From: Thermoplasmata archaeon
Lineage (GTDB): Archaea > Thermoplasmatota > Thermoplasmata > Lutacidiplasmatales > UBA184
NCBI GenBank assembly: GCA_022750435.1
Contig: JAKIVS010000001.1
Coordinates: forward strand, 1 to 64,000
Length of the DNA: 64,000 nucleotides
Direction of reading: 5' to 3'
In this document: one piece after another, positions 1 through 64,000 of the stretch
Position numbering within the stretch: position 1 is the first letter of the stretch
Layout: each line of letters starts with the position of its first letter
Translations under genes and position numbers: made by a program
The notes under the pieces: generated by a model
What the model saw: only the letters and a program-made list of their open reading frames with translations
Told to the model about the DNA's origin: nothing
Databases searched by the model: none

Positions 1-72
1 GCCCAGTCGGATTTGAACCGACGACCTCCCGGTTATCAGCCGGGTGCTCCAGCCAGCCTAAGCTATGGGCCC
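1..72 (-). tRNA. tRNA-Ile (GAU), 3' end cut by window edge
   Basis: Reverse complement GGGCCCATAGCTTAGGCTGGCTGGAGCACCCGGCTGATAACCGGGAGGTCGTCGGTTCAAATCCGACTGGGC: acceptor GGGCCCA, anticodon arm CCCGG-CTGATAA-CCGGG (GAT), T arm GTCGG-TTCAAAT-CCGAC. Confidence 0.93.
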
Positions 73-271
73 GCGCCCAGTCCCACTGCGCCGGGGGTAT
101 AGCCATTTCGCGGATTCGGCTCGTGCTCGGCTTCGCCGTGGGCCGTTCCGGGCCGAAGGGTGGCCCGGGCGACACGGAATTCCGCCGGCCCCTCGGTCCG
201 CGGCGCGCCCCGATCCCAGCGCCGCGGTGGGGGGGATGCACCTCTTGTCCCCCTCCGTATCTGGACACGGC

Positions 272-2287
272 ATGAGCGACTCCGACCGTCTGTGCGTCAA
301 CACCCTCCGATTCCTCGCCGTCGACGCCGTGGAGAAGGCGAAGTCCGGTCATCCGGGGCTTCCCCTCGGCGCGTCGCCGATGGCGTTCGTCCTGTGGGAC
401 CGCCACCTCCGTCACAACCCCGCGAACCCCGCGTGGGCGAACCGGGACCGGTTCGTCCTATCGGCCGGCCACGGTTCGGCGATGCTCTACGCCCTGCTCC
501 ACTCGTACGGGTACGACCTTCCCCTCTCGGAACTCCAGCAGTTTCGCCAGTGGGAGAGTCGCACGCCGGGCCACCCCGAGCACGGCCGGACCCCGGGCGT
601 CGAGGCGACGACCGGGCCGCTGGGTCAGGGATTCGCGATGGGGGTCGGGATGGCGGTGGCGGAGCAACACCTCGCCGCGACGCTGAACGCGCCCGGGTTT
701 CCGCTCGTCGACCACTTCACCTACGCGATCGTGTCCGACGGCGACCTGATGGAGGGGATCGCGTCGGAGGCCGCCTCGATGGCCGGGACGCTCGGCCTCG
801 GGAAGCTGATCTATCTCTACGACGACAACCACATCTCCCTCGAGGGCCCGACCGAGTGGGCATTCACCGAAGACGTCGCACGACGGTTCGAGGCGTACGG
901 TTGGCACGTGTCCCGGGTCGCCGACGGGAACGACCTGGAGGCCGTCGACGCCGCCCTGACAGCGGCGAAGTCCGAGACGGGCCGCCCCTCCCTCATCTGC
1001 GTGCGGACGCACATCGGATTCGGGAGCCCGGTCCAGGACACCCGCGAAGCGCACGGGGAACCGCTCGGCCCTGCCAACACGCGGGCCACGAAGGAGAAGC
1101 TCGGGTGGCCGCTCGAGCCTGCGTTCTACGTCCCCGAGGAGGCTCGGTCCCACTTTCACGAGGCGGCGGGCCGGGGGTCGCGCTGGGAGGCCGAGTGGAA
1201 CGGCGTTCGAGACGCCTACCGCGCGAGATTTCCGGTCGAGGCTCACCGCGCCGAAAGCCAGCTGGCCGGCGAGCTTCCGAGCCGGTGGGACGCCCCCCTG
1301 CCGTCGTTCCAGGTCGCCGAGGGGCCGATGGCGACGCGCGACGCCTCGCAGAAGGTTCTCGCTGCGTTGGCCCCGACGCTCCCCGCGCTGGTGGGGGGAG
1401 CCGCGGACCTCTCTCCCTCGACGAAAACCCTCTTGCCGGGATCGGACGACTACTCCGCGCACGACGGCGCCGGGCGAAACTTCCACTTCGGTGTCCGGGA
1501 ACATGCCATGGTCGCGGCCATCAACGGGATGGCCCTCCACGGCGGCCTCCTGCCATACGGCGCCACCTTCCTCGTCTTTTCCGACTACGCGCGGGGGGGA
1601 CTCCGGTTGGCCGCGCTCCAGCAGACCCACGCGGTGTTCGTGTTCACGCACGATAGCATCGGCATGGGCGAGGACGGTCCGACCCACCAGCCGATCGAGC
1701 ATCTCGCGAGCTTGCGCGCCATCCCGGAGTTCCGGGTCCTCCGCCCAGCCGACGCGAACGAGACCGTCGCGGCGTGGGGCGTGGCTGTCCGACGCTCGGG
1801 ACCCACGGCGCTCATTCTGACGCGCCAGAAGCTCCCCGTGATGGCGGACTCGGATCGGAAGATCGCGGACGGAGTACCTCGCGGCGGCTACGTGCTGCGA
1901 GACCCTCCGTCGGGAAGCCCGGTCGTCGTCCTGATTGCCACCGGCTCCGAAGTGCCCTTGATCCTGGAGGCGCAGGACCGGCTGGCCGCCGCGGCAGTTC
2001 TGGCCCGGGTCGTCTCGTTCCCCTCCTGGGAGCTGTTCGCCGAGCAGGCCCCGACGTATCGCGACACCGTCCTCCCCCCCGGAATTCCCAGGGTCTCGGT
2101 CGAAGCCGGCGTCACGCAGGGGTGGGATCGGTTTATCGGAGCCGGGGGCGAGGCGATCGGAGTGGACCGATTCGGGGCGTCGGCCCCTGGTCCGGTCGTC
2201 CAGCGCGAGCTCGGCTTGACCGTCGAGCACATCGTCGCGGCCGTGGCCCGCGTCACGTCCGCCCGTCCGGGAGGATCCCGACCGTGA
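272..2287 (+). CDS. tkt: transketolase (full-length, single chain)
   Basis: ORF with ATG at 272 ([33 protein letters not shown]...), TPP motif [19 protein letters not shown]-terminal transketolase domain. Confidence 0.95.
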
Positions 2288-5040
2288 CGCGACTCGCGGA
2301 TCTGCTGGCGCGGGGACAATCCCCCTGGCTTGACTACATCCGGCGCAGCCTGATCACGTCCGGCGACCTGCAACGGATGGTCACGAACGACGGGATCACG
2401 GGCGTCACGATCAACCCGACGATCTTCGAGAAAGCCATCGCTGGGAGCCACGACTACGACGAAGCCCTTCGGACCCTCCTCGCCCACGAGCCGCATCTGA
2501 CCCCGGCCGAGCTCTACGAACGGCTCGCGGTCGAGGACGTCCGCCTTGCCGCGGACGTGCTGCGCCCCGTCTTCGACCGGACGAACGGCCGCGACGGATT
2601 TGTCAGCCTGGAAGTCGCGCCGGGCCTTTCCCACGACACGGCGGGAACCGTCGCCGAGGCGCGACGACTCTGGGCCGAGGTCGGTCGCCCGAATCTGCTG
2701 ATCAAGGTCCCGGGGACCCCCGAGGGCGTCCCGGCCATCGAAGCTCTCCTCGCCGAAGGGATCAACGTGAACGTCACGCTCCTGTTCTCCCTGTCCCAGT
2801 ACGACGCGGTCGCCCAGGCCTACCTCCGGGCCCTCGCGCGGACGCCCCATCCCGGAACGCTCGCATCGGTCGCCTCGGTGTTCGTAAGCCGTATCGACTC
2901 CGCCGTCGACCGGGTCCTCGAGGCCTCTTCGACCCCGGGCGCGACGGCGTTGAAGGGGAGAGTCGCCCTCGCGAACTGCCGGATCGTCTACGCGCGCTTC
3001 CAAGGATTGTTCACCGGTCCGGTATTCGCCGGCGCCGCCGGGCACGGGGCGGCCCCCCAGAGGGTCCTCTGGGCGAGCACGAGCACAAAGGATCCCACGT
3101 ACCCCGACACGATGTACGTTGAGCAGCTCGTCGGTCCGGAGACGGTGGACACGATCCCGCCGGCGACCCTCACCGCATTCGAGGACCATGGAATCGTCCG
3201 AGGCGATACGGTCCTCGAGGGCGTTGACGCGGCGCGGAGTCTCCTGGCCAGCCTTCCTCAGTTCGGAGTGGACCTCGAACGGATCACCTCCGACCTCCTG
3301 ACGGAGGGAGTCGCCGCGTTCCTCGCGTCCTACGCGAACCTGCTGAGCTCGATCGCGGCGAAGAAGAGTGCCGTGCTCGCCGCGGCCGTCGACCCACAGA
3401 GTTGGAATCTCGCCGGGGCGGATTCGGCCGTGGCCGCGCGCTTGCAGACTTGGCAAGCCACGCGCCTCCCGGACCGGATCTGGAAGGCCGACCCGACGGT
3501 GTGGCCCGCCGCCAATCCCCAGGACGTCGCCACGCGCCTCGGCTGGCTGAGTCTCCCCGAGCTCATGCATGAGCAGCTCGCCCGACTCGCCCTGTTCGTC
3601 GAGGGCGTCCGGGCCGACGGAATCCGCCACGTCGTCGTCCTCGGGATGGGCGGCTCGAGCTTGGCCCCCGACGTCTTCCGGCGGATGTTCGGTCCGCGAG
3701 CGGGCTACCCGGAGCTCCTCGTCCTCGACAGTACGCACCCCCAGGCGGTCACCGCCGTGCGCCACCTCATCGACCCGAAGTCGACGCTGTTCCTCGTGTC
3801 GAGCAAATCGGGGACGACGACCGAGCCGCTCTCCTTCTACCGGTATTTCTGGGAGATCGTCCGCGCGAGCGGCACTCCCCCGGGCTCCCGGTTCGCCGCG
3901 GTGACGGACCCCGGCACGCCGCTCGAGAAGCTCGCCCGCGAGCAGGGATTCCGGGCCGTCTTTCCGGCGCTTCCCACCGTGGGGGGACGCTACTCGGCCC
4001 TGACGACATTCGGTCTCGTGCCGGCCGCCCTCGCCGGCGTCGACCTTCTTGGCCTTTTGGACCAGGCGTGGACGATGTCCGAGGCCTGCGCCCCCTCAGT
4101 CCCCGCGGGCGAAAGCCCAGGGTTGGGCCTGGGCGCGGCCCTCGGGGAGCTCGCGCTTCGGTCTCGGGACAAGCTCACGTTCTGTGCGTCGGCCGGCTTC
4201 GCCCCCTTCCCCGTCTGGGTCGAGCAACTGGTCGCCGAGAGCACCGGAAAGATCGGCCGAGGCATCGTCCCCATCGTCGACGAACCTCGCATCGCGGCCT
4301 CGTCGTACGGCACCGACCGGCTGTTCGTGGAGCTGCAGGAGGATGGCCACCGCGACGTCGATCTCGCCGCCCACACCGCCCAGCTCGAAGCCGGCGGGCA
4401 CCCGGTGATCCGGATCCGCGTCGCCAACCTCCTCGACCTCGGCCAGGAGTTCTTCCGCTGGGAATTCGCGGTGGCGAGCGCCGGCGCGATCGTGGGGATC
4501 AACCCGTTCGACCAACCGGACGTCGAGTTCGCGAAGGAGCTCGCCCGTCAGGCGATGGCCCAGCCGTCGGGCCCGGGAGGCGCCGCAGCCCCACCGACGG
4601 TCCGAGCGGACGACCCGACGGCCCTCGCGGCCGCGGTGCGGACGTGGGCCGCTCTCGTCCGGCCCGGAGACTACATCGGGATCCAGGCCTACCTGCCACC
4701 CTCGGATCTGACGTGGACCCAGCTGCAAGAGCTTCGGCGTGGGTGCCTCGAACAGCTCCACGTGGCGACGACGTTGGGCTACGGTCCGCGCTTCCTCCAC
4801 TCGACCGGCCAGTTGCACAAGGGCGGGCCGAACACCGGGCTGTTCCTCCAGATCGTGGACGACCCGAAACCCGACGTCGAAGTGCCCGGCGCCGGCTACA
4901 CCTTCGGCCAGCTGATCCGGGCCCAGTCGCTCGGGGACTACCAGGCGCTTTCGCAGAAGGGCCGACGGATCCTCCGCGTGGACCTCGGGTCCGACCGCGC
5001 GGGGGGCCTCCGTCGACTCGCCGAGGCGCTCGATGGCTAG
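2284..5040 (+). CDS. bifunctional transaldolase / glucose-6-phosphate isomerase
   Basis: GTG at 2284 overlapping the tkt stop; N-terminal transaldolase ([32 protein letters not shown]) fused to PGI ([37 protein letters not shown]). Confidence 0.93.
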
Positions 5041-5647
5041 GCCCTCGCTCCTCCTGTGGGACGTCGGCGGCGTCCTTCTCACGAACGGGTGGGACCGGGC
5101 CGGACGGGCGGCCGCGGCCGAGCGGTTCCACCTCGACGCGGCCGAGTTCGAGCGCCGCCACCTGGCGGTCGACGCCGCGTTCGAGACCGGACGGATGGAC
5201 GCCAGCTCCTACCTCGCGACGACCGTCTTCCACACGCCTCGCGCGTTCTCACCGGAGGAGTTCCTTCGGTTCATGGAGAGCCGCTCGGCTCCCGTTGCCA
5301 CGACGCTCGAGCTCGCGAAACGCCTGCGGGAGTCGGGCAAGTACACGATGGCGGCCCTGAACAACGAATCCCGCGAACTCAACGAGTACCGGATCGTCAC
5401 GTTCGGCCTCCGGGACCTGTTCCATGTCTTCCTCAGCTCGTGCTACACCGGTCGGCGGAAACCGGACCCCGACGCCTTCCGCTACGCCCTCACGATCACC
5501 CAACGCTCCCCCGAGGAGAGCGTCTTCCTCGACGACCGACCCGAGAACGTCGCCGCAGCCTCGAGCCTGGGGCTTCGGACAGTTCTCGTGACGGACGCCG
5601 CCCGGTTGGGGCACGAGCTGGAAGGACTCGGGGTCACGGCGGGTTGA
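5033..5647 (+). CDS. HAD-superfamily hydrolase
   Basis: LLWDVGGVLLTNGW N-terminus, VFLDDRPENVAAASSLGLRTVLV C-terminal motif. Confidence 0.85.
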   Translation: MARPSLLLWDVGGVLLTNGWDRAGRAAAAERFHLDAAEFERRHLAVDAAFETGRMDASSYLATTVFHTPRAFSPEEFLRFMESRSAPVATTLELAKRLRESGKYTMAALNNESRELNEYRIVTFGLRDLFHVFLSSCYTGRRKPDPDAFRYALTITQRSPEESVFLDDRPENVAAASSLGLRTVLVTDAARLGHELEGLGVTAG

Positions 5648-5658
5648 GGAGAAGAACG

Positions 5659-6567
<909 letters not shown>

Positions 6568-6569
6568 GG

Positions 6570-8027
6570 ATGGGAAGCCCCGCTCCCCCTCGTCACCTGT
6601 TCGTCGTGTTCGGCGCCACGGGCGACCTGTTCCAGCGCAAGCTCCTGCCGACGATGTTCCGGCTGAGCGCGCAGGGAAAGTTCCCGCCGGGATGCCTCCT
6701 CCTCGGCGTCGCGCGCCATCCGCTCGACGACGCCGGGTTTCGGGCGCTCGCGCTCGCCTCGTTGCGGGCCGCGAAGGCCGGGACCGACGAGGAGTTGCAA
6801 CGGTTCTGCGATTCGACGCTCCTCTACCACAGGCTCTCCGAGGAGAGCGCGGCCGGCTACGGGGTTCTCCGCAGCCACATCGAGCAGATCGAGGCGTCGC
6901 ATCTCCTCGACGGGAACCGGCTGTTCTACCTCGCCTTGCCGCTCGACGCGTTCACCCCCACGCTGACCGGGATCGGCCAGGCCGGGCTGAACAAGGCTCC
7001 GGGCTGGACGCGGGTTGTCATCGAGAAGCCGTTTGGCCGCGATCTCGCCTCCGCGCAGGCGCTCAACCGACTCCTCCGTGGGATGTTCGAGGAGTCGCAG
7101 ATCTACCGGATCGATCACTACCTCGGGAAGGAGACGGTGCAGAACCTGCTCGTCTTCCGGTTCGCGAACATGTTCGTGGAATCGATGTGGACCCGCGACC
7201 GGATCGAGCACGTCGAGATCACCGTCGCCGAGAAGCTCGGGCTTGAGGGCCGGGCCCAGTACTACGACGACTCGGGCGCTCTTCGGGACATGGTGCAGAA
7301 CCACGTCACCCAGCTGCTCACGCTCGTCGGCATGGAACCTCCGGCCACGAAGGACGAGGACGCGATCCGCAACGAGAAGGTGAAGGTGCTCCGCAGCATC
7401 GTCCGGATCGACCCGTCGGACGTCGTCCGGGGCCAGTACACCGCCGGCACCGTGGACGGCGCGGCGGTCCTGGGCTACCGGCAGGAGCCGGGGATCCCCC
7501 CGACCTCCACGACCGAAACGTTCGTCGCGCTTCGACTCAAGATCGCCAATTGGCGCTGGCAGAACGTGCCGTTCTTCGTCCGGACCGGGAAGCGCCTTCC
7601 GGCGAAGGCGAGTCGGGTCGTCCTGACGCTCCGCGCCCCACCGGTCTCGTTCTTCCAGGCCGAGGGGGAGTACGAGGCGAGCCCCGACCGGATCACGATC
7701 CTTGTCCAGCCCGACGAGGGGTTCGAGATCGCCTTCGAGGTCAAAGTACCGGGCCGGGAGATCCGGGTCCAGACCCAGCGGATGAAGTTCCACTACGCGG
7801 ACGTCTTCGGCGAGCTCCCCGACGGCTACGAGACGCTCCTGATCGATGTGATGCTCGGCGACCCGACCCTCTTCGTCCGCGCCGACGAGGTGGAGGAGTC
7901 GTGGCGGCTCTACGCGCCCCTGCTGGAGAACCCGCCGCCGGTCGTCTTCTACGCCGCCAACACATGGGGACCGGAGGAGGCCCAGACGCTGGTCGAGCAG
8001 TGGGGGCACCGTTGGAACCCGCCGTAG
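6570..8027 (+). CDS. zwf: glucose-6-phosphate 1-dehydrogenase (bacterial type)
   Basis: FVVFGATGDLFQRKLLPTMFRL, active-site RIDHYLGKETVQNLLVFRFAN. Confidence 0.96.
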   Translation: MGSPAPPRHLFVVFGATGDLFQRKLLPTMFRLSAQGKFPPGCLLLGVARHPLDDAGFRALALASLRAAKAGTDEELQRFCDSTLLYHRLSEESAAGYGVLRSHIEQIEASHLLDGNRLFYLALPLDAFTPTLTGIGQAGLNKAPGWTRVVIEKPFGRDLASAQALNRLLRGMFEESQIYRIDHYLGKETVQNLLVFRFANMFVESMWTRDRIEHVEITVAEKLGLEGRAQYYDDSGALRDMVQNHVTQLLTLVGMEPPATKDEDAIRNEKVKVLRSIVRIDPSDVVRGQYTAGTVDGAAVLGYRQEPGIPPTSTTETFVALRLKIANWRWQNVPFFVRTGKRLPAKASRVVLTLRAPPVSFFQAEGEYEASPDRITILVQPDEGFEIAFEVKVPGREIRVQTQRMKFHYADVFGELPDGYETLLIDVMLGDPTLFVRADEVEESWRLYAPLLENPPPVVFYAANTWGPEEAQTLVEQWGHRWNPP

Positions 8028-8791
8028 AACGACGCCTCCAGGTCGTTCCCGACCTCGGCGCGGTGAGTGGACCACTCGCCGAGCGAGTCGCCCGGTCCGC
8101 CCGGGCCGCCGTCCGGGAGCGCGGTCGATTCTCCTGGGTTCTGGCCGGCGGGAAGACCCCGCAGGCCCTCTATCGCTGCCTCGCCGAGCATCACCGACGC
8201 GACGTCCCGTGGGCGAACACGGAGGTCTTCTTCGGGGACGAGCGGTGCGTCGGGCCGCATCATCCCGACAGCAACTTCGGGGCGGCGTGGGAATCGTTCC
8301 TCTCGCGCGTTCCGGTCCGGCGGAACCGCGTCCATCGGATCGTCGGCGAGCGGACGCCGCCGAGCGAGGCGGCCCGCGCCTACGCTCGCCGGCTGGGGTC
8401 CTCCCTCCTCACCGGTTCGGGCCCGCCGAGATTCGACCTTGTCCTGCTGGGCGTCGGGCCGGACGGTCACACGGCCTCGCTGTTCCCAGGGTCCGCCGCG
8501 GTGCACGAACGGCGGCGCTCCGTCGTCGCGGTGGCGCGGGCGGGCCAACCTCCGCACGTACCGAGGATCACGCTCACGGTTCCCTCGCTGGCGTCCTCGC
8601 GGGAGCTCTGGTTCCTCGCCGCGGGCCCGGACAAGGCCGAGGCGATCCGTCGGGTGTTCGACGCTCCCCCGGAGGGCGACGCCGAGACGCCGGCCAGCCT
8701 GGTGTGGTCCCGGGGCCCGGTCGACTGGTTCCTCGACGAGGCCGCCGCGGCGAACCTTCCGAACTCCGTCCTCCGGGCCGGTTCCGCGTAG
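8012..8791 (+). CDS. pgl: 6-phosphogluconolactonase
   Basis: FSWVLAGGKTPQALYRCLAE, VFFGDERCVGPHHPDSNF, DLVLLGVGPDGHTASLFPG; start assigned to TTG 8012 overlapping zwf. Confidence 0.9.
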   Translation: MEPAVERRLQVVPDLGAVSGPLAERVARSARAAVRERGRFSWVLAGGKTPQALYRCLAEHHRRDVPWANTEVFFGDERCVGPHHPDSNFGAAWESFLSRVPVRRNRVHRIVGERTPPSEAARAYARRLGSSLLTGSGPPRFDLVLLGVGPDGHTASLFPGSAAVHERRRSVVAVARAGQPPHVPRITLTVPSLASSRELWFLAAGPDKAEAIRRVFDAPPEGDAETPASLVWSRGPVDWFLDEAAAANLPNSVLRAGSA

Positions 8792-8866
8792 ACCGCGGTC
8801 CAGTTCGGAAAAACGTACCCTTATCGCACGGGTCGCCATCCCGCCCTTGCGGACGAAAACCGGGCG

Positions 8867-9700
8867 ATGCCCAATCTCAATCTGGGAACCTTCGAGCTCC
8901 GCTACGAGGAGACCGGGGTCCGAGGGGAGCCGGTGCTTCTCATCCACGATTCTTGGGGAGACCACCACCAGTGCGATGCGATCGCCGCCCGGCTCTCCTC
9001 GACCTGCCGCGTCCTCTCCTACGACCGCCGGGGCCACGGCGCGAGCTCCTCTCCCGGCGGGTCGGTGGCCTTGGCCGACCAGGTCGGCGACCTCTCGACG
9101 CTCCTCTCCATCGCCGGAGGGGGGGCCCGCCACGTCGTCGGGTTCGGCGTGGGCGGGACCGTCGCCCTCCAGCTCGCCCTCGTCCGCCCCGACCTGGTGC
9201 GGAGCCTCCACGTCCACGAGCCGAGCCTCGTGGGGATCCTCGCGTCCGACTCGATGACCACGAGTGAGTCCGCCGCGGCGCGGGCCCTCGAGGCGAGCGT
9301 GGCCGCGCGGCTCCGGGCCGGCGACCACCGCGGCGCGGCCGAGACGTACGTCGAAGGGGTCTCCTCGGAGAAGGGGGCTTGGGCCGGGCTCCCCCCGGTC
9401 GTCCAGGCGTCGTTCGTCGCGAACGCCCCGGCGTCCCTGTTGGAGACCGTCGACCCGACGACGCAATCGATGGATCTGGCCCGTTTCTCGGGCTATCGCG
9501 ACCCGATCCTCGTCACCGGCGGGACCCGGAGCTCCCCCATATTCGCCGCGATCAACGAGCGGGTCAGCGACGCGTTCTACGGGGCGGCGCGGCACTCGTT
9601 CGACGGAGCCGGGCACTTTCCCCACGTCACCCACCCCGACGACTCGGCCCGTCTGATCGGGGAGTTCGCCCAGTACGCGGCCCAGCGGGCCACCCAGTAG
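8867..9700 (+). CDS. alpha/beta-fold hydrolase
   Basis: VLLIHDSWGDHHQCDAIAARL, CRVLSYDRRGHGASS, GAGHFPHVTHPD. Confidence 0.85.
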   Translation: MPNLNLGTFELRYEETGVRGEPVLLIHDSWGDHHQCDAIAARLSSTCRVLSYDRRGHGASSSPGGSVALADQVGDLSTLLSIAGGGARHVVGFGVGGTVALQLALVRPDLVRSLHVHEPSLVGILASDSMTTSESAAARALEASVAARLRAGDHRGAAETYVEGVSSEKGAWAGLPPVVQASFVANAPASLLETVDPTTQSMDLARFSGYRDPILVTGGTRSSPIFAAINERVSDAFYGAARHSFDGAGHFPHVTHPDDSARLIGEFAQYAAQRATQ

Positions 9701-9750
9701 GGCCCGAGCTCCGCGGTCCGAACCCTCTACGGCGCGAGTGGGTTCGCCGG

Positions 9751-10857
9751 CTAGAGGATCTCCCCGTCGGCCACGATCGTCTTGCCATCGAGCTCGAGGT
9801 GGGCGCCCGCAATCCCGAGCCACGACTGGAACCCGACCCGGTTCTTCCCACCGAAGGCGGTGTTGCCCCCGACGCCGATCAGGATGGTGCCCCGCTCGAA
9901 ATCCTCCAGACCCGGGGCGACCCGGATCTTGGGATTGAGACCCACGGAGAGGAATCCCGGTCGGTCCTTCCCGACCACCGACTTCTCGAACTCCGCGTCG
10001 AACCGCTCTCCACCGGACTCGTACTGGTGTTCCGTGAGGTGGTGCTCCGCGAACGTCCATCGGCCGCCAGCCAAGGTTCCGGAGGCCGGGTAGCTCGCCC
10101 GGTTCGACCGGACGACCCCGGAAGCGAACTTCTCGTCGAGCGACACGTACACGGCGCCGCCGGGGAACGATGTCATGTTGTTCCCCGACCGGACGTCTTG
10201 GCCGTCGACGATCCCGTCGTCGATGACCGGAGTCCGCCGGGCGAGCCGGAGCTCGAGGTCGGTCCCGTTCGCGTGGGTGACATGGAGACGGGTTCCCTTC
10301 CGAAGCGCGGCGGCCAGGCGGGCCCCGTCCTTCGCGAGCGGTTCCATGTCCACCTGGCTGGCTTCCAGCAGGTTCTCCTGCCACGCCGCCGCGCTGACTC
10401 CGTATACCCGAGCCGCGGCGGCCGTCGCCCGGCCCAGCTCGATGCGGCACCCGCGCAGATGGGCCTTCTCGGCCGCTTGATACCAGCGGGAATTGTAGGC
10501 GGTCAGGAGCTTGGACTGGTCCGCCGGCAACGCCCGGCGCCGGGGGAGGTCTTCGGGCCCCCAGAGGAAGATGTACCCGTCCGCCTTGGCGATGGCCCCG
10601 AGTTCGGGATCCGGCATCCGTCCGATGTCGGCCGGCGCGAGCTCCTCGACCGAGCGCCAGTACGTCGCTTCGTCCTCGTAGATCACGGTCGGGCGGATCC
10701 CCAGACGCCGGGCCTCGAGGACGAACGCGTTCGCCCACGGGAGCATATGGGTCCACGCCTCGACGATGACGTTCTCCCCGCGCCGAAGCCGGAGCGTCTT
10801 GGTGAGCACCTTGCGGCAGATTTCCTCGATTCCGGCGGTCGCCGGGGGCTCCGACAT
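9751..10857 (-). CDS. M29-type (thermophilic) aminopeptidase
   Basis: RGENVIVEAW..., GGRWTFAEHHLTEH, FLSVGLNPKIR, GTILIGVGGNTAFGGKNRVGFQSWLGI. Confidence 0.75.
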   Translation of the reverse strand: MSEPPATAGIEEICRKVLTKTLRLRRGENVIVEAWTHMLPWANAFVLEARRLGIRPTVIYEDEATYWRSVEELAPADIGRMPDPELGAIAKADGYIFLWGPEDLPRRRALPADQSKLLTAYNSRWYQAAEKAHLRGCRIELGRATAAAARVYGVSAAAWQENLLEASQVDMEPLAKDGARLAAALRKGTRLHVTHANGTDLELRLARRTPVIDDGIVDGQDVRSGNNMTSFPGGAVYVSLDEKFASGVVRSNRASYPASGTLAGGRWTFAEHHLTEHQYESGGERFDAEFEKSVVGKDRPGFLSVGLNPKIRVAPGLEDFERGTILIGVGGNTAFGGKNRVGFQSWLGIAGAHLELDGKTIVADGEIL

Positions 10858-11190
10858 GCCGGGCGGAGAGGCCCGCCCTCTACAAGGTTGTTCGCGGAGC
10901 CGTGGCGAACACCCCGCGGGCGAATCGAGCGGGCCCCCGAGGCCCGCCGCCCTCGGGCCACGCGAACGGATCGCCCCAACTGGCGGGGGCGCCGTCGGGG
11001 CCGGGCGCACCCACCTCCACGTCGAGGATCCACGGGAACGATGGCCGGAGAGTGGCGAGGATCGCCTCTCTCGAAGCTCCCCCGCCATCGGGGATGCGAG
11101 CCGCACTGGGGGTCCGCCGGAAGAGTCCTATCGTCCGGGCGAGGAGAGTCTCGGAGGGAGACGAGCGGGGTACGCGGAGCGAGGGACGGC

Positions 11191-11895
11191 CTAGTTCCGA
11201 CGGCCAGGGCGGGCGGTCCGATCGGCCCAGAGGCGCACCCCGCCGCGGAACGAGTAGCGGTTGCTTCCCCGACGGCACCGCGGCGGGAGGGACTTCAACT
11301 TGCGAACATTGCCCCCCCCGAGGACCACGTAATCGGGTTCGAGGGCCGCCGAGAGCGCCTCGACCACCGTGAACACCTCCTTGGTCCACTTCTTCCGGCC
11401 GCGCCGTAGGAGGGCCGCCTCGCCGAGGACGTCCTCGTACGTCTTTCCCTTCTTGTACGGGAGGTGGGCGATCTCCATCGGCTCCAATTCCCCGTCCACG
11501 ATCATCGCCGAACCGAGGCCCGTGCCGAGGCCGAGGAACAACATCCGTCCCCCCTGGTAACTCCCGAGCGCCTGCATCGCGGCGTCGTTGACTAGCCGGG
11601 TCGGGTGCCGGAACGCCTTCGCGAAATCGAACCCGACCCAACCGGGGCCGAGATTGTGGGGGTCCCGGACGATCCTGCCGTGAACGACGAGCCCGGGATA
11701 CCCGATCGAGACGACGTCGAAGGCTCGGCCCTTCGTCCCCTGACGGACCCGGGAGATCAGCCGTCGGGGGGTCATCGTCGAGTCGGACGGGATCCGGAGC
11801 TCGGCCAGCCCTGGGGAGATGGCGAGCCCGACGTGGGAGCCGCCGATGTCGAGGACGAGGACGCGGCGTACTTTGGGGGAACTCGCCCTCGCCAC
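11191..11895 (-). CDS. ROK-family kinase, polyphosphate-glucokinase-like
   Basis: VLVLDIGGSHVGLAIS; MLFLGLGTGLGSAMIVDGELEPMEIAHLPY; VVLGGGNVRKLKSLPPRCR...FRGGVRLW. Confidence 0.75.
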   Translation of the reverse strand: MARASSPKVRRVLVLDIGGSHVGLAISPGLAELRIPSDSTMTPRRLISRVRQGTKGRAFDVVSIGYPGLVVHGRIVRDPHNLGPGWVGFDFAKAFRHPTRLVNDAAMQALGSYQGGRMLFLGLGTGLGSAMIVDGELEPMEIAHLPYKKGKTYEDVLGEAALLRRGRKKWTKEVFTVVEALSAALEPDYVVLGGGNVRKLKSLPPRCRRGSNRYSFRGGVRLWADRTARPGRRN

Positions 11896-11968
11896 GGCTT
11901 GTGCGTGGAACGCCGCGCTCGACCTTAAGGGTCGCCCGAGCGCCGGCGGGCCGGTCGGGAGCGGCCGG

Positions 11969-13285
11969 TCAGGGCGCGCAACCGGAGACTGCGTAATCGT
12001 CGCCGTTGAATTCGGCGTACCCGTAGTCCTCGTACAGGTCCGTCTCGGTGACGGTGACCTGGTTCACGGGGTCGTAGAACACCGTCACGCCGGTGCTGGC
12101 GTCGTACGAGAGGAGTACGGAGGGCCCGAGCGCCTTGTGGAGCATCGACGCCGTCGCGGAGGGGATGGCGGCGTTGTCCTTCGTGCACGAGGCCGCGGTG
12201 ATCCCGCCGCCGCCGTTCCCACCACCACCGCCGGAGTTCGGAGGAGGCGACGACCCGCCGGTGGAATGGGACGGGTGGGCGATGTTCGCGGCCGGGGTGG
12301 TGCTCGGCGAGACTCCCGTCGCGGCCACGGCGGCGACGAGGACGAGCACGAGGAAACCGACCCCGGCACGGCTCGCGGGGGTCCACGCCCGGCGGCCACT
12401 CGGGGCTGCGTCGGACGAGGTCCGATGCGCGCTCGAGGCGGCCCGCGGACGGCTCCACGCACGAGCCGCCGCCCGATAGGTGCCGAAGCCCGCGCCGACC
12501 AGCAGGAGGGCGACCAACGCGCCCGTTGTTGGGAGGTAGATCGGCAGGAAGGCGGCGCCCCAGGCGACGAGCGTTCCGTAGAGGAGGTGGTGGCGAGAGT
12601 CCGAAGGCGCGGTGCGGGGCTCGCTCACCAGGAACAGCCCGAAGAACAACGTCGAGGGGTCGAGGACGCCGAGGAGCACGACGTTCGGGGCGAGCGACGT
12701 GCCGTCCGTCAGGCGAAGCAAGAGGGAGAGGGGAGCGAAGACGAGGAAGAACGTCGCCGGGATGCGCCAGGTCTTCGTCGAACGGGCGACGACCGCCGCG
12801 CCGGCCACCACCATCGCGATTTCCCCGAGCGGACCAATCCCGATCCACCAGGCCGGGGCGAGTCCGAAGGCGAAGGCGCCGAACACGACCCCCGACGCGG
12901 CGGGGTTGAGGATCGGTCGGCCGCGTACCCGAAGGACGTGCTTGCCGGTGATCGCAGCGAGGGTCACCGCACCGGCGGCCACGAGCGGGACCGTGGGGGT
13001 CAGGATGAGGGCGAGGAACAACCCGGTCGCGATCGCGCCGTCCGGGATTCGCAGTCGCTCGAACCGGAGCGACTGGAACACGAGGTCGAACACAACGGCG
13101 AGCGCCGGCAACACGACGAGCGAGACCGTCCCAACGCCGCCGAACAGCCGGATCCCCCAGATTCCGAGGAAGACAAGGACCAGCCACGTGCACCGACTCG
13201 GCGGGAACAGCGCGCCGAGCCGCCGCGCCCGGGCGCGCCAGACGGGCGCCGATTCCGGCATCTCGGGCTCGGCCGACGGACCCAC
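11969..13285 (-). CDS. RnfD/NqrB-like membrane protein with C-terminal extracytoplasmic domain
   Basis: Multiple TM segments; TGKHVLRVRGRPILNPAASGVVFG resembles NQR2/RnfD signature; Gly/Ser/Pro linker then small Cys-containing domain. Confidence 0.6.
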   Translation of the reverse strand: MGPSAEPEMPESAPVWRARARRLGALFPPSRCTWLVLVFLGIWGIRLFGGVGTVSLVVLPALAVVFDLVFQSLRFERLRIPDGAIATGLFLALILTPTVPLVAAGAVTLAAITGKHVLRVRGRPILNPAASGVVFGAFAFGLAPAWWIGIGPLGEIAMVVAGAAVVARSTKTWRIPATFFLVFAPLSLLLRLTDGTSLAPNVVLLGVLDPSTLFFGLFLVSEPRTAPSDSRHHLLYGTLVAWGAAFLPIYLPTTGALVALLLVGAGFGTYRAAARAWSRPRAASSAHRTSSDAAPSGRRAWTPASRAGVGFLVLVLVAAVAATGVSPSTTPAANIAHPSHSTGGSSPPPNSGGGGGNGGGGITAASCTKDNAAIPSATASMLHKALGPSVLLSYDASTGVTVFYDPVNQVTVTETDLYEDYGYAEFNGDDYAVSGCAP

Positions 13286-13357
13286 GATGGAAGGAGGCCC
13301 GGACCGTGCTTACACTTGTCGGGTGGCTATGTCCCGACGGCGTCGGGGCGGGGGCCG

Positions 13358-14167
13358 TCAGAATCGGGCGATGCTGCCGGTCGAGAGGGCGCGCCGCTCG
13401 AACGTCTTCCATAGGGCCATGGCCAGCCCGAAGCTGGCCACGGCGCAGATGCCGACGTACGCCCAGAGCTGGAGCATGGTCGACATCGGGGCCCCGTTCA
13501 ACCCGGCCCGTACGGCCGCGATCCCCCACGTGAGCGGAAGCAGGTCGCCGACGTACTGGAGCGGGAGGGGGAGGTTCGTGAGTGGGAAGTTCGCGCCGGA
13601 GAGCAACAGCCCGAGGAACAGGAAGATGTTCCCGAGGATGATCGAGGTCCGCAGGTAGAGCGCCACCCCGCCCAGCAAGAGCCCGAAACCGACCATGGCG
13701 AGGGCGGTGAGGACGATCGAGACGGCCAGGACCCCGTAGGAGCCGGGCGCGAATGGGACGTGGAAAATCACGACGGCGTACACGAGCGCCACCGTCACCG
13801 TCGCGAGGGAGGCGAGAATCGGGATCACCCCGCGGCCGAAGTACAGCGCGAACCGATTCGCCGGGGAGACGAGCAGGTGCTCCATCGTCCCGGCCTCCTT
13901 CTCGTTGTCCGTGGTCTGACAGACGGAAAAGACGGAGGAGTAGGTCACCGTCGCCACGGCGTTCCCCACGACGACGAACGAGACTGCCGAGGCGATTCCC
14001 GAGAGGCTCGCGACGAACGCGAAGAACACCATCTGGGTGAACGGGATGATGAAGATCGTCCCGAGGACGAAGTCGAGGCGCATGAAGCCGAGGCTGGTGC
14101 GGGGGGCGAAGATCGCGTTCACCCAGAACGTCCGGGCGATCGAGGAACGCAGCGGTGTCTCGTTCAC
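13358..14167 (-). CDS. ABC-2 type transporter permease
   Basis: Multi-TM; NEKEAGTMEHLLVSPANR, LLLSGANFPLTNLPLPLQYVGDLLPLTWG. Confidence 0.85.
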   Translation of the reverse strand: MNETPLRSSIARTFWVNAIFAPRTSLGFMRLDFVLGTIFIIPFTQMVFFAFVASLSGIASAVSFVVVGNAVATVTYSSVFSVCQTTDNEKEAGTMEHLLVSPANRFALYFGRGVIPILASLATVTVALVYAVVIFHVPFAPGSYGVLAVSIVLTALAMVGFGLLLGGVALYLRTSIILGNIFLFLGLLLSGANFPLTNLPLPLQYVGDLLPLTWGIAAVRAGLNGAPMSTMLQLWAYVGICAVASFGLAMALWKTFERRALSTGSIARF

Positions 14168-14176
14168 GTTCGCTCC

Positions 14177-14977
14177 CTACCAGTCGTTGAGGTCGCCGGC
14201 CTCGAGTACGTGCCGCTCGACCCGGCGGAAGACGGTCCCGGCGATGCCGAGGTACAGGGCCGTGGTGCCGAGCGCGCCGGCCATGTCCCCCCAGAACCCC
14301 CACGAGAACCCCTGGTAGCCCGGAATCGCCAGGTACCGGAGGGCATCGAGCGCCCAGGTCGGCGGCAGAACGAGGGACACCGGGTTGCTCCAGAACGGGA
14401 GGAGGACGACCGGGAACATGCACCCGGTCCCGATGTAGAAGGCGAACTCGCCGACGTTCTGGACGAAGCCGGCGTACCGGGTGTACACGTACGCCGCCGC
14501 GAAGACCACGCCCACGGCGGCGAGCGTGGTGATCACGAACGCGAACATGAGGAGGAACAGGAGCGGGTTCGCGAGCGGGATCGGATGGCCGTAGGTGATC
14601 GCGACGACGACGAAGACGATCGCGCCGCCGAGGAGGCCCGCGAGGGTGTTCCAGATGACCCGCCCGAGCACGATGTACAGGTACGGCGTCGGGGCGGTCA
14701 AGGTCGGCTCGAGCGTGCCGAGATGCCGGTCCTGGCCGGTCGCCCAGCCGCTCCCGTACAGGGTCTGGCCCCACATGCTCATCATCCCGGCCCCGAGGAT
14801 CGCGTACAGGACGAACCACGGCCCGGAGCCGGCGAACAGCTCGTAGGAGACGAGCCCGAAGACCACCGGGGCGATGAGGCTCGGGACGAGCCACTGGGGG
14901 TCGGCGAGGAAGGTGAGCACGGCGAGGCGCATCACGGCGAGCAGCGAGCGTCCGCGGGAGTAGGACCGGGCGACCAT
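14177..14977 (-). CDS. ABC-2 type transporter permease
   Basis: Multi-TM; GTLEPTLTAPTPYLYIVLGR; adjacent to ATPase. Confidence 0.83.
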   Translation of the reverse strand: MVARSYSRGRSLLAVMRLAVLTFLADPQWLVPSLIAPVVFGLVSYELFAGSGPWFVLYAILGAGMMSMWGQTLYGSGWATGQDRHLGTLEPTLTAPTPYLYIVLGRVIWNTLAGLLGGAIVFVVVAITYGHPIPLANPLLFLLMFAFVITTLAAVGVVFAAAYVYTRYAGFVQNVGEFAFYIGTGCMFPVVLLPFWSNPVSLVLPPTWALDALRYLAIPGYQGFSWGFWGDMAGALGTTALYLGIAGTVFRRVERHVLEAGDLNDW

Positions 14978-14980
14978 CGA

Positions 14981-15964
14981 CTACGTCGCCTCCTCCTCGA
15001 CCAGGTCGAGGTACACGTCCTCGAGGGAAGTGCGCCGCTCACGCACGGTGAGCTCCGCGTGGTTGGTGAGTTGGTTGCGGATCGTGTCGAGCGAGAGGTC
15101 CGTGGTCCCGACCCGAAGGGTCAGCCGCAGCTTGGGGCCGAACTCCTCGCTCACGATGCGGGAAACGCCGGCGATGTGCTTGAGCCGGGCCACCTCCCCT
15201 TCGTCGAAGCCGTACGCCTCGACCTCGATCGTCCGGTCCCCGCCGACGAGCCGGCGGAGCCCGGCGACGGTGTCCCGCGCGACGATCCGGCCCCGGCTTA
15301 GGACCGCGATCCGCTCGCACAGCTCCTCGGCCTCGAACATGTAGTGCGTCGTCAGGAAGATCGTCACGCCGTCCGCGACGAGGCTCCGGATCAGCTTCCG
15401 CGTCTCGCGGGCGCTCTTGGGGTCGAGTCCGATCGTCGGCTCGTCGAGGAACAGCACTTCGGGTCCGTGCAGGATCCCCCGCGCGAGGTGGAGCTTCTGT
15501 TTCATGCCGCGCGAGAACTCCTCGACCCTCCGGTCGGCGGCGCTCGTGAGGTCCACGCGGTCGATGACCTCCTGGATGCGGCGGTCGCGCCGCTCCATCG
15601 GGACGCCGTAGAGGTCGGCGAAGTAGCGCAGGTTCTCGCGCGCGCTGATGCGGTTGTAGAGGCCCCGCTCCCCGCCGAGGACCAACCCGATCCTCGGGCG
15701 CAGCCGCACGGCGTCCTTCACGACGTCCATTCCCAGGACCTCGACGGTGCCGCTCGTCGGGATCAGGAGGGTCGAGAGGATCTTCGTGAACGTCGTCTTC
15801 CCCGCGCCGTTCGGGCCGAGGAGGCCGAAGATCTCGCCGTCCGCCACATCGAGGTCGACGCCTCGCAGGGCCTCCGTCCGCACCAGCTCGTTGAAGAAGA
15901 ACCCCTTCCGGCTCTCGAAGACGCGACGAACGTCGCGCGTATGGATGGCTGGTCCCTTGCTCAT
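14981..15964 (-). CDS. ABC transporter ATP-binding protein
   Basis: Walker A GLLGPNGAGKTTFTK, signature EFSRGMKQKLHLARG, Walker B VLFLDEPTIGLD. Confidence 0.95.
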   Translation of the reverse strand: MSKGPAIHTRDVRRVFESRKGFFFNELVRTEALRGVDLDVADGEIFGLLGPNGAGKTTFTKILSTLLIPTSGTVEVLGMDVVKDAVRLRPRIGLVLGGERGLYNRISARENLRYFADLYGVPMERRDRRIQEVIDRVDLTSAADRRVEEFSRGMKQKLHLARGILHGPEVLFLDEPTIGLDPKSARETRKLIRSLVADGVTIFLTTHYMFEAEELCERIAVLSRGRIVARDTVAGLRRLVGGDRTIEVEAYGFDEGEVARLKHIAGVSRIVSEEFGPKLRLTLRVGTTDLSLDTIRNQLTNHAELTVRERRTSLEDVYLDLVEEEAT

Positions 15965-16084
15965 GGTCGTGGTGGCTGGAGCGCGCGCGAGGCGGGCACT
16001 GCTACTAAGGGGTTATCCTCCAGTCACCGCCGGTGAGGTCCCGAAACACACGAACCCTCTAATCGGTCGAAGGGGTCCGTAAGC

Positions 16085-16525
16085 GTGGCCGCGGGGGACG
16101 GGTCGGAGCCCGAGGGTCCCACCTCCCCAGTTCCCCCCACGCGCCGTACTCGCCGGGGCCGGCGACTCTGGATGGCGGTCCTCCTCGCAGTTGGAGTCGC
16201 CGCCGTCCAGGTCGTGGCGGCGTTCGAGCTCCCCGTCACGACCGACTTCTCCCTCTCCGTCCGCTCGCAGGGGCTGACGGCGAGCGTCGAGTATCGAACG
16301 TTTCCCACGGGGGCCCAGGTCTCGTTCTCCTGGGACACGAGCAGCGGCCGAACGGTGACGTTCAGCCTCCTTGGCGCGGGCGGCCAGGTCCTCTCCACGA
16401 GCTCCGCGGCCTCCGGCAACCTCTCGTTCACCGCCGAGGCCGGCCCGTATGGGTTCCAGAGCTACTCGTGGCTCCCGGAGTTCGTCACCGTCGCAGGAAA
16501 CTACGCGTCGCCGGTGCTCCGCTGA
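16085..16525 (+). CDS. hypothetical membrane-anchored/secreted protein
   Basis: GTG-start ORF with one N-terminal TM and beta-rich ectodomain (SFSWDTSSGRTVTFSLLGAGGQVLSTSSAASGNLSF). Confidence 0.55.
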   Translation: MAAGDGSEPEGPTSPVPPTRRTRRGRRLWMAVLLAVGVAAVQVVAAFELPVTTDFSLSVRSQGLTASVEYRTFPTGAQVSFSWDTSSGRTVTFSLLGAGGQVLSTSSAASGNLSFTAEAGPYGFQSYSWLPEFVTVAGNYASPVLR

Positions 16526-16591
16526 CGGTGCGAATCTCGATTTCCCGTCAATCGTTATATCGGTCGCCCCGCTCGCGCGACGAGGACATCG

Positions 16592-17671
16592 GTGGCGGAG
16601 GCGAGCGAAGTCGCGCAGCCCGGCGGATCCGATGGCCCGGCAGACCTGCCCAAGGCTGAGCTTCCCAAGCTCTACCGGGCGATGGTCCTCGCCCGGGTCG
16701 TGGACGAACGCTGCCTAACCTTGCAGCGCCAGGGTCGCATCGGCTTCTACGTCCCGCTCCAGGGGCAGGAGGCCGCCCAGGTCGGGTCGGCCTGGGCGCT
16801 GGACCCCGAGGACTGGATCTTCCCCGCGTACCGGGAACTCGCGGTGGCGCTCGTCCGGGGCGTGCCCGTCAAGCTGCTGCTCGACCAGTTCATCGGCAAC
16901 TCCGGCGACGTCCTGAAAGGACGGCAGATGCCAAACCACTACGGCTACCGGGAATTCCGGTTCGTCACCGCGTCGAGCCCCGTCGGCACCCAGATTTCCC
17001 AGGCGGTCGGCGCGGCGATGGCGGCGCGCTGGAAGGGGGAGGAGATCGTGACGGTCACCTACTTCGGCGACGGCACGACGAGCTCGAACGACTTCCACGC
17101 CGGCCTCAACTTCGCCGGCGTGTTCAAGGCCCCGACCATCTTCTTCTGCCAGAACAACCAGTGGGCGATCTCGCTCCCGCGCGAGCGCCAGACCCACAGC
17201 GAGACCCTCGCGATCAAGGCGACCGCGTACGGCTTCCCCGGCGTCGTGGTCGATGGCACGGACGTACACGCGGTGTTCGCCGCAGTCCGGGCGGCACGGG
17301 CCCGCGCCCTGGCCGGCGAGGGACCGACACTCATCGAGGCCCAGGTGTACCGATTGGGGCCCCACTCCACGTCGGACGACCCCCGGCGGTACCGGACCGA
17401 CGCGGAGCTGGCGAAGTGGAAGGAGAAGGACCCGATCGCGCGACTCAAGCACGAGCTGCTGACGGCCTCGGTCTGGACCGAGGAGGAGGACGCCACCCTC
17501 TGGGAGACGACCCGCAAGGAGGTCGTCGCCGCGTTCGAGTCCGCGGAGGCGACCCCGCCGGTCGACCCCCTCACCATGTTCGACGATGTGTTCGCCGAGC
17601 GACCGGCCGGGTTGGAACTCCAGCGGGCCTCGTTCGCGGAACTGCTCAAAGACGGTGGTCTCAAACCATGA
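16592..17671 (+). CDS. 2-oxoacid dehydrogenase E1 component, alpha subunit (copy 1)
   Basis: TPP motif FGDGTTSSNDFHAGLNFAGVFKAPTIFFCQNNQWAIS; HSTSDDPRRYR. Confidence 0.94.
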   Translation: MAEASEVAQPGGSDGPADLPKAELPKLYRAMVLARVVDERCLTLQRQGRIGFYVPLQGQEAAQVGSAWALDPEDWIFPAYRELAVALVRGVPVKLLLDQFIGNSGDVLKGRQMPNHYGYREFRFVTASSPVGTQISQAVGAAMAARWKGEEIVTVTYFGDGTTSSNDFHAGLNFAGVFKAPTIFFCQNNQWAISLPRERQTHSETLAIKATAYGFPGVVVDGTDVHAVFAAVRAARARALAGEGPTLIEAQVYRLGPHSTSDDPRRYRTDAELAKWKEKDPIARLKHELLTASVWTEEEDATLWETTRKEVVAAFESAEATPPVDPLTMFDDVFAERPAGLELQRASFAELLKDGGLKP

Positions 17672-18645
17672 CGGAACTCACGATCGTCCAAGCGATCAAT
17701 CGCGGCCTCGCCGAAGCGATGCGGGCCGACCCGGACGTCCTGGTCCTCGGGGAGGACGTGGGCGTCAACGGCGGCGTCTTCCGGGCCACCGAGGGACTCC
17801 ACAAGGAGTTCGGCGCGGACCGCGTGATCGACACGCCGCTCAGCGAGACCGGCATCGTCGGCGCCGCCATTGGGATGGCGCTCTACGGGCTCAAGCCCAT
17901 CGCCGAGATCCAGTTCGTCGATTTCATCTATCCGGCGTTCGACCAGATCGTCAGCGAACTCGCGAAGTTCCGCTACCGTTCCGGCGGACAATACCCCTGC
18001 CATGTGGTCATCCGCTCGCCGTACGGGGGCGGGATCAAGGGCGGTCTGTACCACTCGCAATCGCCCGAGGCGTACTTCGCCCACACCTCCGGCCTCAAGG
18101 TCGTCATTCCCTCGACCCCCGCCGATGCGAAAGCGCTCCTCACGACGGCGATCCACGACCCGGACCCGGTCCTCTTCCTCGAGCCGAAGAGGATCTATCG
18201 CGCCGTCTCGGGCGAGGTGCCCGACGGCGAGCTCCGAGTCCCGTTCGGTGTCGCACGGACCGCGCGCGAAGGGGCGGATGTGACGCTCCTCGCCTACGGC
18301 GCGATGATCCCCACGTGTCTCCAGGCGGCCGAAACGCTCGCGGCGTCCGGCGTCCAGGCCGAGGTGCTCGACCTCCGCACTCTCGTACCGCTCGACGAAG
18401 CGGCGGTGCTTGCGTCCGTCGAGAAGACCGGCCGCGCCGTCATCGTCCACGAGGCTCCTCGATTCTGCGGCTTTGGGGCCGAGCTCGCGGCGATCCTCGC
18501 CGAGAAGGCGTTCTTCTCCCTCAAGGCGCCGGTCCAGCGGGTCACCGGCTACGACACGCCGTTCCCATACGCCCTGGAAAACATGTATCTCCCGAACGCC
18601 GAACGGATCGTCCACGCGGCGCGGGCGACGCTCGCCGCGGGGTGA
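17668..18645 (+). CDS. 2-oxoacid dehydrogenase E1 component, beta subunit
   Basis: VLGEDVGVNGGVFRATEGL, DTPLSETGIVGAAIGMA, FDQIVSELAKFRYRSGGQ. Confidence 0.95.
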   Translation: MTELTIVQAINRGLAEAMRADPDVLVLGEDVGVNGGVFRATEGLHKEFGADRVIDTPLSETGIVGAAIGMALYGLKPIAEIQFVDFIYPAFDQIVSELAKFRYRSGGQYPCHVVIRSPYGGGIKGGLYHSQSPEAYFAHTSGLKVVIPSTPADAKALLTTAIHDPDPVLFLEPKRIYRAVSGEVPDGELRVPFGVARTAREGADVTLLAYGAMIPTCLQAAETLAASGVQAEVLDLRTLVPLDEAAVLASVEKTGRAVIVHEAPRFCGFGAELAAILAEKAFFSLKAPVQRVTGYDTPFPYALENMYLPNAERIVHAARATLAAG

Positions 18646-18651
18646 ACGACG

Positions 18652-19947
18652 ATGGTGTACGAGTTCCGGCTCCCCGACATCGGGGAGGGGGTCGCCGAAG
18701 GCGAGGTCGTCAAGTGGTTCGTCAAGGCCGGGGATACGATCCGCGAGGACGCACCGCTCGTCTCGGTCCTGACGGACAAGGCGAACGTCGAGATCCCGTC
18801 CCCGAAGTCCGGCACGGTCGTTGCGCTCCACGCCCAGGAAGGAGAGAAGGTCAAAGTCGGGGGCCTCCTCGTCACCATCGAGGTTGCGGGAAGCGGAGCG
18901 ACGGCGGCGCCGCCCGCGGGCCCGGTCCCTGCCGCACCCGCCCCGCCCTCCCAGGAATCGGCCACCGGGCCTCCGGCCGCGACGTCCCCACCGGCCGCCG
19001 CCACCGGTCGCGTGCTCGCCGCACCGTACGTGCGCCGCCTCGCCTCGGAGCGGGGAATCGACCTCGCTACCGTGACCGGTACCGGACCGGGCGGGCGGGT
19101 CACCGAAGCGGACCTGACCGCCCCCTCCGCTCCCGCGCCGGCGTCCCCTCCGGCTCCCGCTGCGCCGACCCCGTCGACGGAGCGCCCGGCCACACCGGCA
19201 ACCCCGGCGAAACCGAGCCTCGCCTCCGTCTCGAACGACGCCGAGTTCGAGCGCATCCCGATCCGCGGCGTTCGTCGGGTCATCGCCGAGCACATGACCG
19301 AGGCGACCCACCGAGCCGCCCACTTCACCTATGTCGAGGAGGTCGACGTGACCGAACTCGTCCGCCTCCGCGACCACATGGCGAAGCACGTCGAGAAGAA
19401 TGCGGTCAAGCTCTCCTACCTGCCGTTCGTGGCCAAGGCGATCGTCGCCGGGCTGCGTTCCCAGCCATGGATGAATGCCCGGATGGACGACGAGCACCAG
19501 GAGCTCCACGTCTACAAGGACGTCCACATCGGGATCGCGACCGCCGCTCCGGAAGGGCTGATCGTTCCCGTCGTCCGCAACGTCGAGTCGAAGAGCATCG
19601 CGAAGCTCGCCCGCGAGATCCAGGAGCTCGCGGAGCGGGGCCGGGCCGGCAAGCTCACGCGCGCGGAGCTGACCGGAGGCACCTTCACGATCACGAGCCT
19701 CGGCGCGCTCGGCGGGGTCATGGCGACGCCGATCCTGAACTACCCGGAGGTCGCCATCCTCGGGGTCCACCGGATCGTCCGGCGGCCCGTGTACCTCCCC
19801 GACGGCACGATCGCTCCGGCGCAACTGATGAATCTCTCGGTCTCCCTCGACCACCGGGTCCTCGACGGGATCGTCGGGGCCCAGTTCCTTCACGTGGTCA
19901 AGGGCCATCTCGAGGACCCGCACCAGCTGTTCGCCGAACTGGCATGA
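18652..19947 (+). CDS. 2-oxoacid dehydrogenase E2 (dihydrolipoyl acyltransferase)
   Basis: Lipoyl domain DKANVEIPSPKSG, Ala/Pro linker, PSBD, catalytic SVSLDHRVLDG. Confidence 0.95.
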   Translation: MVYEFRLPDIGEGVAEGEVVKWFVKAGDTIREDAPLVSVLTDKANVEIPSPKSGTVVALHAQEGEKVKVGGLLVTIEVAGSGATAAPPAGPVPAAPAPPSQESATGPPAATSPPAAATGRVLAAPYVRRLASERGIDLATVTGTGPGGRVTEADLTAPSAPAPASPPAPAAPTPSTERPATPATPAKPSLASVSNDAEFERIPIRGVRRVIAEHMTEATHRAAHFTYVEEVDVTELVRLRDHMAKHVEKNAVKLSYLPFVAKAIVAGLRSQPWMNARMDDEHQELHVYKDVHIGIATAAPEGLIVPVVRNVESKSIAKLAREIQELAERGRAGKLTRAELTGGTFTITSLGALGGVMATPILNYPEVAILGVHRIVRRPVYLPDGTIAPAQLMNLSVSLDHRVLDGIVGAQFLHVVKGHLEDPHQLFAELA

Positions 19948-20993
19948 CCGACGCTCCCGCCCTCGTCCCGCTCGACTACTCGGCGCACACGCTCGGGGAG
20001 CTTCTCGGTCCCGAGTGGAGCGACTCCCTCGTCCGGGCCTTCCGATGGATGACCCTCGCCCGGGTGCTGGACGGACGCATGCTGGCGCTCCAGCGTCAGG
20101 GGCGAATCGGGTTCTATGGGCCGGCGACCGGCCAGGAGGCGGTCAGCGTGGGGGCGGCGCTCTCGATCGGGCCGACCGACTGGGTGTTCCCGGGACTCCG
20201 CGAGCAGCTCGTCGCGCTCGCCCGGGGCCACTCCCTGACGACCTACATGCACCACCTGTTCGCCGACGACCGGGATCCCGCCCGCGGTCGCCAGATGCCG
20301 TGCCATCCGAGCGCCCGCGAGGTTCGGTACGTCTCGATGTCGTCGGTCATCGGGACGCAGGTCACCCAGGCGGTCGGCCTCGCCTACGGCCTGAAGCTCC
20401 GGGGCGACCCGTCGGTGGCGCTCGCCTTCTTCGGGGACGGGGCCACGAGCGCGAACGACTTCCACGCCGGCGCGAATCTCGCCGCCGTCTGGAACGCACC
20501 GGTCGTGCTGTGCTGCACGAACAATCAGTGGGCGATCTCGGTGCCGGTCGAGCACCAGACCGCCGTGGCGACGCTCGCGGAGAAGGCGAAGGCGTACGGC
20601 TTGCCCGGCGAGCGCGTCGACGGGACGGACATCGTCGCGGTCACCTCGCGCCTCCGGTCGGCCGTCGCCCGCGCGCGTTCCGGCGAGGGACCGTCCCTCC
20701 TCGAGTTCGTGGTGTACCGGATGACGCCGCACTCCAGCTCCGACGACCCGACCCGCTACCAGTCGGCGGACTGGATGGCCCGGGCCCGGGCGCGCGACCC
20801 GTACCTCCGGCTCGAGGGATTGCTGCGGACCCTCGGGCTCGCCGACGACGGGTCGGTCGCGGCGTGGCGCGAAGAGTCGGACGCGTCGGTCCGGGCGGCG
20901 ATCGCCGAGGCCGAGGCGGCCCCGTCCCCGGTTCCGGAGTCGCTCCTCACCGACGTGTTCGAGTCCGTCGATGGACGCCCCGCACCGTCTTAG
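19944..20993 (+). CDS. 2-oxoacid dehydrogenase E1 component, alpha subunit (copy 2)
   Basis: FFGDGATSANDFHAGANLAAVWNAPVVLCCTNNQWAIS; HSSSDDPTRYQ; ATG overlaps E2 stop. Confidence 0.93.
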   Translation: MTDAPALVPLDYSAHTLGELLGPEWSDSLVRAFRWMTLARVLDGRMLALQRQGRIGFYGPATGQEAVSVGAALSIGPTDWVFPGLREQLVALARGHSLTTYMHHLFADDRDPARGRQMPCHPSAREVRYVSMSSVIGTQVTQAVGLAYGLKLRGDPSVALAFFGDGATSANDFHAGANLAAVWNAPVVLCCTNNQWAISVPVEHQTAVATLAEKAKAYGLPGERVDGTDIVAVTSRLRSAVARARSGEGPSLLEFVVYRMTPHSSSDDPTRYQSADWMARARARDPYLRLEGLLRTLGLADDGSVAAWREESDASVRAAIAEAEAAPSPVPESLLTDVFESVDGRPAPS

Positions 20994-21023
20994 CCTCGGC
21001 CGACTCCCTCGCGCCGAGGCACC

Positions 21024-22469
21024 ATGGCGGGAACGTACGCCCGACAGACCGACCTCCTCGTCATCGGCGGCGGACCCGGCGGGTACGTCGCCGCGATCCG
21101 GGCCGGCCAGCTGGGAGTCAAGACGCTCCTCGTCGAGAAGGGCGAACTCGGCGGCGAATGTCTCAACCGCGGCTGCATCCCCTCGAAGGCCCTGATCCAC
21201 GCCTCGATTCTCTACCACTCTCTGCGAACGGAGGGTCCGGAGATCGGTGTGACCGCCGAGGGCCTCCACTTCGACCTGGCGACCGCGAACAGGTGGAAGT
21301 CGACGGTCGTCGCGAAGGAGCGTAGCGGCGTCGCCGCCCTGCTCAAGTCGGCCGGCGTGCAGGTCCTCTTCGGCGAAGCGCGATTCACCGGCCCGACCTC
21401 GGCCGAACTCACCGCGCCAGATGGTGGGCGGGAGCGGATCGATTTCAAGTCGGCGATCGTGGCGACCGGCGCCATACCGTCGGTGATCCCGGGGTTCGAG
21501 CCGGACGGGGACCGGGTGGTCACCGCCGAACAATTGCTGAACTGGACCACCCTCCCGGCCTCGGTCCTGGTGCTCGGAGGCGGCGTCAGTGGCTGCGAGC
21601 TCGGCGAGTTCCTCGCTCGGGTCGGCGTCGCCGTCACGATCGTAGAGCTGATGCCCCAGTTGCTCCCGGGACTCGACGCCGACCTCTCGAACGAGCTCCG
21701 CAAGACCCTCGAGACGCTCGGGGTGACGCTCCACCTCGGGACCAAGGCGTCGAAGCTCGTGCGCTCCGCGACCGGCGTGCACCTAACGGCCGAGGGTCCC
21801 GCGGGGCCGGTCGAGCTCGATGCGGAGAAGCTGTTCTTAACCATCGGCAAACGCCCGGCGACCGCGGACCTCGGACTCGAGGAGGCGGGCGTCCAAGCCG
21901 AGGGAAAGGCCGGGTTCCTCGCGCGCAACGACCGCATGCAGACGAACGTCGCGACGATCTTCGCGGTAGGGGATGTCGCCCGACCGCCGATGCTCGCGCA
22001 CAAGGCGTACCGCGAGGGGGTTGTGGCCGCCGAGGTGGTCGCCGGCCGTCCGACCCGCTACCAACACCAGTGCGTCCCGTCGGTGGTGTTCACCACTCCG
22101 GAACTCGCGAGCGTTGGTTCCACCAGCGCCGAAGCGACCGCAGCCGGGCGGCACCCCCGGGAGGTCCGCTTCCCGTTCGCCGCCCTCGGCCGGGCCCACG
22201 CCGCCCACGCGACGAACGGGTGGCTCAAGCTCGTCGGCGACGACGCGACCGGACTTCTGCTGGGAATCCAAGCGGCGGGGGAGTCGGTCGGGGAGTTCGT
22301 CGCGGAGTCGGCCCTCGCCATCGAGATGGGCGCCACCGTCCGCGACCTCGCTATGACGATCCACCCGCACCCGACTTTCTCCGAGACCCTCCAAGAGGCG
22401 GCCCTGCTGTGGCTCGGGGAGCCGTTCCACGTGGCCCGGAGGCCGACGGGTGGCGCTCGCAGTACGTGA
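21024..22469 (+). CDS. lpdA: dihydrolipoyl dehydrogenase (E3)
   Basis: GGGPGGYVAAIRAGQLG, GGECLNRGCIPSKALI, C-terminal AIEMGATVRDLAMTIHPHPTFSE. Confidence 0.96.
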   Translation: MAGTYARQTDLLVIGGGPGGYVAAIRAGQLGVKTLLVEKGELGGECLNRGCIPSKALIHASILYHSLRTEGPEIGVTAEGLHFDLATANRWKSTVVAKERSGVAALLKSAGVQVLFGEARFTGPTSAELTAPDGGRERIDFKSAIVATGAIPSVIPGFEPDGDRVVTAEQLLNWTTLPASVLVLGGGVSGCELGEFLARVGVAVTIVELMPQLLPGLDADLSNELRKTLETLGVTLHLGTKASKLVRSATGVHLTAEGPAGPVELDAEKLFLTIGKRPATADLGLEEAGVQAEGKAGFLARNDRMQTNVATIFAVGDVARPPMLAHKAYREGVVAAEVVAGRPTRYQHQCVPSVVFTTPELASVGSTSAEATAAGRHPREVRFPFAALGRAHAAHATNGWLKLVGDDATGLLLGIQAAGESVGEFVAESALAIEMGATVRDLAMTIHPHPTFSETLQEAALLWLGEPFHVARRPTGGARST

Positions 22470-23118
22470 GTGGGGCCGGACCGACTACCCCGATGCCCTG
22501 ACCCGGATGCGCGCGCTCCGGTCCGAGCGGGCCCGTGGGCTCGCCCCGGACACGTTGATCCTCACGGAGCATGCGCCGGTCGTGACGGTCGGCGTCGGCG
22601 GGGCCGACCTCACCGCGCTCCCGTCGGACCTTCCCATCGTCCATGTGGAGCGCGGCGGGCTCGCCACCTACCACGGGCCCGGTCAGCTGGTGGGGTATCC
22701 GATCGTCGACCTGCGAGCGCGAGGACAGGACGTCCGCCGGTTCGTCCACGACGTCGAGGAGGTCGTGTCCTTGGGGGTGCGACCGCTGGGGATCGAGGCG
22801 GGACGCGTCCCGGGGAAGCGGGGGGTCTGGGTCGACGGCCAGCGAAAGATCGCCTCGGTCGGGGTCGCGGTCGAAGAGTGGGTGACGTTCCATGGGTTCG
22901 CGCTGAACGTCTCCCCCGACCTCGCCGTGTTCGCGCAGTTCGAGCCCTGCGGTCTTCCGGGACGGGTCATGACCTCCGTCGCCGCGGAGCTCGGTCGACC
23001 GGTCTCCCTGGACGAACTCGTCCCGTCGGTGCGCGCCGCGTGGGAGACCGTGTTCGGCGCGGCGTACGTCCGCGGAGCGGCCGACGCTTCTCGCTCCGAG
23101 CTCCGCGCATCGGCATGA
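22450..23118 (+). CDS. lipB: lipoyl(octanoyl) transferase
   Basis: VERGGLATYHGPGQLVGYPIVDLR, GVWVDGQRKIASVGVAV, HGFALNVSPDLAVFAQFEPCGLPG. Confidence 0.93.
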   Translation: MALAVREWGRTDYPDALTRMRALRSERARGLAPDTLILTEHAPVVTVGVGGADLTALPSDLPIVHVERGGLATYHGPGQLVGYPIVDLRARGQDVRRFVHDVEEVVSLGVRPLGIEAGRVPGKRGVWVDGQRKIASVGVAVEEWVTFHGFALNVSPDLAVFAQFEPCGLPGRVMTSVAAELGRPVSLDELVPSVRAAWETVFGAAYVRGAADASRSELRASA

Positions 23119-24050
23119 GCGGCCCCGGACGCCGGCCGCGACTCCTCCTGGTCGGAGGAGGAGGCGGACTGCTGGGTCGCGCGGTGCTCGAGGAGTTCGC
23201 GCCGACGTGGTCGATCCGTTCGGTCCATCGCCACCCCGTCGAACGGGAGCGCGCTCTTGGCGTCGAGTGGGTCGCGGCCGATGTGGGAGCGCTCGCCGAT
23301 TGGACGCCGGCGCTTCGGGAGGTCGACGCGGTCGTCAATCTGGCGTGGTATCGGTGGGGCTCCGACGGTCGGTTTCGCGCGCTCGAAGCCGGACTCGAGC
23401 GGATGCGGGTCGTGGCCGAGACGAGGGGAACACCGTTTGTCCAAGTGAGCGTCCCCCCGGCCCCCGCATCTCTCGAGGCGGGGATTCCGTACCTCACGTA
23501 CAAGCGGAGGTTCGACGGGGCGGTCCGCTCCGGCCGCTCCCCGTTCGCCGTAATCCGGCCCACGCTGATGTTCGCTCCGGGCGATGTCCTCCTCGGCACG
23601 ATGCTGCGGCAGATCCGTCGCTACCCAATCTTCCCGATGTTCGGCGACGGTGCCTACCACCTCAGTCCCATCGCGGCCTCGGACGTGGCCCGGGCGATCG
23701 AGCGCGCAGCGCGAACGCCCCCGAATGCGACGATCGACCTCGGGGGGCCGGTGTCCTACCGGTACCGGGACCTCACGGACCGGATGTTCGCTCTCCTCGC
23801 GAAGCGACCGCGGTATTGGCACCTGGGCCGCCGCGGCGCCGTCGGTCTCGCCCGTCTCCTGCAGCGGATCGGCTCCACGCTCCTGTACGCCTACGAGGTG
23901 GAGTGGCTGCTGTCGGACACGCTCGCGCTTCCGCCCTCGTCGTTCCTGGAGGGTCCGCTCGCGCGCGTCGAGCCCTACTTGCGGGCCGAAACCGAACGGG
24001 TGACCGGGCGACCCGCCCCCGAGCTCGGCCCCATGGGTCCGAAGGGGTAG
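23115..24050 (+). CDS. NAD(P)-dependent epimerase/dehydratase-like SDR
   Basis: LLLVGGGGGLLGRAVLEEF Rossmann, PFAVIRPTLMFAPGD. Confidence 0.75.
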   Translation: MSGPGRRPRLLLVGGGGGLLGRAVLEEFAPTWSIRSVHRHPVERERALGVEWVAADVGALADWTPALREVDAVVNLAWYRWGSDGRFRALEAGLERMRVVAETRGTPFVQVSVPPAPASLEAGIPYLTYKRRFDGAVRSGRSPFAVIRPTLMFAPGDVLLGTMLRQIRRYPIFPMFGDGAYHLSPIAASDVARAIERAARTPPNATIDLGGPVSYRYRDLTDRMFALLAKRPRYWHLGRRGAVGLARLLQRIGSTLLYAYEVEWLLSDTLALPPSSFLEGPLARVEPYLRAETERVTGRPAPELGPMGPKG

Positions 24051-24083
24051 GTTTAAGCCACCGTCCCGACCATCAAATCCCCG

Positions 24084-25037
24084 ATGGAAGCGGCCGACCT
24101 TACGCGGCGAATGAACGAGTTCTACCAGGTCGGGAGCGAGGTGCTCCGCGACGTCCAAGACATCACCGACCAGCAGATCAAGCACTGGATCGTCAATCCG
24201 TTCCTGATCACGCTCGGCTGGGACCCGCACGACAAGAAGCAGGTGTACCTCGACTTCCCGATGAAAACCGACCACGGCCACGCCGACTACGCCCTCCTCG
24301 ATCCCAGCGGCCGCCCGAGGCTGATTCTCGAGGTCGGCACGGGCGACAAGATGGAGGAGAAGGCGCAAGAGGCCGGCAAGAAGGCGAAGGCGGTCGGCGC
24401 CCCATTGGCCCTGCTGACGAACGGACAGGAGTTCTCGCTCTGGTACATCGGCGGCGACGAGCCGGCGACCCCGCTGTTCGTCCTGCCGCTCAAGGAGCTC
24501 GCGGAGAACGCGGAGGCCCTCCTCGGCCTGACGGTCGAGTACCGCCTGAGCGACACGGGCATCAACCAGCTGCGCAAGAGCGCGATCCGTCTCGCCGTCC
24601 TCCAGATGCTGGAGGAGAACTCGGAGAAGACGTTCGACGCGATGGTCAACTGGGTTCAGTCCCAGGTGGCGCCGGGCGCGCTCGACGAGACCACCGAGCA
24701 GGCGATCCGGGACGCCACGATGATCTGGCTCACCGAGGAGCACCTCACGATGCCGGCGTTCTCGGGCGCGGCCGAGGCGAAGCGGCCCCACGAGCTGCGG
24801 CCGACCACGGCGCGCGACTGGGAGTCGTTCCCGAAGGGCCCGAACGGGACGTTCCAGTACAAGTACGACGCCACGAAGACGCTCGACCTCCGGAATACCC
24901 CGAAGGAGGTCAAGGCGGCGCTGCGGGTCCAGGGACTCCGGACCCCCACGGCCACCTCGTTCGGCGGGTTCTACTACTCCCTCCGGCAGCGCGCCGGCCT
25001 CCCCACGAACACGGGCGGCTCGGCCGAGTCCCGGTAG
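24084..25037 (+). CDS. stand-alone type I restriction HsdR N-terminal-like (PD-(D/E)XK-fold) protein
   Basis: TDQQIKHWIVNPFLITLGWDP, HADYALLDPSGRPRLILEVGTG, LLTNGQEFSLWY typical of HsdR_N. Confidence 0.7.
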   Translation: MEAADLTRRMNEFYQVGSEVLRDVQDITDQQIKHWIVNPFLITLGWDPHDKKQVYLDFPMKTDHGHADYALLDPSGRPRLILEVGTGDKMEEKAQEAGKKAKAVGAPLALLTNGQEFSLWYIGGDEPATPLFVLPLKELAENAEALLGLTVEYRLSDTGINQLRKSAIRLAVLQMLEENSEKTFDAMVNWVQSQVAPGALDETTEQAIRDATMIWLTEEHLTMPAFSGAAEAKRPHELRPTTARDWESFPKGPNGTFQYKYDATKTLDLRNTPKEVKAALRVQGLRTPTATSFGGFYYSLRQRAGLPTNTGGSAESR

Positions 25038-25222
25038 GGCGCGGGAGACCCCTCCCGCACCGTCCCGACGGGGGAATCCGCCCGAGCGCGGATAGCCCCC
25101 GGACGATGGTGCGTGGAAGCCCACGGGTGCGGTCCCGGTCCCTCGCCGGGGCCCTCGCGTCGTGCCGGAATTGACGGTTCGGCCGAGTCTTTAAAGAGGG
25201 GATATACGTCAGCCCCCTCGCC

Positions 25223-27751
25223 ATGAAGCTCGGCTTGCGAAGTTTGGGGATTGTCGTCGTGGCCGTCGCCGCAGTGATGCTGTTGCCCGCCTTCTCGACG
25301 GGGTTTGCCGGGGCGACCACGCAGGTCGTTCCGACGGCCGTGGCCCCGTCCACCGATGGGGCCGTTCATATCGCTCCCTCCGCGTCCGCCGCGCTCGTCG
25401 CCCACGCCCTCGCCGTCGCCAAGTCGGAGGGAATCCCCTCCACCGACCTGTTCCTCCCCAACGTGCACGGCGCCGCCTCCATTTCGGGCGGGGTCGTCCA
25501 ACCCCTGTACACCTCGGCCCCCGCGCCGATGGGGCTCGGGTACTTCGGGACACACGTCATCCACGGCGCCAACTTCGGGATGGTCAGCTACTACCCGAGC
25601 ATCGAGGGCGCGGTCACGCTCAACAGCGTCGACCCGTACTACCTTGCGTCGTCCTCGCCGGACATCTTCACGATGCAGCTCAACACGGTCCTCACGCACG
25701 TGACCGTGCTCGGCAACACGTCCGGCCAGTTCTGGATTCAGAACGTCCCGCTCTACTTCGCGGCAAGCCACACGCTCGCGATCGAGGACAACATCTGGAA
25801 CTTCAGCGCCCCCGGCGCAGCGATGCAGGTCAACACGCTGCACAGCTACGACGGGAACCTCATCCCCGGGGTGTTCTACTACGCCGTCGGTCCGGCCTGG
25901 AACATGCCGATGCCGTTCACCGTCCATCTCTACAACAATGCGACGGTGTTGAACAACCGCCCGACGGTGTTCTTCAACTACTCGATCACGACGTCGAACG
26001 GCTCGGTCATCGCGGGGTCGTACGACAAGGTCGAGTTCAACTCGGCGGTCCACCCAACGCACCCGGCGGCGAACCCGGTGTTCCAGGTCGACGGGAAGCA
26101 GTACAACGCGTTCGGCCTGCTGAACGACGCCGAGATCATGCTGGGGGGACCGGGCGGCGGTTCCACGACGACCCTCCTGAGCATCAACGCGACGATGGGG
26201 CTCTGGACGCTCGCCAACCACTCCAGCACCTACGTGGCGGTGCCATCGGCCTACAGCTTCGGAACCGACACGGGAGAGACGTCCGAGGGGATCGCCGAAT
26301 GGACTCCCGGCGTGACCAACCCGATCGCGGTGCTCGGCTCGGGCCCCTCGCTGCTCCAGCCCCTGTGGGGCGTCGTGGGCGCCGTCGCAGGGTCCATCAA
26401 GGAGACGTTCACGCTGACGCCCTCCAACGCCTTCGTCTTCGCGAACCAGGGGCCGACCTGGAATCTGAACACCGCCGCCTGGGCGCCGGTCCCGCCGAGC
26501 GGGGTCGCGACCTACGAACTGAGCCCGCATTCGTACAGCTTCGACTTCCTGCTGTCCGACTACAAGCCGGTCCGGATATCCGTCTCCTCGCCGACGACGG
26601 CCACGGTGACGCTGGCCGCCGACGCGAAGCTCGGGGTGTACACTCCGTTGTGGGCCTGGGATAGTGGACAGCTGGCCGCGATTTCGCAACCCGGTGGGTT
26701 GGGAACGGTGGCGCACCCGTACGTCCTCGACTCGAACTCCGTCGGGATGCTGAGCCCGCTGTTCGGCGAGTTCAACGACTTCTACTACCCCGTGTTCCCG
26801 GGCATCTCGATCGCGAACTCGAACGCGTACGTGACGGCGGCGAACTTGCCGGACTTCGCGGTGGCGTACACTCTGCCGGCCGAGGCGCTCTCCAGCGCGC
26901 ACTTCGGTTCGCCGTACACGAACAACCTCGGGCTGCAGTTCTACAACGACACCCATATCTCGCTGGTCAGCAACCCCCAGCTCACCGGCTGGGCGTTCAA
27001 CGGGAACGCGTACATCTCGAGCGTTCTGTTCTGGAACACGAGCGACAGCCTGATCGCCGGCAACGGGTTCCAGGTCCAGAGCATCGGCGCGATGCTCTCG
27101 GGCGGAACGAACAACGTCGTCTGGGGGAACGTCTTCACCGCCGCGACGACGACGGCCGCGAACCCGGCCACGATCCAGTACGGGACGTCGCAGAACGGTC
27201 TCCAGGAGTTCGAGTCGGGGGACCGGATCTACAACAACGAGTTCCTGACCCCGGTCCCGGCCGTCACCCCGCCGTTCAACCTCTACACCGGAGCGCCCAC
27301 GCTCTGGCTGGACCGGTGGAACGTGACTCCGCAGCCGGCCTCGGTCGTCCACATCGTGAACGGCTGGCACCTCGCGGGCAACATCCTCGGGATGGCGGTC
27401 CAATCGGGCAATTACTGGGCGAACTACGGAACGGCGCAGAACCCGTACGGCGTGCTCCCGTACACGGACAGCGGCGGGATCTTCCTGGGCGGCGACGCGG
27501 ACCCCCTGGTCCTCGTCACGCTCCACCGCATCGTGTTCACGGAGTCCGGTCTGCCGCCGACGACCCCGTGGTCGGTCACCATCAACGGGTTCCTGCAGAC
27601 CTCCGCCTCCAACGTGATCACGTTCTGGGAGCCGAGCGGCGCCCTCTACGCGTACGCGGTTGGCCCGGTGAGCGGGTTTACGGCGACCCCGAGCACGGGG
27701 GCGGCGTGGGTCCACGGCGGGCCCACGAACGTCGGAATCACCTGGACCTAA
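25223..27751 (+). CDS. thermopsin-family (A5) secreted protein
   Basis: Signal peptide; APAPMGLGYFG, FWIQNVPLY, EDNIWNFS..., C-terminal VFTESGLPPTTPWSVTINGF. Confidence 0.85.
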   Translation: MKLGLRSLGIVVVAVAAVMLLPAFSTGFAGATTQVVPTAVAPSTDGAVHIAPSASAALVAHALAVAKSEGIPSTDLFLPNVHGAASISGGVVQPLYTSAPAPMGLGYFGTHVIHGANFGMVSYYPSIEGAVTLNSVDPYYLASSSPDIFTMQLNTVLTHVTVLGNTSGQFWIQNVPLYFAASHTLAIEDNIWNFSAPGAAMQVNTLHSYDGNLIPGVFYYAVGPAWNMPMPFTVHLYNNATVLNNRPTVFFNYSITTSNGSVIAGSYDKVEFNSAVHPTHPAANPVFQVDGKQYNAFGLLNDAEIMLGGPGGGSTTTLLSINATMGLWTLANHSSTYVAVPSAYSFGTDTGETSEGIAEWTPGVTNPIAVLGSGPSLLQPLWGVVGAVAGSIKETFTLTPSNAFVFANQGPTWNLNTAAWAPVPPSGVATYELSPHSYSFDFLLSDYKPVRISVSSPTTATVTLAADAKLGVYTPLWAWDSGQLAAISQPGGLGTVAHPYVLDSNSVGMLSPLFGEFNDFYYPVFPGISIANSNAYVTAANLPDFAVAYTLPAEALSSAHFGSPYTNNLGLQFYNDTHISLVSNPQLTGWAFNGNAYISSVLFWNTSDSLIAGNGFQVQSIGAMLSGGTNNVVWGNVFTAATTTAANPATIQYGTSQNGLQEFESGDRIYNNEFLTPVPAVTPPFNLYTGAPTLWLDRWNVTPQPASVVHIVNGWHLAGNILGMAVQSGNYWANYGTAQNPYGVLPYTDSGGIFLGGDADPLVLVTLHRIVFTESGLPPTTPWSVTINGFLQTSASNVITFWEPSGALYAYAVGPVSGFTATPSTGAAWVHGGPTNVGITWT

Positions 27752-28105
27752 GTTCGCCCGAGGTCCAGGAACGGCGGGTCGCCGACCGGGGCCCGTTGGC
27801 CAACCCTTTCCCGGGCCCCGACGGGAGGGATTTCTGCGCTTCCCGGGCGGGCGTCCTGCGGGTTCCCGACTCGGCTCGTTTCGGAACAGAAGGTGCCGGT
27901 CGCCGAACTCGTGCCGGAGAGGCCCGGCGGCGACCGCCGCGGCGAAGTCCGAGTTCCATCGCGTCAAGCCCAGGACGGCGGGAGCATGGCGAGGTGGCTC
28001 GTCATGGAATCGGGGAATCCGGTGAGCAGGGAGTCCACCACCGTCGGCGGGCTCTCGGGGCGGATGGAGCGCCGGGTGAACCCCCACGCCGCCACAAGGC
28101 CGCTA

Positions 28106-28438
28106 TCACCGGTCACGGACCCGACCGCGCGGACGACCCTTGCGCCGAGGGACGACCCATTCGCCCGCGGCTTGCGTCGCCCGCACGACGGCGAGGTCCC
28201 GCGCTCCCCCCGGGTATAGCCGAACGACCGCGTCCTGGCCAAGCGACCGCTGGATGAAGGGCAGCCCACCCAGGGACGTCCTTGCGTTCGCCTCGGGAAC
28301 GAGGCGTGTCGCCGAGGGGCGGAGGTGGAACCGGACCTCCGGGCGTCCGACCGGCCCGGCGACGTCGGAGTGCTCGACGAGCCGGTCCGTCTCGGGCGGC
28401 ACGGGGGTAGCGAACGGCCCCGATCTTCCAGACTCCAA
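28106..28438 (-). CDS. small hypothetical ORF, possibly continued out of frame to 27964
   Basis: 110-aa ORF; see frameshift finding. Confidence 0.3.
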   Translation of the reverse strand: MESGRSGPFATPVPPETDRLVEHSDVAGPVGRPEVRFHLRPSATRLVPEANARTSLGGLPFIQRSLGQDAVVRLYPGGARDLAVVRATQAAGEWVVPRRKGRPRGRVRDR

Positions 28439-28645
28439 GTGAACCTGCGATCGATTCGGGGCCGGCCTCTCCGCCCGGTTTCCGGGCCGAGCAGGATCAG
28501 CCCCTGGGAACTCGTGTGTGCGCTAACGGCGGTGGGGGCGTCGGCCGGCCGCCCGTGCCGGCTCGGCCTCGTGGATGCCCACGACTCTTCGCCAGATCGC
28601 CGATGTGGACGCCAGTCCGGTTCCAGGCCGGGGACAGGGAAGGGA

Positions 28646-28665
28646 CGGCCCGGCTTCGCGGGCCG
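28646..28665 (-). terminator. hairpin downstream of the 28686-29492 gene
   Basis: CGGCCCG-gcttcg-CGGGCCG perfect 7-bp stem just 3' of the minus-strand stop. Confidence 0.4.
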
Positions 28666-28685
28666 CCCCTCGGCGGGGACTCCGA

Positions 28686-29492
28686 CTAGGTCGCGGACTT
28701 CCAGAGGACCTTGAAACTGGTGTTGCTGGAGACGAGCGGAGTCGGGACGGCCTGGGTCTTGTGCTTGGCGTCCTTCATGGTCACCTCGAACACGTAGGGC
28801 ATGGCGCCGATGGCGAGCGTCTTGCCGGAGACCTTCAGGTCGTTGGTCCCGGCGACCTTGGAGAATCCCACGCCGAACCCGACGCTCCCGAAGTTCGCGA
28901 GGGGCCGAACGGACCCGTTCGTCCCCGGGTAGCCGAGGAGCCCGACGTCCCCGAGAAAGTCCTTGCCGGTGAAGGGGATGGTCCGCGAGAAGTGATGGGT
29001 CCCGACGGTGATCGTCATGATGGCCGAGCCGCCGGCGGCGTGCATCGTGACCCGCACGACGGAGCCCGCGGGGACCGGAAGCGTCGTCTGGGAGATGTGC
29101 GTGACGATGGACGCGTTCGTGTTGTTGAAGTCGTACCACGCATAGCTGGAGGCGACGCCCGACGTGCAGGTCACGCCCGTTCCGGCGACCTGAATCGTCT
29201 TGTTGTTCGCGAGCAGCGCGGCGAACAGTGCCGAGGCGTTCTGCTTCGTGCAGTTCACGCTCGGCTGGGTCCAGGAGGCGTTGAGCTGAGCGATCGAGCC
29301 GTTGAGACTCGCCCCTTCGTACCCCGCCACGGCGGAGGCGTTCGAATGGATCGTGGTGAGGGAGGTCGTCCCCACGGGGAGGTTGCCCACGGCGGACGCC
29401 GTCGGCACGGGGCCGGCGAGAGCGGCGGGGAGCACCAGGAAGGTCACGGTCAGAGCGGCCAGCACGCTGAGGAGGGCGACGTTCGTTCGCAT
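28686..29492 (-). CDS. secreted G1 (eqolisin)-like protein
   Basis: Signal peptide MRTNVALLSVLAALTVTFLVLPAALA; GSIAQLNASWTQPSVNCT, SSYAWYDFN, PLANFGSVGF resemble the G1 fold. Confidence 0.5.
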   Translation of the reverse strand: MRTNVALLSVLAALTVTFLVLPAALAGPVPTASAVGNLPVGTTSLTTIHSNASAVAGYEGASLNGSIAQLNASWTQPSVNCTKQNASALFAALLANNKTIQVAGTGVTCTSGVASSYAWYDFNNTNASIVTHISQTTLPVPAGSVVRVTMHAAGGSAIMTITVGTHHFSRTIPFTGKDFLGDVGLLGYPGTNGSVRPLANFGSVGFGVGFSKVAGTNDLKVSGKTLAIGAMPYVFEVTMKDAKHKTQAVPTPLVSSNTSFKVLWKSAT

Positions 29493-29577
29493 CGAGGGCG
29501 GGGACCCCGCATCCCCCTTTGAAACTTTGGGCCGCGTCGGCGTTGGGCGGGGAGAAGCGCAACTTCCGGGCGTCCCT

Positions 29578-30621
29578 TCAGGCTGCGGTACGGACGGGCC
29601 ACGTCCGGACGCCGACCGGTTCGAGCGAAAAATCGACGACGCGTCCCCCGGAATCGTGGACCGCCTTTTGGACGTTCGCACGACGGTGGAAATCGCAGAA
29701 CAGGAGGATGTACCCGCCGCCACCCGAGCCGACCAGCTTGCCCCCGAGGGCCCCCGCCTCCCGCGCATGCTGGTAGAACGAATCGATCCGGTCGTTCGAG
29801 ATCCCGTCGGTGAACTGCTTCTTGAGCTGCCAGCCTTCGTCGAGGAGACGGCCCATCTCGTCGATGTTGCCCCGCAGGAGCTCGTTCTTCATGTCGACGG
29901 CGAGTTTCTTGGTCGCGTCCAGCGCCTCGACGGTGGAGCGCCGCTTCTCGGCGTAACTCGCCTGCTGGCGGGCGATGATGTCGTTCGAGTAGTGGCTCGT
30001 GCCCGTGTAGCAGAGCAGCAACCGGTACGCGAGCTCGTTGGTGACCTCCGGTCCGATCCGCAACGGGTTGACGATGGTCTGCTTCCCGTTGAACTCCATG
30101 AAGTTGAAACCCCCGAACGCGGCGGCGTACTGGTCCTGCCGTCCCCCCTTCATGCCGAGCTCCTCGCGCTCGATCCGGTAGGCGAGCTCGGCGACCTCGT
30201 ACGGCGTCCACGGCTCCCGGAGGAACTGCTGGAAGAGTCCGACGATCGCCACGCACATCGTCGACGAGCTCCCGAGGCCGGTGCCCGGAGGAGCATCCGA
30301 GTGGAGGAACAACTCGAGGGAACGCTGGGCGTTCGCCCGCTCGGCGGGGCGGATCAGCCGAAGCGCCGCCTTCACCAGGTCGAGCTCGCCGTTGTAGACG
30401 AGATCGTCCTCCTTCTCGTAGTCGTGGCGGACGTTGTAATCGAGGGAGTGGACCGTTGTCGTCGACTCGGGGGCCTCCCGCGCCTGCAGCGTCGCGTAGG
30501 CAAACTTGTCGATCGTGCAGTTGAGGACCGCTCCGCCCTTCTCCTCCGGATACGGCGACACGTCCGTCCCACCGCCGGCGAAACTGATCCGGAGGGGGGC
30601 CTTCGACCGGAGGATGAGCAT
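29578..30621 (-). CDS. GHMP kinase, heptose-7-phosphate kinase (HddA)-like
   Basis: KAPLRISFAGGGTDVSPYPEEKGGAVLN; PPGTGLGSSSTMCVAIVG; GKLVGSGGGGYILLF. Confidence 0.88.
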   Translation of the reverse strand: MLILRSKAPLRISFAGGGTDVSPYPEEKGGAVLNCTIDKFAYATLQAREAPESTTTVHSLDYNVRHDYEKEDDLVYNGELDLVKAALRLIRPAERANAQRSLELFLHSDAPPGTGLGSSSTMCVAIVGLFQQFLREPWTPYEVAELAYRIEREELGMKGGRQDQYAAAFGGFNFMEFNGKQTIVNPLRIGPEVTNELAYRLLLCYTGTSHYSNDIIARQQASYAEKRRSTVEALDATKKLAVDMKNELLRGNIDEMGRLLDEGWQLKKQFTDGISNDRIDSFYQHAREAGALGGKLVGSGGGGYILLFCDFHRRANVQKAVHDSGGRVVDFSLEPVGVRTWPVRTAA

Positions 30622-30772
30622 CGGCGGGCCGACCGGGGTCCACGGCTTAACGGTAGCGCGGCAGGCCACGGGCCACCGACGCCCGGAAGCCCGAAGCGGA
30701 CGGCCGAAACCGCCGCGGAGGAGTCCAACGGTCGGCGCGCGGGTTATCGGGGGCCCGCGGCTCCCGACTCCC

Positions 30773-31273
30773 GTGCCGCGCTATCGGCGGGGACCGAAGC
30801 TGGCGGTCGACGCTGTATGGATCCTCCGGGGATCGCTTCTCCTGGTCCGACGGGGGCGGCCTCCGTTCGAGGGGTCGTGGGCCCTCCCCGGGGGCTACGT
30901 GGAGCCCGACGAGTCCGTGGAGACCGCGGTGCAGCGGGAAGTCCAGGAGGAGACGGGGCTGAGGGCCCGGCCGGTCGCCCTCATCGGCGTCTACTCGAAG
31001 CCCGGTCGGGACCCTCGCGGACCGAACGCGAGTGTGGCGTTCCGGATGCGCGGGCGAGGCGGACCGCCGTCGGGTGGCGACGACGCGGCGGACGCCCGCT
31101 GGTGGCCCCTCGACCACTTGCCACCGCTGGCATTCGACCACGCCCAGATCGTCCGGGCCGCGGTGCGGGGCACTAGGTCGCCGTCCCGGACGGGGACGAA
31201 GCTGGTACGTACACCTGCAGGCGGGCCAGGTGGATTCCGACGACGACGCCCCAGAGCAAGATCGGGGCGATGA
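30773..31273 (+). CDS. Nudix hydrolase
   Basis: Nudix box GGYVEPDESVETAVQREVQEETGL. Confidence 0.88.
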   Translation: MPRYRRGPKLAVDAVWILRGSLLLVRRGRPPFEGSWALPGGYVEPDESVETAVQREVQEETGLRARPVALIGVYSKPGRDPRGPNASVAFRMRGRGGPPSGGDDAADARWWPLDHLPPLAFDHAQIVRAAVRGTRSPSRTGTKLVRTPAGGPGGFRRRRPRARSGR

Positions 31274-31832
31274 TCAATCGCTCCATGCCCCCCGGCCCGA
31301 GGCCGAGGTACCGGTCCGTCGCGTACAGCCCAACCGCGAGGAGCGTCAGGATGCCCGAGAGGAAGGAGTAGGCACGGAGGCCCTGCCACCGCGTGTCCCG
31401 CGACATCGCGAGGGCCAGGAGAAGGAGGGCGACCGCCGAACCGAGGAACGTGAGGAGGGCGACAACGCCGTGGATTCCCGCCACCGGCCACGTCGTGTTC
31501 TCCGGGAACGTCCCGACCCCGATGGCCCCGAGGCCCCCCACGACCAAGGCACCGAGCCCCAGGTGGGTCGTCGACTTCGAGGCGAAGGCCGACCGGATGA
31601 GGAGCGCGCCGAGGATGGCGGCGAGTCCGAGCACGCGGATGGAGTCGTTGAACAGCCAGGCCCACGGGGACATCGAGCTTCCCAGGTCGCTGACGGCGTT
31701 CCCGGAATCGCTGTAGCCCGGGTAGTACAGTTGGACGACGACCATCGCCGCGACGAATTGGATCGAGCCGAAGGCGAGAATCGCCCCGCCCAGCCGGGCG
31801 GAGCGGCGGACGAGCGGCCCGAACGTCGTCAC
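31173..31832 (-). CDS. DUF998-like membrane protein
   Basis: 6-7 TM; YPGYSDSGNAVSDLGSSMSPWAWLFNDSIRVLG, GTFPENTTWPVAGIHG. Confidence 0.8.
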   Translation of the reverse strand: MTTFGPLVRRSARLGGAILAFGSIQFVAAMVVVQLYYPGYSDSGNAVSDLGSSMSPWAWLFNDSIRVLGLAAILGALLIRSAFASKSTTHLGLGALVVGGLGAIGVGTFPENTTWPVAGIHGVVALLTFLGSAVALLLLALAMSRDTRWQGLRAYSFLSGILTLLAVGLYATDRYLGLGPGGMERLIIAPILLWGVVVGIHLARLQVYVPASSPSGTAT

Positions 31833-31859
31833 GCGTCGGGTTCCGACCTCACGGACCCG

Positions 31860-32003
31860 TCAGTCGCGGCGCGCGTTCTTCTCGTAGGAGGCGTCGCTCG
31901 TGCGCTTCAGCTTGGCACCGTCGCGGTCGCAGATCGCCTTGGACGTCGCCGTGATGTCGATGACGTAGCCGCCTCCGCACTTCGGGCACTCGTAGTAGGG
32001 CAT
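31860..32003 (-). CDS. 47-aa Cys-containing (zinc-ribbon-like) small protein
   Basis: MPYYECPKCGGGYVIDITATSKAICDRDGAKLKRTSDASYEKNARRD*; not in the ORF track (below length cutoff); GGAGG and a TATA element upstream. Confidence 0.7.
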   Translation of the reverse strand: MPYYECPKCGGGYVIDITATSKAICDRDGAKLKRTSDASYEKNARRD

Positions 32004-32030
32004 GGATTCCTCCGAGCGTGGAAGTCGCGG

Positions 32031-32040
32031 CTATATAAAG
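32031..32040. promoter_or_regulatory. TATA element between divergent genes
   Basis: CTATATAAAG / CTTTATATAG in GC-rich DNA, about 25 bp from GTG 32060 (+) and about 30 bp from ATG 32003 (-). Confidence 0.65.
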
Positions 32041-32059
32041 CGCCTCGACTCGGTCGGGC

Positions 32060-33016
32060 GTGCGCCCCTGGAGCCGACCGACGGGAGAACGACCTCGACG
32101 AAGGCCGAAGCCCCCTCCGGACCCGGAGTCCCCCCCTCGACCCCTGACCGCCATCGAGCGGTTCCGCGGCGTGGACGACTACCGCGTCGGCCGAGAGTGG
32201 CGCCGGTACGAGGGGACGGCCCAGCGCGAGTTGTTCCGAGGACTTCGGGAGCGGTTCCTCGCGCGGCATGCGGCCGGCTCCGGATGGGTGCTGGACCTAG
32301 GCTCGGGCCCCGGCCGCTTCACGCCCTACGTCGGGACCGATGCGGCGCGGCGGGTCGCGATCGAGCTGGCGATGCCGATGCTGCACGGGTTGCGGCAACA
32401 CTGGCCGAGTTCGGTCGATCGCCCCGAGCTTCTTCTCGCAGACGGCCGCAAGATGCCGATCCGTCCGCGCTCGCTTTCGGAAGTTGTGGTCCTCGGCAAC
32501 GCGATCGGATTCGCCGGGGGCGACGCGATTCCCCTCCTGGACGCTGCCGCCGATGGCGTCGCACCCGGGGGCCGCATCGTCCTCGAAACGGCCCCCGGAC
32601 CAGGGACCGCCTCCCGGTACCTCCACCGCCTGCCGAGCGGGGCGATGGCCCGTCTCCTTCGCGCTCCGCTCACCGCCGTGATCCCGCGGGTGACCCGGGA
32701 GGGGTTCCAGGTGTTCGAGCGGGAGGATCGGACGCGGCACGGCTTCCGGCCCGTGACGGAGTCCGAGTTAACGGAACGATTGACCGCGCGCGGCTTCGTG
32801 GTGCGAGAATCGATGGCGGTGGCCCCGGCCCTCGGAGACTTCCCCGACCGGATCGAGGACGTGCGGGCGGAACCGGGCGCCTGGGACCGGCTCCTAGTCC
32901 TCGAGGAACGCCTCGGCGCCCTCCCCATCGCGAGGCGCGAAGCCGCCGCCCTCCTCCTCGCCGCGGAGCGCCCTTCCTCCGTCGGGCCCGCCTCGGCCGA
33001 GAGAGGGGTTAAGTAA
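32060..33016 (+). CDS. class I SAM-dependent methyltransferase
   Basis: VLDLGSGPGRFTPYV, LLLADGRKMPIRPRSLSEVVVLGNAIGF. Confidence 0.85.
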   Translation: MRPWSRPTGERPRRRPKPPPDPESPPRPLTAIERFRGVDDYRVGREWRRYEGTAQRELFRGLRERFLARHAAGSGWVLDLGSGPGRFTPYVGTDAARRVAIELAMPMLHGLRQHWPSSVDRPELLLADGRKMPIRPRSLSEVVVLGNAIGFAGGDAIPLLDAAADGVAPGGRIVLETAPGPGTASRYLHRLPSGAMARLLRAPLTAVIPRVTREGFQVFEREDRTRHGFRPVTESELTERLTARGFVVRESMAVAPALGDFPDRIEDVRAEPGAWDRLLVLEERLGALPIARREAAALLLAAERPSSVGPASAERGVK

Positions 33017-33031
33017 CGGACCCGACCCTGT

Positions 33032-35686
33032 TTGAGTAGCCAGGGGTTTCCCGTGGCGGAGACCAGTACTTCCTCAGGTCGGGTCGCAACGTTGCCCGCT
33101 TCCAGTTCCAAGGCGGGCCCCACCGTCCACGCGCGCTCGACGACCGTTCCAACCTCGGCCGACCTCGACCTCGTCAAGGACGATGCTCTGCTCCAGCTCC
33201 GCATCGGGCGCTCGGCGCACTACTACACCGTCATCGCGGCGATCGTGCTCCTGTTCGATATGGTCCTCGTCCTTGTCCTCCAACCGAATCTCTCCGGCGC
33301 GCTCCCCTCGCGCCTGCAAGACCTCACCTTCCTGATGTTCCCGCTATTCGCGGGACTGTTCCTCGCCGTCTTCGGCCTTCGCGTGAAGTGGGAGGTCTAC
33401 CAGCTCTGGCCGTGGGAGCCCCACTTCTCCGTCACCGTCGCCGCGGTCGCCCTGGACGTCGCCCTCGTGGCGTTGTTCATCCTCGACGTCGCGCAGGTGG
33501 GCCCGACCGGGAACTGGAAGCTTCTCCCCTGGTACTTCCCGCTCGCGATGCTCGGCATCGCGGCCCCGCTGTTCGGGCTCATCTTCACATGGCCCTCATG
33601 GTCGAGCTGGAAACTGATCTCGATCGGCTCGGCGGCGATCCCCGTGGGCCTCGCTTTCGTCGTCTTCCTGCCACAATACGACACCCCGAGCGGACTCGCC
33701 ATTGCGCTCTCCTCGAGCGCCGTCCTCTACCTGGTCGCGGGTTCGTTCGTGCACATCATCTCGTCCGGCACCCGCACCCACGAGCGCGAGATCATCACCT
33801 CCGGCCAGAGCCGCCTGTTCCAGATCGCCGACGAGCTCCGCGAGCGGGAGGAGGCGCACCACTTCCGCGAAAGCACGCTCCTCGAGCGCGAAGCGAACCT
33901 GGAGAACGGCGAGCTCGGACTCGGCCGCAAGCTCGAATCCCAGGAGGAGGCGCGCCGTCACATCTCCGCGCTGGAGGCCGATGTGCAGGCGCGGAGCCAG
34001 GCCGTCGTCCAGCAGCAGCGGGAGCTCGCCTTGAGGGCCGCCGAGACGAACGCGCTCGCCCAAACGCTGGAAGACCGCGCGACCAGCCTCGGCCTTCGCG
34101 AGGCCGACCTCTCCGCCCGACTCCCGAAACTCGCCGAGCGAGAACAGACGATGACGACCCGCGAGGGGGATGCCGCGCGACACGACGCCGAGCTCGGCCA
34201 GCGCGAGGGTGAGATGGAGCGCCGAGCGGCCGCGCTGCCCGAGGCGGAGGCCCTCCTCGAGGCCCGCCGACAGGAGTTGGAGCGTAGGACCTCCGAGATC
34301 CTCCAGAAGGAGAGCGAGCTCAGCAGCCGCTCCGCCGGCTTCGCCTCCGACGACGTCAAGGCGCTCGCCCTCCAGGAGCGCGAGACCAAGCTCGCCCAGC
34401 TCAAGCTCGTCCTCGACGAGCAGAACGCCTCCCTCGGCCGCAAGGCGAAGGAGATCCGGGAGTCGACCGCCCAGACCCAGGCGCTCCGGGACGAGAACGC
34501 CCGGCGGGCCGAGCAGCTCGCCCTCTTGCAGAGCGGACTCACGGAGAAGGAGAGGGACGCCTCGGAGAAGGCCGACCTCGCGTCCCAGCGGACCAACCAG
34601 TACGAGGAGACCCTGCACACCTACGAGGAACGGATGCGGGCGATCGAGACCCGGGAGGCGGAGATGAAGAATCGGACCGTCGACCTCCAGCGGGTCCAGC
34701 AGTCGCTCTCGGAACGGGACCGGTCGGCCCGCGTGGAGGCGGAACGCCTCCAGACCCAGCGGATCGACCTCGAACAACGGGAGAAGGCCCTCTCGGTCCG
34801 GTCGAAGACGCTCGACGCCCGGGAATCCCAGGTCAGCCTCAAGGGGCAGAGCCTCGAGCGGCGGTCGACGGCGCCGCCCGCCAAGGTCTCCCCCAGCACC
34901 GCCGTTCCCCCCGACGCCAGCCTCCTCGCTCCCAGCTCGCGGCCAAAGATTCCCGACCGAGTTCCGAGCGGGACGCCGCGTCTTGACGACCTCTTGCTCG
35001 GCGGGATTCCCCCGAAAGCCCACGTCCTGCTCATCGGCGATGCGTTCGTCGGCAAGGAGGTCGGCGTCTACGCGTTCCTTGCTGAGGGGCTGCGCCGCGG
35101 GGAGCCCGTCGTGATCGTCACGGCATCCCGTTCCCCGGACGAGGTCGGCCAGAAGGTCGGCGTCGTCCTTCCCCAGCTCCACGAATACGAGCAACTCGGC
35201 AAGGTCCACTGGGTCGACGCGTCGAGCCCGAGCGAGGCCCCGACGGCGAACCCCGCGACCGCCACCCGCTCGGTCGCTCGGGGGCCGACCGACCACGCGG
35301 GCATCCTGAGCGCGCTCGTCCAGCGGTCGAAGGCGATCGAGACGTCCGGCGCCAAATCGTTCCGGGTCGCCTACCTCGGCCTGTCGGCGTCCCTGACTGC
35401 GTCCGACGAGCGGATGCGGCTCAACTTCCTCCAGAACATCGTGGCGATCCTGAAGCCCCGCAACGCGATCGCCTTCTACACGCTCGAGTCCGGGACGCTT
35501 CCGGAAAGCCAGACGGAGACCATCCTGAGCCGGATGGACGGGGCGATCCGCTTCAAGCAGGACCGCGACAAGACGTTCCTCTCGGTCCTCGGCCTGGGCG
35601 ACGTCGAAACCCGGGACTGGGTCGAGTACCGGGCGACGCCGCGGGGGCTCGTCGTCGGGTCGTTCGCGCTCGAACGGATCCGCTGA
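33032..35686 (+). CDS. membrane protein with long coiled coil and C-terminal KaiC/RecA-like domain
   Basis: Six or so N-terminal TM segments, about 380 aa of heptad-like charged coiled coil, then GTPRLDDLLLGGIPPKAHVLLIGDAFVGKEVGVYAFLAEGLRRGEPVVIVT. Start may be GTG 33053. Confidence 0.85.
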   Translation: MSSQGFPVAETSTSSGRVATLPASSSKAGPTVHARSTTVPTSADLDLVKDDALLQLRIGRSAHYYTVIAAIVLLFDMVLVLVLQPNLSGALPSRLQDLTFLMFPLFAGLFLAVFGLRVKWEVYQLWPWEPHFSVTVAAVALDVALVALFILDVAQVGPTGNWKLLPWYFPLAMLGIAAPLFGLIFTWPSWSSWKLISIGSAAIPVGLAFVVFLPQYDTPSGLAIALSSSAVLYLVAGSFVHIISSGTRTHEREIITSGQSRLFQIADELREREEAHHFRESTLLEREANLENGELGLGRKLESQEEARRHISALEADVQARSQAVVQQQRELALRAAETNALAQTLEDRATSLGLREADLSARLPKLAEREQTMTTREGDAARHDAELGQREGEMERRAAALPEAEALLEARRQELERRTSEILQKESELSSRSAGFASDDVKALALQERETKLAQLKLVLDEQNASLGRKAKEIRESTAQTQALRDENARRAEQLALLQSGLTEKERDASEKADLASQRTNQYEETLHTYEERMRAIETREAEMKNRTVDLQRVQQSLSERDRSARVEAERLQTQRIDLEQREKALSVRSKTLDARESQVSLKGQSLERRSTAPPAKVSPSTAVPPDASLLAPSSRPKIPDRVPSGTPRLDDLLLGGIPPKAHVLLIGDAFVGKEVGVYAFLAEGLRRGEPVVIVTASRSPDEVGQKVGVVLPQLHEYEQLGKVHWVDASSPSEAPTANPATATRSVARGPTDHAGILSALVQRSKAIETSGAKSFRVAYLGLSASLTASDERMRLNFLQNIVAILKPRNAIAFYTLESGTLPESQTETILSRMDGAIRFKQDRDKTFLSVLGLGDVETRDWVEYRATPRGLVVGSFALERIR

Positions 35687-35693
35687 GGCGGCC

Positions 35694-36581
35694 CTACCCG
35701 TCGACGACGGGTTGGGCGTGTTTGATGAAGTCGCCGCGGCGGAGCTCGCGGATCGCTTCCTGCAGCTCTTCCTGTCGGTTCATGACGATCGGGCCGTACC
35801 AGGCCACGGGCTCGCCGAGCGGCCGACCGGAGACGAGGAGGAAACGGACGCCCTCCGGCCCCGCCTTCACCTCGACCGAGTCCCCGTCGCCGTAGACGGC
35901 GACCGTCCGCGCGGGGATCTCTCGCTTCGCCGCCGGGTCGAACTTCCCCGCCCCCTCGATGGGGTAAGCGAACGTGGTGTGGCCGCGCACCGTCGGGGCC
36001 GAGAACGTCTCGCCGGGCCGGACCGTGACGTCCAGGTAGGTCGGGTCAACCGGAAGGGCGTCGACGGGTCCGACGGCGCCCCGATGCGTTCCGGCCACGA
36101 CCTTCACGACCGTTCCGGCATCGTCCTTGACGATGGGGAACGCCGTGCGGCGGACGCCGCGATACTCGGGGGTGGACATCTTGGATTTCGCCGGCATGTT
36201 GACCCACAGCTGGAACCCGTCGAGCATCCCCTCCATCCGCCGGGGCATCTCCTGATGCAGGATCCCGCTCCCGGAGCTCATCCATTGGACGTCGCCCGAG
36301 TCGATGGTCCCTGTGTTCCCGAGGGTGTCGCCGTGGTCGACCTGGCCGTTCAGCATGTAGGTCACCGTCTCGATCCCCCGATGGGGATGCCAGGGAAAGC
36401 CGGCGACGTAGTCGGCCGGGTCCGAAGACCGGAAATGGTCGAGCAACAGGAACGGGTCGAGCCGCGGGACCTCCGCGTGTCCGAACAGCCGCCGGAGCCG
36501 GACACCCGCGCCCTCCATCGCTTCGAGACCCCCGAACTCCTCCTCCACCGTCCGCACGTTGCTCGTCACGACCCCCACCAC
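35694..36581 (-). CDS. pirin family protein
   Basis: DPFLLLDHF, FPWHPHRGIETVTYMLNGQVDHGDTLGN, GDVQWMSSGSGILHQEMP. Confidence 0.95.
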   Translation of the reverse strand: MVGVVTSNVRTVEEEFGGLEAMEGAGVRLRRLFGHAEVPRLDPFLLLDHFRSSDPADYVAGFPWHPHRGIETVTYMLNGQVDHGDTLGNTGTIDSGDVQWMSSGSGILHQEMPRRMEGMLDGFQLWVNMPAKSKMSTPEYRGVRRTAFPIVKDDAGTVVKVVAGTHRGAVGPVDALPVDPTYLDVTVRPGETFSAPTVRGHTTFAYPIEGAGKFDPAAKREIPARTVAVYGDGDSVEVKAGPEGVRFLLVSGRPLGEPVAWYGPIVMNRQEELQEAIRELRRGDFIKHAQPVVDG

Positions 36582-36695
36582 GCTCGGTACCGGCCAGAGG
36601 GCGGATAAAGTCTCGATAGGGCGAGCCTCACCACCCTACGTTCGGCCTAGTCGGCCGGGGGCCGGCGACGGCGGCTCCCGACTCCAGGGCCGTGC

Positions 36696-37970
36696 CTACG
36701 ACGGGCTGCCCTCGAATTCGATGGTCCGCTCGACCCGGTGCGCTGCGGCCTCGGCCCGGGCCCGCGCCGTGGCCACGTCCGGCCCGCGGGCGACGGCGAC
36801 CCCGAGACGGCGGTCCCGGAATCCCTCGGGCTTTCCGAAGAAGAACAGCCGAGTCTCCGGGGTGGTCAGCGCCTCGAATGCCCCGTCGAACGTCGGCGCC
36901 GGGCCCTCCCCCGGGGAGAGGATCACGTGGGCGGCCGCGGGGACGGTCGCCTCGGGACCCTCGTACGGGAATCCGAGGACCGCACGGGCATGGAGCGCGA
37001 ACTCGCTATTCCACTGACTGGCGAGCGTGACGAGTCCCGTGTCGTGGGGCCGCGGGGAGACCTCGCTGAAGAGGACGTCGGTGCCCCGTACGAACAGTTC
37101 CACTCCGAACATTCCGATTCCGCCCAACCGGTTCGTGACGGCGACGGCGGTTCGGTCCATGGCCGCCTGGACCACCTGCGACACCGCGGCCGGCTGCCAC
37201 GACTCGTGGTAGAGCGTGCCGGGCCGGGCGTGGCCGATCGGGGCCATCGTCGTCGTACCGACCGACCCGTCCGCCCGGAGATGGCGGAGCGTCAGGACCG
37301 TCACCTCCAGGTCGAACCGCACGAATTCTTCGATCATGACCCGTGGGTTGGCGACCCGGCCTCCGGAGGAAGCGTCGCGGTAGGCCGCATCGACCTGTCC
37401 GGTGTCCCGGACGACGCTCATCCCGTGGCCCGAGGAGCTCGTGATCGACTTGAACAGGCAGGGGAACCCGAGACGGTGGGCTGCGGTTCGGGCGTCTCCG
37501 AGTGAGTCGGCGAAGGCGTACCGGGAGGTCGGGACCTTGGCCTTCTCCGCCGCCAGGCGTCGAATCCTCTCCCGGTCCATCGTCGCGCGGGTCGCCTCCG
37601 CCGTCGGAACCACGATCCACCCCTCGGATTCGAGACGCACGAGCTCGGCGGTGTCAATCTGCTCGATCTCCGGTACGATGACGTCCGGCGCCTCGGACTC
37701 GACCACCCGCCGCAGGGCCGCCCCGTCGGTCATCGCGAGGACGTGCGACCGGTGCGCCACCTGCATGGCCGGGGCGTTCTCGTACCGGTCGACCGCGACG
37801 ACCTCCGCGCCGAGGCGCATCGCCTCGAGAGCGACCTCCCGACCGATCTCACCGCTCCCGAGCAGGAGCATCCGGGGAGCGGACCCCACCAAGGGGGTCC
37901 CGAATCGGCCTCGGGGACCTACGCGTACGGTCCGGACAGGGGAGCGCTCGGTCCGACGGGGCGGCGTCAC
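36696..37970 (-). CDS. purT: formate-dependent phosphoribosylglycinamide formyltransferase
   Basis: LLLGSGEIGREVALEAMRLGAEVVAVDRYENAPAMQVAHRSHV; LFSEVSPRPHDTGLVTL. Confidence 0.95.
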   Translation of the reverse strand: MTPPRRTERSPVRTVRVGPRGRFGTPLVGSAPRMLLLGSGEIGREVALEAMRLGAEVVAVDRYENAPAMQVAHRSHVLAMTDGAALRRVVESEAPDVIVPEIEQIDTAELVRLESEGWIVVPTAEATRATMDRERIRRLAAEKAKVPTSRYAFADSLGDARTAAHRLGFPCLFKSITSSSGHGMSVVRDTGQVDAAYRDASSGGRVANPRVMIEEFVRFDLEVTVLTLRHLRADGSVGTTTMAPIGHARPGTLYHESWQPAAVSQVVQAAMDRTAVAVTNRLGGIGMFGVELFVRGTDVLFSEVSPRPHDTGLVTLASQWNSEFALHARAVLGFPYEGPEATVPAAAHVILSPGEGPAPTFDGAFEALTTPETRLFFFGKPEGFRDRRLGVAVARGPDVATARARAEAAAHRVERTIEFEGSPS

Positions 37971-38245
37971 CCGTCGTCCGAGATCGCGCGGGGTCTCGGA
38001 ATGACCTTCGGCTGCTCGGCGTCGGTGGTCATGCCCGTCTTCCCCTCGACGATGTCGCAGTCCTGCCAATTGACCCCGACCGTGACCTTCGGGAAGGCGA
38101 CCTTGAGGGTGTAGGTGGCGAGCTTGCCGACCACCAGCCCGTTCGCGCCTTCGACGAGGTTCGGGTTCATGATCGAAAGGTCGCGGGTGAGAATCACTCG
38201 TGTCTTTCCGAAGACGATCCGGTGGAGCTCGGAGCGGTCCTTCAT
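37967..38245 (-). CDS. small conserved-looking hypothetical protein
   Basis: 92-aa ORF (MKDRSELHRIVFGKTRVILTRDLSIMNPN...) overlapping the purT start by 4 bp. Confidence 0.6.
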   Translation of the reverse strand: MKDRSELHRIVFGKTRVILTRDLSIMNPNLVEGANGLVVGKLATYTLKVAFPKVTVGVNWQDCDIVEGKTGMTTDAEQPKVIPRPRAISDDG

Positions 38246-38356
38246 GGGCCTCGGCGCGCGCGCGATGCGTCGGTTCGCTCTTAAACCCGCGCCGTCGAGG
38301 GCGGCCAAGAAGGCTATTTAGAAGGGACAACGGTGCGGAGGCCGCGCCGGGGCCAA

Positions 38357-38566
38357 ATGGTGGAACGGGTGCGTCCGATCGAGCGGTTGGAAAAGACGGT
38401 CCACCTCCGCATCGACCCGAATGACGAAACCACCACGCTCGAGGACGTTCTTGCCAAGATCCCGGAGCTCCAGAGGAAGCACCCGGACCGGGAGTTCTTC
38501 TTCGACGGGGACGAGTACGCCATCTGCTCCCGCCCCAAGCGCCCCCGTGCCCCGCTCGCCCACTGA
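38357..38566 (+). CDS. small hypothetical protein
   Basis: MVERVRPIERLEKTVHLRIDPNDETTTLEDVLAKIPELQRKHPDREFFFDGDEYAICSR...; overlaps tpiA start. Confidence 0.6.
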   Translation: MVERVRPIERLEKTVHLRIDPNDETTTLEDVLAKIPELQRKHPDREFFFDGDEYAICSRPKRPRAPLAH

Positions 38567-39281
38567 CCTCGCCCCGTTGGGCGCCCCCGTCCTCGTCCTG
38601 AACCTCAAGGTCTACGCGAACTGCCTCGGGGCAGGGGCGCTCGCCGTGGGCAAACTCCTCGCGGACCGGGCGCGAGCCCGACGCGTCGCGGCCGCCCTTT
38701 GCCCCGCCGCCCCGGACCTGGGCCAACTGGCGACGTCCCTTCGGATCCCCGTCCTGGCTCAGCACGTCGATTCGGTCGATCCGGGCGCGCGGACCGGGAC
38801 GATCATTCCGGAATCTCTCCTCGCGTCGGGGGTCGTCGGGAGCCTGCTCAACCACTCCGAGCACCCCCTCCCCGACGACGAGGTCGGGCGGGCGGTCGCC
38901 CGCCTCCAAGCGCTGGGCCTCGTTCCCTTGGTCTGCGCCAAGGACATCGACGACGCCCGTCGCCTGGCCCGCTTCCACCCGGCGTACCTGGCGGTCGAAC
39001 CCCCCGAGCTGATCGGCGGGGACCGCTCCGTCTCCACCGCTCGGCCGGAAGTCGTCCACGGTACGGTGGAGGCGGTCCACGCCATCGCCCCGGGGACCCG
39101 CGTCCTGTGCGGGGCGGGGGTGCACGACCGCAACGACGTCCGGATCGCTCTCGAGCTCGGGGCCCAGGGAGTCCTGGTGGCGAGCGCGGTGACCAAGGCC
39201 GCGGACCCACGCGAAGCGATCGACGAGCTCCTTGCCGGGTTCCCGGCTGGGCACCCCGGCACCCGACGGCCCGGCCGCTGA
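38547..39281 (+). CDS. tpiA: triosephosphate isomerase, archaeal type
   Basis: VLNLKVYANCLG, AQHVDSVDPGARTGTIIPESL, GSLLNHSEHPL, VLVASAVTKAADPREAI. Confidence 0.93.
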   Translation: MPRSPTDLAPLGAPVLVLNLKVYANCLGAGALAVGKLLADRARARRVAAALCPAAPDLGQLATSLRIPVLAQHVDSVDPGARTGTIIPESLLASGVVGSLLNHSEHPLPDDEVGRAVARLQALGLVPLVCAKDIDDARRLARFHPAYLAVEPPELIGGDRSVSTARPEVVHGTVEAVHAIAPGTRVLCGAGVHDRNDVRIALELGAQGVLVASAVTKAADPREAIDELLAGFPAGHPGTRRPGR

Positions 39282-39294
39282 ACCGGGGGCCCGC

Positions 39295-40284
39295 GTGCCC
39301 GAGTCGGAGAGCGGACCGGCCCCTCTGGTCCTGGGCGTCGACCTCGGCGGTACGAATCTTTCGGGGGCCCTCGTCGGGCCCCACGGACGGCTCCTGACCC
39401 CGCGCGTACGTCACCCGCACACCAACCGGGGCCCGGAGGAGCTTGCCGCCGAGATCGGCGCCCTCGTCGTGTCCATCGGTTCCCGGGCAAAGCGGCCGGT
39501 CGCTGCGGTGGGTGTGGGCGTCGCCGCGCAGGTCGATGAGTCGCACGGGGTCGTGACCTACGCCCCGAATCTTCGTTGGAACGACGTTCCGCTCGGGCCT
39601 CAGCTGGAACGTTCCGTCGGGCTGCCCGTGGCGATCGTGAACGACGCGCGGGCGGCGACGGTCGCCGAATGGCGGTTTGGCGCGGGCAAGGATGTCTCGG
39701 ATCTCTTGGTGGTGTTCGTCGGCACCGGCGTGGGCGGGAGCCTTGTGGCCGGGGGCCGGCTGATGGAAGGCGCCCAAGGGGCGGCGGGTGAGGTCGGGCA
39801 CTCGATCCTGTTCGCGGGGGGTCGCAAGTGCCACTGCCCCGGACGCGGTTGCCTGGAAGCGTACGTCGGGGGGTGGGCGATCGCCGAGCGCGCCCGAGAA
39901 GCCGTCGAGGCGAACCCGGATCACGCGGCCGCCCTGCGTCGTCAGGGGGAGGTCGTCGGATCCTTGGACGCCGACGCCGTGGGTCGCGCGGCCCGCGACG
40001 GCGACCCGCTCGCGCTCGGGCTCGTCGAAGAGACCGCCCGCTGGCTCGGTGAGGGGGTCGCAGGCCTCGTCAACGCCTACAACCCCTCCCGGGTCGTCCT
40101 CGGGGGCGGCGTGGTCGAGGGGTGGCCCGAGCTGCTCCCAGCGGTGGAGCGCGCGATCCGGACCCATTGCCAACCCCCTGCGGCGGGGGCGGAGGTCCGG
40201 CGGGTCGCGTTCGGCCCGAATTCGGTCCTTGTCGGCGCGGCGACGGTCGCTCGGGACCGCCTTCGCCGCCTCGCCCCTACGTAA
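39295..40284 (+). CDS. ROK-family glucokinase
   Basis: LGVDLGGTNLSGALV, VGTGVGGSLVAGG, GGRKCHCPGRGCLEAYVGG zinc motif. Confidence 0.92.
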   Translation: MPESESGPAPLVLGVDLGGTNLSGALVGPHGRLLTPRVRHPHTNRGPEELAAEIGALVVSIGSRAKRPVAAVGVGVAAQVDESHGVVTYAPNLRWNDVPLGPQLERSVGLPVAIVNDARAATVAEWRFGAGKDVSDLLVVFVGTGVGGSLVAGGRLMEGAQGAAGEVGHSILFAGGRKCHCPGRGCLEAYVGGWAIAERAREAVEANPDHAAALRRQGEVVGSLDADAVGRAARDGDPLALGLVEETARWLGEGVAGLVNAYNPSRVVLGGGVVEGWPELLPAVERAIRTHCQPPAAGAEVRRVAFGPNSVLVGAATVARDRLRRLAPT

Positions 40285-41275
40285 GCCGGTACTCTCGACG
40301 GCGGGAGTCGACGAGCGAGACCCCCTCGCGGACGAGGCCCTGGCGTCGCAGCGATTCGAGACCGCTTTGGACCGTTCGGCGGGGGAGCCGGGAGAGCCGT
40401 ACGAGCTCGGACTGGTCGAGGCCGCGGTAGGTCTCGAGGAGGAAGTAGAGGAACTTGGTGGCCGGCGGCCCCTTGACGGGTCGGGAGGACCGGATGTTGC
40501 CGAAGGTGTCACCCCGTAGACCGAGCCGCTCGGTGGCGAGGGGAGCGACGGAACTGAGGGCAATGTTCCCCAGGTTCGTTTCGGAACCGAGCTCCTTCAG
40601 AAGGGCGACCTGCTGCGGCTCTTGCGGAGCCTCGAAGATCAGCTCCTCGGTCGGGTGGTCGGCGACAATCGAACGGACCCAATCCCATTTGATGGCCCCC
40701 TCGCCGTCGTAGATCCCGACGCCGCGGCCGGACTCGCGGCTCTCGATGATGACCTTCCGCGGGGAGAGCTCACGGGCGCGGCCGATCCGGTCCAACGTCT
40801 CCCGGAGCGAGAGCTGGTTCTGGGGGTTCTTCTTCCCGACCTCGATGAAGACGTCGAGATGGTGGGACTTGACCTCCTCGGCAAGCTTCGCGATCTGCGC
40901 CGAGGAAAGCTCGATGACCCCGTCCGAGACCTCCACGATGTCAAACCCGAGGTCCTTGGCCTCGCTGATCGCCGCCGAGGCGCGATCTCGGGCGACCGCG
41001 TACTCGAGGAGCGTGCCTCCTGTGGAGACCTCCACGCCCAGCTCGTGGTAGAACTTCACCCGCTTGCGGACGACTTCGCGGGGAAGGAGCAGCGGAAGTC
41101 CCCAGCCGATCTTCACGACGTCGATGTACCGAGCGAGGGGCCGGAGCATCTCCTCCGAAAGCGGGTCGAGTCGGTCGAGGACGTGGGTCAGGCCGACCTT
41201 CCGGGGGCGGACCGGGCTCGGAGGCTCCGACGGAAAGAACGTAGGAACGCCTTTCCTATGCGCAGGAGCTGCCAT
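40277..41275 (-). CDS. comA: phosphosulfolactate synthase (ComA) with C-terminal winged-helix extension
   Basis: GLTHVLDRLDPLSEEMLRPLARYIDVVKIGWGLPLLLPREVVRKRVKFYHELGVEVSTGGTLLEYAV, FDIVEVSDGVIEL; tail FLYFLLETYRGLDQSELVRLSRLPRRTVQSGLESLRRQGLVREG. Confidence 0.9.
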   Translation of the reverse strand: MAAPAHRKGVPTFFPSEPPSPVRPRKVGLTHVLDRLDPLSEEMLRPLARYIDVVKIGWGLPLLLPREVVRKRVKFYHELGVEVSTGGTLLEYAVARDRASAAISEAKDLGFDIVEVSDGVIELSSAQIAKLAEEVKSHHLDVFIEVGKKNPQNQLSLRETLDRIGRARELSPRKVIIESRESGRGVGIYDGEGAIKWDWVRSIVADHPTEELIFEAPQEPQQVALLKELGSETNLGNIALSSVAPLATERLGLRGDTFGNIRSSRPVKGPPATKFLYFLLETYRGLDQSELVRLSRLPRRTVQSGLESLRRQGLVREGVSLVDSRRREYRLT

Positions 41276-41428
41276 TCCTTGCCTCGATTGGACGCCGGTA
41301 TCACACGGAATCCCTATTTGACGGCGCCTCCCCGCGTCGCGCTCTCCCCCCCGGCCGCTGGGCGGTTTCGCTGGCGTAACCTGCGGGTTTATGGCGCTCG
41401 GTCCGGTGGGACCCCGGGTTGGGCTAGC

Positions 41429-42073
41429 ATGAAGGTCGGGATCATCGGGTCGGGCGACGTCGCACAGAAGCTGGGCGCAGGGTTCGTCGCGACCGGGCAC
41501 GAGGTCCGGCTGGGGAGCCGAGAGCCGTCGAGCGCGAAGCTGGCCGCGTGGAAGGCTGCCCAGGGGAGCCGGGCCTCGACCGGGTCCTTCGAGGAGGCGG
41601 CCAAGTTCGGCGAGCTGGTCGTCGTGGCGACCCTCTGGACCGGTACGGAGAACGCCCTCAAGATGGCCAATCCCGCGCATCTCGTTGGAAAAACGGTGAT
41701 CGACGCCACGAATCCCCTCGCATTCGCGCCGAATGCCATGCCAGGCCTCGCCCTCGGACACACCGACTCGGGCGGCGAGCAGGTCCAGCGCTGGCTCCCC
41801 GGGGCGCACGTGGTGAAGGCGTTCAACATCGTCGGGAACGAGGACATGTTCCGTCCGAAGTTCCCCGGTGGTCCCCCGGACATGTTCTACTGCGGGAACG
41901 ACGAGGGTGCGAAGAAGACGGTCCACGGGATCCTCGAGTCGTTCGGGTGGTCCCCCGTCGACCTCGGCGGCATCGAGGGGGCCCGCATCCTCGAGCCACT
42001 CTGTCTCCTCTGGGTGTCGTACATGTTCCGCTCCGGATCCCGCAACCACGCCCTGAAGATGCTCCACCGCTGA
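41429..42073 (+). CDS. NADPH-dependent F420 reductase-like / NAD(P)-binding protein
   Basis: MKVGIIGSGDVAQKLGAGFVATGHEVRLGSR; GKTVIDATNPLAF; VVKAFNIVG. Confidence 0.82.
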   Translation: MKVGIIGSGDVAQKLGAGFVATGHEVRLGSREPSSAKLAAWKAAQGSRASTGSFEEAAKFGELVVVATLWTGTENALKMANPAHLVGKTVIDATNPLAFAPNAMPGLALGHTDSGGEQVQRWLPGAHVVKAFNIVGNEDMFRPKFPGGPPDMFYCGNDEGAKKTVHGILESFGWSPVDLGGIEGARILEPLCLLWVSYMFRSGSRNHALKMLHR

Positions 42074-42151
42074 CGGATTCCCGGGGCACTCCGCCGAGGG
42101 GGGTACACGACCGGTCGTTCGGTCCGGAGGACGCTGCCCCGGTAGGTTGAA

Positions 42152-42167
42152 ATATGCATATGCATAT
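42152..42167. promoter_or_regulatory. 16-bp palindrome upstream of vapB (putative autoregulatory operator)
   Basis: ATATGCATATGCATAT, perfect inverted symmetry, -24 to -9 from vapB ATG. Confidence 0.6.
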
Positions 42168-42175
42168 GACTATGC

Positions 42176-42391
42176 ATGTCATCCCGGAACGTGGCCATCC
42201 GAAAGGATGTGTACGACGCGCTTCACCGTGAAAAGCGTCCTCAGGAGAGCTTCACCAAGCTGTTCCTTCGATTGCTGAGCCAGCGTGCCCCCCTCGAGCA
42301 GGTCGTCGGCAGCTGGGCGGGTCTCGACCGTCGACGGGCCCATCGTATTGTCCGTTCCCTTCGCGAGGGGGCCCTGCGGAGGGGACCATGA
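42176..42391 (+). CDS. vapB: VapB-type antitoxin (DUF217/COG1753-like)
   Basis: MSSRNVAIRKDVYDALHREKRPQESFTKLFLRLL; 4-bp overlap with PIN-domain gene. Confidence 0.82.
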   Translation: MSSRNVAIRKDVYDALHREKRPQESFTKLFLRLLSQRAPLEQVVGSWAGLDRRRAHRIVRSLREGALRRGP

Positions 42392-42786
42392 AGGGCCTCG
42401 ACACCCCCGTCCTCTTGGAGATCCTCGCTGGGGGCCCGTCGGCGACGAAATTGCTCCGCGGTCTTGCCGGTGAGGAGCTCTGCACGACGGAGGCCAACTT
42501 CTTCGAGCTCGAAACGATCGCCCGGTCGGACCGCGGCGCCGCCCTCGAGCGTCGACTCGCGGCCCTCGAGCGTCTCCGACGGGGTATGACGGTGTTGCCT
42601 CTCGATGAGCGGGCCGGCCGAGCGGCAGCAATCCGGTCCAAAGGCGACCCCCAGGGTCTCCCGACGGACCTCTGGCTCGTTTGGGGCGCTCTCGAAGCGA
42701 ACGGCTGCACCGAGTGGATCACCTCCCCCTCGGCCCTGGTCCCGAAGGGCCCGGGCAAGGTCCGCACGCGGCGAATCAAGACATAG
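42388..42786 (+). CDS. vapC: VapC-type PIN-domain toxin
   Basis: MKGLDTPVLLEILAGG, TTEANFFELE, ...GLPTDLWLVWGALEANGCTEWIT. Confidence 0.85.
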   Translation: MKGLDTPVLLEILAGGPSATKLLRGLAGEELCTTEANFFELETIARSDRGAALERRLAALERLRRGMTVLPLDERAGRAAAIRSKGDPQGLPTDLWLVWGALEANGCTEWITSPSALVPKGPGKVRTRRIKT

Positions 42787-43081
42787 TGGTTATAAACGCT
42801 CAGGTGCGCGTCTGTGCGTCTTAGTCGTGCTACCGGCGCAATCTGAGTCCGATCCGCCGAGGGTAGCTCGAAGAATGGGGTTCCTGGGCCAGGAGGGGGA
42901 GCGGTCCCTCCTCGGGAGCCTCCTCGGCCACTGAGGGGCTGGTCCCTTGTTTGCTGGACTAAATCGCCTAGATGCGCGACTATGGGTCGTGAGAGCGGAT
43001 TTGGCACGGATGGACGCCGATGGGGGTCGAGTCTCAACGCCCGGGGGTGGGGTTTGTGACCGAAGTCTCCGTCGAGAAGTT

Positions 43082-43099
43082 GTATAACACGAGTTATAC
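43082..43099. repeat. inverted repeat GTATAAC-ACGA-GTTATAC
   Basis: Perfect 7-bp arms, 4-nt spacer, in an ORF-poor interval. Confidence 0.7.
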
Positions 43100-43450
43100 G
43101 AACCGATTTCGGGGGGCAACCCGGCCGTCGGCCCACCGTCGGAGGGGGCCACCCAGGGTCAGAACGACCATCTGGGCCCCCTCGGGGGCTGGGTGGGTCT
43201 GGTGGGGCGCTTCCTGAGGGCTGAGAAGACCGCGGCCCATTCGAGCTCAGGGGTGGAAGGACCAACGCGCGACCGTCGGTGGCCGCCACCGCGGCCGATC
43301 CGCCGGATGCGGGTTGGGGACAGATCTGCGCGTGGACGACCGAAGTGTGGGGCTCCGCTACCGGTCCGGGAAGTTGCTGCGTCTACCGGTCTGCCAGTGG
43401 CCCTTGCCCCGTCCGTGGTCGACTCCCATCGATCCATTCCCAGTGTCGTG

Positions 43451-43472
43451 TATGCATATGAGTCTACATATG
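43451..43472. promoter_or_regulatory. second TATGCATATGA-type site downstream of vapBC
   Basis: TATGCATATGAGTCTACATATG, shares TATGCATATGA with the vapB upstream site. Confidence 0.5.
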
Positions 43473-43539
43473 TGGACAGTTGAGGAAGCCGACGGGTGAA
43501 TCCGGAATGTTCGGGGGGAGGCTCCGACCTGGCGCAAGC

Positions 43540-45018
43540 CTAGTCGATGTCAGGAGCAAACACGTCGGTGGTTTCGTTGTACGAGTTGGCGGCGAGACTG
43601 ACGTTGATGTACTCCCCGGTGTGGGCGGGAGGCGAATGGTAGGGGTACGTCGCATTGGCCCACGGCTCAAAGTAGACCGGAGCGCGGTGGAGAGCCCAGT
43701 TGAAGAAGCCGGCCGGCGTGGCCGCCGCGCAGTCCCGCTTCGTGAAGCAGCCGAGGTTCCAGCGAACCTCGATCAACCGGAGCAGCGACTCGAAACTCAT
43801 CTGCTTGTCTCCGATGTGCCCCGCCGGAGTCCACGGGCTGACCACGAGAAGGGGGACCCGGAAGCCGAGGCCGAGGCCGTCGATCTGGGGCGGGGGGACG
43901 TGGTCGTAGAAGCCGCCGTAGTCGTCCCAGGCGATGAAAAACGCCGTGCTGCCCCACTCCGGGCTCGACTCGACGGCGTTCACCAAGGACGCGATGAAAT
44001 TCTGCCCTTGGGTCAGGTTCGCCGTCGGGTGGTCGGACTCGTTGAACGGAGGCATGATCCACGAGATGTTCGGAAGGTTTCCCGCCGCGGCGTCGGTGAA
44101 GAAGCTCTTCCGTAGGACGAAGTGGCTCACGAACGGGGTCGTGTACGATTCGGCCTTGGCCGCCTGCGGATCCCAGTTGTCGAAGGCGCCCCCGGTGGAG
44201 GCGCTCCCGGTCTGCTGGATCGCTTGGCTGTAGTTCTGGAGCGGGTTGTCGTACCACTTCCAGGTGACGTTCGGGGCTTTCGCGAGCAGGTCTTCCGCGC
44301 TCGGCGTCGCGTTGGCCTCGGCGAGGTACTTCGTCTCGTTGCCGTTCCCGCCGGAGTTGGCGAACGTGTGGTTCTCGGCTTCCTCGGGAGACTGGCCCGC
44401 GACGAGGTACCAGTGGTTGGGGAGCGACCACGAGAGCGTCGAGGAGTAGAAGTTGTCCGCGAGACCGAATTTCTGGGCGATGTCCCAGTAGACGGGCAAC
44501 GTGGTCCCGTTGTAATGCCCCATGGTCTCGTTGCTCATCTCCGCCTGGACGAACCCGTTCATCGAACCGTTGTTGAACGCCTTGTGCGAATTGTTGTAGT
44601 CGTGCCCCAGGTCGGTCGGTGAGGTCAGATTCGCCGCGTTGAAGGAGTACGGCTTGACGCAGGGCCCGGTCGGAGCGGTGACCTTCACCGGCACGCAGAT
44701 TCCGGGGGGTATCCCGTTGGCCGAGGCCGGACAAAACTGGCCGACGGTCGTACAGTACGTCCCGAAGTAATTGTCGTAGGCGTGGTTCTCCTCGAGCAGG
44801 ATGACCACGTGCTGGAGCTTCGGGAGTCCCGCGTTCCAGGAGAGGGCGCCTTGGGCGGAGGGAAGTTCGACATAGACGATGGCGAGGCCGCTGGAGACGA
44901 CCAGCAGCGTGGCGGCGAACGCGAAATTCCGGCGCGTCGCCGAACCCCGAATCCGGCGATCCCGCCGATGTGGGCCGAATCCGACGAGATCGGCCGTCGA
45001 GGGGATCGGGGCGCTCAC
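43540..45018 (-). CDS. secreted/membrane-anchored phosphoesterase (phospholipase C/acid phosphatase family)
   Basis: [55 protein letters not shown] start 45018. Confidence 0.92.
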   Translation of the reverse strand: MSAPIPSTADLVGFGPHRRDRRIRGSATRRNFAFAATLLVVSSGLAIVYVELPSAQGALSWNAGLPKLQHVVILLEENHAYDNYFGTYCTTVGQFCPASANGIPPGICVPVKVTAPTGPCVKPYSFNAANLTSPTDLGHDYNNSHKAFNNGSMNGFVQAEMSNETMGHYNGTTLPVYWDIAQKFGLADNFYSSTLSWSLPNHWYLVAGQSPEEAENHTFANSGGNGNETKYLAEANATPSAEDLLAKAPNVTWKWYDNPLQNYSQAIQQTGSASTGGAFDNWDPQAAKAESYTTPFVSHFVLRKSFFTDAAAGNLPNISWIMPPFNESDHPTANLTQGQNFIASLVNAVESSPEWGSTAFFIAWDDYGGFYDHVPPPQIDGLGLGFRVPLLVVSPWTPAGHIGDKQMSFESLLRLIEVRWNLGCFTKRDCAAATPAGFFNWALHRAPVYFEPWANATYPYHSPPAHTGEYINVSLAANSYNETTDVFAPDID

Positions 45019-45130
45019 AGCGCACCAACCATCGGAGATCTGCTGCTCGGACGGCACATGCGAGAACGACGCGGCGGGTCGGTGGGTTGAGTTAGAATCA
45101 CGTCTAGGCCCCCGGTCCGGGCGCCGGGAC

Positions 45131-45161
45131 AAGGATTTTGCGGATAATCCTTCGCAAAATC
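45131..45161. promoter_or_regulatory. interlocking inverted repeats in a divergent intergenic region
   Basis: AAGGATTTTGCGGATAATCCTTCGCAAAATC: AAGGATT/AATCCTT and GATTTTGCG/CGCAAAATC. Confidence 0.65.
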
Positions 45162-45314
45162 GACCCGGCACTCTCGGTTCTCGCCCCGAATATTGGAATG
45201 GGACCCCGATTCGTCCGGGCCGAAGCGGGTCGATCTGTTCGAGAGAAGGAACGGGCCCCGAATCGGACCGGCAGGAACGGCATCCAAAAGTAGCGGGGCT
45301 TCGCTGTTTTGTCC

Positions 45315-48300
45315 ATGGCCGGGGCGATTCCGAGGACTCTTTCGGTTCTCCTGATTTGGTCGTCGGTGGCCGTGCTCCTCCTTTCGCCCGGAACCCTTCC
45401 CGTCAACCACGGTGGATCTGCCCCCCTCTCAGTAGGGACCTCGCCCCCAACCGCGGCGTCGCCCCCCTCGGCGGAGGCGCTACCTTCCGCGGCCCTGCCG
45501 CTTCCCTGCCTGCCCGAGTCGGCGAATCCCGAGTGCGCGTTCCCGGACGCCGCTCCCTCGGTTCTCCCGTCTCCGACCTGGGTCCTCCGCGACGCGGAGA
45601 TCGGCCATCTTGCGATCTACCCCGGCTCGATGGCGTTCGACCCCGCGATGGGGGAGACCGTCGAGTTTGATGGGCTCCACGCGAGCACGTGGGCCTACAC
45701 CGGGGCCGGCTGGAACAACATCACGCCGCCGACGTCGCCGTCCCCGAGGGCGTACGCGGGTCTGGCGTACGACTCCGATGCCCAGGAGCTCGTCCTGTTC
45801 GGAGGCGCCGCGATCCCGTCGGGTGAACGGTTGAACGACACATGGACCTTCCACGCGGGGACCTGGACGAACGTCACCAGCGCGTCGGACCCCCCGCCCA
45901 ACGCGCTCTTCGGCCTGGCGTCGGACCCGCGGGACAACGGTGTCGTCCTGTACGGAGGCTACTCCGACAATGCGGCGGACTCCGCCTCGAACTCCACGTG
46001 GCTGTTCACCGGGTCCGTCTGGCGACTGGTCACCACATCGACGGCAACCCCCCCGCCGTCCTTTGCCCCCGGGTTCGCGTACGACTCGGTGGACCGGGTG
46101 GATGTCCTGTTCGGAGGGACCGACATCGAGAGCGGGGTGGCCATTTACTCGAACCAAACGTGGACGTTCGCGGGAGGGAACTGGACGAACCGAACGGTCT
46201 CTGGCCCAAGTCCGCGCGTCTCGCCCAGCCTCTCCGACGACGCCGCGGTCGGCGGGGTCTTGCTCTTCGGTGGCGCGGGGCCGGGGACGACACCGGCCTA
46301 TGGGAACGATACCTGGCTCTTCCACGGTGGACGTTGGAGCCGGACCGCCCTCGGTGGTCCGTCTCCGAGCGTTCGCGAGGCGGCGGGGCTCGACTGGGAC
46401 ACGGCCGCTGGCCTTGGAGTCCTGAGTGGAGGTGTCGGGCCGGATGGGCTGTTCGGCACGGAGTTCCAGCCCGACACCTGGACCTTCCAGGGGGATGCCT
46501 GGTCGGAGATCCAGTCGAACTACACTCCCGCGCCCCGGTTCGGCGAGGGGTTCGCAGCGACCCTCGGCGCTCCCACGAGCGCTGTGCTGTTCGGCGGATT
46601 GAACGCGACGGGAGCCCCGATCAACGACACGTGGGAGTTCTCGCGCGACTCTTGGCAAGAACGCATCGTTCCGCGGACACCGCCCGGTCGCGCCGAGGCG
46701 ATGATGGCGAACGACCCGCCGGACGACTATCAGGTGCTGTTCGGAGGGGCGAGTCCGAACGGAACCCCGACGAACGACACCTGGACGTTTGACGGGACGG
46801 CGTGGACGAACCGGACGACGTCCATCGCCCCCACGCCCCGGGTGGGGGGTTCGTTCGTCTACGACCCGACCCTCGGGCTCGACATCCTCTTCGGGGGTCG
46901 GAATGCGGCGAACGCCACCCTGAACGACACGTGGAGCTACTCCGGAGGAAACTGGACCCGTTTGGCACCTGCCAACTCCCCGACCAATCGGACTTTCGCG
47001 TCGGCGACCTTTGACCCCGTCCTCGGCGGGATTGTCCTGTTCGGTGGCTCGACGGACGGCGCCGACCCGGGGGCCGGAATGCAGAACGACACTTGGCTCT
47101 TCGCAAATGGGACCTGGCGAACGCTCCCGTCGGTGGGAGCCCCGCCTCCGCGATACGGCGCCTCGATGGACTTCGACGTCCGGCTGCAGTCGCTGGTCGT
47201 GTTCGGCGGGTGGGTCGTCCCGAACCCGCCGTACGAAACGAACGACACGTGGACGTACTCCTCGACCGGATGGCGTATCCTCACCGTCCACGCCGCACCA
47301 CCGACTCTCGGATTCACCGACAGCTGGTGGGACGCCCGAACCAACACGACCTGGATCCACGGCGGGGCGGCGTACGATGCGCACAACGGTGTCGTCGTCC
47401 TCGGCGGGGAGACCGAAGCGCTCGACCTGCTGAGGGCGAATGCCTCGACGTCTGGAACGAGCGGGCTCACGCCGTTCCCGCTCCAGGTCAACGCGAGCGC
47501 GAGGGACGGAGAGGGGCCCTATCACTACGTGTGGACGGTGGCGGGGCAGAACTCGACCACAGCGAACACGACCTTCTTGATCAACACCGTCGGGACGTAC
47601 ACGATTGACCTGAACATCACCGACGCCTGGGGAGTCGCGTGGCAAGCGAGCTTCCCGCTGACCACCACGCCCGGACCGATCCGGGCCTCCTTCGTGGCGA
47701 CGCCCAATCAGGGCTCCGCCCCCCTTGTCGTCCAATTCGCCGCGACGGCGCTCGGCGGGACGCCGCCCTACTCCTACGCTTGGAATTTTGACGACGGGTC
47801 GACCCAATCGGCGAGCGCGGACCCGAACGCATCGCATACGTTCCGGCAGAACCGGACGTTCAACGTCGTCCTCACGGTCGCTCCGGCCACGGGCGCCAAC
47901 ACGACGGCCACCGAGCCGGTCGAACTCCAGTCGTTTGCGTTCCCGACCACGTTCAACGTCACAGCTTCGGTCAGTCCGTCCGTCGGGACGGGTCCGCTCA
48001 ACGTCACCTACGCGGCGGCGGCGACCAACGGCACTCCGGGCTACAGCTTCGCGTGGGCGTTCGGAGACGGCGGAACCTCGACCGCGGCCAGCGGATTCCA
48101 CACGTACACGAACCCGGGGGAATTCACGGTCGGCCTGAACGTGACGGACTCGAACGGCGTGGTCGTCGCGAAGACCTTCCAGGTCCAGGTCGCCGTGAGC
48201 GAGTTGGTCGGGCCGATCAAGTCGGTGGGCCACGGGAGTACGACCGGGTTCGAGGGGCTCCCTTGGTGGGCGTGGGCCGTGATCGTGGGCCTCAGTGTCG

Positions 48301-48428
48301 CCGTCCTCCTCGCGGCCATCCTCCTCGTGAGGCGCGGCCGAACCCCGCCCGGGGCCGAGGGGACGCCGCCCACCACGATCATTGTCCGACCAATGCCGTG
48401 GGACGAGAGCGACGACGCCGGCCGCTAG
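45315..48428 (+). CDS. kelch-repeat plus PKD-domain surface protein, C-terminal TM anchor
   Basis: Repeated units of the form LFGG....NDTWTF..G.W.N; later SYAWNFDDG and SFAWAFGDGGTS PKD motifs; C-terminal TM WWAWAVIVGLSVAVLLAAILLVRR. Confidence 0.9.
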   Translation: MAGAIPRTLSVLLIWSSVAVLLLSPGTLPVNHGGSAPLSVGTSPPTAASPPSAEALPSAALPLPCLPESANPECAFPDAAPSVLPSPTWVLRDAEIGHLAIYPGSMAFDPAMGETVEFDGLHASTWAYTGAGWNNITPPTSPSPRAYAGLAYDSDAQELVLFGGAAIPSGERLNDTWTFHAGTWTNVTSASDPPPNALFGLASDPRDNGVVLYGGYSDNAADSASNSTWLFTGSVWRLVTTSTATPPPSFAPGFAYDSVDRVDVLFGGTDIESGVAIYSNQTWTFAGGNWTNRTVSGPSPRVSPSLSDDAAVGGVLLFGGAGPGTTPAYGNDTWLFHGGRWSRTALGGPSPSVREAAGLDWDTAAGLGVLSGGVGPDGLFGTEFQPDTWTFQGDAWSEIQSNYTPAPRFGEGFAATLGAPTSAVLFGGLNATGAPINDTWEFSRDSWQERIVPRTPPGRAEAMMANDPPDDYQVLFGGASPNGTPTNDTWTFDGTAWTNRTTSIAPTPRVGGSFVYDPTLGLDILFGGRNAANATLNDTWSYSGGNWTRLAPANSPTNRTFASATFDPVLGGIVLFGGSTDGADPGAGMQNDTWLFANGTWRTLPSVGAPPPRYGASMDFDVRLQSLVVFGGWVVPNPPYETNDTWTYSSTGWRILTVHAAPPTLGFTDSWWDARTNTTWIHGGAAYDAHNGVVVLGGETEALDLLRANASTSGTSGLTPFPLQVNASARDGEGPYHYVWTVAGQNSTTANTTFLINTVGTYTIDLNITDAWGVAWQASFPLTTTPGPIRASFVATPNQGSAPLVVQFAATALGGTPPYSYAWNFDDGSTQSASADPNASHTFRQNRTFNVVLTVAPATGANTTATEPVELQSFAFPTTFNVTASVSPSVGTGPLNVTYAAAATNGTPGYSFAWAFGDGGTSTAASGFHTYTNPGEFTVGLNVTDSNGVVVAKTFQVQVAVSELVGPIKSVGHGSTTGFEGLPWWAWAVIVGLSVAVLLAAILLVRRGRTPPGAEGTPPTTIIVRPMPWDESDDAGR

Positions 48429-48548
48429 GTCGTTCCGGTCAGTGAGACCGAACCGGGACGATCGGCCAGGGACGCGCGGCACGCCAGAGGGAGTCGAAGG
48501 TGTCGCACGCCGAGGGTCGGAGCGACTCCGTCGGCGCGACGCCCGACG

Positions 48549-48556
48549 TTTATATA
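48549..48556 (+). promoter_or_regulatory. archaeal TATA box for leaderless sulfatase gene
   Basis: TTTATATA about 25 bp upstream of GTG 48578. Confidence 0.6.
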
Positions 48557-48577
48557 CCGAGAACCCACGCGACGCCC

Positions 48578-50197
48578 GTGCTTACCACGCCCAAGGGCCA
48601 AGCTGGAGCGGCGCGACCGAACCTGGTGGTCGTGGTCCTCGACTGCGTCCGCGCCGCCTCGTTCCCCGAGACCGGCGGACGCGCCGGGTTGTTCCCCGCC
48701 CTCGAGTCGATCCGGGAGGAGTGCACGGTCTTCACCCAAGCGTCGACCGTCGCTCCCTGGACGCTCCCCTCGCATGCCAGCCTGTTCACGGGCCTCTACC
48801 CTTGGGAGCACGGGGTCCTGGGGGAAGGGCGACTGCACTACGAGAGTTCCCTCCCCTCGATGGCTGGCGCGCTGCGCGATGCGGGTTACGGGACCCTCGG
48901 ACTGAGCGCGAACGGGCTCCTCTACCCGCTGTTCGCCGCCCCCCACTCCTACGAACAGTTCCGGTGCGCCGAATGGTGGGAGAAGACGTTCCGATGGATC
49001 CAACCCGAATCCCTCGACCGGGCCTCGGCGACCCGTCCTAGGAGCGGTCGCAACGCACTCGCCATCGTCGCTCGGGGCACCCGGGGGCGGGGCCGGCGAA
49101 CTCCGTCGCTCGAGTACCTGCGGCGCGAGGAGGCGGCGACGTCCCTTCCGGACGCGGTCCACGCGGCCCGTCCCGAAGAGGTGGCGCTCGGGCGGACCGC
49201 GGAGACGCTCTCCTTCGCGGTGCTGGACGCCTCCAACCGATTCGCCCGCGTACTCCAATCGCCCGACGACCCCCGCCCGCTTCCGATCGCCCCGTGGATC
49301 GAACCGACCCTCGCCGCGTGGCTGGCTCAGCAGCCCGCCGACCGTCCCGTGCACTGTGCCGTGAACCTCCTTGACGCCCACGAGAAGTACCTGAGCGATG
49401 CCGCGCTCGTCCGCGGCGTGCGCGCCTGGATTCGGTTCGTCGGGATCCCACAAAACCCCCGGCGGTGGCTCGAGGGGGGGTGGACACCGACACCGGAGGA
49501 GCTCGCCCTCCTGAAGGGACTCTACGAGGCCTCGCTGGAACGCCTCAGTCGTCGTGTCGCCGGTCTCATCGACGTGTTCCGAGCGGCCGGCCGTTGGGAC
49601 AACACCCTCCTCGTCGTCACGAGCGACCATGGCCAGGCGTTCGGGGAGCACGGCGAGCTGTTCCACGAGCGGAGTCCGTACGAACCGCTCCTCCATGTGC
49701 CGCTCTGGGTCCGGTGGCCCCGCGGGCAACCTCATCCCGCAACGCGCACCGACCACGTCGGCCTCGTGGACGTCGCGTCGACCTTCCTCGCGGCGGCGCA
49801 GATTCCGGATGCATTTCGGACGTCGGGGGCGCCGCTTCAGGGCCCCGCAGGAGCGGGACGGGAGACCGCCGTGATGGCGATGGCGGACGGCTACCCCACC
49901 ATCGAGAACTACCGCTCCACGCTGAACGCATCGCTCCTGGAGCGGTTGCGACGGTCGTATGGCGTGGCCTACGCCGGGGACGTCAAGGCGATCGTCGGCG
50001 TGCAGGAGGGGGACGGGCATGCGTACCGGCTCGATGGACACGGCGGCGAGACTCTGATCCCCGACCACGCGGGAGGGGAAGTCGCCGACCGTGCCATGGA
50101 CGCCGCCCAGGAAGTCGTCCGGGAACTCCGGCGCGCCGCCGAGGGAGACGTCGACTCCTCGGTCGAGGACCGTCTGCGCTCCTGGGGGTACCTGTGA
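48578..50197 (+). CDS. sulfatase/alkaline-phosphatase-superfamily hydrolase
   Basis: NLVVVVLDCVRAASFP, APWTLPSHASLFTGLYPWEHGV, LLVVTSDHGQAFGEHGELFHERSPYEPLLHVPL. Confidence 0.9.
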   Translation: MLTTPKGQAGAARPNLVVVVLDCVRAASFPETGGRAGLFPALESIREECTVFTQASTVAPWTLPSHASLFTGLYPWEHGVLGEGRLHYESSLPSMAGALRDAGYGTLGLSANGLLYPLFAAPHSYEQFRCAEWWEKTFRWIQPESLDRASATRPRSGRNALAIVARGTRGRGRRTPSLEYLRREEAATSLPDAVHAARPEEVALGRTAETLSFAVLDASNRFARVLQSPDDPRPLPIAPWIEPTLAAWLAQQPADRPVHCAVNLLDAHEKYLSDAALVRGVRAWIRFVGIPQNPRRWLEGGWTPTPEELALLKGLYEASLERLSRRVAGLIDVFRAAGRWDNTLLVVTSDHGQAFGEHGELFHERSPYEPLLHVPLWVRWPRGQPHPATRTDHVGLVDVASTFLAAAQIPDAFRTSGAPLQGPAGAGRETAVMAMADGYPTIENYRSTLNASLLERLRRSYGVAYAGDVKAIVGVQEGDGHAYRLDGHGGETLIPDHAGGEVADRAMDAAQEVVRELRRAAEGDVDSSVEDRLRSWGYL

Positions 50198-50228
50198 CCG
50201 ACCGTCGACGGGAGATTCGACAGGCAGC

Positions 50229-52883
50229 ATGAGCGCGCCGACCGCCCCCGAGGAGGCGCTGGCCGCCGCCCGCCGGGCCCTCGAACGGGTCCGGACCCTG
50301 AGGACGAAGGGCATCCCGTTCGATCCCTTGGGGGATATCGCCGCGCTCCGGTCGGCGCTCGCCGGCGAGGGATCCGACATGGCCCTCGTCACCGCCGCCG
50401 AGCTCGAAGTGAACTGCACCCGCGTCGAGCTCGCGTGGGCCGAACTCGACATGCGACGCGCGACGGTCGCCTTCCAGGTCCTCGCCCTCCGACGGCGTCC
50501 GGAGGGGTCGCGCTCCTCGCTCGTCACGGCGGAGGAGTTCCTTCGCGATTGGAATGCCCCTTTCGCTGACGCCCTGACCGTGGAAAGCCGGGTCTGGCTT
50601 GCGCGCCGGCTCGAGGCGCGGATGGCGGAGGAAGGTGCGGAGCTCCCGCCCGGGGGAGCCCGCCTTGGGGCGCCGGTTGACCGGCCCCCGGCCGAGGTCG
50701 ACCCGGAGGGTTCGGAAACGAACGAGACGTTCTTCCCGCCGGCGGCCCCAACCGTGGAGCATCTTCCGCCGGTCCCGGAGAAGAGACTCCCTTTCTCCGA
50801 ATGGATTCGAACGCCGTCCGGTCTGACGTTTCTCCTCCTCTCGGTTTTCGTGGTGGTCGCGGCGTACGTCCGGCTGCACGACCTGGGTCAGCTCTCCCTG
50901 TGGAACGACGAGGCGCAATCGACTCTGGTGGCGTTCAGCATCGTCCAGTACGGCTATCCGGTCATCCACGCCCAGCATCTCATCAACAATTTCGAACCGC
51001 TCTACCCGTACTTCGAGGCGCTCTCGATCGCCGTCCTCGGGCACTCGAACTTCGCATACCGCCTCCCCTCGGCGATCATGGGGATCGCCTTGGTGCCCCT
51101 CTCCTACTACCTCGGCTCCCGCCTCCGGGACCGGTACGTCGGCATCACGCTGGCCGCCATGACGGCGTTCTCCTCCGAGTTCATCGCGTGGTCGCGGCAA
51201 GCCCGATGGTACATCCTGCTCGTCCTGCTGATGTCGCTCGCCTTCCTGGTCGCGACGGCCTGGAGCCACACGACCGAGCGACGTCGCCGGACCTGGCTGC
51301 TCATCACCCTGCTAGTGCTCGGAGGGTTCTGCGCGCTGGCGAGCGTCGGGCTCTTCCTCCTGTACATTCCCCCGATTCTCGCCGGCGCCATCGTCTACCT
51401 GGTCGCCGTCCACTGGACCGAACTTCGAGCCTTCTTTGGACTGGCCCGAACCCCGGACGCGGCGATTCCTCCCGCCCGGTACGTCCCGTATTGGTTCCGT
51501 CAGCTGCTCGCGGTACTCCTCCCGCTGGCGGCGATCGTCGTCGTGCTCGTGGCTCCCGACGCGGTGGGGTCGGTCGCCACGCGCGTGCTGGCCCGTGCGG
51601 TCGGCTTCACGCCGTACCCGCTGGTCTGGAGCCCCATCTTCGGGTCCTACCTAGTCGGGTACTACCTCGGCATCCTCGTTCTCGTGGGGTTCGGGGCGCT
51701 GTTCATGCTATGGCGCCGGCGCCCGCTCGACCTTGCGCTGCTCACATTCTGCTTGGTCGGCTTCGTGAGTGTGAGCTCCCTCGCCTCCCTTACGAACGAC
51801 ATCGCCTCGGGGACCACCTCGTTCGAGCGCCACCTGCTGCCGCTGATCTACTTCCTGTTCGTGGTGGCGGCGATCGGCCTCGTCGAGGCGATCAGACTGG
51901 TGTACCTCCTCCTGCGTCGGATCCCCCTCCGCCTCCCCCACCTCCGGGGGACCGGACGGCCGGTGGCCTTCGGGGTCCTTGTGGTGATCCTCCTTGTCCT
52001 ACCTTCGGTGGTCGTCCCCTCCGGGCAAACGGTCCATCAGAAGTCGTTCGAGTTCCCCACCGGGGAACTCACGTCATGGGTCCCGTTCTCCCTCGACCCG
52101 AGCCAGCCCAGCGCGGTGTACCAAGCCGATCAGGCCGACTACCAGCTGGCCGCGGACTGGGTGATCGCCCATCGGAATGCGACCGATGTGGTCGCGTCCA
52201 CTAATCCCGGGGCCCCCGAGGTGTATCTCGGCCCGGTCCAATACTGGGTGCGAGGGAATGCGCTCAACAATACCGTGATCACCGTGAACGGTCAGCCCGC
52301 GTTCTTCCAGACCGGCTCGCTGCTCGTACCGACGGCGATTCAGTTGGTCCCGATCCTCCTGAACAGCTCCGGATGGCTCATCAGCGACGTGCCGAACGTC
52401 TCAGGGCCCCCGTACGCGGGCGACATGAACCTCGTCGTCAAGGAGCTCATGTCGAAAGTGGCCGGCGGCTCGGACTCCTCGGTCTCACTGTTCTCGTGGG
52501 GCGTAACCACCCCGCTCCAGATTGTGACGACGATCTGCAACAACACCGCGTCCCTTCGCAAGCTGGCCGAGAATACCGGGAACCTGCTCGACTGGGTCGC
52601 GACGAACGGGACCACCTGGAGCACGCTCCGTCCGGTGTTCCTGCCCCTCGAATCCTACCTGGTCGGGCACACTTCGAGCGGGTTCGCCTACCTCGCGGTG
52701 CTCGCCGACGTCTACAACCACCGACCCGACCTCCGGGCCCAGTTCCCCGAGGTTCTGAACTCCACAGGCCCGAACGATCCCGGCCTCCTCCACTGGGCGA
52801 AGGAAGTGGTCGACGGGATCCTCTCCGATCCCGACGCCGCGACGCTCGAGCCGTACAAGGCGCAGTACGATCACTATGGGTGA
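50229..52883 (+). CDS. GT39/GT83-like membrane glycosyltransferase with N-terminal cytoplasmic extension
   Basis: LSLWNDEAQSTLVAFSIVQYGYPV after first TM, FAYRLPSAIMGIALVPLSYYLG, many TM segments. Confidence 0.85.
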   Translation: MSAPTAPEEALAAARRALERVRTLRTKGIPFDPLGDIAALRSALAGEGSDMALVTAAELEVNCTRVELAWAELDMRRATVAFQVLALRRRPEGSRSSLVTAEEFLRDWNAPFADALTVESRVWLARRLEARMAEEGAELPPGGARLGAPVDRPPAEVDPEGSETNETFFPPAAPTVEHLPPVPEKRLPFSEWIRTPSGLTFLLLSVFVVVAAYVRLHDLGQLSLWNDEAQSTLVAFSIVQYGYPVIHAQHLINNFEPLYPYFEALSIAVLGHSNFAYRLPSAIMGIALVPLSYYLGSRLRDRYVGITLAAMTAFSSEFIAWSRQARWYILLVLLMSLAFLVATAWSHTTERRRRTWLLITLLVLGGFCALASVGLFLLYIPPILAGAIVYLVAVHWTELRAFFGLARTPDAAIPPARYVPYWFRQLLAVLLPLAAIVVVLVAPDAVGSVATRVLARAVGFTPYPLVWSPIFGSYLVGYYLGILVLVGFGALFMLWRRRPLDLALLTFCLVGFVSVSSLASLTNDIASGTTSFERHLLPLIYFLFVVAAIGLVEAIRLVYLLLRRIPLRLPHLRGTGRPVAFGVLVVILLVLPSVVVPSGQTVHQKSFEFPTGELTSWVPFSLDPSQPSAVYQADQADYQLAADWVIAHRNATDVVASTNPGAPEVYLGPVQYWVRGNALNNTVITVNGQPAFFQTGSLLVPTAIQLVPILLNSSGWLISDVPNVSGPPYAGDMNLVVKELMSKVAGGSDSSVSLFSWGVTTPLQIVTTICNNTASLRKLAENTGNLLDWVATNGTTWSTLRPVFLPLESYLVGHTSSGFAYLAVLADVYNHRPDLRAQFPEVLNSTGPNDPGLLHWAKEVVDGILSDPDAATLEPYKAQYDHYG

Positions 52884-54078
52884 ACGGCCTCTGAGAGCGC
52901 TGTTCGCCGGCGCGAGCATGGAGCCCGACTGGGAAGGGGGCGAGCCGGTCTTCGCCGGGCTCCTCGAACGCGGGTTCCGGGAGATGGGGGTCCAGGTTGA
53001 GCGCGAGGGAACTCGACGCGGGCTCCTCGGGTTCGCGGCGCTCGCCGTCGTACCGTATGACGTGGAACCGTACCGGTTGATGCGGTACCGTCGACGCCTT
53101 CGCGCCTCTCGCCCCGACGTGGTTCTCGCGTTCTACGACTACGATTGTGCGCTCATCGTGGCCGCGCACCAGGAGGGGATCCCGGTCGTCGCCTGCACGC
53201 AGATCTACTGGCCGACCTGCCCGATCGGCACGCATTACATCGAGGGCCAAGGCGTGTGCTACGAGCCGGGGCTCGCCAAGTGCGTCCGCCACGCCGCCCG
53301 TTCTCCCGTCTCCCCGAACCTGGGGATTCCGACCCCGGGCCTGCCTCCGCCTCTCGGACTTGTGCTCTACTCGAAAGTGCGGCTTCGCCGACCCGCGCTC
53401 TCCCTCGCTGATGCGATCGTCGCAAACAGCGAGTTCATGGCCGGGGTCTTGCGGAGAGGTGGATACGACAAGGTCCACGCCATCCACAACGGCGTCGATG
53501 TCGGCCTGTTCAACCCGGCACCGTGGCGGGAGTCCACCCGCCAGGTCCTCTACCCCGTTGCGCGCTCGGGGCAGGAGCGGAAAGGGTTCCCCCACTTTGC
53601 CGAGCTGGCGAAAACGATCCGGGCGGAGGATCCTTCGGTCCGGTTCAAGGTCTTGAATCACCAGGGCGACGAGCTCCTCGACGGAGCGCCGTATCTGAGC
53701 CGGACGGAACTCGCCGCCGAGTTCCAGCGGAGCTACATGGCGGTGGTCCCCGGTTTGTGGGACGAGCCGTTCGGCCTGGTGGCCGCCGAAGCGATGGCGT
53801 CCGGTCGACCCGTCGTGGCGTACGCGGCTGGAGGGTTGACGGAGATCATTGAGGACGGCGTCTCGGGAATTCTCGTCCCGAGGGGCGATGTCCAGGCCCT
53901 CACCGCAGCCGTACGGGTACTCTTGCGCGACCCCGAGCGGGCGCGCCGGTTGGGAGAGGGCGCCCGGGCTCGGGTGGAGGCGATGTTCTCCTATCAACGC
54001 ACGGCGGCCGGGTACTATGCTCTCATCCAGAAGCTCTTGAACAAGGGAGTCCCACCGAGCCTCCCGACCGCCGGTTGA
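52876..54078 (+). CDS. GT4-family glycosyltransferase
   Basis: VHAIHNGVDVGLFNP, VVPGLWDEPFGLVAAEAMASGRPVVAYAAGGLTEII. Confidence 0.93.
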   Translation: MGERPLRALFAGASMEPDWEGGEPVFAGLLERGFREMGVQVEREGTRRGLLGFAALAVVPYDVEPYRLMRYRRRLRASRPDVVLAFYDYDCALIVAAHQEGIPVVACTQIYWPTCPIGTHYIEGQGVCYEPGLAKCVRHAARSPVSPNLGIPTPGLPPPLGLVLYSKVRLRRPALSLADAIVANSEFMAGVLRRGGYDKVHAIHNGVDVGLFNPAPWRESTRQVLYPVARSGQERKGFPHFAELAKTIRAEDPSVRFKVLNHQGDELLDGAPYLSRTELAAEFQRSYMAVVPGLWDEPFGLVAAEAMASGRPVVAYAAGGLTEIIEDGVSGILVPRGDVQALTAAVRVLLRDPERARRLGEGARARVEAMFSYQRTAAGYYALIQKLLNKGVPPSLPTAG

Positions 54079-54197
54079 GCCACCGGGGCACCCCCGCGTG
54101 TGCCGAAGCGGGGAGTCCCGAACCGATCGCGAGTCGGAAACTCGAGGTGCCTCCGCGGAGGAGGGGGCCCCCGAACTTTCCCGGAGAGAGGGGAGGG

Positions 54198-55112
54198 TCA
54201 GTGCGCCGCGAACCGGTGGTGCAAACGGAGCATGAGCCCCATCGGAAGGTACCGGCGCAGGTTCGTGCGGTTGACGAGGAACACGCCCCAGAGGGTGAGG
54301 AACATAGGGCCGACGGCGCGGCCCAGGCGCATCTTCGAGCGCATGTCGTACTTGTAATCGACTGCAACCTCGGTGAGTACGGCCCCGTACTGCTTCGCGT
54401 GGAACATCAGGTCGAGGTCGAACACCCAGTTGGTGACGACGATGTCGCGAACCGCCATCTGGGCCAGCTCGCGAGTGTAGACCTTGAACCCGCACTCGGC
54501 GTCTCGGACCGGGAGGTCGAGCATCACCTTGACCATCGCGTGCCAGACGTCGCTCGCCAGCTTCTTCGTCCACGGCTCGCCGACCTCGACCCGGCTCCGG
54601 TCCAGTCGCCGGGAGGCGACGACCACCTGCGGCTTCTCGAGCGCCATCCGGAGGAGACGGGCGACTTCGTAGCCCGGGACGCTGCCGTCGGCGTCGGCGA
54701 GGGCGACGATCGGGAGCTTCGCCTCGCGGAACCCTTCGAGGATGGCGCGTCCCTTCCCCATGCGGGTGCGGGAACGAATCCCCCGGACCCCTTGGGAGGC
54801 GAACTCCTCGACAATCTCCCAGGTTCGGTCCTCGCCGCTGACGGAGACGATGACCTCGAACGGCACCCCAAGGGAACGGAGCGCCGGGAGGTAGCTCACG
54901 AGAGTCGGGCGGAGTCGATGCTCTTCGTTGTAGGCGGGAATGACGAGCGAGATTCCAGACGGAACGACGTACTCGGGTCGCTCGACCGACGCCTCCCCTT
55001 CGACGGGTCGGGACGGCGTTTCTCGGATCCGAGCCGGCGCGTAGGAGCCGGTGGAATCGAGCAAGCTCTCGGAAGAAGGGACCACCACCGCGGAGCCGGC
55101 GGTGCTGGTCAT
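54198..55112 (-). CDS. GT2-family glycosyltransferase (dolichyl-phosphate glucosyltransferase-like)
   Basis: SLVIPAYNEEHRLRPTL, GKGRAILEGF, LADADGS, RDAECGFKVYTRE; AAGGAGG upstream of ATG. Confidence 0.92.
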   Translation of the reverse strand: MTSTAGSAVVVPSSESLLDSTGSYAPARIRETPSRPVEGEASVERPEYVVPSGISLVIPAYNEEHRLRPTLVSYLPALRSLGVPFEVIVSVSGEDRTWEIVEEFASQGVRGIRSRTRMGKGRAILEGFREAKLPIVALADADGSVPGYEVARLLRMALEKPQVVVASRRLDRSRVEVGEPWTKKLASDVWHAMVKVMLDLPVRDAECGFKVYTRELAQMAVRDIVVTNWVFDLDLMFHAKQYGAVLTEVAVDYKYDMRSKMRLGRAVGPMFLTLWGVFLVNRTNLRRYLPMGLMLRLHHRFAAH

Positions 55113-55359
55113 CGGACCTCCTTCGGGCGCGCAGGACGCTCTTCCGCGAGGCGCGCAGGGGGCTGAATTCGTGACATGAGTTTCCCGACCTCGCTGTCGG
55201 CTCGGGAAAAGGGCGTAAAATTGTCGGCTTATAAAGCCAGAGCCGCGGCCACACCCGCCGGCCGATTTTGAGACGAACGACCTCCAATCCGGGCCTCCCG
55301 GCCGTCGGCCGGAGGCCAACGTACGTCGAGGCCGATCCCGGAAGGCTCCACCCTTCGGT

Positions 55360-56253
55360 TCACGGGACCGGAGCCGTGTTGTTGCGGGTTCGGGGACCCG
55401 GGTCCTCCCCTGCGGGAGCCGAAGTCATGGGGGTCGAACCGGCACCTGGGGGGCGGTGGAACTCCCGCCAGACACGCAGGATCGCGATGAACTGCTGGGC
55501 CGCGACCTTTCCGATCAGCGATCGCGACGCGACCTTGCTCTTGCCAAGGAGCCGGGCTCGATGACGGATGGGGATCTCGGCAAAGGAGTGTCCCTCCGCC
55601 CGCCACCGCACCATGAACTCGTTCCAGAAGCTGCCGTTCATGTAGCGGGTTCGGGAGGCAACGTCCCGGATCGTCTCGGTCCGTCCCGCCCGGAGCGAGG
55701 TCGTCGGGTCGTGCGCCGCATGTTGGAAGAAGAGGAAGAGAACCCCGCGGAATCCGATGGAGATGGCGATGCGCACGAACGGGTCCGCCCGTTCGGTGCG
55801 CCAGCCTAAGGCGAGCTCCTTCCCACTCTCCAGGACGGCGAGCAGAACGGGGAGGTCCCGCGGGTCGTACTGGCCGTCGGCATCGACGAAGGCCAGCCAG
55901 GGCGATCGTGCGTTCGCAATGCCGACCTTGAGAGAGCCACCGAACCCTTGCGAGCGGGAGTTCCGAACGACCCGCAGGGGGAGCTCCTCGCGGAGTCGTT
56001 CGAGCACGGCGGGGGTGCTGTCCGTACTCGCGTCGTCAACGACGAGGATCTCCATCGCAACGTCCCGGGGCCGCAGCTTCCACCATTCGCGGAGTACCGT
56101 GGAGAGGGTCTCCGCCTCGTTGTGGCTCGGGACGACGAGGGTGAGCGCGTCCACCCGGACCTCGGGCGACCTAGAAAGGGGAACCCGGTGCCCGAGCATC
56201 GAGGCTCCAGAGCCCGCCGGCAACGTGGGGGGGCCCGAGTTCTGCCCGTTCAT
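55360..56253 (-). CDS. GT2-family glycosyltransferase
   Basis: LTLVVPSHNEAETLSTVLREW, ILVVDDASTDSTPAVL, FVDADGQYDPRDLP. Confidence 0.93.
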   Translation of the reverse strand: MNGQNSGPPTLPAGSGASMLGHRVPLSRSPEVRVDALTLVVPSHNEAETLSTVLREWWKLRPRDVAMEILVVDDASTDSTPAVLERLREELPLRVVRNSRSQGFGGSLKVGIANARSPWLAFVDADGQYDPRDLPVLLAVLESGKELALGWRTERADPFVRIAISIGFRGVLFLFFQHAAHDPTTSLRAGRTETIRDVASRTRYMNGSFWNEFMVRWRAEGHSFAEIPIRHRARLLGKSKVASRSLIGKVAAQQFIAILRVWREFHRPPGAGSTPMTSAPAGEDPGPRTRNNTAPVP

Positions 56254-56474
56254 GGCGTCAACCCGCTCCGCAATCGCGGCCGGTACGGGCCGCTACCCTT
56301 GGTACGGTATTAAGACTCGGTCCCCGCCCCACCGCCGACGGTTCGCTGCGACGTCCGGACGAGCATCGCGTGGGACCCGATGGCGCATTTGATAACGGGG
56401 CGCGACCGTACTACGGTTCGGGAAGCGCGCGGCGCGCGCTCGCGCCGAGTTTTTGCAACGGACCAGGTTCGAGG

Positions 56475-57398
56475 ATGCGGGTTCTGGTGACCGGAAGCAG
56501 CGGACTCGTCGGCGTACCTCTGTGCGACGCCCTCCGAACCTCCGGGCATCGGGTGGACGAGTTCGACCTCCGACCTCCCCCCGGGCGGGCTCCCTCCGAG
56601 CCCTTCGAGGCCCAGGACATCCGAGATTCGGGGGCCGTGGAGAGCGCGATCACCGGGGTCGACGGAGTCGTGCATCTGGCCGCGGTCGCCCGTTGCGGTG
56701 CGGCCGAGGCGGAGCCCGAGCTCGCGCGTTCGGTGAATGTGGGAGGCACACGCACGCTCCTCTCGGCGCTCCAGTCGAACGAGCGGACTCCCTGGCTCCT
56801 CTTCGCCAGCAGCCGGGAGGTGTACGGGGACGTGCGCGCGGTTCCGGTGCCGGAGACCTCGCCGCTCCAGCCGAAGGCCGTGTACGGTCGGACGAAGGCG
56901 GACGCGGAGGCCGAGATCCAACGCTCCCGGGACGCGGTCCCGCGTTCCGTCTCGATCCTTCGGTTCACGAATCTCTACGGGAGCCCCTGGGACTATCCGG
57001 ATCGCGTGATTCCGGCGTTCCTTCGCCGGGCGAAGAGCGGCGCGCCGCTGGAGGTCCGCGGTCCGGACCAGGTCCTCGATTTCCTGGACGTGCGCGACGC
57101 CGTTCGGGCGGTCGTCCGCGCGGTGACGCTCCTCGCGTCTTCGGTGGACGACCTGGGTACGACGAATGTGGCGAGCGGACGCGCGTGCACCCTTCGGGCG
57201 CTGGCCGACCAGGTCGTCGAGCTGACGGGCTCCCCGTCGCCGATCCACGAGGTCGCTCCGGCGGCCTGGACCCCGTCGATCTTCGTCGCCGACATTGCAC
57301 GGGCGCGACGTACCCTCGGATGGGAGCCGACGATCCCGCTCCCGCGCGGTCTCGCGGACCTCTCGGCCGCGTTCGACACCCTTCGGCCGGTGCCCTAG
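56475..57398 (+). CDS. NAD-dependent nucleotide-sugar epimerase/dehydratase
   Basis: VLVTGSSGLVGVPLCDALR, SSREVYGD, VYGRTKADAE, LRFTNLYG. Confidence 0.93.
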   Translation: MRVLVTGSSGLVGVPLCDALRTSGHRVDEFDLRPPPGRAPSEPFEAQDIRDSGAVESAITGVDGVVHLAAVARCGAAEAEPELARSVNVGGTRTLLSALQSNERTPWLLFASSREVYGDVRAVPVPETSPLQPKAVYGRTKADAEAEIQRSRDAVPRSVSILRFTNLYGSPWDYPDRVIPAFLRRAKSGAPLEVRGPDQVLDFLDVRDAVRAVVRAVTLLASSVDDLGTTNVASGRACTLRALADQVVELTGSPSPIHEVAPAAWTPSIFVADIARARRTLGWEPTIPLPRGLADLSAAFDTLRPVP

Positions 57399-57438
57399 GC
57401 TCCGTCGCGAGGGTTCGCCGCCCGATTCCGGGGACGTT

Positions 57439-58743
57439 CTATCCGGAGTCGCTTGCCCCGGCGACGCCGCGGACCTGGAGGCCGGCCCGAGTCGGATTGA
57501 CGATCGGTTGGTCGAACCCGGAGAGCTCTCCCCCGACGATCCGGACGTTGGTGATCGTTCCCCCACCGCCAAAGCCGAAGCCAAACTTCTGCGAGGAGCC
57601 GGTCGTGTCGTGCGACTTGCAGTTCTCGAAGGTGACCCGGTCCGTGCGGGTCCCCTGCGTGGCCGCGACGCCGATCCCGGAGGCGTTGACGAATTTCAAG
57701 CCGCGACCGCAGTTCGTGGCGACGCAGTTTCGGACGGTGATGTCGGAGATGTCCTCCGTCTGGCTCCCCCCGTCCCCCACTAGGATCCCGATCCCGTTGC
57801 AATCCTCGGCGACACAATCGGAGACGACCGCGTGCGAGGCGATGCACGAGACCAGGTCGCAGCACCGGCCCCCGGTGACGTTCCCGATCTGCACGTTGAC
57901 CGCGTGGTTCACGTCGAGGCCATCGGCCAGGCCGTCCGAAGGGATTGGGATCATGTTCCCGAGGCGCAGGTTGTTGCACTTCACCCCGTCGATGTTGCCC
58001 GCGCCCAGAGCGCCGAAGATGCGGACCAGGCCGGACATCTTCTGGATCCCGCCACCGTCCATGGCGCAGTCGTGGACGCTGATTCCACCGACCGGCCCGG
58101 CCGCCCCGCTCGAGAGGATGGCGACGGGGGCGAGCGGGACGGAGGCGGTGAGACCGCCCGGCGGAGTCACCACGCCGGAGATGTCGACCTGGGACCAATC
58201 GATCAGACGGATCACGGTCGAGTCGTGGGTCACCGTCTGACCTCGGAAGGTGAGGTTGCGGCCCCCAGTGGTGCCCTGCGGGTTGCCGTTGATCAGGAAT
58301 TTGCCCGGGGACTGGGCAAAGTTCGCGACGTCGCACTGCCAGTCAAAGAGGACATCGGAGCACCCGTTCAGGAGAAATCCGAACCCACCGAACCCCGCCG
58401 ACCGGCCTCCGTCGAACCGGACCTTCCCGGTGAAGCTCAGGTTGTTCTTCCCCCCGGCTTGGAACATGTTGACGTTCGCGCCCAGGGTCAGCGCGGCGTC
58501 GTCGAACTCGATGTGAACATTCGGGGCCAGATTCGTGGGGGCGGTGACCGTGAACGCTCCGCGAATCACGATCTTCGCGGCCCCGGAGCGAACCGCCTCG
58601 AGGAAGCCATTGGTCCCACTGGGGGAATTGCCGGGTCCGAAGTCGACGCCGTTCCCGGGTCCCGCCGCGGCAACCACGACGGTTCGGCCGCGCGCCGCGG
58701 GCGTCGGGGGTGCCGGAGGCGCGGAGACCGGGTCGTTCGTCAC
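57439..58743 (-). CDS. right-handed parallel beta-helix (pectate-lyase-like) protein
   Basis: Repetitive beta-helix coils: NIDGVKCNNLRLGNM, VVSDCVAEDCNGIGILVGDGG, ITVRNCVATNCGRGLKF; GTG start 58743. Confidence 0.75.
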   Translation of the reverse strand: MTNDPVSAPPAPPTPAARGRTVVVAAAGPGNGVDFGPGNSPSGTNGFLEAVRSGAAKIVIRGAFTVTAPTNLAPNVHIEFDDAALTLGANVNMFQAGGKNNLSFTGKVRFDGGRSAGFGGFGFLLNGCSDVLFDWQCDVANFAQSPGKFLINGNPQGTTGGRNLTFRGQTVTHDSTVIRLIDWSQVDISGVVTPPGGLTASVPLAPVAILSSGAAGPVGGISVHDCAMDGGGIQKMSGLVRIFGALGAGNIDGVKCNNLRLGNMIPIPSDGLADGLDVNHAVNVQIGNVTGGRCCDLVSCIASHAVVSDCVAEDCNGIGILVGDGGSQTEDISDITVRNCVATNCGRGLKFVNASGIGVAATQGTRTDRVTFENCKSHDTTGSSQKFGFGFGGGGTITNVRIVGGELSGFDQPIVNPTRAGLQVRGVAGASDSG

Positions 58744-58864
58744 GAATGTGCCCTCGGGAAGATACGGACGTTCGACCGCCGATAAAGAGGACGAGTCCCT
58801 GTTCCGAGTCGCGAGGTGGCGTCCCAGCGGGTGGCGCCGGCTCGCGAGAACGCGACCGTTCTGC

Positions 58865-60355
58865 CTAGTCCACGTCCGTCTCGGTGAGGTTCGGGTTCGG
58901 GGGGCCCGTGTTCCATACGGACGCCGAGAAGTTGGTCGCGCTTTCGTAGCTCCCCGCGGCGAGCTCGGCCGGCGACATGGGGTAGGAGGCGGCGGTGGCA
59001 TTCGAGGGGAAGAAGACCGGGGGTCGGGCGGTCGCGTTGAAATTGAAGTATCCGAACGGCAGGGGAGCGTGACAGTCGCGCTCGGTGATGCATCCCAGGT
59101 TCAACCGCCACTCGACAAAGTGGAGGAGCGATTCGAAGTATCCGAGGGAGTGGACGATCAGGCCGGCGGGGGTGTAGGGGCTGATCACGAGGAGCGGGAC
59201 CCGGAAGCTGAGTCCGAGCGGGTCGACGTACGGGGGGGCGACGTGGTCGTAGAACCCCCCGTAGTCGTCCCAGCAGACGAACACGGCGGTCGAGCCCCAG
59301 TCCGGGGAGGCTTCGACCGCGTCGACGACGTTGGAGATGAACGATTCGCCGTAGGTGAGATTGTCGGGCGGGTGGTCGGAGAAGGAATTCCCCGGGATCA
59401 CCCAGGAGATGTCCGGTAGGCTCCCGGACGACGCCGCGGCGAAGAAGTCCGAGCGCGGCTCGAAGTGCGACACGTACCAGCCGGTGTACGATTCGGCGCG
59501 CGCCGCGAGGGGGTTGAAGTTGTTGTAGGCGGAGACTCCGCCGGACGGGGCGTTGATCGCGGTCTGGTAGCTGGGGAGGGCCCAGTCGTAGTAGTTCCAG
59601 CTGACCGAGGGCGAGGCGTTCAGCAGGTCCTGGACCGTCTCGGTGGTGTTCGCCTCGTTGAGGTACGTGTGCTGGTAGGTCGTCGTGTCGAATCCGTGGA
59701 GGATCGTGACGGGCGGGGCCTGACCGGCGAGGAGGTACCAGTGGTTCGGGAGCGAGTACGAGAGGGCGGAGGAGAAGAAATCGTCGCCCAGAGCATACTC
59801 CTGCGCGAGGTCCCAGGCGATGGGAAGTTCGGTGCCGTTGTAGTAGCCGAACGGCTCCGACCCGTCGTTCTCCGCCGTGTAGAATCCGTCCATCCGACCG
59901 CCGTCGATCGCTTCGACCGAGGAGTTGTAGACGTGGGGCATGTCCGGGATGGTGAGGTTCGCCAGGGTGTACGGGTACGGGCGAATGCAGCCGCGGGAGA
60001 GGTTCGTGTCGTTGTACGGAATGCACGTTCCGGCCGGGATCCCGTTGGCGACCATCGGACAGTTGGGTCCGACGGACGGGCAATAGCTTCCGAAGAAATT
60101 GTCGAACGCGTGGTTCTCCATCATCAGGATGACGATGTGCTGGATGGGGGTGTCCGACGGCCCCCACGGCGGCGGCTTCTCGTTCGCCGTCTCGACGACC
60201 ACCAGCGGCACCGAAATCGAGACCACGACGATGGCCACGAGGAGGATCGCCTCGACCGGGCCGGAGCGACCCGCGCGACTCGGCGGCGCACGCCGGGAGC
60301 TGGGTGTGGCTCCCGACTCTGTCGCAACGGTCAAGTCGGGCGACGCGCCGTTCAC
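58865..60355 (-). CDS. secreted/membrane-anchored phosphoesterase, paralogue of 43540-45018
   Basis: [59 protein letters not shown]. Confidence 0.92.
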
Positions 60356-60448
60356 GGGAGGGCGAGCGCCCCCCGGCAGATAGCGGGGCGGGCCCGGGGG
60401 TGCGAGCCCCCGTACGAGCTCCGGGCGCGAGAGCGCCGCGGAGCGGGT

Positions 60449-61345
60449 TCAGTCGCTGCGGACCAACTCGGACGGGCGTCGCGAGAGCGGTCGGAGTCCC
60501 GCGGCCTGGCCCAGTTCCTCGGCGAGGAACGAGCGGAGGCGCTCCCCGTGCTCGGGGTCGCGCAGGGCGAACTCGATGTTCGTCTTCAGCCAGAGGAACC
60601 GGTCCCCGATGTCGTAGCGGGTCCCCTCGAACGTCATCGCGTAGAGCTTCTCGTGCTCAAGGAGTCGCTTGAGGGCGTCCGTCAGCTGCACCTCCCCATT
60701 CCGACCCGGCGGGGTCTTCCGGAGGCACTCGAAGATCGTCGGCGTCAGCCAGTAGGCGCCCGTGATGCCGTAGCGGCTGGGAGCCTCGGCGAGCGAGGGC
60801 TTCTCGACCAGCGAGTGCACCTCGATGACGCCCGGCGAGACCTCGTCGCCGGCGACGATGCCGTAGTCGGAGACCTTGGAGTCGGGAACGACGTCGACGG
60901 CGACGACGCTCGACTTTCCTCCGAGCGCCACGAACTTGTCGTGGAGCTGGCGGAGAAGAGGCACATCGCAGATGTTGATCGTGTCGCCGAGGAGGACGCC
61001 GAACGCCTCGTCGCCCACGTGACGCGCCGCGCACAGGACCGCGTCCCCGAGCCCCTTCGGGCGCCGCTGGCGCACGAAGAAGATGTTCGCCCGCTGGGAG
61101 AGCTCATCGAGGCGACCGAGGGCCCGGTGGTCCCCGTGCTCGGGGCTGTAATCGAAGTGGTCCTCGACGGCGCGCTTCGCGCGCCCCGTGACGATCAGGA
61201 TGTCGTCGCAGCCGGAATCGACGGCCTCTTCGACAACGTACTGGATAATCGGCCGGTCGAGGACGGGGAGCATCTCCTTCGGCATGCTCTTGGTCGCCGG
61301 GAGGAACCGCAGCCCAAGGCCCGCCGCCGGGATCACTACCTTCAT
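60449..61345 (-). CDS. galU: UTP-glucose-1-phosphate uridylyltransferase
   Basis: MKVVIPAAGLGLRFLPATKSMPKEMLPVLDRPIIQYVVEEAV. Confidence 0.96.
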   Translation of the reverse strand: MKVVIPAAGLGLRFLPATKSMPKEMLPVLDRPIIQYVVEEAVDSGCDDILIVTGRAKRAVEDHFDYSPEHGDHRALGRLDELSQRANIFFVRQRRPKGLGDAVLCAARHVGDEAFGVLLGDTINICDVPLLRQLHDKFVALGGKSSVVAVDVVPDSKVSDYGIVAGDEVSPGVIEVHSLVEKPSLAEAPSRYGITGAYWLTPTIFECLRKTPPGRNGEVQLTDALKRLLEHEKLYAMTFEGTRYDIGDRFLWLKTNIEFALRDPEHGERLRSFLAEELGQAAGLRPLSRRPSELVRSD

Positions 61346-61370
61346 GTTCGACTTTCCTCCTGCTTGCTCG

Positions 61371-62837
61371 TCATCCGACACGCCTCGCACCGCCGCGGCG
61401 GGACCGGGCTACCGGTCGCCGCTGGGGGGAAGGCGTTTCCGGAGCATGAATCGTTCGTCCGTCTCCCAGGCGGACCAGCCGGAGCTTTTGGGACGCAGCC
61501 CGCGCCTGGGGGAACGCCCGCCGCAGGTCGACGAGGACCGGTCGGCGCATCCGCCGGGTCCAGGACGACGGCCAGGCGAGGTACTCCGGCCAGGGAACCT
61601 GCAGGACGGCCGCGTCGGCGCCTCGGAGGGCCTCCTCGACGGTGTCCACAGCGGTAACGACGGACTGCACGGAGGCCGGTTCGGCGGCGAGCCAGCGCCG
61701 GAACCCCGCGAGGGCGGCCGGGTCGTGGGCGCGGACTCGGACGCCGTGTCGGGCGAGCTCCTGGGCGATCGGAAGGGCCCTCGACTCGCGGAGGTCGTCG
61801 GTTCCTTCCTTGAACGAGAGACCGAGCAGGGCGACGGTCGCCCCCGCGCCCGGGGGGAGCTGGTCCCGCACGAGGGTGGCCGCGTGGAGGGTCTGGTCGT
61901 CGTTCGCACCGACGATCTGCTCCGCGAGGCGGAGGCGGACCCCCTGGTCCCGGGCCGAGCGGACGAACGCGCGCACATCCTTGGAGAAGCAGCTGCCGCC
62001 GAATCCCGGTCCGGCGCGAAGGAACCGCTCCCCGATGCGCGGGTCGCTCCCGAACCCCCGGACGACGTCGTCCACATCGACGCCGACCCGTTCGCTGAAC
62101 CGGGAGATCTCGTTGGCGAAGGAGATCTTCATCGCGAGGAACGAATTCGCTGCGTACTTCGTCATCTCCGCGCCGGCCGGGGTCACCACGACGAGGGGGG
62201 AATCGAACACCGCGTAGAGCGCCTGCAGGAGCTTCGCCGAGCGGGTGTCCTCGACCCCGACGACGATCCGGTCGGGGTGAAGCGCATCGGCGACCATCGT
62301 CCCCTCCGCCAGGAATTCCGGGTTGCTGGCGACCCCGAGCTCCTCGGGCCCCTTCCCCGCACTGGAGCGCAGGATCGGTGCCAACACCCGCTCGGCGGTC
62401 CCGGGAACGACCGTGCTCTTAACGACGACGAGGCGGAACCCGTCGGCGTGGGCGATCGCGGCGCCCAGGTCGCGCGCCCCCTTCTCGATCGGCCCAAGGT
62501 CGATGCGTCCGTTCGGAAGCGGGGGAGTGGGAAGGCAGAGGAAGAGGATCTCGGAGCTCGCCACGACCTCGCCGATCGAGTCGACCACGCGAAGGCGGCC
62601 CGATGCGGTCTCGGAGGCGACCAGTTCCCCGAGGCCCTCCTCGTGGAACGGGGAGGAGCCCGACCGGACGGTCTCCCGGCGGTCCGCGACGACGTCGTAG
62701 CCGGTGACTTGGACTCCCCGGCGGGCGAACGCGGCGGCGCTGGCGAGCCCCATGTACCCGAGCCCCAGCACTCCGACGGTGGGGGGCGGGGAGCTGCCCG
62801 ACGACTTACGCGGCAACGGTCCTCCCCAGTTCGGCAC
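61371..62837 (-). CDS. ugd: UDP-glucose 6-dehydrogenase
   Basis: VGVLGLGYMGLASAAAFARRGVQVTGYD, GPGFGGSCFSKDVRAFV, SFKEGTDDLRESRALPI. Confidence 0.93.
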   Translation of the reverse strand: MPNWGGPLPRKSSGSSPPPTVGVLGLGYMGLASAAAFARRGVQVTGYDVVADRRETVRSGSSPFHEEGLGELVASETASGRLRVVDSIGEVVASSEILFLCLPTPPLPNGRIDLGPIEKGARDLGAAIAHADGFRLVVVKSTVVPGTAERVLAPILRSSAGKGPEELGVASNPEFLAEGTMVADALHPDRIVVGVEDTRSAKLLQALYAVFDSPLVVVTPAGAEMTKYAANSFLAMKISFANEISRFSERVGVDVDDVVRGFGSDPRIGERFLRAGPGFGGSCFSKDVRAFVRSARDQGVRLRLAEQIVGANDDQTLHAATLVRDQLPPGAGATVALLGLSFKEGTDDLRESRALPIAQELARHGVRVRAHDPAALAGFRRWLAAEPASVQSVVTAVDTVEEALRGADAAVLQVPWPEYLAWPSSWTRRMRRPVLVDLRRAFPQARAASQKLRLVRLGDGRTIHAPETPSPQRRPVARSRRGGARRVG

Positions 62838-63789
62838 GGAAGTGGGCGACGGTCGCGGTGAGGCCCTCGCGGAGGGGGACTTCCGGGCTCCAGCCCAGGT
62901 ATTGGCGGGCCCTCGAGATGTCCGGACACCGACGGCGGGGGTCGTCCGGCGGCGTCGGCGCCAGCTCGGTCTGCAGCCGGACGCCCGTGATCTCGGCCAC
63001 GACCTTCGCGAGCTCCAGCATCGTCGACTCCTTCGGGTTGCCGAGGTTGACCGGGCCGCCGTCCGGGACTGGGTCCGCGGTCATGAAGGCGCGAAGCCCC
63101 CGCACGAGGTCGGAGACGAAGCAGAACGAGCGGGTCTGCTCCCCCGTCCCGTACACCGTCAGGGGGCGACCCTGGAGTGCCTGGGTCACGAAATTCGAGA
63201 CGACTCGGCCATCGTTCGGGTCCATCCGCGGTCCGTACGTGTTGAAGATCCGGGCAATCCGAACGTCGACGGAGTGCACCCGGCGGTAGGCCATGGAGAG
63301 CGCCTCGGCGAACCGCTTGCCTTCGTCGTAGCAGCTGCGGATCCCCACCGGATTGACGCTTCCCCAGTAGGTCTCGACCTGCGGGTGGACCTCGGGGTCG
63401 CCGTAGACCTCGCTCGTGGAGGCCAGCACGACGCGGCACGACGAGCGCCGCGCGGCCTCGAGGACGTTCCGAGTCCCCGCGGCGTTCGCCCACAAGGTCT
63501 CGATTGGATGCGCCTGGTAGGCGGGCGGCGAGGCGGGGGACGCCAGGTGGAAGATCCCCTGGGCCAGCGGAAGGTCGGGAGACGCCGAGAGGTCGGCGCG
63601 CAGGAGCTCGCAGCGACCCGTCGCGAGCGCGTCCTTCAGGTTCTGGTCACGCCCGGTGAGGAAGTTGTCGACGACGACGACCCGGTGGCCGGAGGCGAGG
63701 AGGGAGTCCACGAGGTGGGAGCCGACGAACCCGGCGCCGCCCGTCACGACGAACGGCGTCGACGGCGAGGCGCCCCCGGAGTGGCTCAC
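62806..63789 (-). CDS. NAD-dependent nucleotide-sugar dehydratase, UDP-glucuronate decarboxylase (UXS)-like
   Basis: FVVTGGAGFVGSHLVDSLLASGHRVVVVDNFLTG, HLASPASPPAYQAHPIETL, SCYDEGKRFAEAL, RIFNTYGPRMDPNDGRVVSNF; TATA-like AGATATAGCC about 25 bp upstream of GTG. Confidence 0.92.
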   Translation of the reverse strand: MSHSGGASPSTPFVVTGGAGFVGSHLVDSLLASGHRVVVVDNFLTGRDQNLKDALATGRCELLRADLSASPDLPLAQGIFHLASPASPPAYQAHPIETLWANAAGTRNVLEAARRSSCRVVLASTSEVYGDPEVHPQVETYWGSVNPVGIRSCYDEGKRFAEALSMAYRRVHSVDVRIARIFNTYGPRMDPNDGRVVSNFVTQALQGRPLTVYGTGEQTRSFCFVSDLVRGLRAFMTADPVPDGGPVNLGNPKESTMLELAKVVAEITGVRLQTELAPTPPDDPRRRCPDISRARQYLGWSPEVPLREGLTATVAHFRAELGRTVAA

Positions 63790-63936
63790 GAGGATGGCGG
63801 TCTCGGCAGGCTATATCTGTCTTCGCCCGGGGCGCCGAGTCGCAAAAATCTCCGACGTTTGGCGCTCGCTACCAGGGGTGCGAGGAGTCCGTAGACCCAC
63901 GAGATCGACGGGCTCGCCCGGACGGGAGACGTCCGA

Positions 63937-64000
63937 TTACGGAGTGGCCGCTGTCGGCGCGACCCTCTCCCGCGTCTGGTGCGACTCGAGGAAGTTCCTC
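63937..64000 (-). CDS. C-terminal fragment of an unidentified CDS running off the window
   Basis: Frame reads ...RNFLESHQTRERVAPTAATP*; too short to confirm. Confidence 0.3.
   Translation of the reverse strand, partial: RNFLESHQTRERVAPTAATP

Follow-up and report, generated by a model that had tools for sequence, protein, structure and literature searches.

Background

Proteins of the KaiC family have been put forward as the principal hubs of archaeal signalling, yet little is understood of the way in which they are linked to the membrane. The KaiC-like archaeal ATPases of Pfam family PF06745 (PH0284, PH0186, SSO2452) resemble the C-terminal head of the protein described here in both fold and sequence along some 200 residues. 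An inactivated form of the domain (iKaiC) is already known as a domain class in archaeal signalling, for which PMC5847659 (citing Makarova 2017) lists DUF835, MEDS, KaiC-REC and HalOD1 fusions. Finally, the archaellum motor pairs a KaiC-like protein that does not hydrolyse ATP, ArlH, with a membrane scaffold, ArlX (PMC8978795).

The protein that we call MCK, a name given in this analysis to the membrane form of a two-member family, seems to combine an ArlH-like and an ArlX-like part in one chain. Its head differs from the PF06745 ATPases in that all three catalytic motifs are lost and in that it is fused to a coiled coil and a membrane domain. With the iKaiC proteins it shares the defining combination of KaiC fold, lost ATPase motifs and fusion to another (signalling) module. 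It departs from the fusions listed there in belonging to a different subfamily, in its fixed Gly-Lys-Glu (GKE) signature, in its six transmembrane helices and long coil, and in being class-wide and usually present as one copy per form.

Results

Gene and domain architecture

The window, a stretch of 64,000 nucleotides, comes from a Lutacidiplasmatales-type Thermoplasmata metagenome-assembled genome (MAG). The MCK frame encodes 884 amino acids from a TTG codon, or 877 from a GTG which, with AGGGG just 5' of it, we judge from the sequence to be the likelier start (Table 1). The original prediction had described an N-terminal polytopic membrane domain, a very long charged coiled coil and a C-terminal KaiC-like domain, and each of these was recovered by the analyses that follow.

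Table 1. Positions of MCK, its parts and the genes discussed with it (window coordinates unless a locus is named)
Feature	Position	Strand	Basis
SAM-dependent methyltransferase, directly 5' of MCK	32060..33016	+	Methyltransf_25 match
MCK gene (membrane domain, coiled coil, inactive KaiC domain)	33032..35686	+	ORF list
Likelier start codon, GTG with AGGGG just upstream	33053..33055	+	sequence reading
N-terminal six-helix membrane domain, running into the coil	33134..33841	+	hydropathy; AlphaFold2
Charged coiled coil, residues ~256-620	33797..34891	+	periodicity against shuffles
Inactive KaiC/RecA-fold domain	34940..35683	+	PF06745; AlphaFold2; Foldseek
Walker A position, GDAFVGKE	35036..35059	+	116 distinct sequences
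KaiC catalytic Glu pair position, here Ser-Arg	35126..35131	+	alignment with KaiC; column counts
Walker B strand FRVAYLGLS, Leu for the expected Asp at 35375-35377	35360..35386	+	column counts
C-terminal motif SFALERIR, end of the protein	35660..35683	+	sequence comparison
Headless MCK, methyltransferase adjacent	L186:5151-6401 (G012), L187:4294-5547 (G018), L188:1051-2745 (G350)
Active KaiC-like pair of the window's genome	L232:10076-14893 and 11530-12303 (-)
Type IV pilus-type cluster with two secretion ATPases, just 3' of ZCK	L167, L168, L171-L174, e.g. L172:11412-17740

Hydropathy places six hydrophobic helices at residues of about 65-83, 98-116, 133-151, 169-187, 195-213 and 222-240, and an AlphaFold2 model built from an alignment of the window protein and its relatives is all helical and confident (pLDDT 93.3, pTM 0.87). 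Conservation of the domain extends to members that are only about 26% identical, and its invariant residues are K, H, F, T, W, G and H. A known fold was considered for it and dropped: comparison with PDB folds gave no match at E<=0.001 (best E 0.07), comparison with PDB sequences gave no match of note, and the Pfam search found nothing for the window member and three stray weak matches, of no consistent family, among 68 members. The coil that follows spans some 365 residues and has a heptad pattern, its apolar residues recurring every 3.49 positions, a periodicity that exceeds the 99% level of shuffled sequences. It would measure roughly 50 nm if continuous and is joined to the KaiC domain by a linker rich in Pro and Ser. 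An identity as an SMC/Rad50-type coiled-coil ATPase was set aside, as the head has a KaiC/RecA fold and the SMC match lies on the coil only (E 0.84).

A KaiC-fold head with conserved loss of the catalytic motifs

PF06745 matches residues 644-846 of MCK (6.7e-13, 49 bits versus a cut-off of 26.6). The AlphaFold2 model of the head, from the same kind of alignment, shows a RecA/KaiC fold (pLDDT 92.4, pTM 0.90), and Foldseek places PH0284 first (E 1.4e-15, TM 0.80) with KaiC structures next. At the family level the nearest other Pfam entries are DUF7504 (PF24336) and DUF7090 (PF23365); several relatives pass the DUF7504 cut-off, which the window domain narrowly misses (25.8 versus 27 bits). Nor does the window domain reach the cut-off of the MEDS sensory domain (21.0 versus 29.8 bits), and the FlaH equivalog model gives 19.5 bits against a required 194, so that there is no match at the level of ArlH.

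The features that mark an active KaiC-type ATPase or kinase, namely the Walker A Ser/Thr, the catalytic Glu pair and the Walker B Asp, are absent. Two of these departures, a Walker A loop ending in GKE instead of GK(S/T) and a Walker B strand without Asp, had been read correctly in the original prediction, and both extend to the family. Among 116 distinct heads the Walker lysine is present in all, with most glycines of the loop kept, and is followed by Glu in 114, by Asp in 2 and never by Ser or Thr; none of the 116 has Asp at the Walker B position. The third departure had been missed there: the first position of the catalytic Glu pair holds Glu in 2 of the 116 heads, and the second (position 61) is Arg or Lys in 105, with Glu not among the residues listed. 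The head is at the same time the best conserved part of the protein (61% mean column identity and 21 invariant columns over 79 members), and in nearly all members no C-terminal tail extends beyond the end motif. Since the replacements in the motifs are conserved as strongly as the fold itself, the motif loss is, judged from these alignments, conserved inactivation, a selected state rather than decay, and in the fixed GKE loop the family offers a clear-cut example of the evolution of a conserved pseudo-ATPase.

Two paralogues across the class

MCK is no one-off but belongs to a class-wide family with a soluble paralogue. Relatives were found in 39 of 41 genomes of a Thermoplasmata class sample, and 93 of 293 genomes of a phylum sample match at E below 1e-20. 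The nearest named relatives are from soil MAGs of Thermoplasmata, including Candidatus Lutacidiplasma silvani (82% identity), whose order is described in PMC9287336. Across the class the same inactive head occurs in two coiled-coil proteins: MCK, which has the membrane domain, and ZCK, which is soluble and in several members shows zinc-ribbon and/or helix-hairpin-helix (HHH_5/HHH_2) matches; the ZCK of the window's genome sits on C8 (L002). Phylogenetic trees largely separate the two (3-4 changes versus a minimum of 2), forms being assigned by a transmembrane rule that misassigns some contig-truncated members. Within the order, 63 of the 74 genomes that are at least 80% complete carry the inactive domain, usually in two copies, one MCK and one ZCK. 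In a sister genus, one protein (L190:6196-8139, G139) has transmembrane helices and a proline-rich linker, with no coil, before the same head.

In other classes of the phylum, stand-alone KaiC-like relatives (L145, L147-L149, L158), the first four of them about 240 amino acids long, combine a GKE P-loop with an intact Walker B Asp, and these are, from their motifs, possible intermediates in the loss of catalysis. Somewhat longer proteins (about 300-320 amino acids; L150-L153, L155) have a short coil and P-loops that end in EKY, GKY, SKD or SKE, not GK(S/T).

Gene neighbourhood

In 54 of 80 related loci a SAM-methyltransferase gene on the same strand directly precedes MCK, usually with no more than tens of bases between the two. 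It is still present in genomes without MCK, and an obligate partnership was ruled out. In deeper families MCK is flanked by a divergent RadB-like gene on one side and a nuclease-like gene on the other, beside the Cbf5/SecY/ribosomal protein operon. On its other side in the window MCK adjoins a Pirin gene (35694-36581), a neighbour found in only 2 of the 80 related loci. Elsewhere in the window (25223-27751) there is a large, extracellular-protease-like protein of 842 amino acids with a thermopsin domain (2.3e-53).

Natural losses and an active KaiC-like pair

The inactive head is absent from 11 of the 74 genomes of the order. At the syntenic site of six of these null genomes the methyltransferase directly abuts the PurT/small-gene side with MCK cleanly missing, and the loss is thus real. 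Three other null genomes encode a headless MCK, a membrane-and-coil protein of 417-565 amino acids, and have no inactive KaiC head anywhere; these proteins are intact and retain the membrane domain and the start of the coil.

The window's genome also encodes a pair of KaiC-like proteins with canonical P-loops and the Walker B Asp. Past a poly-proline stretch the larger frame of the two enters an assembly gap (N), and its length is uncertain. Among the 74 genomes, 62 have both the inactive domain and the active pair, 10 have neither, and one each has only the one or the other (Fisher p = 1.7e-10, uncorrected for descent). The null genome G001 has no MCK, no ZCK and neither of the active KaiC genes; the flanks of ZCK are still there without it, and among 19 other conserved flanking genes outside the module about 16 persist, as judged on about 75% of the genome. 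The missing genes could in principle sit in the remainder, but whole-genome searches also found none of them. How many independent losses does this pattern represent? In the methyltransferase tree a single clade of null genomes is not rejected (AU p 0.60), and in the EF-2 tree they fall into two main groups, with two partial sequences besides. Since the null genomes are perhaps one clade, the joint loss may amount to one or two events, for example if an entire signalling package disappeared. Beyond the order, a close match to the active pair occurs in 8 of 40 genomes with the inactive domain, 7 of these having one weak copy, which rules it out as an obligate class-wide partner. Inside the order, the co-loss of the MCK head, ZCK and the active pair supports a functional link, though not in itself a complex.

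Discussion

We propose that MCK serves KaiC-based signalling as an adaptor of the KaiC family (iKaiC) that is tethered to the membrane and non-catalytic. This reading is tentative, and we give it a little less than an even chance. It starts from what was observed, namely the domain layout, the fold, the lost motifs, the conservation throughout the family, the distribution of the two paralogues and the joint loss within the order, and adds to this a presumed topology, oligomeric state, set of partners, lack of ATP turnover and direction of signalling. The six transmembrane helices would anchor the protein, and since their number is even both of its ends should lie on the same side of the membrane, presumably in the cytoplasm. 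A parallel coil would oligomerise MCK and hold the KaiC-fold head off the membrane. With Glu in place of the Mg-binding Ser/Thr, and with neither the catalytic Glu pair nor the Walker B Asp, the head should not hydrolyse ATP, and the conserved Lys-Glu pair may lock an empty nucleotide pocket. The head would then dock into complexes with other KaiC-fold heads, those of ZCK and, in this order, possibly those of the active pair, and docking would recruit or gate these partners at the membrane. In favouring a scaffold or sensor over an active ATPase the original prediction had put forward what is the best-supported reading, and the case from motif loss, which runs through the family, is much stronger than a single sequence could make it. 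Its statement that no named family has this architecture stands insofar as neither Pfam nor NCBIfam has a name for the architecture, but does not hold for the domain, which falls within PF06745 and the described iKaiC class.

A more far-reaching possibility, which we consider rather unlikely as it stands, is that MCK forms the membrane part of an undescribed archaeal KaiC system in which two active KaiC-like ATPases and two conserved pseudo-KaiC coiled-coil proteins, the one in the membrane and the other bearing domains of nucleic-acid-binding type, are inherited and lost as a unit. If true, the four genes would encode a hub for KaiC signalling or organisation that has a membrane scaffold dedicated to it.

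But might the head still bind ATP or another nucleotide through its non-canonical GKE P-loop, and MCK thus act as a nucleotide-sensing membrane switch? The invariant Walker lysine counts against the adaptor in that it is also predicted by nucleotide binding; most glycines of the loop are kept as well, and the stand-alone relatives in other classes pair GKE with an intact Walker B Asp. The coiled-coil forms, however, have lost the Mg ligand as well as the catalytic Glu pair and the Walker B Asp, and the acidic residue beside the lysine should compete with the phosphates. We therefore regard such a switch as unlikely.

The parallel with ArlH and ArlX suggests another role, in which MCK would be a fused ArlH-like switch and ArlX-like membrane coiled-coil scaffold that regulates type IV pili by acting on PilB/TadC-type ATPases. 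Archaeal pili associate with KaiC-type ATPases (PMC4858521), ArlH acts without ATP hydrolysis and ArlX is a membrane protein ringing ArlH/ArlI (PMC8978795), a PilB/TadC set is present in the window's own genome, and ZCK closely precedes a DUF7289 / T2SSE / T2SSF / T2SSF / T2SSE cluster at six loci, which come from four families of the class. Within the order, however, T2SSF is unrelated to the inactive domain (Fisher p 0.58): all 11 null genomes keep it and seven genomes with the inactive domain lack it. Moreover, there are no pilus genes next to MCK in any locus examined. ArlH, different from what is expected of the MCK head, binds ATP and autophosphorylates, and archaellum genes are reported absent from the order (PMC9287336). 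For the window's order a pilus partnership as the main role was rejected on the independence of T2SSF, and overall we hold pilus regulation to be quite unlikely.

A tether between nucleoid and membrane, with MCK at the membrane, ZCK on DNA or RNA through its helix-hairpin-helix or zinc ribbon, and the KaiC heads linking the two, would accord with the HHH_5/HHH_2 and zinc-ribbon matches of ZCK, with the long coil and common head of both proteins, and with the RadB-like and nuclease-like genes near MCK in deeper lineages. Yet that gene context was not found in the window's order, and a whole clade lives without MCK and ZCK, which makes the tether improbable. That the head is a decaying KaiC relic without function on a coiled-coil protein is hardly credible: three genomes do dispense with the head and retain the membrane and coil part, but the head is the best conserved part of the protein and nearly always ends in the same motif, so that the alignments already disfavour decay.

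Returning to the membrane-tethered adaptor, the apparent novelty lies in the architecture, in a GKE signature shared by the whole family, in a membrane domain without known relatives and in a possible four-gene module. Our literature search found no description of the architecture, of the fixed GKE signature or of the linked module, and searches on DUF7504 and on 'HTR-like protein' together with Thermoplasma returned no papers. With one conserved chain from a membrane domain to an inactive KaiC head, MCK offers a concrete, testable link between the membrane and the KaiC family. It also bears on annotation, as PF06745 matches that are counted as FlaH or as active KaiC overstate those functions. 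In this context we note that a genome study (PMC9287336) took PF06745 as its FlaH marker of motility, and that inactive KaiC domains of the MCK type pass this model too.
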